Shown: piece after piece, positions 1 through 32,941 of the stretch
Layout of the letters: every line of letters starts with the position of its first letter
Position numbering within the stretch: the first letter of the stretch is position 1
Assembly: GCA_027062625.1 (NCBI GenBank)
Contig: JAMOSZ010000053.1
Coordinates: forward strand, 1 to 32,941
Source of the DNA: Nautiliaceae bacterium
GTDB taxonomy: Bacteria; Campylobacterota; Campylobacteria; Campylobacterales; Nautiliaceae
Reading direction: 5' to 3'
DNA: 32,941 bases
Notes under the pieces: generated by a model
Database searches by the model: none
The model's input: only the letters and a program-made list of their open reading frames with translations
What the model was told of the DNA's origin: nothing
Translations under genes and position numbers: made by a program

Positions 1-27
1 TAAGGTTTATGAGGTTAGGTAGGAATT

Positions 28-36
28 TGTTATAAT
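28..36 (+). promoter_or_regulatory. Extended -10 promoter element ahead of the first gene
   Basis: The bases read TG-T-TATAAT, an extended -10 with no recognisable -35 box. It lies 19 bases before the ATG at 56, with an AAAAAGG ribosome site between. The same TGTTATAAT form occurs in front of glmU and ilvC, which supports it as the local vegetative promoter type. Confidence 0.6.
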
Positions 37-55
37 TAATAAAAAGGTTTTATTT

Positions 56-382
56 ATGCGGATTTTGCTTTTTGTTTTACCTGTTTTTTTATTTGCAAAG
101 ATTTATGAAGTTAAATATTTGCATATAAGTGGTAAAATAATTTCTCAAACTTCTAAAATAATTGAGTCAAATTTGGGGATTAAGAAATTTTTGAAGTATA
201 TTAAAGCAAATGAGTGTAAATTTGAAGGGTATAGGAGTGTTGGAGATAGGGTATATCCAACTTTTAAGTGTATAAGAGAAGTTAGAGTTTTAAATGCTCA
301 AAAGCTTATAGTAAAACCGCCTACTCCAAAGGTTCATATTAATTTTGATGATGAATATGACGACTCAATTAAAGTAGAGTGA
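56..382 (+). CDS. Small exported protein of unknown function
   Basis: I do not recognise this 108-residue protein. It starts with a short hydrophobic segment (about residues 2-14, ending FLFA) that looks like a Sec signal peptide, so the mature part is probably periplasmic. Cysteines 54 and 72 could form a disulfide. The C-terminal 15 residues are very acidic (DDEYDD). An extended -10 and an AAAAAGG ribosome site support the ATG at 56. It is transcribed toward truA, and the last 49 bases overlap the 3' end of truA on the other strand. No partner gene is visible, because the upstream side lies outside the window. Confidence 0.7.
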   Translation: MRILLFVLPVFLFAKIYEVKYLHISGKIISQTSKIIESNLGIKKFLKYIKANECKFEGYRSVGDRVYPTFKCIREVRVLNAQKLIVKPPTPKVHINFDDEYDDSIKVE

Positions 383-1098
383 TACCAAACTCTTTCTAAA
401 TAAAGTCCGTTTGGAGGAGCTAAATGTTTTGAGATTAATTTTCCTTCTAGCTGAGCTTTTAAATCATCTATTGTTAAGATGTTTTCGTTTATTTTTAGTA
501 AAAAGTCAACTATTATTCTTATCTGCCCTCTTAAAAAGCCATTTCCTTGAATGTTTATTACACTTAAATTTTTATAAGGAAAGATTTTAGCTAAATAGAT
601 TGTTCTTGTGTAATCTTTTACATCACTTCCAGTTTTTGCAAAGTGGGTAAAGTCGTGGGTTCCTTTTAGAGTGTTTAGGGCTTTTTGTAAAAGGGGATAG
701 TTTATAGTGTGTTGGTAATGAGTTAAGTAGTTTGCTGTAAATGGAGAGATTGTTGGAGAGAGTAAGTATCTATAACTTCTTTTTTTTGCATATCTTGGAT
801 GAAAGTTTAGTGGAGCTTTTTTGATTGTTTTTATATAAATTGAAGGAAATAAGATTTGATTTAATAAATTTTTAAGCTTTTCTTCTTCCCAAAACTCTGG
901 AACCTTAAAAGAGATTACTTGGTTTAGTGCATGTACTCCTTTGTCTGTCCTTCCAGCGTGCGTTATTTTTGAATTTATGTTTAGTTTTTTAAGGGCGTTT
1001 TCAATTTCTCCTTGAATTGTTGGTTTGTTGGGTTGAATTTGCATCCCGTAAAATCTGCTGCCATCATATGCTATAACTGCTATAATCTGTTTTTCCAT
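334..1098 (-). CDS. truA: tRNA pseudouridine synthase A
   Basis: TruA converts uridines 38-40 of the tRNA anticodon arm to pseudouridine. The 254-residue length is normal. The catalytic motif GRTDKGVHA is present with Asp52 as nucleophile, and the start (VIAYDGSRFYGMQIQ) and the middle (HDFTHFAKTGS) are typical of the family. A GGAGGAGG sequence sits about 9 bases before the ATG. The gene begins 19 bases inside the end of the permease gene and is the last member of the glmU operon. The final residues (a Ser-rich tail, SSYSSSKLI) are encoded opposite the 3' end of the small exported gene and may be a lineage-specific extension. Confidence 0.95.
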   Translation of the reverse strand: MEKQIIAVIAYDGSRFYGMQIQPNKPTIQGEIENALKKLNINSKITHAGRTDKGVHALNQVISFKVPEFWEEEKLKNLLNQILFPSIYIKTIKKAPLNFHPRYAKKRSYRYLLSPTISPFTANYLTHYQHTINYPLLQKALNTLKGTHDFTHFAKTGSDVKDYTRTIYLAKIFPYKNLSVINIQGNGFLRGQIRIIVDFLLKINENILTIDDLKAQLEGKLISKHLAPPNGLYLERVWYHSTLIESSYSSSKLI

Positions 1099-2048
1099 TT
1101 GAATAATCCTCCTCCTATTATTAAAAATGTTAGACTAATTAAAACTGAAACTGCTAAATTTTTATTTAAAAGAGAAATTGCAATATAAATTACTACAAGG
1201 ATAGTAGATGTTAATATTGGTTTTTTTCTTGATAGTCTTGGGTGATAAAAACTTATAAGTGGTATAAAGAAAAATAGGCTAATTGGTAAAATGGCGATTG
1301 GGAGTTTATTGGCAAATATTTTTTTATTGTATTTAAAATAGTTTTTTAAATCAAAAAGTGAAATTTTAACTTGTGGATTTTTTTTGTTAATTTGCATTTT
1401 TTTAAATTGAATAATATAGCTTGAATTAAAATCGTATATTTTTCCTTTAAAAAGTGAAAATGTTAAGATATTGTTTTTTGAATTTAAATTTGCGTTTTTT
1501 GAGATGATTAATTTTTCTTCGGTTGGATTAAAAAGAAAGATTTGAGAATAATTATTTGTTTTTTTGTTTGCAAATATTACCCAATCTCCAAATTTTTGAG
1601 AGACTTGATTGGATTGGAAGCTAAATTGAGCAGTTGCTTTTTTTTGATTTTTAAAATTTTTTAAAGCTACTTCTGAATAAGGTATTGATACAAAAAGCAA
1701 AAAAAGATTGATTAAAGTAATAATAATACCTATTATTAAGATTGGTTTTAATATTTTTAGAGGTTTAAATCCAAGTGCAAAAAGAGCTATTAACTCTTCT
1801 GAATCACTAAGTTTTGCATAAAGGGATGTTGAGGCTATGAAAAAGGAGATAGCTATTGAGATAAAGATTATCTGGGGAAGGGTTAAAAGATACATTCTCA
1901 AAAGGTCAAGGAAGGTGATTTTAAGGCCGGTTGTTACATTTGAGATAGAGATTATAAAAATAAGTGAGATAATTATGCTCATTATTAGAAAGAGCGAAAA
2001 GAAGATGGATAAAAACTCTTTTAGGATATATTTTGAAAGTCTATCCAT
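1080..2048 (-). CDS. LptF/LptG (YjgP/YjgQ) family permease
   Basis: This is a 322-residue inner-membrane protein of the family that forms the membrane core of the Lpt lipopolysaccharide exporter with LptB. Three hydrophobic helices (about 10-36, 47-76, 96-121) precede a periplasmic segment (about 122-246) and three C-terminal helices (about 248-316). The family signature between helices 2 and 3 is visible (YAKLSDSEELIALFALGF). LptF and LptG are hard to tell apart by eye, so no symbol is given. The ATG lies within the end of the prepilin peptidase gene (8-base overlap). The setting beside uppS and glmU fits an envelope role. Confidence 0.85.
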   Translation of the reverse strand: MDRLSKYILKEFLSIFFSLFLIMSIIISLIFIISISNVTTGLKITFLDLLRMYLLTLPQIIFISIAISFFIASTSLYAKLSDSEELIALFALGFKPLKILKPILIIGIIITLINLFLLFVSIPYSEVALKNFKNQKKATAQFSFQSNQVSQKFGDWVIFANKKTNNYSQIFLFNPTEEKLIISKNANLNSKNNILTFSLFKGKIYDFNSSYIIQFKKMQINKKNPQVKISLFDLKNYFKYNKKIFANKLPIAILPISLFFFIPLISFYHPRLSRKKPILTSTILVVIYIAISLLNKNLAVSVLISLTFLIIGGGLFKWKNRL

Positions 2049-2778
2049 ACATTATACTCCAAAACTCTAAAATCTCATTCTTAAAAAACCAGGCTATAAG
2101 TGTTCCAAGAGCCAAAAACGGAATAAAGGGAAGTTCTAACTCTTTATTTGAAAATCTGTTATACAAAGATGCGGGAAGGGCTATAAGAGATGCTATAAAA
2201 ATAGCAATAATTGCCCCTTTTATTCCAAGCAAAGCCCCCATAGTTCCTCCAACAATTATATCCCCTTCACCCATAGCTTCTTGTTTTATAAAGTAACTTA
2301 CATAATATCTAATAAGACTCATCCCCCCCATTACTAAAAGGGCGTTTTTGAAGTTTTCTAAAATATCAGGGGATGAGAAAAAAGCAAGGGTTAGGGCAAG
2401 AAGGTTTAGGCTATCAGGTACTGCTTTATAATCCAAATCAATTACGCTAAGTGCTAAGAGGGTGGCAAAAACTCCAAAAGTTACGATAAAGTAAATATCA
2501 ATGACTTTAAACTTTTCATAAACAATCACTGCTAAAATTCCGGTTAAGAGTTCAACTATTGGGTATCTTATTGAGATTGGCTCTTTACAAAAGGCACATT
2601 TTCCTTTTAGTAAAAGCCAGCTTATAATGGGGATATTGTGATAGGGTTTTAATTTCGTATTACACTTTGGGCAGTGGCTTGGAGGAAAAGCAATATTTTC
2701 ACCTTTTGGGACTCTGTGAATTACCACATTTAAAAAGCTTCCAATCATAACTCCAAAAATAAATACAATAACTTCCAT
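2041..2778 (-). CDS. pilD: Prepilin peptidase / N-methyltransferase (type IV leader peptidase)
   Basis: This 245-residue membrane enzyme cleaves the leader of prepilins and methylates the new N-terminal Phe. The N-terminal start MIGSFLNVVIHRVP is diagnostic. A zinc-type four-cysteine set (C36, C39, C61, C64) lies in the cytoplasmic methyltransferase loop. The two aspartyl protease motifs are present at residues 113-122 (IDLDYKAVPD) and 170-173 (GEGD). It starts in a TAATG junction with uppS behind a GGAGG ribosome site. Its likely substrates are the three prepilins encoded at 29468-31000, far away in the same window. Campylobacterota commonly keep this gene in the glmU-truA run. Confidence 0.93.
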   Translation of the reverse strand: MEVIVFIFGVMIGSFLNVVIHRVPKGENIAFPPSHCPKCNTKLKPYHNIPIISWLLLKGKCAFCKEPISIRYPIVELLTGILAVIVYEKFKVIDIYFIVTFGVFATLLALSVIDLDYKAVPDSLNLLALTLAFFSSPDILENFKNALLVMGGMSLIRYYVSYFIKQEAMGEGDIIVGGTMGALLGIKGAIIAIFIASLIALPASLYNRFSNKELELPFIPFLALGTLIAWFFKNEILEFWSIMYG

Positions 2779-3440
2779 TAAATTCCTCCAAATCTTCTCT
2801 CTCTTTTTTTAAACTCTTTTAAAATCTTATCAAGTTCTTCACTTGTAAAATCAGGCCAGAGGGTTTTGGTAAAAAACATCTCAGCATATGCAATTTGCCA
2901 GAGCAAAAAGTTACTAACTCTCATCTCCCCGCTAGTTCTAATAAGTAAATCCACATCTTTTGGCATATCAAGGTTTTTTTGGATATTCTCAGGTGTAATT
3001 TTCTCTTTTTTTTGCACTACTTTTTTTACTGCTCTTGTAATTTCATCTTTGCTTCCATAGTTTAGGGCTAAGACTTGGGTTAGGCTTTTGTTATTTTTAG
3101 TAGCTTCTTTTGTAGTTAAAATTCTTTTTTGAAGGGATGGAGAGAATTTAGATATATCCCCTATTACTTCAAATTTTATATCGTTTTGAATGTAGGTTTT
3201 TAGCTCTTTTTGTAGGTATTTATCCAAAAGCTTCATCAAAAACTTAACCTCACTCTTTGGTCTTTTCCAGTTTTCAGTAGAAAAAGCGTAAAGCGTTAAA
3301 ATCTCAATTTCTGGATTTTTGGCACAATAGGTTGTAATTTCTCTTACAACTTCAACTCCTTTTTGATGCCCTTTTGTGCGAGGAAATCCTCTTTGCTTTG
3401 CCCATCTTCCGTTTCCATCCATTATGATTGCTAAGTGCAT
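2778..3440 (-). CDS. uppS: Isoprenyl transferase (undecaprenyl diphosphate synthase)
   Basis: UppS condenses isopentenyl diphosphate onto farnesyl diphosphate to make the C55 lipid carrier for peptidoglycan and surface glycans. The substrate motif IIMDGNGRWA (catalytic Asp8), the FSTENWKRP segment and the late motif LLIRTSGEMRVSNFLLWQ are all clear. The length of 220 residues is slightly short but complete. I chose the ATG at 3440, which forms TGATG with the coaBC stop and has AAGGA at good spacing. A TTG one codon upstream (3443) is the alternative. It is followed directly by the prepilin peptidase (TAATG). Confidence 0.95.
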   Translation of the reverse strand: MHLAIIMDGNGRWAKQRGFPRTKGHQKGVEVVREITTYCAKNPEIEILTLYAFSTENWKRPKSEVKFLMKLLDKYLQKELKTYIQNDIKFEVIGDISKFSPSLQKRILTTKEATKNNKSLTQVLALNYGSKDEITRAVKKVVQKKEKITPENIQKNLDMPKDVDLLIRTSGEMRVSNFLLWQIAYAEMFFTKTLWPDFTSEELDKILKEFKKRERRFGGI

Positions 3441-4582
3441 CAAATTCCTTTTATCAGTTCAACCAACTCAAAAGCGATTGTCTCTTTTGAATTTTGGGGG
3501 ATTAAGACTTCTTTTTTCTTTGTTATAAAGATAATCTCATTCTCATCGCTTCCAAAATCGTTTTTTGTAAGAAGATTTAGGCATATTGCATCAAGATTTT
3601 TTTTATATAGGGCGTTTTTTGCGTATTTTAGGGCGTTTTTTTCATCTCTTTCAGCTTTAAAGCCGATTTTTTTAAATTTTTTGTCTTTTAAAGTTTCTAA
3701 AATATCTATGTTTTTTTCCATTTCAAGAGAGAATTTATCTCCTATTATTTCTTTTTTGAGTTTGCCGGGGGTATATTTTGGTTTGTAATCTGCAATAGCC
3801 CCAGCCATTATAAGATAATCTGGATTTTCTTTTAGAATTGCATTAAGATACTCTTTTGCACTATTTACTCTTATTAATTTTATCTCTTTTGTTAGGTTAT
3901 GCTCTTTGCTTGAAATTAAAGTAACATTAGCTCCTTTAATATAAAAAGCCTTTGCAAGTGCTTCTCCCATCTTTCCGCTTGAAAAGTTGGAGATAAATCT
4001 CACATCATCAATCTTTTCAACACTTCCCCCAGCTGTAATTACCACTCTTTTATTTTCCCAAAACTTATCTTTGTTAACTTCCCTTAAAGCCTTTAAAAAT
4101 ATCTCACTTGGCTGTGCCATCTTTCCAACCCCTTCATCCCCACACGCTAAAAGTCCAGAGTTTGCTTCAATGCAGTTTAGGGATTTTATTGATTTTTGGG
4201 TGGTTGGATGAAGATACATATTGGTATTGGCAGCAGGGGCAAAGAGAGTTGGGGAGGTTGTGGCAAGGTAGGTTTGTAAAAGCAAATTATCGGCTATTCC
4301 GTTTGCGGCTTTGTTTAAAGTATTAGCGGTTGCTGGGGCGATTATGAAGATGTCTGCCCACTTTGCATAATCAATATGATTTACTCCATTTGCCCAGCTT
4401 TCAGTTTCTTTATGTAACACAGGATTTAGAGTTAAGCTTTCAAATGTTAGTGGGGTTATAAATTTTTTTGCTTCTTCGCTCATTACCACTCTAACTTCAT
4501 CCCCTCTTTTTACAAAAAGCCTAATAAGCTCACAGGTTTTATAAATTGCAATGCTTCCACTAACCCCTATTAATACTCTCAA
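3440..4582 (-). CDS. coaBC: Bifunctional phosphopantothenoylcysteine decarboxylase / phosphopantothenate-cysteine ligase
   Basis: CoaBC performs two successive steps of coenzyme A synthesis. The N-terminal flavoprotein half (about 1-175) shows [10 protein letters not shown], the His-containing HIDYAKWAD, the PAANTNMY version of the PxMNxxM motif, and the [10 protein letters not shown] loop. The C-terminal ligase half begins about residue 180 ([20 protein letters not shown]) and contains [11 protein letters not shown]. It starts with TTG at 4582 in a TTGA overlap with the glmU stop, behind GGGAG. The length of 380 residues is close to other Campylobacterota versions. Confidence 0.95.
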
Positions 4583-5862
4583 CTCTTTCTCCCAAAAAAT
4601 TTATAGTAAAAGTCTTTTACGATTTTAAGAGGTGGGCGTGAGATTGCAAGGGAGCCTTTTTTAATATCTTTGTTTACAACGCTTCCAGCTGCAATTATTA
4701 CATCCTCTTCAATTGTAATTGGGGCTATTAGTTTGGTATCGCTTCCTATAAACACATTTTTGCCGATTTTTGTTTTGTATTTGTTTTTGCCATCGTAATT
4801 GCAGGTAATCGTTCCAGCCCCTATGTTTGTCCCTTCATCAATTTCACTATCTCCAAGATAACTCAGATGCCCAGCTTTTACCCCTTGTAGTTTTGAGGCT
4901 TTAATTTCTACAAAGTTTCCGATTTTACTCTTATAAATTTCACTTTTTGGGCGTATTCTTGCCATTGGTCCAATTGAGCTTTTTTTGATTATTGCTTCTT
5001 CAATTACGCTATTTGGTTTAATTTCACTCTCAATAATTACGCTTTTTAAAATCACACTTCCGCTCCAAACTTCACACTCACCTTCAAATTTAGTATATGC
5101 ATCAATATAGATGGTATCTGGAAGGTGCATAATAACGCCTTCTTTTAGCCAAAACTCTTTTATTCTCCTACACATAATCTCCTCGGCTTTTGCCAAATCT
5201 TTTTTGGAGTTTACCCCTTTGAAGTTTTCTTCATCAACTTCAAGAGCTTTTATTTTTAAGTTATCTTTTACCGCCATTTCAATAATGTCTGTTAGGTAAT
5301 ACTCTTTTTGAGCGTTGTTGTTTGAGAGGAGAGGGAGATATTTTTGTAATACTTCTTTTTTGAAGAGATAAACCCCAGCATTTACATAAGGGATTTTTAA
5401 TTCTTCTTTTTTAGCGTCTTTTTCTTCCACAATTTTTTTAACATTCCCGTTTTCAATTACAACTCTTCCATACCCTTGGGGATTTTTTAATTTCATAACG
5501 CTCATTACAATATCAGCGTCAATATCAAAAAACTTTTTAATCTCATTAGCACTTATTAAAGGCATATCTCCGTTTAATACCAAAACTTTTTCGCTTCTAA
5601 GAGGCACCTCTTTTAAAGCCCCCCCAGTCCCTGGGAACTCTTTGTGGTTTTGTTTGTGGATTTTTACGGGATATTTTTTAATTAGCTCTTTTATTTTGTC
5701 AAATTCATGATATAAAACGACATCTATATTTTCAGTAACTTTTAGAGCCTCTTCAATAATATACTCAATCATCGGCTTATTGCATATTTTGTGGATAACT
5801 TTTGGGAGTTTTGACTTCATCCTTGTGCCTTTGCCAGCGGCAAGTATTACAATTTGAGCCAT
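4579..5862 (-). CDS. glmU: Bifunctional N-acetylglucosamine-1-phosphate uridyltransferase / glucosamine-1-phosphate acetyltransferase
   Basis: GlmU makes UDP-N-acetylglucosamine, the precursor of peptidoglycan and LPS. The uridyltransferase half (about 1-225) opens with [16 protein letters not shown] and has the NGDMPL metal site. The second half consists of left-handed beta-helix hexapeptide repeats, including the acetyltransferase region [17 protein letters not shown]. At 427 residues it is a little shorter than the Escherichia coli enzyme but has both halves. It is the first gene of a six-gene operon that runs to truA, and its promoter overlaps that of the divergent trmA-like gene. Confidence 0.96.
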
Positions 5863-5875
5863 TTATATCCTTTTT

Positions 5876-5891
5876 TGATACAATTATAACA
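5876..5891. promoter_or_regulatory. Overlapping divergent -10 elements for glmU (-) and trmA-like gene (+)
   Basis: On the plus strand TGATACAAT (5876-5884) is an extended -10 for the trmA-like gene. On the minus strand TGTTATAAT (complement of 5883-5891) is an extended -10 for glmU. The two hexamers share bases 5883-5884. The whole gap between the genes is 47 bases, so polymerase can probably occupy only one direction at a time. No -35 box is evident for either. Confidence 0.6.
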
Positions 5892-5909
5892 AAAGCCAAA
5901 GGGAAAAGT

Positions 5910-7004
5910 ATGGAGTGCAGTAGTTTTGGGAAGTGTGGAAGCTGTGCTTTATGGCAGATGCCTTATAAAAAGCAGCTTGAAATGAAAAAGAAGCGTTTAG
6001 AAGAGATGTTTAGCGAGTTTAATGTGCCAGAGATTGAAGTTATAAGTGGAAGTGATGAGCATTTTAGAAGTAGGGCTGAGTTTAGAGTTTGGCATGAAGA
6101 TGATAGGAGCTATTATGCAATGAGAAAAAGAAAAGAGGAAGGAAGAGGAGTAATACCAATTGATGAGTGTAAGATTGTGGATAAGGCGATTTATAATGTA
6201 ATGGAGCCTTTGCTTAGGGAAATAACAAAAAATAAAGCACTTAGATTTAAACTTTATGAGATTGATTTTTTAAGCAATAGCAAAGGCGAGCTTATTGTAA
6301 CTCTTATTTATCATAAAAAAGTGGATGAGAGTATAGAGGGTGAGATTAAAAGATTAAAAGAGAAGTTTCCTTTTATTGATTTTGTTGTTAGGAAAAAGGG
6401 GAGAAAATTTGTATTTGATAAAAACTATTTGATTGATGAGCTTGATATTGATGGAAAGGTTTATAAATATAAGATTATAGAAAACACTTTCTCCCAGCCA
6501 AATAGAGAAATTAACAAAAAGATGATTGGATGGGCTTTGAGAAACTCAGCCTCTTTAAAGGGAGATTTGGTTGAGCTTTATTGTGGGAATGGAAACTTTA
6601 CTATTCCTTTGAGTGAGAATTTTAACAAAGTAATAGCAACTGAGATTAATCCAGAATCAATTCAAGCGGCTACTTTTAACGCTGAAATTAATAAAAGAGA
6701 TAATATTTCTTTTATGGCAATGAGTGCGGCTGAGTTTAGTTCTCTTAAAAGTAATGGATTTTTTAGAGGGTATGATTTAAAAAATGTGCTAATTGACCCT
6801 CCAAGAGCCGGGCTTGATGAGAAGACGCGTAAATTTGTAAATGAGTTTGACAATATTATCTATATTTCCTGTAATCCAGAAACTCTAAAAAGGGATTTAG
6901 AGACTTTAAGTAAAGGTAGAGAGATAAAAGCGTTTGCTTTTTTTGACCAGTTTCCATATACAAACCATATGGAGTGCGGGGTTGTGTTAGAGAGGGTAAA
7001 ATGA
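5910..7004 (+). CDS. trmA: TrmA/RlmD-type RNA uracil-5-methyltransferase
   Basis: This is a SAM-dependent RNA (uracil-C5) methyltransferase, annotated as TrmA (tRNA U54) in relatives. The SAM motif ELYCGNGNFTIPL, the IDPPRAGLD motif, the catalytic Cys321 in YISCNPETL and the general base Glu355 in HMECGVVLE are present. An in-frame ATG at 5802 lies inside glmU; the ATG at 5910 is preferred because AAAGGG and the promoter precede it, giving 364 residues. Unusually for a plain TrmA, cysteines 3, 9, 12 and 87 match the C-x5-C-x2-C...C spacing of the iron-sulfur cluster in RlmD-like enzymes, so the RNA target is uncertain. It overlaps the next gene by ATGA. Confidence 0.88.
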   Translation: MECSSFGKCGSCALWQMPYKKQLEMKKKRLEEMFSEFNVPEIEVISGSDEHFRSRAEFRVWHEDDRSYYAMRKRKEEGRGVIPIDECKIVDKAIYNVMEPLLREITKNKALRFKLYEIDFLSNSKGELIVTLIYHKKVDESIEGEIKRLKEKFPFIDFVVRKKGRKFVFDKNYLIDELDIDGKVYKYKIIENTFSQPNREINKKMIGWALRNSASLKGDLVELYCGNGNFTIPLSENFNKVIATEINPESIQAATFNAEINKRDNISFMAMSAAEFSSLKSNGFFRGYDLKNVLIDPPRAGLDEKTRKFVNEFDNIIYISCNPETLKRDLETLSKGREIKAFAFFDQFPYTNHMECGVVLERVK

Positions 7005-7102
7005 GTATAACCGATTTACTTGGGGAGCTTTTGTGGGCTTTGCCTTTGATGGCGGCTGCTATTGGTATAATCATAGCAAGTAAGATAAAGGATAGAAAAT
7101 GA
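7001..7102 (+). CDS. 33-residue membrane mini-protein, coupled on both sides
   Basis: This small frame starts with ATG in an ATGA overlap with the trmA-like stop and ends in an ATGA overlap with the start of the panE-like gene. Such a double junction is unlikely by chance and is how neighbouring genes here are coupled. The product begins MSITDLLGELLW, has one hydrophobic helix (about residues 11-26) and ends in a basic tail (SKIKDRK), as expected for a single-span inner-membrane peptide. I do not recognise it and cannot assign a function. Without it, an otherwise seamless operon would contain an unexplained 94-base gap. Confidence 0.65.
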   Translation: MSITDLLGELLWALPLMAAAIGIIIASKIKDRK

Positions 7103-7926
7103 AAGTAGCAGTAGTTGGGGTTGGTGGAGTTGGGGGGTATTTGGCTTATAAATTGATTAAGTGTGGAGTGGATGTGGATATTTTAGCTACAAAAAAGACA
7201 AATGAAGTGATAAAAAAAGAGGGGCTAAAAGTTATTGATGTTGATAAAGAAGAAGTTGTCTTTCCAAAAGTTGGGCTTAGAGGGGTTTATGATGTAATTT
7301 TTGTTACTACAAAGTCATATCATCTTGATGAGGTTTTAAAAGAAATTAAAGGGCATTACAATAAAAACACGCGTATAGTGCCGATTTTAAACGGGGTTGA
7401 GCATTTTGAGAAGTTTAAAAACTTAGATGCCAAGATTGTAAAAGCGTGTATTTATATACTCTCAAATAAGATAAAAATTAATATAATTCATAAAAAGACG
7501 CCACTTTTTTATCTTTGTGTAGAAGATGATGAAGTTTTAAGGAAAATTTTTGAGGGTTGTGATTTAAAAGTAAAGTTTAGTAAAGAAATAAAGAGAGATA
7601 TTTGGAAAAAGTATCTTTTTATTGCAACATTTGCTACTTTGCAAAGTTATTATCAAAAGCCAACTGGTTGGATTATGGAGAAAAAAAGGGATGAGGTTGA
7701 GAGGTTTTTGGATGAAGTTTTAAGGATTGCAAAAGAGGAGGGGGTTGATTTAGAGGGTGAGAAGGCAAAGGTTATAAAACAGGCTTTGAATATTCCTTAT
7801 GAGAGTAAAATGAGTATGCAAATTGATTTTGAGAAAAATTCAAAAACTGAGGTTGATAATATTACCGGATATTTGGCAAAGAGGAGTAAGTTAATAGAGA
7901 AATATTATAAAAGGTTTATAGAATGA
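7099..7926 (+). CDS. panE: Ketopantoate reductase family protein (ApbA/PanE)
   Basis: PanE reduces 2-dehydropantoate to pantoate with NADPH, on the path to CoA. The N-terminal Rossmann loop GVGGVGGYLAYKL (about residues 7-19) is clear, followed by VIFVTTKSYHLDEVL and the NGVEH segment typical of the family. The C-terminal helical domain carries a KKYLFIATFAT stretch and a late SSM-type segment (ESKMSMQIDFEK), as in ketopantoate reductases. The length of 275 residues is slightly short. True PanE activity is likely but unproven, since other reductases share this fold. It is coupled by ATGA on both sides. Confidence 0.8.
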   Translation: MKVAVVGVGGVGGYLAYKLIKCGVDVDILATKKTNEVIKKEGLKVIDVDKEEVVFPKVGLRGVYDVIFVTTKSYHLDEVLKEIKGHYNKNTRIVPILNGVEHFEKFKNLDAKIVKACIYILSNKIKINIIHKKTPLFYLCVEDDEVLRKIFEGCDLKVKFSKEIKRDIWKKYLFIATFATLQSYYQKPTGWIMEKKRDEVERFLDEVLRIAKEEGVDLEGEKAKVIKQALNIPYESKMSMQIDFEKNSKTEVDNITGYLAKRSKLIEKYYKRFIE

Positions 7927-9275
7927 GAAGAGATTATCTTTTTATAACCATTTTTTTTACTTTAACTCTTTTTTTTGGAGGAATTTATGCTCTTATGAAC
8001 TATAAAAAAGATTTAGCGATTAAAGAGGCATATAAGAGTTATTATAGGGAAAATAAGTCTTTGTTTGAAAATGAAAATAGGCTTTTAAATTTTCAAGCAA
8101 GAATTCTTTATGATTTGATAGTTGATGGGACTTTGAAGTGGTATATTTCTCAGTTTGCACTTGATAATAATAATAGTTCAATTTATAAGGATTTAATTGA
8201 AGGTAGGGTTAGAAAGTTTTCTAAGGTGTTGAAAAAATATAATGTTTTATATCTTCATATAATGTTAAAAAGTAAATCGATTTATGAGATGAATAAAGTG
8301 GTTTTTAAAAACGATTATAAATTTGGATTTTATTCAAAGCCTTATAGTACTTTCGTTATTACTCAAAAAGGGGTTGGGTATTTGGTCTCTTATCCTATAA
8401 AAGATAGGAAAAATAATTTAATTGGAAATTTTGCGATTGTTTTTGATTATTTAAAAGTTATGAAGATGTTTTTTAAGGAGAATATTTATATTGCTCTTTT
8501 TAAAAAGTATGGAGAAAAACTTAATTTTTGTAAATTGAATAATGATTTTTATCTCTCAGGAGATTTTTGTAAAAAGTATGGGTTTAAAAATCTTTTCTTT
8601 TTACCCGGAGTTGTAAAGTATCAAGATTATGTTGTTATTGCAATTCCTATTTATGAAATTTCAGATAAGATAGGGTATGTGGTAAAGGTTGAAAAAGAGT
8701 ATAAATTTGAAGAGATTTATAAGATTCATGAGCATTTTGAAAAGATGACTATTATTTTATTTGTTTTTTATGTTGTCTCTTTGATAATTGTTTTTGGAAT
8801 TGTTCATTTTTTAGATGTTTATAAGAAAGCCTCAGTTGATAGATTAACAAATCTTTTAAATAGACAAGGATGTGCAAAAAAATTAAAAACTATTAGCAAT
8901 TACTCTTTATTAGTTATTGATATTGACTATTTTAAAAAAGTTAATGACACTTATGGGCACGATATTGGTGATGAGGTTTTAAAAGAAGTGGCAAATATTC
9001 TTAAAAATTCTCTTAGGAAAAGTGATATTATTTGTAGGTGGGGAGGAGAAGAGTTTATTGTTATTTTGCCGAATACTTCTCTTGAAATGGCTTATGAGAT
9101 AGGGGAGAGATTAAGGAAAAATATTGAAAACTGCAAAAACTTTCCTTATGATTTAAAGGTTACGATTTCCGTTGGAGTTGCAAGTAGTAAGGGTGATTTT
9201 CAGCAGACTTTTAAGAGTGCTGATGAAAATTTATATTTGGCAAAAAAGAGTGGAAGAAATAGGGTTATTTTTTAG
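7923..9275 (+). CDS. Membrane diguanylate cyclase with periplasmic sensor region
   Basis: GGDEF proteins make cyclic di-GMP from two GTP. This 450-residue protein has an N-terminal membrane helix (about 5-25), a periplasmic segment of about 245 residues that may be a Cache-like sensor, a second helix (about 274-297), and a GGDEF domain from about residue 305. The signature is GGEEF (about 373-377), so it should be catalytically active. An RxxD product-inhibition site (RKSD) lies five residues before it. No EAL domain is present. The signal sensed is unknown. Its 3' end overlaps that of ruvX on the other strand by 11 bases. Confidence 0.9.
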   Translation: MRRDYLFITIFFTLTLFFGGIYALMNYKKDLAIKEAYKSYYRENKSLFENENRLLNFQARILYDLIVDGTLKWYISQFALDNNNSSIYKDLIEGRVRKFSKVLKKYNVLYLHIMLKSKSIYEMNKVVFKNDYKFGFYSKPYSTFVITQKGVGYLVSYPIKDRKNNLIGNFAIVFDYLKVMKMFFKENIYIALFKKYGEKLNFCKLNNDFYLSGDFCKKYGFKNLFFLPGVVKYQDYVVIAIPIYEISDKIGYVVKVEKEYKFEEIYKIHEHFEKMTIILFVFYVVSLIIVFGIVHFLDVYKKASVDRLTNLLNRQGCAKKLKTISNYSLLVIDIDYFKKVNDTYGHDIGDEVLKEVANILKNSLRKSDIICRWGGEEFIVILPNTSLEMAYEIGERLRKNIENCKNFPYDLKVTISVGVASSKGDFQQTFKSADENLYLAKKSGRNRVIF

Positions 9276-9648
9276 CAAGATAACTTTCAAGAATTTTTTT
9301 TGCAGCTAAGCTATCAATTCTCCCATCTCTTTTTTGTTTTATTTTTCCTTTTATCTCTTCTTTTACGATTGCACTAGTAAAACTTTCATCTACAAATTCA
9401 ACTTTTCCCTCAAACTCAATTAAATTTGCAAAATGTTTTATTCTCTGGCTCATCTCTTCATTTGTTTTTGGAAGCCCAATTACAAGGGTGTTGGCTTTGT
9501 ATTCTTTTAAAAGTTCACTCACTTCTTTTGCCGCTTGGTTTCTGTTTTTACGGATTATTGCCCTAAGCGGCACTACTGCAATTCCACCCGGGCTATAAGC
9601 TACTCCAATTCTTTTAAGTCCTACATCTATTGCAACAATTTTTTCCAT
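9265..9648 (-). CDS. ruvX: Holliday junction resolvase-like protein / pre-16S rRNA nuclease (YqgF)
   Basis: RuvX/YqgF is an RNase H-fold nuclease linked to 16S rRNA 5' maturation and, by homology, to recombination junctions. The N-terminal AIDVGLKRIGVAYS has the first acidic residue (Asp8). The LVIGLPKT motif, FVDESFTS (Glu88) and a C-terminal Asp112 in RIDSLAAKK complete the expected active site. The length of 127 residues is normal. It overlaps the DNA glycosylase gene by 22 bases and is the last gene of the minus-strand block. In Helicobacter it lies next to dprA. Confidence 0.92.
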   Translation of the reverse strand: MEKIVAIDVGLKRIGVAYSPGGIAVVPLRAIIRKNRNQAAKEVSELLKEYKANTLVIGLPKTNEEMSQRIKHFANLIEFEGKVEFVDESFTSAIVKEEIKGKIKQKRDGRIDSLAAKKILESYLAKK

Positions 9649-10112
9649 ATTTTCGCCTTTTGTTGTAGATTTAATCTTGCATTAAGCGGGCTTGGGCTTG
9701 GGAGGTAGATTGAATTTAGGTTAAAATGTTTTTTCAAAATCCTCTCAGCAAGTCTGCTGGTTGTTGCTATTTTTTTGATGTTTGGATATTTTTTTAATAG
9801 TTTTGGAATATCGCAAGGTTCAATTACTTCTAAATTGTCATCCCTTGAATTTTGATTTTTTCTTTTTGCTTTGCATATGCTATCCCAAAGAGCGATTTTG
9901 TGTCTTTTTAAAAATTCAATCTTTTCGTCAATGGTAGATGGTTTTTTCTCATTAAAGATAATTGCCAAAATATCCCAAAACTGATTTTTAGGGTGGGAGT
10001 AGTAAAAATTGTTTTCAAAAGATTTTAGTGAAGGAAATGTCCCAAGAATTAAAATTTTGCTATCTTTAAAGATTATTGGCTTAAATGGATGTTTAAAAAT
10101 AGACTTTTCCAT
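9627..10112 (-). CDS. Family 6 uracil-DNA glycosylase superfamily protein (hypoxanthine-DNA glycosylase)
   Basis: The protein belongs to the uracil-DNA glycosylase superfamily, most like family 6 (HDG), which removes hypoxanthine formed by adenine deamination. Early it has ILGTFPSLKSF followed by YYSHPKNQFWDIL, and late it has LPSPSPLNARL, the two conserved active-site segments. I chose the ATG at 10112 (161 residues), which has GGAG at good spacing and overlaps the dprA end by 20 bases. An upstream in-frame ATG at 10163 would add 17 basic residues. The gene sits between dprA and ruvX, which are adjacent in Helicobacter. Activity on uracil rather than hypoxanthine cannot be excluded. Confidence 0.82.
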   Translation of the reverse strand: MEKSIFKHPFKPIIFKDSKILILGTFPSLKSFENNFYYSHPKNQFWDILAIIFNEKKPSTIDEKIEFLKRHKIALWDSICKAKRKNQNSRDDNLEVIEPCDIPKLLKKYPNIKKIATTSRLAERILKKHFNLNSIYLPSPSPLNARLNLQQKAKIWKKLLQ

Positions 10113-10794
10113 TTTTAATCTCCACTTTTCCTTCAAGTTCCATCTCATAAATTTTATCTCCATACTTTTTTAAAGCTTCACTAAGTAGCATTATTTTTGC
10201 CTCGTTTGAAATTCCAAAGTTATTTACGAATTCATCAATATCCCAGATAATTTCTGCCTGATTTGTTTTTGCAAGATATTGAGTGCCTAAGCTTTCGTTT
10301 AGTCTGTGAGGGAGGACATATACTTTTTTGTTATATTTTTTTGCCCACTCAAAACTTCTCATACTTCCGCTTTTAAGCTCAGCTTCTGGGATTATAACAA
10401 AATCTGCAAGTTTTACTATTATTCTATTTCTTTGTAAAAAAGTCCATTTGTAAGGTTTAAAATTTTTTTCATATTCGCTAAGGGCTAATCCTTCTTTATA
10501 GATTGATTTTATCAAATTTTCGTTTGATTTTGGATAGATTATATCCAAAGAAGAAGGAGAGATAAAGATTGTATTTGGAAAAGCTCCTTTGTGGGCTTGG
10601 GTATCAATTCCAAGAGCTCCTCCACTTATTATTACAAATTTTGAAGAGAGTTTTTTAGCAAGAAGATATGTGGTGTCTTTTGAGTATTTTGTTGCTTTTC
10701 TACTTCCAATAATTGCTACTTTTGGTCTGTTTAAAAGAGTTAGATTGCCTTTGTAAAAGAGTTTAAATTCATCAATTACTATTGAGTTCATCAA
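10093..10794 (-). CDS. dprA: DNA-processing protein DprA
   Basis: DprA binds incoming single-stranded DNA during natural transformation and loads RecA. The Rossmann-like core shows IIGSRKATKYS, SGGALGIDTQAHKGA, ISPSSLDIIYPKSN and QRNRIIVKLADFVIIPEA, all matching the family. At 233 residues it lacks the N-terminal SAM domain and is close to the short Campylobacterota form. The start is either TTG at 10794 or the adjacent ATG at 10791; an AAAGGT site lies about 9 and 12 bases upstream respectively. The start region overlaps the preceding gene by about 20 bases. With the pilus genes elsewhere in the window, it supports competence. Confidence 0.93.
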   Translation of the reverse strand: MMNSIVIDEFKLFYKGNLTLLNRPKVAIIGSRKATKYSKDTTYLLAKKLSSKFVIISGGALGIDTQAHKGAFPNTIFISPSSLDIIYPKSNENLIKSIYKEGLALSEYEKNFKPYKWTFLQRNRIIVKLADFVIIPEAELKSGSMRSFEWAKKYNKKVYVLPHRLNESLGTQYLAKTNQAEIIWDIDEFVNNFGISNEAKIMLLSEALKKYGDKIYEMELEGKVEIKNGKVYF

Positions 10795-11668
10795 TATATA
10801 CTACCTTTACATCTTTTAATAAATCAAGGGAATTTTTAATAGTGGTTAAAGTTGTTTTGTGAGGATGTCCAATTGCTATGCAATATCCATATTTTTTGGC
10901 AATTAGTACTGCTTTTTTTAATTGTTTTTTAATATAAGCTGGATTTGAGTTATTATCTAGGAATAAATCTCTCATATAAAGTGGGATATGATAAATTTTG
11001 TTTGCTAATTTTGATTTTGTAGTTGAGATAGTAAGAGAGTCAACAAATCCAAGATTATTTATTTTTAGGGCAAAAAATAGTTTTTTCATAGCAGAAAGAG
11101 AGTTTGTAAATTTACTGCCGGTGTGGTTATTTACAAATTTTAGTTTTGGAAAAAGTTTTTTTAAGTTAGTTATTTTTTTTAGTATTTCTTCTTTTGACAT
11201 TGAAATTAAAAGGGTGTTGTTTTCAGGAGTTGGGTAATTCATTGCTTCAAGTGGTAAGTGGACCATGTAGTGAGGGAATTCTTTGGCGTATTTAAAAGTA
11301 TTTGGATGGCGTTTATCGGGTGGAAAAAAGGATGGGGTAATGTGAAGTGGGATTTCTTTTATCATTTTAGCTTCATAATTAAAAGCAACATCGTCAATAA
11401 TTATTACAAGTTTTGGTTTTTTACTTTTTTTAATGGGTTTTTGGATTTTTTGGATTGGGTGAAGATTTCTATAATAATCTTCAATTTCTGATTTTGTTGT
11501 TTTTAGTAAATTGTTCTCTTTTTTTAGATTTATTATTTGAGTTTTTAGTTTTGTGATTTCATTTTTTAAGTTCTCTATTTTTGTATAAAGAGATTTAATT
11601 TTAGCTCCTTCTAAAAATATAATAACTGATAGTAAAACAAAAAAGATAATCAAAAGGGCTTTTTTCAT
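10772..11668 (-). CDS. Divergent polysaccharide deacetylase family protein (YibQ/DUF610 type)
   Basis: This 298-residue protein has an N-terminal membrane anchor (about 4-20), a coiled-coil stretch (about 25-65) and a deacetylase-like barrel from about residue 87, starting PKLVIIIDDVAFN. Other family marks are SFFPPDKRHPN, HYMVHLPLEAMNYP, FVNNHTGSKFT and IGHPHKTTL. The role of this family is not established; an action on a periplasmic glycan is the usual guess. It starts in an ATGA overlap with minE. A gene of this kind also precedes dprA in Campylobacter as I recall. Confidence 0.85.
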   Translation of the reverse strand: MKKALLIIFFVLLSVIIFLEGAKIKSLYTKIENLKNEITKLKTQIINLKKENNLLKTTKSEIEDYYRNLHPIQKIQKPIKKSKKPKLVIIIDDVAFNYEAKMIKEIPLHITPSFFPPDKRHPNTFKYAKEFPHYMVHLPLEAMNYPTPENNTLLISMSKEEILKKITNLKKLFPKLKFVNNHTGSKFTNSLSAMKKLFFALKINNLGFVDSLTISTTKSKLANKIYHIPLYMRDLFLDNNSNPAYIKKQLKKAVLIAKKYGYCIAIGHPHKTTLTTIKNSLDLLKDVKVVYIDELNSN

Positions 11669-11898
11669 TTTTCTAAAATGATTTCAACTTCTAATGTTTC
11701 AATCTCTTGATTTGATGAGGTTTTAATTACTACATCTTTTACTTTTATATACTTTTTTACTACTTCTATTAACTCTTTTTTCATTTCATCTAAATTTTCT
11801 ATATGAGTATTTGCTCTCTCATATGCAAGCATCATCATAAGTCTATCTTTTGCTACTTCTTTTGATTTTTTTTTCTTGAAAATATTAAAAAAACTCAT
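11665..11898 (-). CDS. minE: Cell division topological specificity factor MinE
   Basis: MinE stimulates MinD ATP hydrolysis and drives pole-to-pole oscillation of the division inhibitor. The 77-residue product shows the typical order: a basic N-terminal membrane-binding part, then [15 protein letters not shown], the MinD-binding helix, and a C-terminal beta-rich dimerisation part ending LEVEIILEK. It is coupled by ATGA to both minD and the deacetylase-family gene. MinC is not encoded in the window. Confidence 0.93.
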
Positions 11899-12701
11899 TT
11901 AAAAAGCCTTTTTAGTTTACTAAATAATCCTTTTTTCTTATTAAAATCCAAAAACTCAACCTCTTCTCCTAAAATTCTTCTTGCAACTCTTCTAAAAGCC
12001 TCTCCCACAAGAGATTTTTCGTTTAAAACAATAGGCTCTCCTAAGTTTGTAGATTTTATAATATCTTCATCATCGGGTATTACTCCAATTAAAGGTAAGG
12101 CTAAAATGTGTAAGACATCATCAATTGAAAGCATCTCTTCTTTTTCAACGAGTTCTGGTTTTATTCTATTTATAATAATCTCTTTTTTAACTTCTTTTCC
12201 CTCTTTTGCTTTTTTGCTTTTTGCATCAATTATTCCAATTACTCTATCTGCATCTCTTACCGCACTAATTTCAGGAGTTGTTACAATTAAAGCTCTATCT
12301 GCAAGGTAGATTGAGTGTTCAAACCCACTCTCAATTCCAGCAGGTGAGTCAATTAAGATATAATCAAAATCTTTTTTTAGTTCATTTATTAGTTTTTCAA
12401 CTTTATCTTTATCTAAAACGCTTTTATCTTTGGTTTGGCTTGCTGGTAGGAAATGGAGGTTTTTGGTTCTTTTATCTTTTATAATTGCTTGGGCTAGGTT
12501 GCATCTTCCCTCCATTACATCTACAACATCATAAACTATTCTATTTTCAAGTCCAAGTATCATATCAAGGTTTCTAAGTCCAATATCAAAATCAACCGCA
12601 ACTACTTTTTTACCAAGCATAGCAAGTGCTGTTGCTATATTTGCTGTTGTTGTTGATTTTCCAACCCCGCCTTTTCCACTTGTAATTGTAATAACTTCCA
12701 C
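11895..12701 (-). CDS. minD: Septum site-determining ATPase MinD
   Basis: MinD is a membrane-cycling ATPase that recruits MinC. The deviant Walker A motif KGGVGKST is at about residues 10-17. [26 protein letters not shown] and the NRIKPELV segment are typical. The C-terminus ends in an amphipathic membrane-targeting helix ([11 protein letters not shown]). The start is GTG at 12701 with AAGGG five bases upstream, and a promoter lies immediately before it. The length of 268 residues is normal. Synteny ilvC...minD-minE...dprA-ruvX matches other Campylobacterota. Confidence 0.96.
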
Positions 12702-12719
12702 TTATACCCTTTTTATGAA

Positions 12720-12728
12720 ATTATATCA
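12720..12728 (-). promoter_or_regulatory. Extended -10 promoter for minD
   Basis: The minus strand reads TG-A-TATAAT here. It lies 18 bases before the GTG start of minD, so the leader would be only about 10-12 bases with an AAGGG site inside. The TGA of the element is also the stop codon of the preceding gene. No -35 box is visible. Confidence 0.55.
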
Positions 12729-14099
12729 TTTTCCTTGATTAAATCTATCCATAATGGTTAAATTGTCTTTTGCGAATGGAATATTTGATTTTTCAAAATA
12801 TTCTCTTGCTTTTTTATAGTTTTTCTTAGTTCCTTTACCAATATAGTAAAAAACTCCAAGATTGTAATAATCACTTGGAAAATTGCTTTTTTTAAAGTAT
12901 TTTATAGCAATTTTTGGGATGTAATATTTAGATGGAGTTGCATAAAGCACTCCTAAATTGTGTGCAATTATTGGGTTTGGATTTTGTTTATAAGCTTCTT
13001 TTAGATAATTTAAAGCTTTATCAACTTCTCCTCTCTCAAAGAAGTATTTTCCAATATCGTTTAGAGTTTTATATCCTCCAAATTGAGCAATTTCACTCTC
13101 ACTTGGAATTTTATCTTGGCTAAGAAGGTAGGTTGTGTAATTTTGGAAGTAGCTTTTATTGTTAAAGCACTCTTTTTTTATGTTGTTTGGATTGAAAATG
13201 CAGTTATTTAGGTTTGTTGTATAAAGTTTTTGGATTAATTTATCAATTTTTGGGGATATTTCTCCAAAAATTCTCTCAGGTTTAAAGATAATTCCTCCGC
13301 TTAGTTTTTCTGATAAGAGAAGTTGAAGGTTTTGCAAAGAATTTATTATGTTTTGTTTTAGGAATGTTATATTTGAATCATTTTTATTAAATTCAGCCCC
13401 AAAGCTTTTCATATATAAAAGTCTTCTTATATGGAAAAAGATTTTTGGCTCTTTTTTGGTGATTTTTTTAGTTTTTTTAACTTTTATTGAGGTTGTAACT
13501 TGTAAGAATTTTTTTATGTAATTTTTCGAGTTAGGGTAGTGTTTTTTAATGTAATAATCAACTGCGTCTTTATTTAAAACTAGATAAAACGAATAGAGGA
13601 TATATTTTAGTTTGTTGTTATTTAAAGGTACTTTTTGAAAGTAGATATACTTATTTAGTTTTAGTGATTTTTTGATTGGAATATTATAAGCTTCAATTGA
13701 GAGGTAAGTAAATTTATTATAAGGTATTGCATATCCATTTAATAAATAATTAAGTTGCTTATAGCCTCTTTTATAGTCGGTTAAATAATATTCTAGATTG
13801 GTTGGAGAGGCTGAATAGAGGAGTTTATATGGATATTTCATAAATAAGTTTCCATTAATAAATCCGATTGAATTGTATCTTAGAACTTTTAAACTAAATT
13901 CTTTGGTAAAAATAGGAATAAAAAATTTAAATCCTTCAATATCAAAATAACTAATAGGAGATTGATTTTTAAGGGTTAGTTTATAAGTGTGTTTTGTTGT
14001 CGTAATGTCAAAATTTTCAGGTGATAGGTCATATAAACTTACATATGCAAAAAGAAAGAGGGGAAAGAAAAGGCTACTTAGTTGGAATATAATGCGCAT
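12726..14099 (-). CDS. Exported protein with C-terminal TPR/Sel1-like repeats, unknown function
   Basis: I do not recognise this 457-residue protein as a named family. A hydrophobic N-terminus (about 3-18) looks like a signal peptide. The middle (about 20-340) is rich in Tyr, Asn and Lys and has no motif I know. From about residue 345 to the end there are TPR or Sel1-like helical repeats (ALNYLKEAYKQNP, AHNLGVLYA, YYNLGVFYYIGKG, AREYFEKS), which normally bind other proteins. It starts 26 bases inside the preceding secreted-protein gene and has no clear ribosome site, which suggests translational coupling and a joint function with that protein. Confidence 0.7.
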   Translation of the reverse strand: MRIIFQLSSLFFPLFLFAYVSLYDLSPENFDITTTKHTYKLTLKNQSPISYFDIEGFKFFIPIFTKEFSLKVLRYNSIGFINGNLFMKYPYKLLYSASPTNLEYYLTDYKRGYKQLNYLLNGYAIPYNKFTYLSIEAYNIPIKKSLKLNKYIYFQKVPLNNNKLKYILYSFYLVLNKDAVDYYIKKHYPNSKNYIKKFLQVTTSIKVKKTKKITKKEPKIFFHIRRLLYMKSFGAEFNKNDSNITFLKQNIINSLQNLQLLLSEKLSGGIIFKPERIFGEISPKIDKLIQKLYTTNLNNCIFNPNNIKKECFNNKSYFQNYTTYLLSQDKIPSESEIAQFGGYKTLNDIGKYFFERGEVDKALNYLKEAYKQNPNPIIAHNLGVLYATPSKYYIPKIAIKYFKKSNFPSDYYNLGVFYYIGKGTKKNYKKAREYFEKSNIPFAKDNLTIMDRFNQGK

Positions 14100-15216
14100 T
14101 TGTAATTTTATTATTTGTAATCATAAAGAAAGTTGGAATAAATGATGCGTGTTTTCCAGGTCCAAATTGAACATCAGTTACGTTTGTAATATCTTTGATT
14201 TGGATTTGTCCCTCTTTGAATAGTTTTGGATTTGAAGTTTTTGAGATTAAATCAGCAACTGAAATAATTGCTACTTCGTTTTTCATATAGTTAGATTTAT
14301 TAATTTTTGGTGCTGGTGAGAAGATTACAACTTCTTTTTTCACATCTTTATTTTCTTTTGTATCTCTAACTTCTATTTCAAATTTTCTAATTTGGTCGTG
14401 ATTGTATCCAAATGGGAAATCAAATGCTATAAATTGGTTTTTTCCATAGTTTGAGTAAGTAAATGTAGTAGTTTTGTGTTGTAAAATTTTTAGGATTTGA
14501 GTTGTCTTTTCTCTTCCAAGTAAAATATAAGGATTGGTATCATTTCCGTATGCAACTACTTGTCCAGTTAAAGTTTTGCTATGAGCATTTTTAAATGCTG
14601 TCATTGGAAGAATTGATGTAGGTGTTGGATCATTTTTGTCTACATATTCAACATTTCCAGCTAAGTCGTTATATACTCTTTTTAATGTATTGCTTGGATA
14701 TTTTCCTTTAATTAAAGAATCCCATCTATTAACTAATATACTTTTTGCTACTTTTGCATCACTTCTTTCGTTAAATTCAGCAATTGGATAAACTTCAATA
14801 TATCCAGTTGAGAAGTCTACATCAGTATGTCCAGATTTTACACTATAAGAAGTAATATCAACCCCTTTTGCAAGCATTGCTTTTGCTTGTGGATGGTTTG
14901 AGTCGTCACTCGAATAAAGATAAACATCGCTTCCTTGTTGGCATAGTTTTCCAGTCCATACATCTCCTGGGCTTAGGAAAATAGGAATATCAACTTCATT
15001 TGAGTATGTTTGTTCTCTAAATGCAACTTTTGCTAAAATTGATCTAGTTGTATTTGTATTATAAACTGTAACTTTTGTACACACATTACCTTTTGCTACG
15101 TATAATGGAGCGATTAAAAAATCACCTCTTCCATCAGTTGATTTTACAACATTTGATGCAAGTGCCATTGAAGCTGCTAAACTTACCCCAATTAATGCAG
15201 ATGTTACTTTTTTCAT
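14074..15216 (-). CDS. Secreted protein of unknown function
   Basis: This 380-residue protein has a clear Sec signal peptide (MKKVTSALIGVSLAASMALA, cleavage after about residue 20). The mature N-terminus has a beta-sandwich look: APLYVAKGNVCTKVTVYNTNT, then LAKVAFREQTYSNEVDIPIFL and SPGDVWTGKLC, with Cys46 and Cys92 placed for a disulfide. I recall uncharacterised exported proteins with a similar LSPxDVWT pattern but no function for them. It has its own likely promoter and an AAGGAG ribosome site, and is coupled to the TPR protein downstream. An envelope or surface role is inference. Confidence 0.7.
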   Translation of the reverse strand: MKKVTSALIGVSLAASMALASNVVKSTDGRGDFLIAPLYVAKGNVCTKVTVYNTNTTRSILAKVAFREQTYSNEVDIPIFLSPGDVWTGKLCQQGSDVYLYSSDDSNHPQAKAMLAKGVDITSYSVKSGHTDVDFSTGYIEVYPIAEFNERSDAKVAKSILVNRWDSLIKGKYPSNTLKRVYNDLAGNVEYVDKNDPTPTSILPMTAFKNAHSKTLTGQVVAYGNDTNPYILLGREKTTQILKILQHKTTTFTYSNYGKNQFIAFDFPFGYNHDQIRKFEIEVRDTKENKDVKKEVVIFSPAPKINKSNYMKNEVAIISVADLISKTSNPKLFKEGQIQIKDITNVTDVQFGPGKHASFIPTFFMITNNKITNAHYIPTK

Positions 15217-15240
15217 TTTTTCTCCTTTTTGTTTTGTTAA

Positions 15241-15249
15241 ATTATTGCA
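15241..15249 (-). promoter_or_regulatory. Probable extended -10 for the secreted-protein gene
   Basis: The minus strand reads TG-C-AATAAT about 25 bases before the ATG at 15216, followed by AAGGAG. It directly follows a run of nine T residues (minus strand) after ilvC. It would let the two exported genes be expressed separately from ilvC. Confidence 0.4.
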
Positions 15250-15250
15250 T

Positions 15251-16344
<1,094 letters not shown>

Positions 16345-16361
16345 AGACAAAAAGGCTTTTT

Positions 16362-16895
16362 ATGAGAGTTTTTTTATCTTTATTGGTTGTATCTTATCTT
16401 TTTGCTTTAAATCCAAGCAAGATGAATTTAATTGAGCTTTATAAAAGACATTATTACACTTATATTTGTGTTCATAGATGGAAGTTTATAAAAAAGTATA
16501 AAGATGAAGATTTACTCTCATTAGTAGCTGCTTCTTGTGTAAAAAAACATATGGTAACTCCTGGGATTGATGTTGCAAAGGTTTTGCGTTTTACAAAAAT
16601 TGGACGCAATAATGCAAATTATCTCTCAACTCTCTTTTTGATTAAACATTATATAATAAGTTACATTAAGGATGGATTTGATTTAAAAAATGTTAATTTA
16701 CCATTGATTAAAGATGATTTAATAGGTAAAATTTTTATATTACTTAAAGCTCAAAAGCCAAAAGTAAAAGATAACTCTTTTGTAGTGGTAGATGGTAGTT
16801 TGAAGTATAAAGTTGTAGTAAATTTAAAAAGAAATTTACTTTATGTCTACATTTTAAATAACGGAAATTTAATTAAAAAGGATAGATATTGGTAA
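16362..16895 (+). CDS. Exported protein of unknown function leading the gspE-gspF operon
   Basis: I do not recognise this 177-residue protein. A short signal peptide (about residues 1-16, ending LFALNP) is followed by a helical, basic, Tyr-rich region with Cys36 and Cys59, and a C-terminal beta-like part (FVVVDGSLKYKVVVNL). The gene has its own promoter and overlaps the TTG start of the ATPase gene by 7 bases, so the two are likely co-translated. The position suggests a periplasmic or secretin-side accessory factor for the pilus or DNA-uptake machine. That is inference from context only. Confidence 0.75.
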   Translation: MRVFLSLLVVSYLFALNPSKMNLIELYKRHYYTYICVHRWKFIKKYKDEDLLSLVAASCVKKHMVTPGIDVAKVLRFTKIGRNNANYLSTLFLIKHYIISYIKDGFDLKNVNLPLIKDDLIGKIFILLKAQKPKVKDNSFVVVDGSLKYKVVVNLKRNLLYVYILNNGNLIKKDRYW

Positions 16896-18529
16896 CGCCA
16901 GAACAACTCATAAAACTTGGGCTTATTACAAAAGAGCAAGCAAAAGAGGCACTTGAAAAGAAAAAACAAAATCCAAATAAGAGTTTTTTGGATATTTTAT
17001 ATGAGCTTGGATACATCTCAAAAGAGGAGTATTTAAAAATCCTTGCTTTTGATTTAAAAGTCCCTTATGTTACAGAGCTTAAAAATGTAAGGTTAAGGGA
17101 TATAAAAGTTCCAGCAAATATTTTAAAGCAATTTAGGGCAATTCCATTTGAGATTAAGTATAACAAAGTAAAAATTGCCCTAGTAAATCCTCTTGATTAC
17201 AATGCAAGAAATTACTTTCAAAGAATTTATAGAAACGCTCAAATTGAATTTTACTTAGCTCACGAAGAGGATATTAACAAAGTTTTACAGCTTATAGAAA
17301 ATAGACAACAAATCCAGCAAATTATCTCCGATATTAAAAAAGAGTTAAGAGGAGAGGCTATTACTGGTGAAGAGTCAGCTATTATGCGGCTGATTGATTT
17401 TATTTTAAGGGGTGCTATTAAGAAAAAAGCAAGCGATATTCACATTGAAGCGGATGAAGATGGTGCATTAATTAGGATTAGGATTTTTGGTACTTTGTAT
17501 GAATTTTTGGATTTAGAGAGTGAAATTTTTAATGCAATTTCTTCAAGAATTAAGCTTGAAGCTGGCATGGATGTAAGTGAGAAAAGAAAGCCCCAAGATG
17601 GTGCTTTTTCAAGAGAGATTGATGGAAATCATTTTGATTTTAGGGTATCAACTCTACCAACGGTTTGGGGAGAGAGTATAGTTATTAGGATTTTGGATAA
17701 AAGAAATATTACAAAAAGTCTTGATGAGAGTGGAATTTCTCCTAAGAATTTGGAGCTTTTAAAAAAGGCTATCTCTTATCCAAACGGGATTTTCCTTGTA
17801 ACGGGTCCAACAGGTTCTGGTAAATCTACAACTTTGTATGCGACAATTAACGAAGTTACAGGAGTTGATAAAAAGGTAATTACTGTTGAAGACCCCGTTG
17901 AGTATAAGTTAAGAGGAATTCAGCAAGTAAGTGTTAATGAAAGAGCAGGGCTTACTTTTGCAAGTGCGCTAAAAGCAATCTTGCGTCAAGACCCAGATAT
18001 TATTATGATTGGTGAGATTAGGGATATGGAGACTCTTGAAATTGCAATTAAAGCAGCTTTGACTGGGCACTTAGTGTTATCAACTTTACATACAAACGAT
18101 GCGGTTGGAGCAGTTAGTAGGATGATTGATATGGGAGCTGAGCCGTTTATGGTTGGGGCGGCTTTGGTTGGAGTTGAAGCTCAAAGACTTGTAAAAACGA
18201 TTTGTCCACATTGTAAAGCAGAACATAAACCCCCAGAAGCTTTTTTAGAGCCAATTAGGTCAATTTTGCCAAAAGATGCAAAATTTTATATGGGAAGAGG
18301 TTGTGAGAAGTGTAATATGACAGGATATGCAGGAAGAACTCCAATTACTGAAATTTTTATTAAAGATGATAAACTTGAAGCTATGATTGCTAAAAATAAA
18401 GATAAAGTAGAGCTTATGGAGTATTTAAAAAATGAAAAAGGTTTTAAGCCTATGTTTTATGATGGACTTTTAAAGGCTTTAAAAGGAATTACTACCTTAG
18501 AGGAAGTTTATAAGGTAGCAAGACCATGA
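16889..18529 (+). CDS. Type II secretion / type IV pilus assembly ATPase (GspE/PilB family)
   Basis: This hexameric cytoplasmic ATPase powers pilin or pseudopilin polymerisation. The N-terminus (about 1-120) is an MshEN-type domain with repeated LIKLGLITKEQ-like helices. The nucleotide-binding half has Walker A GPTGSGKST at 306-314, an Asp box (VITVEDPVEY), Walker B near 368-379 (DPDIIMIGEIRD) and the zinc tetracysteine CPHC (439-442) and CEKC (472-475) that marks assembly rather than retraction ATPases. At 546 residues it is full length. It starts with TTG at 16889 behind AAGGAT. In Campylobacter the equivalent is the competence gene ctsE. Confidence 0.92.
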   Translation: MVTPEQLIKLGLITKEQAKEALEKKKQNPNKSFLDILYELGYISKEEYLKILAFDLKVPYVTELKNVRLRDIKVPANILKQFRAIPFEIKYNKVKIALVNPLDYNARNYFQRIYRNAQIEFYLAHEEDINKVLQLIENRQQIQQIISDIKKELRGEAITGEESAIMRLIDFILRGAIKKKASDIHIEADEDGALIRIRIFGTLYEFLDLESEIFNAISSRIKLEAGMDVSEKRKPQDGAFSREIDGNHFDFRVSTLPTVWGESIVIRILDKRNITKSLDESGISPKNLELLKKAISYPNGIFLVTGPTGSGKSTTLYATINEVTGVDKKVITVEDPVEYKLRGIQQVSVNERAGLTFASALKAILRQDPDIIMIGEIRDMETLEIAIKAALTGHLVLSTLHTNDAVGAVSRMIDMGAEPFMVGAALVGVEAQRLVKTICPHCKAEHKPPEAFLEPIRSILPKDAKFYMGRGCEKCNMTGYAGRTPITEIFIKDDKLEAMIAKNKDKVELMEYLKNEKGFKPMFYDGLLKALKGITTLEEVYKVARP

Positions 18530-19779
18530 GTGCTACTAAATATTTTAAAATCACTTATGTTTATAAGGGTAAAACTTTTTCTAAAATTATTAATGCTACC
18601 AATAAAGCAGAAGCAATTAGCGAGGCAAAAAAAGTTGTGAAGGGGCTTGTTGTTAAAGTTCAAGAAGTCCCTATGCCTTTTGAAGAGAAGTTAAAACTTG
18701 CAAAAGATTGGATTCAAAATAAAATTTTTAGAAAAAAGATGAAGTATCCAGCTTATATTGCCGCATTAAATCAGCTTGCGGTTATGATAAAAGCTGGTAT
18801 CTCTTTAAAAGATGCGCTTGAAGATATTGGAAAACACTCAGAAGATGAGCTTGTAAAAGAGCTTTTTTTGCACGCGGCTGAGGCTATTGATACTGGTAAA
18901 TCTTTAACGGATGCTTTTAAAGATTATGAGCAGTATGTTGGTGGGCTTAGTGTTGCTATGATTAGGCTTGGTGAGCAGACTGGGGATTTGGTAATGGCAA
19001 TTGAATCTTTGGCAAGAATTTATGATAATATCTATCAAAACAGAAGAAAAATGGTAAAAGCCCTTAGATATCCAATTATTACTTTAATTGCAATTGCCGT
19101 TGCGTTTGTGTTTTTGATTATGTTGGTTGTTCCAAAGTTTAAAGCTATGTTTGAACAACTTCACGCAGAATTACCACTTCCAACTCAAATTTTGTTATTT
19201 TTAGAATATCTTTTTTCCCATTATGGTCCAATTGTATTGCTTGTAGTTATTTTAACTGCAATGACTATAAATTTAGCTTATAAAATCTCCCCAAAATTTA
19301 AGTATAAGATGGATGCTTTAATGTTAAAAACTTATCTTATTAATAAGATTATTTTGTATGCTACTTTGCATAGATTTTTGCTTATCTTATCATCTTTGCT
19401 AAAATCTGGTATTCCCCTTTTGGATGCATTAAAAATTAGTGAAGGGATTATTGAAAATGAAGTTATAAAATCAAAAGTAAGAGAAATTATAAGAGGGATT
19501 AATCAAGGTAGGAATATGGCTGAGGTTATGGAAGAAGTGGAGCTTGTGGACTTTATTGCGCTGAGGATGATTAGTGCAGGGGAGGAATCAGGAGAACTTG
19601 ATACTATGTTAAGTAGTGCGGCTAAATATTATGAAGAAAAATTCCAAGATGTTATTGAGAATATGCAAGCGGCAATTGAGCCTATTATGTTAACTGTGAT
19701 TGGTGGGCTTGTATTGTTAATTGCACTTGGTATCTTCTTGCCAATGTGGGATTTGGCAAACGCAGCAAAAAACGCGTAA
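18526..19779 (+). CDS. Type II secretion / type IV pilus inner-membrane platform protein (GspF/PilC family)
   Basis: GspF/PilC is the membrane platform rotated by the assembly ATPase. The 417 residues hold two homologous T2SSF domains (about 80-200 and 280-400), each starting with a helical LNQLAVMIKAGISLKDALEDI or LHRFLLILSSLLKSGIPLLDAL pattern, with membrane helices after each and a hydrophobic C-terminus (PIMLTVIGGLVLLIALGIFLPMW). It starts in an ATGA overlap with the ATPase gene. Its stop codon directly abuts that of the convergent atpZ-like gene with no base between. The Campylobacter equivalent is ctsF. Confidence 0.92.
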   Translation: MSATKYFKITYVYKGKTFSKIINATNKAEAISEAKKVVKGLVVKVQEVPMPFEEKLKLAKDWIQNKIFRKKMKYPAYIAALNQLAVMIKAGISLKDALEDIGKHSEDELVKELFLHAAEAIDTGKSLTDAFKDYEQYVGGLSVAMIRLGEQTGDLVMAIESLARIYDNIYQNRRKMVKALRYPIITLIAIAVAFVFLIMLVVPKFKAMFEQLHAELPLPTQILLFLEYLFSHYGPIVLLVVILTAMTINLAYKISPKFKYKMDALMLKTYLINKIILYATLHRFLLILSSLLKSGIPLLDALKISEGIIENEVIKSKVREIIRGINQGRNMAEVMEEVELVDFIALRMISAGEESGELDTMLSSAAKYYEEKFQDVIENMQAAIEPIMLTVIGGLVLLIALGIFLPMWDLANAAKNA

Positions 19780-20073
19780 TTACTTCTCAAAGTCTTCTAG
19801 AAGTTCATCTTCTTCTTTTTTTACTTTATAATTTTTATATTTTGGGTCTTTTGCAAGTTTTTCAAACTCTTTTTTCATTTTTTTATACTCAATCCAAATA
19901 TTCATAATAGCAGCTCCAACTCCCCAAAATACTCCAAGCCAAAATAGCCAAGCTTGATGAAAAGTTTCTCTCATCCAATATCCAAGCCCAATTCCCATTA
20001 ATATTGCTACAACGATTGATATTCCAAGAGAGAGCTTCTCAGCCCCCTCAATTGTCTTTTTTACTTTTCCCAT
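19780..20073 (-). CDS. AtpZ/AtpI family membrane protein
   Basis: This 97-residue protein has two hydrophobic helices (about 14-32 and 40-60), with GLGYWMRE between and a charged C-terminal tail, the pattern of AtpZ/AtpI proteins associated with F-type ATP synthase assembly or Mg uptake. It is not next to ATP synthase genes; it starts in a TAATG junction with hemL. A similar small membrane gene follows hemL in Campylobacter as I recall. The family call rests on short motifs, so it is moderately sure. Confidence 0.75.
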   Translation of the reverse strand: MGKVKKTIEGAEKLSLGISIVVAILMGIGLGYWMRETFHQAWLFWLGVFWGVGAAIMNIWIEYKKMKKEFEKLAKDPKYKNYKVKKEEDELLEDFEK

Positions 20074-21329
20074 TAAATCTCTTTTGCGATTTTTTCATAT
20101 GTTTTAATTGTAGAGTTTATATCTTTTTCGCTCATTGGAGTACAGATAAAACCGGTTTCATATGCACTTGGAGCAAAGTAAAAACCTTCATTTAACATCT
20201 TATTGTGGAATTTTGCGTATCTTTTGGTATCAGAAGCGTTAACTTCATCAAAGTTTTTAGGAAGAATTGAATTGAAGAAAAATCCAAACATTGAGCCAAC
20301 TACATTATAGTTAAAATCAATCTTATTCTCCTCGCTTATTCTTTTCATTTCCTTCATAAGTTTTTTAGCTTTTTCTTCTAGGTCTTTATAAATTGATGGA
20401 TTTTCTTTTAGTTTTTTAATCACAGCAAGCCCAGCACTCATTGCAACTGGATTTCCAGATAGCGTTCCAGCTTGATACACAGGTCCAACAGGACTTAAAA
20501 GTTCCATTATCTCTTTGCGTCCAGCAAATGCTCCAACTGGCATTCCACCGCCAATTACTTTTCCAAAAGTTACAATATCAGCTTCAATTTTATAAATATC
20601 ATAGCTTCCTCTTAGAGCACTTCTAAATCCGCTCATTACTTCATCAAAAATTAAAACCGCTCCATAGTGATTACAAATCTCTTTTAGTTCTCCTAAAAAC
20701 TCTTTCTCAGACGGCACTAAGCTCATATTTCCAGCAATTGGTTCAATTATTACACATCCAACATCCCCTTCTTCAAAACATCTTTTTACACTCTCAATGT
20801 CGTTATAATCAGCAAGAAGAGTATGTTTTGTAAAGTCTTTTGGCACTCCTGGACTACTTGGCACTCCAAAAGTAGCAGCTCCACTTCCAGCACTAACTAA
20901 TAAACTATCGCTATGTCCGTGATAGCATCCTTTAAATTTTATAATGTCATCTTTGCCTGAATAAGCCCTTGCTAAACGAATAGCACTCATTGTAGCCTCA
21001 GTTCCAGAGTTTACGAAACGAATTAAGTCAAGGTGAGGGAAAAGTTCAAGTACCTCTTTTGCTAATTCTACTTCTACTTTTGTTGGAGCTCCAAAACTAA
21101 CTCCTTTTTTAACCGCTTCAATAATAGCTTCCTCGGTATCTTTATCGCAGTGTCCAAAAATCAATGGTCCCCAACTTTGAATAAAATCAAGATATTTTTT
21201 GCCTTCAATATCATAAATATAAGCCCCTTTGCCTCTTTCAATAAAAGGAGGCTCTCCTCCAACGCTTTTAAATGCTCTAACTGGCGAGTTTACTCCACCT
21301 ACGATATATTTTTGTGCTTCTTTTATCAT
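20073..21329 (-). CDS. hemL: Glutamate-1-semialdehyde 2,1-aminomutase
   Basis: HemL makes 5-aminolevulinate from glutamate-1-semialdehyde in the C5 route to heme. The N-terminus shows [17 protein letters not shown], then [15 protein letters not shown], and [16 protein letters not shown]. The PLP-binding lysine is Lys257 in [16 protein letters not shown]. The length of 418 residues lacks a few residues usual at the N-terminus, but the ATG has GGGAG close upstream and an extended -10 beyond, so the start is credible. Confidence 0.96.
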
Positions 21330-21342
21330 TTGCTCCCTTTTT

Positions 21343-21358
21343 TGTTAAAATTATACAA
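21343..21358. promoter_or_regulatory. Overlapping divergent -10 elements for hemL (-) and gatC (+)
   Basis: The plus strand reads TG-T-TAAAAT (21343-21351) toward gatC. The minus strand reads TATAAT (complement of 21350-21355) toward hemL, preceded by TTG. The hexamers share bases 21350-21351, the same geometry as at glmU/trmA. The intergenic gap is only 42 bases. Confidence 0.5.
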
Positions 21359-21371
21359 AAAAAGGTGAGTT

Positions 21372-21656
21372 ATGAAAATTGATAAGAGTTTGATTCAAAG
21401 ACTTGAAAATTTAGCAATGATTGAGATTGAAGATAAAGATAAAATGGCAAAAGATTTAGCTGAGATTGTGGAGTTTGTTGAGCTTTTAAATGAGCTTGAT
21501 ACTGAGGGAATTGAAGCTACATTTTCTCCTCTTAATAATCCAACACCTCTTAGAGATGATGAACCAAAAAGAAGTGATGTAATAAAAGAAATTTTAGCAA
21601 ATGCTCCAAAGAGTAAAGATGGATATTTTATTGTGCCAAAAATTATTGAAGGATAA
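21372..21656 (+). CDS. gatC: Asp-tRNA(Asn)/Glu-tRNA(Gln) amidotransferase subunit C
   Basis: GatC stabilises the GatA-GatB amidotransferase that corrects misacylated Glu-tRNA(Gln) and Asp-tRNA(Asn). The 94 residues follow the family layout: an N-terminal helix (IQRLENLAMIEIEDKD), EIVEFVELLNELDTEGIEAT, the PTPLRDDEP turn, and the C-terminal ANAPKSKDGYFIVPKIIE. The gatA and gatB genes are not in this window, so it is separated from its partners, as in other Campylobacterota. AAAGGTGAG precedes the ATG. The pilT gene follows after 3 bases. Confidence 0.93.
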   Translation: MKIDKSLIQRLENLAMIEIEDKDKMAKDLAEIVEFVELLNELDTEGIEATFSPLNNPTPLRDDEPKRSDVIKEILANAPKSKDGYFIVPKIIEG

Positions 21657-21659
21657 AAA

Positions 21660-22733
21660 ATGGCTTTAAAATATACGCTTGATCAGCTTTTAAAGACAAT
21701 TATTGCTTATAAAGCAAGTGACTTACATTTAAATGTTGGTGCTGAGCCTATGCTTAGAAAAGATGGAAAGTTAACTCCTCTAAAACTCCCAAAACTTACA
21801 AATGATGATGTAATAGAACTTTGTTATTCGGTGCTTACCGAAAAGCAAAAAGCAAAACTTGAAGAAGAGCTTGAACTTGACTTTTCGTTTGAAATTCCAG
21901 GGGTTGCAAGGTTTAGGGCAAATTACTATTTTGAGAGAGAACATATGGCTGGGGTATTTAGGATTATTCCATCAAGACCTCTTAGCCTTGATGAATTAAA
22001 TGCCCCAGCGGTATTTAAAAAGCTTATAAGAAGAGAAAAGGGACTTATTCTTGTAACAGGTCCAACAGGTTCTGGTAAATCTACAACTCTTGCGGCTATG
22101 CTTAATGAAATTAATGAAAATTTTCAAAAGCATATTTTAACAATTGAAGACCCAATTGAGTTTGTGCATCAGCACAAAAAATCTCTTTTCTCTCAAAGGG
22201 AAGTTGGAAGGGATACAAAGTCGTTTTTAAACGCACTTAAATCAGCTCTAAGAGAAGACCCAGATGTTATCTTAATTGGTGAGATGAGGGACAAAGAGAC
22301 AATTGGGGCTGCTATTACAGCGGCTGAAACTGGGCACTTGGTATTTGGGACGCTTCATACCAACTCAGCTTCTCAGACAATTAACAGGATTGTAAATGTT
22401 TTCCCAGCAGAAGAGCAAGAACAAATAAGAACGCAACTCTCAATGGCGCTTGCAGCAGTTATTGCCCAAGTATTGCTTCCAAAAATTGGAGGAGGTAGAG
22501 TCGCAGCTCATGAAATTATGATTAATAACCCAGCAATTTCAAACCTTATTCGTGAAAATAAAATCCAACAAATCTACTCTCAAATGCAGCTTAACCAATC
22601 AGTAACTGGAATGCAAACTCTAAACCAAGTTTTGGCTGAGTATGTAAGAAAAGGTTTGATTGATAAAGAGACTGCTATGGCTTATACAACAAAACCAGAA
22701 GAGTTAAGGAAGTTAATTGGATATTCAGGTTAG
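21660..22733 (+). CDS. pilT: Type IV pilus retraction ATPase PilT
   Basis: PilT depolymerises pilins and retracts the pilus. The 357-residue protein has the N-terminal ASDLHLNVGAEPMLRKDG, Walker A GPTGSGKST at 134-142, an Asp box (TIEDPIEFVH), Walker B (DPDVILIGEMRD) and the PilT-specific late motif AISNLIRENKIQQIYSQMQ. It lacks the zinc tetracysteine of the assembly ATPase. It is coupled to gatC (3-base gap) and overlaps queA. With the prepilins in this window it argues for a retractable pilus rather than only a pseudopilus. Confidence 0.95.
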   Translation: MALKYTLDQLLKTIIAYKASDLHLNVGAEPMLRKDGKLTPLKLPKLTNDDVIELCYSVLTEKQKAKLEEELELDFSFEIPGVARFRANYYFEREHMAGVFRIIPSRPLSLDELNAPAVFKKLIRREKGLILVTGPTGSGKSTTLAAMLNEINENFQKHILTIEDPIEFVHQHKKSLFSQREVGRDTKSFLNALKSALREDPDVILIGEMRDKETIGAAITAAETGHLVFGTLHTNSASQTINRIVNVFPAEEQEQIRTQLSMALAAVIAQVLLPKIGGGRVAAHEIMINNPAISNLIRENKIQQIYSQMQLNQSVTGMQTLNQVLAEYVRKGLIDKETAMAYTTKPEELRKLIGYSG

Positions 22734-23718
22734 TGCATATGATTATAGTTTGCCAGAGGAGTTAATAGCTAAATATCCTATAACTCCTCGCGATGAAGCA
22801 AAGTTGCTTGTTTATGATAGAAAGAAAGATAAAATAACTCACACGATTTTTAAAAATATTTTGGATTTTGTTGGGGAGAAGAGATTTATTTTTAATAATA
22901 CCAAAGTTATAAAAGCAAGGATTTTTGGTAAAAAAGAGAGTGGAGGAAGAGTAGAGCTTTTGTTGAATAGACCTTTTGGAGATAAGTTTTTAGTTTATAT
23001 AAGAGGGAGAGTAAGAGTAGGCACGGAGTTATTTTTTGATGATGGGTTAAAAGTAAAAGTGACTCAGCTTTTAGAAGATGGGAGTAGGGTAGTTGAATTT
23101 TATAAAGAGGATAAAAAACTCTCTTTTTTAGAACTTATTAAGATTTTGGATAAAATTGGGCATATACCTTTGCCACCTTATATTAAAAGGAGTGATGAAA
23201 GGCTTGATGAAGTTGAGTATCAAAGTGTGTTTGCAAGCAAGCTTGGAGCTGTTGCGGCTCCTACTGCAAGTTTGCACTTTACTCCTTCACTTCTTGAAAA
23301 AATTGAAAAAAAAGCTTATCTTACTTTGCATGTTGGAGCTGGGACTTTTAAGCCAGTTGAGGTTGAGGATATAAGAGAACATAAAATGCATAGCGAATAT
23401 TTTGAGATTCCACTTTCTACTGCAAAAATTCTTGATAGTGATGAAGAGATTGTTGCAGTTGGGACTACTTCTACAAGGACGATTGAGTATTATGCAAGGA
23501 CTAAAAGGCTAAAAGGGGAGTGTGATTTGTTTTTAAATCCTCTAAATCCTCCAATAAGAGTAAATCATCTCTTAACAAATTTTCATCTCCCAAAATCAAC
23601 TCTTATAATGCTTGTAGCTTCGTTTATAGGTAGAAAAAAGACACTTGAAATTTATCAAGAAGCAATTAAAAACAGATATAGATTTTATAGCTATGGAGAT
23701 GCAATGCTTATAATATAA
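22717..23718 (+). CDS. queA: S-adenosylmethionine:tRNA ribosyltransferase-isomerase
   Basis: QueA transfers and rearranges the ribosyl part of SAM onto 7-aminomethyl-7-deazaguanine in tRNA, giving epoxyqueuosine. The family marks are YDYSLPEELIAKYP near the start, FNNTKVIKARI, GHIPLPPYIKR, APTASLHFT, LHVGAGTFKPV and NHLLTNFHLPKSTL. The length of 333 residues is normal. The start is TTG at 22717 inside pilT (17-base overlap) with AAGGA six bases upstream. The stop lies in a hairpin shared with the convergent trxC. Confidence 0.95.
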   Translation: MDIQVSAYDYSLPEELIAKYPITPRDEAKLLVYDRKKDKITHTIFKNILDFVGEKRFIFNNTKVIKARIFGKKESGGRVELLLNRPFGDKFLVYIRGRVRVGTELFFDDGLKVKVTQLLEDGSRVVEFYKEDKKLSFLELIKILDKIGHIPLPPYIKRSDERLDEVEYQSVFASKLGAVAAPTASLHFTPSLLEKIEKKAYLTLHVGAGTFKPVEVEDIREHKMHSEYFEIPLSTAKILDSDEEIVAVGTTSTRTIEYYARTKRLKGECDLFLNPLNPPIRVNHLLTNFHLPKSTLIMLVASFIGRKKTLEIYQEAIKNRYRFYSYGDAMLII

Positions 23719-23737
23719 TCCGGAAAAACCGGATTAT
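23715..23737. terminator. Perfect hairpin between convergent queA and trxC containing both stops
   Basis: ATAATCCGG (23715-23723) and CCGGATTAT (23729-23737) form a 9-base-pair stem with an AAAAA loop. The left arm includes the queA stop (TAA, 23716-23718) and the right arm includes the trxC stop (complement of 23734-23736). No T run follows on either strand, so it is not a textbook intrinsic terminator. It may block 3'-to-5' decay or aid termination both ways. Confidence 0.5.
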
Positions 23738-24174
23738 CCATTTACTATTTTATCTACCCACATAGCAAATTGAAATTCAGGCAATGCTCCCATTACTCTA
23801 TCAATTTCAACTCCATCTTTAATAGCTACGATTGTTGGAATGCTTCTAATTCCAAATTTTGCCGCAACGCTTGGTATTTCTTCTGTATTCACTTTTAAAA
23901 AGTTTGCTTTTAATGGGAAATTTTGTGCTACTTTTTCAAAAGTCGGTGCAAACATTTGACAAGGACCACACCATACAGCCCAAAAATCTACAATTATAGG
24001 CACTGTTACGTTTTTAACGATTTTATTAAATTCGGCTTCGTTTTCTATTTTTATAGGTTTGTTATCAAGTAAATTTCCTTTACAAACTCCACAAACTGCT
24101 TTTTTGTAACTATCTTTTTTTGGGAGTTTGTTTAAACTTTTACAATGTGGACACGCTACTACGATAGTTTCCAT
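23734..24174 (-). CDS. trxC: Thioredoxin with N-terminal zinc ribbon (TrxC type)
   Basis: This cytosolic disulfide reductase resembles thioredoxin 2. The N-terminal zinc ribbon has CPHC (C8, C11) and CGVC (C28, C31). The thioredoxin fold from about residue 40 contains the active site WCGPC (C69, C72), VDFWAVWCGPCQ before helix 2 and the cis-proline loop SIPTIV. The length of 146 residues is typical. A GGAGGGG ribosome site and a near-consensus promoter precede the ATG, so it is likely transcribed on its own and well expressed, perhaps under oxidative stress as in other bacteria (inference). Confidence 0.93.
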   Translation of the reverse strand: METIVVACPHCKSLNKLPKKDSYKKAVCGVCKGNLLDNKPIKIENEAEFNKIVKNVTVPIIVDFWAVWCGPCQMFAPTFEKVAQNFPLKANFLKVNTEEIPSVAAKFGIRSIPTIVAIKDGVEIDRVMGALPEFQFAMWVDKIVNG

Positions 24175-24200
24175 ATTTCCCCTCCGTTATTTTTAGTGTG

Positions 24201-24229
24201 ATTGTATCAAGTTTATTTAGCTTTGTCAA
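24201..24229 (-). promoter_or_regulatory. Near-consensus promoter for trxC
   Basis: On the minus strand TTGACA (complement of 24224-24229) is followed after exactly 17 bases by TACAAT (complement of 24201-24206), which also has TGA in front as an extended -10. The -35 box abuts the mutS2 stop codon. The expected start of transcription is about 20 bases before the ATG. Confidence 0.75.
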
Positions 24230-26398
24230 TTATAATCTAACGATTTTTGCTCCATATCCTCCCATATGAGGTGGAGCATCTTTAAATTCTTTTACAAGAG
24301 GGTGGTTTTTAAGTAAATCAGTAATTCCTTTTGCAAGTATTCCTTTGCCCATTCCGTGATAAATCCATACTTCTTCAAGTCCGGCAAGTGCGGCTTTGTT
24401 TAGATACTCTTCTGTCTTTTCCAAAGCTTCTTCAAGCCTTAGACCGTGAAGGTCAAGTTTAATATCAATGCTTTTTGGCTTTGGTTTATAGATTTTGACT
24501 TCTTTTTTGATAGGGGCAAGGTATGGGTTTAGGGCTGATTTTGAGATTAGAAGTTTTTTGCCATCAAACTCAACTAACGCATTTTTGCCTTTTATTTCAA
24601 TTATTTTCCCAACACTGCTTCCATATTTTACTCTATCTCCTACTTTGAATTCTTTGTTGATTTCTTCTTTTTTAACTTTAATTTTTGATTTTATTTTATG
24701 AGCTTCATTTAATTTTCTGTGACTTTCGCGAATATCTTTGGCTTTTATAGCTTCTTTTGCTGCTTTTATAGCTTCATTGAATTCTTTTTGAAGTTTTTCT
24801 TGCTCTTTTTGAAGTTTAGCGTTTAGTTCTTCTTTTTGTCTAAGGAGAGATTCTTTTAAAAATTTTACATTTTCAAGTTCGTTTTCAAGTTCTTTTATTT
24901 TTTGTTTTTGTTCAAATTCAAGGCGGGCTGATTTTTCAATCAATACATCAAGTTTTTCTAAATCTTCACTATACTCTTTTTTTGCTCTTTCAATTATATT
25001 AAATGGAATTCCATATCTTTTTGCAGTCTCAAACGCATAGCTTTTACCAATAGTCCCTTTTATAAATTCATAGGTTGGTTTTTGATTTTTTTCGTCATAA
25101 ATTGCAGCAAGAAGTTCTACTTCTTCATTTTGAGCAAGGAGGGTTGCTAAGCGTTTGTGGTGGGTTGTGATTACAATTCTATTTTTTTTCATAAGTTCTT
25201 CAATAATTACCTTAAATAAACTTGCGGCCTCATTTGCATCTGTCCCAAGCTCAATCTCATCAACCCCTATTAAAATATTCTCTTTTCCAAAAACCTCTTT
25301 AAACTCTTTAATTCTTCCGGCAAATGTAGAGATGTCGTTTTTTACATTTTGAGGGTCGTCAATTATAGGTTTTATATCTTTAAAGTGGGGAATAGTTGAA
25401 GTTTCTCTTATCTTCATAGGAAGAAGATACTTACTCATAAAAGCTGCACTAAGAATTGATTTAAGTAGCATCGTTTTACCACCGGCGTTTACCCCTGTTA
25501 TTATTAAAACTTGTTTGTCCCACTCTAAATTTATAGGTTTACATTCTTTAAGCGCCGGGTGACAAAAATCTCTTAAATACATTTTTTTTGTTTTAAATGA
25601 AGGCATTATAAATTCAAGATTTTCACTTCTTGCCAAAAATACCCTTGCTTGAAGTGCATCAAACTTATCAAACTCTTTATTGATAAACTCTAAAAATTTA
25701 GTCCATTTTCTAAGTGTTTCGCTAAACTTTTTGGCAATTTCGTATAGTTTTTCTTCTTTAATGCTCTCTAACTCATCAAGCTGTTTTTTTATCTTCTCTA
25801 TTCCTCTTGGAAATACATAAAAATGACCCCCACCACTTCTTCCAAGAATTTCTGCATCAAGGACTTTATTGTATCCGCCTCTAACAAGCAAACACTCTTC
25901 TCCACCTTGGAGATGGATTGATTTGTCTATTAAGAAAGGTTCAAGTTTTTTTGAATTTAGATATTTGTAGAGTTGTTGGCGAATTAGGGCCTTTTTCTCT
26001 TTGATTTTCTCATTTATTAAATCAATCTCTTCAAAGCCTATAACTTCGCCTTTTTCGTTGTAATGTTTTGTTATTTTTTCAATTTCATCTGGAATTTTTA
26101 TCTTATCAAACCAGCTTGCCAAATCCTGCCATTTTCTTGATTTTAAGTATTTAAAGTAGTTAATTATCTTTACAAATTCAAAAATCTGGTCGTGTTTTAA
26201 TACCCCAAATTTTTTAAGATGCATAATTTCAATGTCAAGGTTTTTTACACTTGGAGGGGACTTAAAATCTTTGTTTGATAGTTTTTTAATGTATTCATAG
26301 TTTTTTCTTATATCCCCTTTGATTATATAATCTTTTTCTCTTGCAAAGAGTTTTTGAAGTCTTTTTAAATAGTCAGTTAAGTCCAGTTTTTGTATCAT
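24230..26398 (-). CDS. mutS2: MutS2 family ATPase with Smr endonuclease domain
   Basis: MutS2 proteins act on branched DNA to limit recombination, and in some bacteria rescue collided ribosomes. The ATPase core has Walker A GVNAGGKT at about 301-309 and Walker B-type FGKENILIGVDEIELGTD, with a long charged coiled coil (about 485-590). The C-terminal Smr domain (about 645-722) shows LDLHGLRLEEAL and the HGMGKGIL motif. No mismatch-recognition domain is present, as expected for MutS2. At 722 residues it is complete. It begins 3 bases after the gamma-carbonic anhydrase-like gene, in an operon with uvrB. Confidence 0.94.
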   Translation of the reverse strand: MIQKLDLTDYLKRLQKLFAREKDYIIKGDIRKNYEYIKKLSNKDFKSPPSVKNLDIEIMHLKKFGVLKHDQIFEFVKIINYFKYLKSRKWQDLASWFDKIKIPDEIEKITKHYNEKGEVIGFEEIDLINEKIKEKKALIRQQLYKYLNSKKLEPFLIDKSIHLQGGEECLLVRGGYNKVLDAEILGRSGGGHFYVFPRGIEKIKKQLDELESIKEEKLYEIAKKFSETLRKWTKFLEFINKEFDKFDALQARVFLARSENLEFIMPSFKTKKMYLRDFCHPALKECKPINLEWDKQVLIITGVNAGGKTMLLKSILSAAFMSKYLLPMKIRETSTIPHFKDIKPIIDDPQNVKNDISTFAGRIKEFKEVFGKENILIGVDEIELGTDANEAASLFKVIIEELMKKNRIVITTHHKRLATLLAQNEEVELLAAIYDEKNQKPTYEFIKGTIGKSYAFETAKRYGIPFNIIERAKKEYSEDLEKLDVLIEKSARLEFEQKQKIKELENELENVKFLKESLLRQKEELNAKLQKEQEKLQKEFNEAIKAAKEAIKAKDIRESHRKLNEAHKIKSKIKVKKEEINKEFKVGDRVKYGSSVGKIIEIKGKNALVEFDGKKLLISKSALNPYLAPIKKEVKIYKPKPKSIDIKLDLHGLRLEEALEKTEEYLNKAALAGLEEVWIYHGMGKGILAKGITDLLKNHPLVKEFKDAPPHMGGYGAKIVRL

Positions 26399-26401
26399 TG
26401 C

Positions 26402-26941
26402 TTACCTTATAAAGTTGATGTATTCGTTTTTGTATTTAACATAGTTTTTTGCATTTTGATATATTTTTTCAACCTCTTCATCTGTTAAACTTCTTACTAC
26501 TTTTGCCGGACTTCCAAGAATTAAGCTTCTTGGAGGAAATTTTTTATTTTGAGTAACAAGTGCCCCAGCTCCTACAATTGACTCCTCTCCAATCTCAGCT
26601 CCATCTAAAATTGTTGCACTCATTCCAATCAAACAAGCATTTCCAATCTTACATCCGTGAAGCATTACTCTATGAGCAATTGTTACATCATCTCCTATGA
26701 TTGTAGGGTAGCCATCTCCTAGTTTTTTTTCTTTTTTATAGTGGGTTACGTGAATCATCGTTAAATCTTGAATTGAAGTTCTTTTACCAATTTTTATATA
26801 GTGCACATCTCCTCTAATCACGCACCCAAACCAAACAGAGCTATCTTCTCCAATCTCTACATCTCCTATAATATCAGCGCTTGGTGCTATCCAAGCAGAT
26901 GAAGCAATTTTTGGGAAAGTCTCTTTATATTTTAAAATCAT
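26402..26941 (-). CDS. Gamma-carbonic anhydrase family protein
   Basis: The 179-residue product is a left-handed beta-helix protein of the gamma-carbonic anhydrase/YrdA/PaaY group. Hexapeptide repeats run from about residue 20 to 140 (PSADIIGDVEIGEDSSVWFGCVIRGD). Possible metal ligands are the histidines in MIHVTHYKK and TIAHRVMLHGCKIG. Many members of this group have weak or no carbonic anhydrase activity, so the enzyme function is open. AAGGAGAG precedes the ATG. It lies between uvrB (9-base gap) and mutS2 (3-base gap). Confidence 0.87.
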   Translation of the reverse strand: MILKYKETFPKIASSAWIAPSADIIGDVEIGEDSSVWFGCVIRGDVHYIKIGKRTSIQDLTMIHVTHYKKEKKLGDGYPTIIGDDVTIAHRVMLHGCKIGNACLIGMSATILDGAEIGEESIVGAGALVTQNKKFPPRSLILGSPAKVVRSLTDEEVEKIYQNAKNYVKYKNEYINFIR

Positions 26942-26950
26942 TATCTCTCC

Positions 26951-28963
26951 TTATTTCATTTTTTTAAGCTCTTCTATCTTATCTCTTAGCATTGCTGCTT
27001 TTTCAAACTCTAAATTTTTAGCAGCCTCTTGCATCTCTTTTTTGAGTTTTTTAATAATTGCTTTTTTCTCTTTTGCTGGAATTTTATCTTTTGGTTTAAT
27101 TGGCTCTTCTTCTTTTAAGGACTCTTCTATTTTTCTAACAACGCTTTTTGGGGTTATGTTGTGAAGTTTATTATAGTTTTTTTGTTCTATCCTTCTTTGA
27201 ATTGTTGTTTTAATAGCGTTATACATTGATTTTGTAATTTTATCTTTTATTTTTTCCAAAACTTCCAAATCATCATCAATTATCACATTCTCTGTAATTT
27301 TATCGCCAAACATCAAAACCTTTCCATCAACATTCCTTGCAGCCCTTCCCATTGTCTGAATAAGGCTTGTTTCACTTCTTAAAAAACCTTCTTTATCTGC
27401 ATCAAGAATAGCTACTAAGCTAACTTCTGGCAAATCAAGTCCTTCTCTTAGAAGATTTATTCCAATTAACATATCAAATTCTCCAAGCCTTAATCCTCTA
27501 ATTATCTCATTTCTCTCAACTACATCAATGTCTGAGTGCATATATTTAACTTTTAGTCCCATTTCAAGATAATATTTTTGCAACTCTTCTGCCATCTTTT
27601 TAGTAAGGGTTGTTACTAATACTTTTTGACCTTTTTTTATCACTTCTTTTGCTTTGTCATAAAGTAAAGCTACTTGGTCTTTGCTTGGTAAAAGTTCAAC
27701 TATTGGATCAAGAAGTCCAGTTGGACGGATGATTTGTTTTGCTATGCAAGTAGAAATACTTAGCTCATACTCCCCAGGCGTTGCCGATACAAAAAGATAG
27801 TGGGGGGCTTTGTTTATAAACTCATCAAATTTATAAGGTCTGTTATCAAGTGCACTTGGGAGTCTAAATCCATACTCAACTAACACTTCTTTCCTTGCCC
27901 TATCTCCATTATACATTCCACGAAATTGAGGCAAAGATACGTGAGATTCATCTACTATCACTAAGTAAGGCTTTCCTTTTATCTCAAAATAATCAAGCAA
28001 AGAGTAAGGTGTCTCTCCTTCTTTTTTGCCCGTTAGATGTCTTGCGTAGTTTTCTATTCCTTTGCAAGTTCCCGTTGTTTCAAGCATTTCAAGGTCAAAT
28101 TCAGTTCTTTGTTTTAATCTCTCATACTCTACCATTTTGCCTTTTTCTTTAAATTCACTTAATCTCTCTTTTAGCTCTTTTTCAATACTCTCAATTGCTT
28201 TACTTAATCTCTCTTTTCCTACAATAAATTGATTTGCTAAGTAGATTGTAATCTCTTTTGGTTCTTTTAATTTTTGCTGGGTTAAGTAATCTAATATCAA
28301 AATTCTCTCAATTTCATCTCCAAAAAATTCAACTCTTATAAACTCATCTTCTAAATAACTTGGAAAAATATCAATTACTTCTCCATTTACTCTAAATTTT
28401 CCTCTCTCAAAAAATTTATCATCTCTGGTATAACCCATACTAAGAAGTCTATACATAAGCTCTTTTTGTTCTATCTCATCTCCTATTGTTAGTTTTAATA
28501 CCATTCTTTTATACTCTCTTGGGTCTCCAAGCCCATAGAGTGCTGAGACGCTGGCTACTACGATAACATCATCATATTCAAGCAAACTTGCCGTTGCACT
28601 ACTTCTTAGTCTCTCTAACTCTTCATTAATTGATGCATCTTTTTCTATAAATAAATCCTGCCTTGGAAGGTAAGCTTCTGGCTGATAATAATCATAATAA
28701 CTTATAAAGTATTCAACGTGATTATTTGGAAAAAATTCTTTAAACTCAGAGTATAACTGGGCTGCGAGTGTTTTATTGTGAGTTAGAATAAGAGTTGGCA
28801 TTTGAAGATTTTGAATAATATTTGCCATAGTAAAAGTTTTACCGCTTCCTGTAACTCCTATTAAAGTATTATAGCGGCTCCCTTTTTTTATGCAGTTAGT
28901 TATTTTTTTTATAGCTTGTGGCTGGTCTCCTGTTGGTTTGAAAGGTGAATTTAATTTGAACAA
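26951..28963 (-). CDS. uvrB: Excinuclease ABC subunit B
   Basis: UvrB is the damage-verifying helicase of nucleotide excision repair. It begins [17 protein letters not shown] and has Walker [11 protein letters not shown], the damage-probing beta hairpin [12 protein letters not shown], the DESH box, helicase motif VI ([10 protein letters not shown]) and a C-terminal UVR domain (about 630-667) that binds UvrC. The length of 670 residues is normal. The start is TTG at 28963 with AAGGAG close upstream. It heads the uvrB-gamma-carbonic anhydrase-mutS2 operon. Confidence 0.97.
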
Positions 28964-28978
28964 TTTGCTCCTTTTTTA

Positions 28979-28991
28979 TATAATTATATCA
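28979..28991. promoter_or_regulatory. Overlapping divergent -10 elements for uvrB (-) and the coiled-coil gene (+)
   Basis: The plus strand has TATAAT at 28979-28984. The minus strand has TG-A-TATAAT (complement of 28983-28991) for uvrB. The two hexamers share bases 28983-28984, exactly as at glmU/trmA and hemL/gatC. The intergenic gap is 62 bases. A second plus-strand candidate, TAATAT, lies about 15 bases further on. Confidence 0.5.
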
Positions 28992-29025
28992 AAGTTAATC
29001 TAATATTAAAAACAAAGGATAAAAA

Positions 29026-29268
29026 ATGGATATCTTTTCTCAATTTACAAAAAAGATTGATGAGCTTTTAGAGACTTATGAAAAGTTAGAAAAAGAGAAT
29101 AGCAAATTAAAAGAGGAAAACGAAAAATTAAAATTTGAGCTTGATAACTGCAAAACGAAACTTGAAGAAAAAGAGTCTGAGCTTATGGAGTGCAAGGAGC
29201 AAATAGCAATTAAAGAACTTGAACTTGAAGAAGTATTAGCAAAAATTGAGGCGATTCTTAAAAGATGA
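29026..29268 (+). CDS. Small coiled-coil protein of unknown function
   Basis: The 80-residue product is almost entirely a heptad coiled coil from about residue 8 to 78 (repeated LEKENSKLKEENEKLKFEL pattern), like a ZapB-type protein or a short structural filament subunit. There is no signal peptide or membrane segment. AAAGGA precedes the ATG, and the gene ends in an ATGA overlap with the next one. Because the next gene resembles ZapA at its N-terminus, a ZapA/ZapB-like divisome pair is one idea. This rests on general shape only; coiled coils match many unrelated proteins. Confidence 0.75.
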   Translation: MDIFSQFTKKIDELLETYEKLEKENSKLKEENEKLKFELDNCKTKLEEKESELMECKEQIAIKELELEEVLAKIEAILKR

Positions 29269-29471
29269 AAAAAGTGACAATTTCTGTAATGGGAGAGAAG
29301 TTTGAAATAGAACTTGAAGATGAGTTTTTTGAGTTTGTTAAGGATGATTTGGCAAAAGTCCAAAAAATGACTCCAAAGGAGCTTTTGGTTTTTGTATTGG
29401 AAAAAAATAAAAGAGAGTTTGAATTAACAAAAAGAGTTGAAAAAATTCTTAGCATATTGGAGAGAGAATGA
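29265..29471 (+). CDS. Small protein with ZapA-like N-terminus, unknown function
   Basis: The 68-residue product begins KKVTISVMGEKFEIELEDE, a beta hairpin similar to the start of ZapA (which bundles FtsZ), followed by a helical part (KELLVFVLEKNKREFELTKR). It lacks the long C-terminal helix of full ZapA proteins, so the call is tentative. It is joined by ATGA overlaps to the coiled-coil gene before it and to the first prepilin after it. All three are therefore probably translated together. Confidence 0.65.
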   Translation: MKKVTISVMGEKFEIELEDEFFEFVKDDLAKVQKMTPKELLVFVLEKNKREFELTKRVEKILSILERE

Positions 29472-29920
29472 AAAAAGCTTTTACTATGATAGAGCTGATT
29501 TTTGTAATTGTTATTTTAGGAATTTTAGCGGCTGTGGCGATTCCAAGGTATTTTGCAGTAGGTCAGCATGCACACGAGAGTATATTAATCTCTTTTGTAA
29601 GAACTTTAAACAGAACAACGGGAGAAGATTTGTGGGGTAAGAGTATGAGTGAGGGTAAAAAGGGAGATATTACTCATTTAGCTCCTGTTGAGGATGCTAA
29701 ATTTCTTAGCAAATATATCCAAATTCCAAAAGAGATTAATGCAAGTAGTATTGATTTAACAAAGTGTGGAAATGGAGAATATAAAACGGTTATGGTAGCT
29801 AACTCAAAAGTTGCTGGGGGAGAATATAATATTACTTGCAAAAACGGAACAAGTGTTAGTGCGCCGTATTTTAGACTTATTAGAATAAAAGATAATAAAA
29901 TTTTGGTAACAAGGGATTAA
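29468..29920 (+). CDS. Prepilin-like protein A
   Basis: This 150-residue protein has a class III (type IV pilin) leader: MKKA then [22 protein letters not shown], with cleavage after Ala4 and Glu at +5. The hydrophobic assembly helix spans about 5-28. The C-terminal domain has Cys residues in LTKCGNG and ITCKNG that can close a disulfide loop, as in pilins. It is a close paralogue of the next gene (shared leader, a QAHE/QHAHE segment, the TLNRT and PKEI motifs). It should be processed by the prepilin peptidase at 2041-2778. Confidence 0.88.
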   Translation: MKKAFTMIELIFVIVILGILAAVAIPRYFAVGQHAHESILISFVRTLNRTTGEDLWGKSMSEGKKGDITHLAPVEDAKFLSKYIQIPKEINASSIDLTKCGNGEYKTVMVANSKVAGGEYNITCKNGTSVSAPYFRLIRIKDNKILVTRD

Positions 29921-29952
29921 ATTAAAAAAACATTAAAAAAATATTAAAAATC
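29921..29952 (+). repeat. Three phased 11-base A-tract repeats upstream of a promoter
   Basis: ATTAAAAAAAC (29921-29931), ATTAAAAAAAT (29932-29942) and ATTAAAAATCT (29943-29953) are direct repeats with a period of 11 bases, close to one helical turn. They end exactly at the -35 box of the next promoter. Phased A-tracts bend DNA, and A/T-rich sequence here can act as an UP element for the RNA polymerase alpha subunit. The effect is inferred. Confidence 0.65.
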
Positions 29953-29981
29953 TTGACTTAAAATAGTTTTATTGATATAAT
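29953..29981 (+). promoter_or_regulatory. Strong promoter for prepilin B
   Basis: TTGACT (29953-29958), a 17-base spacer and TATAAT (29976-29981), with TGA in front of the -10. It is among the best sigma-70-type promoters in the window. Transcription would start about 20 bases before the ATG at 30011, and an AAAGGAG ribosome site follows. It separates expression of prepilin B from the genes upstream. Confidence 0.75.
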
Positions 29982-30010
29982 TTTAATAACTTTAAACAAA
30001 AGGAGTCGTA

Positions 30011-30550
30011 ATGAAAAAAGCGTTTACTATGATTGAACTTATTTTCGTTATTGTTATTTTAGGTATTTTAGCAGCAGTTGCGTTACCAAAATTTATGGGT
30101 GTTGCAAAACAAGCACATGAAGGTAACTTAAAAAGTTTTGTTGGAACTTTAAATAGGACAGTTGGGCCTACTTTATGGAGTCAATCTATCGCAGAAGGTA
30201 AAAATGGAGATATCTCTTACCTGGATTTAGAGGATCAAAATGGAAGTGGAAACTTAACTAAATATGTTGATGTTCCAAAAGAGATTAAAAGAATGGACCT
30301 TGGTAAGTGTGATTCAGCTACTCAATGGAAAATTGTTGGGTATGCAGATCAAGGAGTAGCTGGTGCTAATTACTTTATTGCATGTATTGATGGTAATGCA
30401 AATCAATCACCAAAATTTGCACTATTTAACCAACTTAAACCATCAACTGAGTTAACTGATAGCAACTTAGGTGATGCAAATGATACTCAAATTACTGATA
30501 ATCCAGCTAAATTTGGTAGTGATGCAGAAGAAGGTACTCTTATTAAATAA
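30011..30550 (+). CDS. Prepilin-like protein B, probable major (pseudo)pilin
   Basis: This 179-residue protein has the same leader and assembly helix as prepilin A (cleavage after Ala4, Glu at +5). The globular part shares the FVGTLNRT and VPKEI segments and two Cys (LGKCDS, IACIDG). It differs by a C-terminal extension of about 35 residues rich in Asp, Asn and Thr (about 145-179). Because it alone has a strong promoter with upstream A-tracts and AAAGGAG, it is the best candidate for the major subunit. Whether it builds a surface pilus or a short pseudopilus for DNA uptake cannot be told from sequence. Confidence 0.9.
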   Translation: MKKAFTMIELIFVIVILGILAAVALPKFMGVAKQAHEGNLKSFVGTLNRTVGPTLWSQSIAEGKNGDISYLDLEDQNGSGNLTKYVDVPKEIKRMDLGKCDSATQWKIVGYADQGVAGANYFIACIDGNANQSPKFALFNQLKPSTELTDSNLGDANDTQITDNPAKFGSDAEEGTLIK

Positions 30551-30559
30551 GGTTTATAG

Positions 30560-31000
30560 TTGAGACTTTCTTTTACTTTAATTGAACTTATTTTTGTAAT
30601 AGTTGTTATTGGAATTTTAGCGGGGGTAGCTCTTCCTCGCTTATTTCCTACAATTGACGAAGCTAAAATAACGAAGGCAAAAACTCAAATTGCTTCAATA
30701 AAGAGTGGCATATCTTCTAAATTCTCTCAAAATATTATGGCTGGTGAAAGTGATATTTGTCCAGAGCTTGAAAAATCTACAAGTGATGGTTATTTGTTTG
30801 AGAATGTATTATCCACTCCTATTAAAGAGAATAGTGGAGAAGTTAAGTGGGTTTTAGATAATAATGATTCTACTGATACAAATTATACTTTAACAATTGG
30901 TGATAAAAGTGCAAAATTTATTTATGAAAAAAATGCTACAAAAAATTGCCCGTTTATTTGTCAAGGGGATGCTGATTTTTGTCAACAATTAACTCGATGA
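30560..31000 (+). CDS. Prepilin-like protein C (minor pseudopilin)
   Basis: The 146-residue product has the leader MRLS followed by [22 protein letters not shown]. The residue before the cleavage site is Ser, not the usual Gly or Ala. The C-terminal part is unlike prepilins A and B and has four Cys (one in DICPELE, three in [14 protein letters not shown]). The start is TTG at 30560 with TAAGG at good spacing, nine bases after prepilin B, so it is probably read from the same transcript at a lower level. It ends in an ATGA overlap with priA. Confidence 0.85.
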
Positions 31001-32796
31001 ATTTTTATAAAGTAGCTATCCTCTCTTCTCCTTTCTCTTTTACTTATAAATCAGATAAAGATTACAAAAGAGGCGATGTTGTTGAGGTTGAGCTTAGAAA
31101 TTCAAAAAAACTTGGAATTGTTTTAGAAAAAGAAGAAGAACCTGAGTTTGAGTGTAAAGAGATTTTAAGAAAAGTTTATGAATTTGATAGGAAGTATATG
31201 AAAATTATTGAATTCATAAGCTTTTATTACTTCTCTTCAATTGGGGAGGCTGGGGGGCTTTTTTATTTTGGAGATAGGGGAAATAAAAAGAGGAATAAAG
31301 TAAAAGTTGACATTTCATTAACTCCTTTACAAAAAGAGGCGTTTGAGTTTGTTAAAAAAAATGATATTTCTATTCTTTTTGGAGATACTGGAAGTGGAAA
31401 AACGGAGATTTATATCAAACTTATAGAAGATGCCTTAAATTCAAATAAAGATGCTCTTTTTTTGTTACCAGAAATTGCAATTACCTCTCAAATGGAAAAG
31501 AGGCTTAAAAAGCACTTTGGCTCTTTGGTCGAGATTTGGCATAGCAAGATTAGTAAGAAAAAAAGAGAAGAAATTATTCAAAAACTTTCAAAAAGAGAAG
31601 TTAGGGTAATTGCTGGGGCAAGAAGTGCTTTATTTTTGCCTTTTAATAATCTTGGGCTTATTATTGTGGATGAAGAACACGATGATAGCTACAAATCCGA
31701 ACAAAAACCAAAATATAACGCAAAAGATTTGGCTATCTTTTTTGGTAAGGTACTTGGGGCTAAGGTTGTGCTTGGGAGTGCCACTCCTCTTGTTAGTGAT
31801 TTGTATAAGTTTAAATCATTTAGATTAAAAGGGACTTTTTATAAAAGTAAAAAGACTTTATATTTTAGGGAGCATTTTGATGAATTTATCGTCTCTAAAA
31901 TAAAAGAGAAGCTTGAAAGTAATAAACAAGTGATTGTATTTGTGCCAACGCGTGCAAATTTTAAATATATGATTTGCAAAGAGTGTGGGGAGGCTATTAA
32001 GTGTAAGTATTGCGATGTTGGGATGAGTGTGCACTCTCAAAATAGAATGCTTAAATGTCATTATTGTAACTATACAATCCCAATTCCAAATATCTGTCCA
32101 AACTGCGGGGGAAGAGAGTTTTTAAATGAGAGAAAAGGGAGCAGTGAGATTGTAAGGGAACTTAGGGAGATTTTTAAGGAAGCTGTGATTGAAAAATTTG
32201 ATAGGGATGTGATAACTTCAAAAACGCGTATTGATAAGCTATTAAAAAAATTTGCTAATAAAGAGATTGATATTTTGGTGGGCACTCAGATGCTCGCAAA
32301 AGGGCACGATTATCCAGATGTAGCTTTGAGTGTTGTTTTGGATATTGATTTTTTGTTAAATAGTGCCGATTTTAGAGCAAGAGAGAGGGCTTTTTCTTTG
32401 GCATTGCAAGTAGCCGGAAGAGCTGGGAGGAGAGAAGATGGGGAGGTTATTATTCAGACTTTGAATAAGGAGTTTTTTAATAGAAGTTATGAAGAGTTTT
32501 ATGAAGAAGAGATTGCATTTAGGGAGGCTTTGAATTATCCGCCATTTAGCAGGCTTTGTAAAGTTGAGTTTAGCGATAAACAAAGAGAAGTAGCAAAAAG
32601 AAATCTTGATGAGTTTATTGAATGTATTGGAAAAAGAGAAGAGTTAGTAGGTTTTGGAAAAGCTCCAATTTTTAAGCTTCAAGGCAAATACCGCTATTAT
32701 GCTCTTTTTAAAGGTAAAAATCTTCATAAGATAATTTATCCTTGCATTGATTTATTAAAAGCCAAAGTGGATATGGACCCGGTTAATTTTGTTTGA
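30997..32796 (+). CDS. priA: Primosomal replication restart helicase PriA
   Basis: PriA recognises stalled or recombined forks and reloads the replisome. Starting at the ATG 30997 (ATGA overlap with prepilin C) gives 599 residues, beginning MNFYKVAIL as PriA proteins do; a TTG at 30979 is a less likely start. Walker A GDTGSGKT is at about 129-136, then [10 protein letters not shown], the zinc region with paired cysteines (CKEC, CKYC, CHYC, CPNC), and QVAGRAGR. The N-terminal DNA-binding domain is shorter than in Escherichia coli PriA. It is the last gene before a non-coding stretch. Confidence 0.95.
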
Positions 32797-32843
32797 GTTT
32801 TTTTGGGTCTATTGCTACTTTATCAAACTCTCAGCAAAGAATA

Positions 32844-32872
32844 CTCCCTCTAAATCGTTAGATTAGAGGGAG
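32844..32872. repeat. Ten-base-pair inverted repeat downstream of priA
   Basis: CTCCCTCTAA (32844-32853) pairs perfectly with TTAGAGGGAG (32863-32872) around a nine-base loop. Allowing one bulged A extends the stem inward. No T run follows on the plus strand, so a simple intrinsic terminator is not supported. It lies 47 bases after the priA stop and upstream of a strong promoter. Confidence 0.55.
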
Positions 32873-32883
32873 ATGAATTTGCT

Positions 32884-32900
32884 ATCCTGCATAGCAGGAT
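32884..32900. repeat. Seven-base-pair palindrome upstream of the right-edge promoter
   Basis: ATCCTGC (32884-32890) and GCAGGAT (32894-32900) form a perfect inverted repeat with a three-base centre. It ends 11 bases before the -35 box of the following promoter, a position where an activator or repressor dimer could bind. It could also be a short RNA hairpin at the end of the priA transcript. Confidence 0.5.
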
Positions 32901-32911
32901 TATAAAAAAAC

Positions 32912-32939
32912 TTGACAAATTCAACAATTTTGATACAAT
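32912..32939 (+). promoter_or_regulatory. Near-consensus promoter reading off the right edge
   Basis: TTGACA (32912-32917), a 16-base spacer and TACAAT (32934-32939), with TGA before the -10. The -35 is perfect and the arrangement closely matches the trxC promoter. Its gene is outside the window. The priA-to-edge region (32797-32941) contains no credible reading frame. Confidence 0.7.
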
Positions 32940-32941
32940 TT

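Follow-up and report, generated by a model that had tools for sequence, protein, structure and literature searches.

The two hypothetical genes located between ilvC and minD in the DNA of a Nautiliaceae bacterium appear to be the minimal form of a broader module that is related to NpdA and probably forms a surface coat. The window is the whole 32,941-nt stretch that was analyzed, and P1 and P2 are the two minus-strand ORFs between ilvC and minD. The preferred reading, for which the chances are judged to be about even, is a surface-coat cassette of two genes, in which an S-layer-like P1 is exported by a type II secretion system (T2SS) and P2 is its coupled assembly partner.

For this cassette we infer coat formation, the T2SS route, glycan binding, binding between P1 and P2 and a role of the P2 tail. 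P1 would be exported by Sec and folded in the periplasm into a beta-sandwich, probably with formation of a C46-C92 disulfide in the P1 proteins of this clade. It would then exit the cell through the T2SS and build up an S-layer-like coat on the surface, in which the conserved N-domain probably grips a surface glycan. Because the P2 start codon lies within the end of P1, P2 is proposed to be translated from there and to be made in step with P1. The N-domain of P2 would be one form of a partner that accompanies P1 relatives in other bacteria. During export or anchoring, the TPR/Sel1 tail of P2 might bind protein, the target being P1 or the secretion machinery. This tail possibly replaces the lipoprotein and the PPIase that are encoded beside P1 relatives elsewhere.

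Layout of the Gene Pair and Its Insertion Site

An earlier note on this DNA had described two exported-type genes between ilvC and minD, with P2 starting 26 bases inside P1. Both the ORFs and their place were borne out (Table 1), and signal-peptide-like N-termini could be recognized by eye on P1 as well as on P2. Since six further loci (L057, L058, L059, L060, L143, and L144) encode both proteins, P1 and P2 are not chance ORFs. The ATG of P2 is located inside the end of P1 also in L057 (26 bases), L058 (35 bases) and L059 (17 bases), with an unchanged frame relation; the P2 starts in these three loci were picked by eye, and the mechanical ORF starts lie further upstream. An overlap was thus present in four of the seven pair loci. 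In L143 the two ORFs are separated by 5 bases, and L060 and L144 have a small ORF between them that looked lipoprotein-like by eye. The overlap suggests that translation of P2 may be coupled to that of P1.

Table 1. Positions of P1, P2 and flanking features in the window.
Feature	Position	Strand	Description or basis
P1	14074..15216	-	Putative exported protein of 380 aa from the NpdA-related family, modelled as a beta-sandwich; N-domain at ~residues 26-195, C-part variable; cysteines at 46 and 92
P2	12726..14099	-	Putative exported partner, 457 aa; N-domain (~residues 20-205), variable linker, C-terminal TPR/Sel1 repeats (~340-455)
Overlap of P1 end and P2 start, 26 bases	14074..14099	-	Sequence; coupling proposed
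Shine-Dalgarno-like AAGGAG of P1	15222..15227	-	Read from sequence
Hairpin across the ilvC stop codon, with a T-rich stretch behind it	15266..15297	-	Folding z -2.29
ilvC, upstream flank of the insertion site	15277..16299	-	ORF and locus comparison
minD, downstream flank of the insertion site	11895..12701	-	ORF and locus comparison
GspE/PilB-like ATPase and GspF/PilC-like protein, divergent from ilvC	16889..19779	+	Locus comparison

IlvC was found by search in 19 of 21 Nautiliaceae genomes. Among these 19 ilvC loci, a count that leaves out a second, partial IlvC match in one genome (L112), minD follows directly 3' of ilvC in 15, with 34-91 bases between the matches, and one locus runs off its contig. 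In the remaining three, namely the window, L057 (genome G357) and L058 (genome G358), P1 and P2 are located between ilvC and minD. The pair is patchy, having been gained or lost at one site. GspE adjoins ilvC in all 19 loci, with or without the pair, and gspE beside ilvC was therefore dropped as a mark of a secretion system belonging to the pair. The P1 proteins of the two other Nautiliaceae pair loci share 63 and 60% identity with the window P1, and IlvC is 94-96% identical. As GspE at the same locus is equally divergent (47-66% identity across Nautiliaceae), the fast divergence of P1 is no proof of surface exposure.

Distribution and Co-occurrence of P1 and P2

In 398 genomes of the order Campylobacterales, drawn the same way for both searches, the P1 family profile matched 19 genomes and the P2 N-domain profile matched six, all with P1 adjacent (hypergeometric 5e-9, a value that ignores the relatedness of the genomes). 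Co-occurrence, which the earlier note had put forward for checking, was thus confirmed from the side of P2, as its N-domain was found only beside P1 in these six genomes. Independent occurrence, which was to speak against a functional pair, applies to P1 and not to P2, since 13 of the 19 genomes with a P1 family member lacked a P2 N-domain match. In many loci P1 is trailed by a more distant partner. Even one of the six genomes, G004 (L043/L062), carries a shorter, more distant partner of 339 aa, in which no Sel1 tail was seen by eye.

When single sequences were used for the search, P1 was found in 8 of 149 genomes, and the P2 matches elsewhere covered the TPR/Sel1 part, residue 293 being the start of the widest one listed. 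When the class was searched with a profile, the result was 5 of 298. The seven loci with the pair lie in several genomic contexts. Three are from Nautiliaceae, one (L059) is from a Sulfurimonas MAG and one (L060) from Poseidonibacter lekithochrous; the other two, L143 and L144, come from two genomes of family f9, and the genes flanking L143 are those that flank L060.

It could be argued that the two genes are unrelated neighbors brought together by a chance insertion. The patchy occurrence of the P1 family (19 of 398) and an Arcobacteraceae locus that encodes P1 without P2 (L061) would fit such an origin, but the adjacent co-occurrence in six of six genomes and the overlap in four of seven loci speak against it, and this explanation was already disfavored and is very improbable. 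A viral origin was unsupported as well: 185 pattern matches were obtained in viral contigs, none of which was confirmed.

P1 Belongs to a Broad Family with a Conserved N-domain

P1 is not an orphan. In a scan of named genomes, P1 relatives turned up at 36 loci, most of them in Campylobacterota and Betaproteobacteria, and others on contigs with the labels Persephonella, Saprospiraceae, Gammaproteobacteria and uncultured bacterium. Known family models did not cover the protein. No family exceeded the cut-off for P1 in Pfam, NCBIfam or PHROGs, and family members gave no match in Pfam (20 scanned) or NCBIfam (three scanned). Surface_Ag_2 (PF01617) was rejected for P1 with 16.7 bits against a cut-off of 22, and was matched at E 0.1 by one of 20 family members. 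A sequence search of the PDB with P1 returned one match at chance level (E 0.33).

The N-domain is the conserved part of the family. Residues 26-151 of the window P1 are 32-68% identical to those of its relatives, and the identity of the C-part is 41-63% in the close clade and 15-28% outside it (the truncated L070 was left out). In alignment A3, which contains short P1 family members only, 17 columns are invariant across 20 sequences. C46 and C92 are kept in all eight close P1 proteins, as judged by eye, and C46 is not present in the other 14 members of A3. Probably, the two cysteines form a disulfide in this clade.

The structure of P1 was modelled with a pLDDT of 82.6 and a pTM of 0.83. The nearest fold to the N-domain was TM1070 (1nc7; Z 8.5, rmsd 3.1, 108 of 116 residues aligned), where it has to be considered that best Z values of 7-8 are common for models without clear relatives. 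Foldseek gave a modest match to the same protein (E 0.086, prob 0.77). The next-best folds were a streptococcal minor pilin (Z 5.3) and galectins (Z about 5). The TM1070 family (ASRT/ASRAH) comprises predicted sugar binders (PMC2739507). In the model, the P1 N-domain may share the eight-stranded beta-sandwich of this family, and the invariant Asn53 of P1 closes the second predicted strand, as described for ASRT/ASRAH (PMC2739507). However, the strand-1 tryptophan and the H/C ligand motif described in the same source were not seen by eye in P1, and none of the 20 scanned P1 family members matched Pfam ASRT at E 0.1.

P1 Is Related to NpdA-like Proteins

NpdA is a demonstrated S-layer/nanopod protein of Delftia and Paracidovorax (PMC10765051; PMC3110197). 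It is reported to have a mass of ca. 61 kDa and to have gsp genes upstream (PMC3110197; PMC10765051); npdA sits behind 12 gsp genes and is carried by many Beta- and Gammaproteobacteria (PMC10765051). The P1 relative of Delftia acidovorans, the sole match to the family in its genome, has a mass of 58.7 kDa; its gene is preceded by those of a lipoprotein and a secretin and followed by that of a PPIase. In Comamonas odontotermitis a P1 relative is located on a plasmid behind a gsp cluster, and another is present in Simplicispira metamorpha; both species are listed as npdA carriers (PMC10765051). By taxon, size and neighborhood, the long P1 relatives of Burkholderiales are likely NpdA.

Among the ORFs of preselected loci, the window P1 found the presumed Delftia NpdA (L089) with a phmmer E-value of 9.7e-11, and profile A3, built from P1 and short Burkholderiales members, reached the proteins of Delftia, Acidovorax and Simplicispira with E-values between 1.6e-27 and 3.9e-23. 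A tree was calculated from 39 N-domains, for which rows were chosen from among the P1 ORFs and group labels were our own. In this tree the 11 NpdA-like rows formed one clade (100/100) on a long branch that did not include P1, and the seven pair-bearing rows together with L061 formed another (91/98). At the level of sequence, the window P1 and the NpdA-like proteins are members of the same family on different branches. They have the N-domain in common, and the family shares a neighborhood of lipoprotein, PPIase and T2SS. They differ in length (380 aa for P1, 504-649 aa for NpdA-like proteins), and no T2SS cluster, lipoprotein or PPIase is found beside the window P1. The cysteine pair and the partner P2 are features of the window P1, while a PPIase follows the NpdA-like genes.

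Assembly of the D. acidovorans S-layer protein is reported to depend on LPS (Engelhardt, as cited in PMC3110197), and an N-domain that grips glycans would be in keeping with this.

Neighborhoods of P1 Relatives

The neighborhoods of 52 P1 ORFs were compared; identical ORFs and ORFs under 120 aa (L073) had been dropped before this count. A lipoprotein of one small family was encoded within 1.5 kb of 28 of them, a PPIase within 2.5 kb of 27, a secretin within 12 kb of 14, and GspE nearby in 14, while near copies (e.g., L078-L081, L087/L088, and L072/L076) were kept and inflate these counts. A P2-like protein or P2 was found right behind 26 of the 52 (19 and 8, with L043 in both). Four stretches of DNA are listed under two ids (L043/L062, L050/L070, L071/L146, and L074/L145). 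As many contigs are cut, some of the missing neighbors represent missing DNA. Neighbors on the opposite strand were 4 of 14 for gspE, 2 of 14 for the secretin, 1 of 28 for the lipoprotein and 1 of 27 for the PPIase.

At the loci tested, Pfam confirmed the PPIC PPIase at L146 and L086, the secretin at L146, L086 and L045, and T2SSE and the N-methylation motif at L146. It also confirmed PMT, GtrA and a glycosyltransferase at L145, an ABC exporter at L086, and PIG-L with glycosyltransferases at L078. The four neighboring lipoproteins that were scanned belonged to no Pfam family; the lipobox cysteine was invariant in all 13 aligned.

From these data it might be argued that P1 forms no coat and is an exoprotein or adhesin, soluble or bound to the cell, that binds sugar and is secreted by the T2SS, with P2 as its outer-membrane anchor. 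The order of the nearest folds, with the predicted sugar binder TM1070 first and the minor pilin and galectins next, is in line with this, and so are the PMT, GtrA, glycosyltransferase, PIG-L or ABC-exporter genes adjoining some P1 relatives. Nevertheless, the likely characterized relative NpdA makes a coat (PMC3110197; PMC10765051), and the lipoprotein and PPIase neighbors are common to Burkholderiales and Campylobacterota members, which points to one system. A sugar-binding exoprotein without a coat is therefore considered doubtful.

P1 relatives were also identified in three Nitratiruptor plasmid records and one Comamonas record. For these Nitratiruptor strains one plasmid in each of five isolates was reported (PMC9723563), and 'secretion' is not among the words used in that paper's main text. 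The 35.3 kb Nitratiruptor plasmid pNitYY0826_PLS (NZ_AP023064) carries gspD, gspE, gspG, a gspF-type gene and a PMT-type transferase, as well as two copies of the row PPIase, hypothetical (lipoprotein), P1, hypothetical (partner). As in the window, P1 homologs are followed by partner proteins, and the T2SS of the plasmid is collinear with the C11 cluster of the window genome. Unlike the window, the plasmid has complete rows with PPIase and lipoprotein, in two copies, plus the T2SS and the PMT-type gene.

No such lipoprotein, PPIase or secretin was found near P1 in the eight members of the clade of the pair (L059 lies on a 5.9 kb contig). In five of five pair-bearing genomes searched, two of which are 63 and 70% complete, the family of the neighboring lipoproteins was not found; it was present in all three positive controls, and of two Nautiliaceae without the pair one gave a marginal match (1.1e-4) and one none. 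Both results would also suit a pair that acts in the envelope only, with P1 in the periplasm or associated with the outer membrane, P2 as a periplasmic TPR scaffold, and no secretion. This is unlikely, as P1 relatives elsewhere are linked to T2SS. On the gene content, the best reading is that the window clade carries a reduced variant of the P1-family system.

Secretion Route in the Window Genome

The window genome contains four secretin matches, one of them with an internal stop, and two T2SS-like clusters, C3 and C11, on other contigs (gene order judged by eye). The identities between the C11 cluster and the T2SS of the Nitratiruptor plasmid are 57% for GspE, 43% for GspF, 42% for GspD and 34% for the GspC-like protein. 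No gsp cluster is adjacent to the pair; only gspE/gspF are nearby, and these are common to Nautiliaceae. A strong match to C11-type GspD (<1e-100) was obtained in 10 of 21 Nautiliaceae genomes, and it was not found in the pair-bearing G357, which is 63% complete. As it was present in two of three genomes with the pair and in eight of 18 without, presence of the T2SS fails to separate the two groups. A T2SS route is thus available to P1, and its association with the pair is not specific.

P2 Combines a Pair-Specific N-domain with a TPR/Sel1 Tail

The tail of P2 (residues about 340-455) matched PF08238 (Sel1) with 32.5 bits against a cut-off of 30.7, in agreement with the structural matches. Sel1 was the sole Pfam family over the cut-off, TPR remaining below it; two NCBIfam matches were also below cut-off, and one unknown PHROG matched the same TPR/Sel1 tail. 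The P2 model was poor (pLDDT 65.6) except for this tail, and the results of a VIA-align structural search with P2 were filled by TPR matches. The tail resembles the Sel1/TPR proteins HcpC (1ouv) and LpnE (6deh), whereas P2 has an additional N-domain that is found only beside P1. Of the seven P2 proteins, all but L143 were viewed to their ends, and these six have the tail. The tail was apparently added in this clade, and the N-domain is the part that defines the pair. The earlier description of P2 as a TPR/Sel1-like protein holds for the tail and misses the defining domain.

In hhalign comparisons with single partners, the P2 N-domain reached probabilities of 95.7 for L062 and 67.8 for L064/L074, and with partner groups 4.0 (camp), 0.4 (beta) and 0.4 (beta2). 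Among the comparisons listed, direct matches were limited to L043/L062 and, weakly, L064. Iteration from P2 itself halted at eight sequences, and the P2 N-domain profile found the L043 partner at 3.9e-11. Profile iteration from the betaproteobacterial partners retrieved 19 of 1507 ORFs. Eighteen of these are the ORF next behind a P1 relative, and the remaining one (L080) overlaps the end of such a relative; the iteration reached the L043 partner at 3e-4. P2 is therefore linked to most partner proteins only transitively, the sequences being joined by iteration alone.

Implications for Surface-Layer Secretion

The earlier suggestion of a small export or surface-assembly module fits these results, with a P2 N-domain found only beside P1, relatives in neighborhoods with T2SS, PPIase, lipoprotein and glycan genes, and NpdA as a likely relative; the mechanism would be that outlined at the beginning. 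In a wider form, which is offered tentatively, an undescribed surface-coat module would extend across Campylobacterota and Betaproteobacteria. It would comprise a coat protein whose N-domain, of the NpdA type, grips sugar, and an exported partner dedicated to this protein; the module would often bring along a PPIase, a lipoprotein and a T2SS of its own and would in some cases be plasmid-borne. Its minimal form, with two co-translated proteins, would be the one in the window, in which the TPR/Sel1 tail of P2 does the work of the missing lipoprotein and PPIase no longer encoded alongside.

The literature searches yielded no paper on an S-layer in Nautiliaceae, on a cluster of T2SS, PIG-L and PPIase, or, in Campylobacterota, on the NpdA surface layer protein or on a T2SS with protein O-mannosyltransferase (both searched under this current name). 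The older name Epsilonproteobacteria is not mentioned in the main text of PMC10765051, which names mutational analysis of the npdA-linked T2SS as future work. The present comparison ties an unannotated Nautiliaceae gene pair to the little-studied NpdA surface-layer proteins and offers a conserved gene set (lipoprotein, PPIase and partner protein) for tests of surface-layer secretion. In the two-gene version the essential parts should be easier to define.

Promoter and Hairpin

The earlier note had also assigned to the pair a promoter of its own and a hairpin that separates it from ilvC. The promoter was unsupported. In the promoter scan, the 60 bases that separate ilvC from P1 contained no minus-strand promoter-like site, the nearest one (15419-15392) lies within ilvC, and the 19 promoter-like sites of the region are fewer than in shuffled sequences (mean 24.2). 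The hairpin does fold, but the effect is modest (4 of 200 shuffles were equally good), it overlaps the ilvC stop codon and it is absent from the listing of the terminator scan. Stem-loops also fold at the corresponding place in L057 and L058 (calculated without shuffle control). The Shine-Dalgarno sequence of P1 is a good one.

An open reading frame coding for a protein of 177 amino acids lies between ilvC and gspE. The protein, for which Pfam and NCBIfam gave no matches, is present at 18 of the 19 Nautiliaceae ilvC loci.

In the tree, the P1 proteins from two contigs labeled Persephonella (L064) and Saprospiraceae (L065) clustered with those of Campylobacterota, a placement which may reflect either transfer or mis-binning.

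At another locus of a P1 relative (L146), the partner protein carries five MopE-type metal-binding stretches. In Poseidonibacter lekithochrous (L060) and a family f9 genome (L144), inspection by eye shows P1 and P2 separated by a lipoprotein-like small open reading frame of ∼50 amino acids, and the two small frames resemble each other at their end.

The 35 kb Nitratiruptor plasmid pNitYY0826_PLS carries type II secretion system genes together with a PMT-type glycosyltransferase and an S8 peptidase, and the P1-family row is present on it twice. All three consecutive pseudopilin-like genes of the window weakly resemble GspG of this plasmid. Elsewhere in the window's genome, one stretch partially matches a secretin and contains a TAA codon in frame.

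Coordinates of the features described in this section
Feature	Location	Positions	Strand
177-aa protein gene	window	16362-16895	+
Pseudopilin-like genes	window	29468-31000	+
Secretin match (L159)	G000:C36	14394-14636	
Partner of P1 relative	L146	7678-9627	-
Nitratiruptor plasmid	L151 (NZ_AP023064)	1-35300
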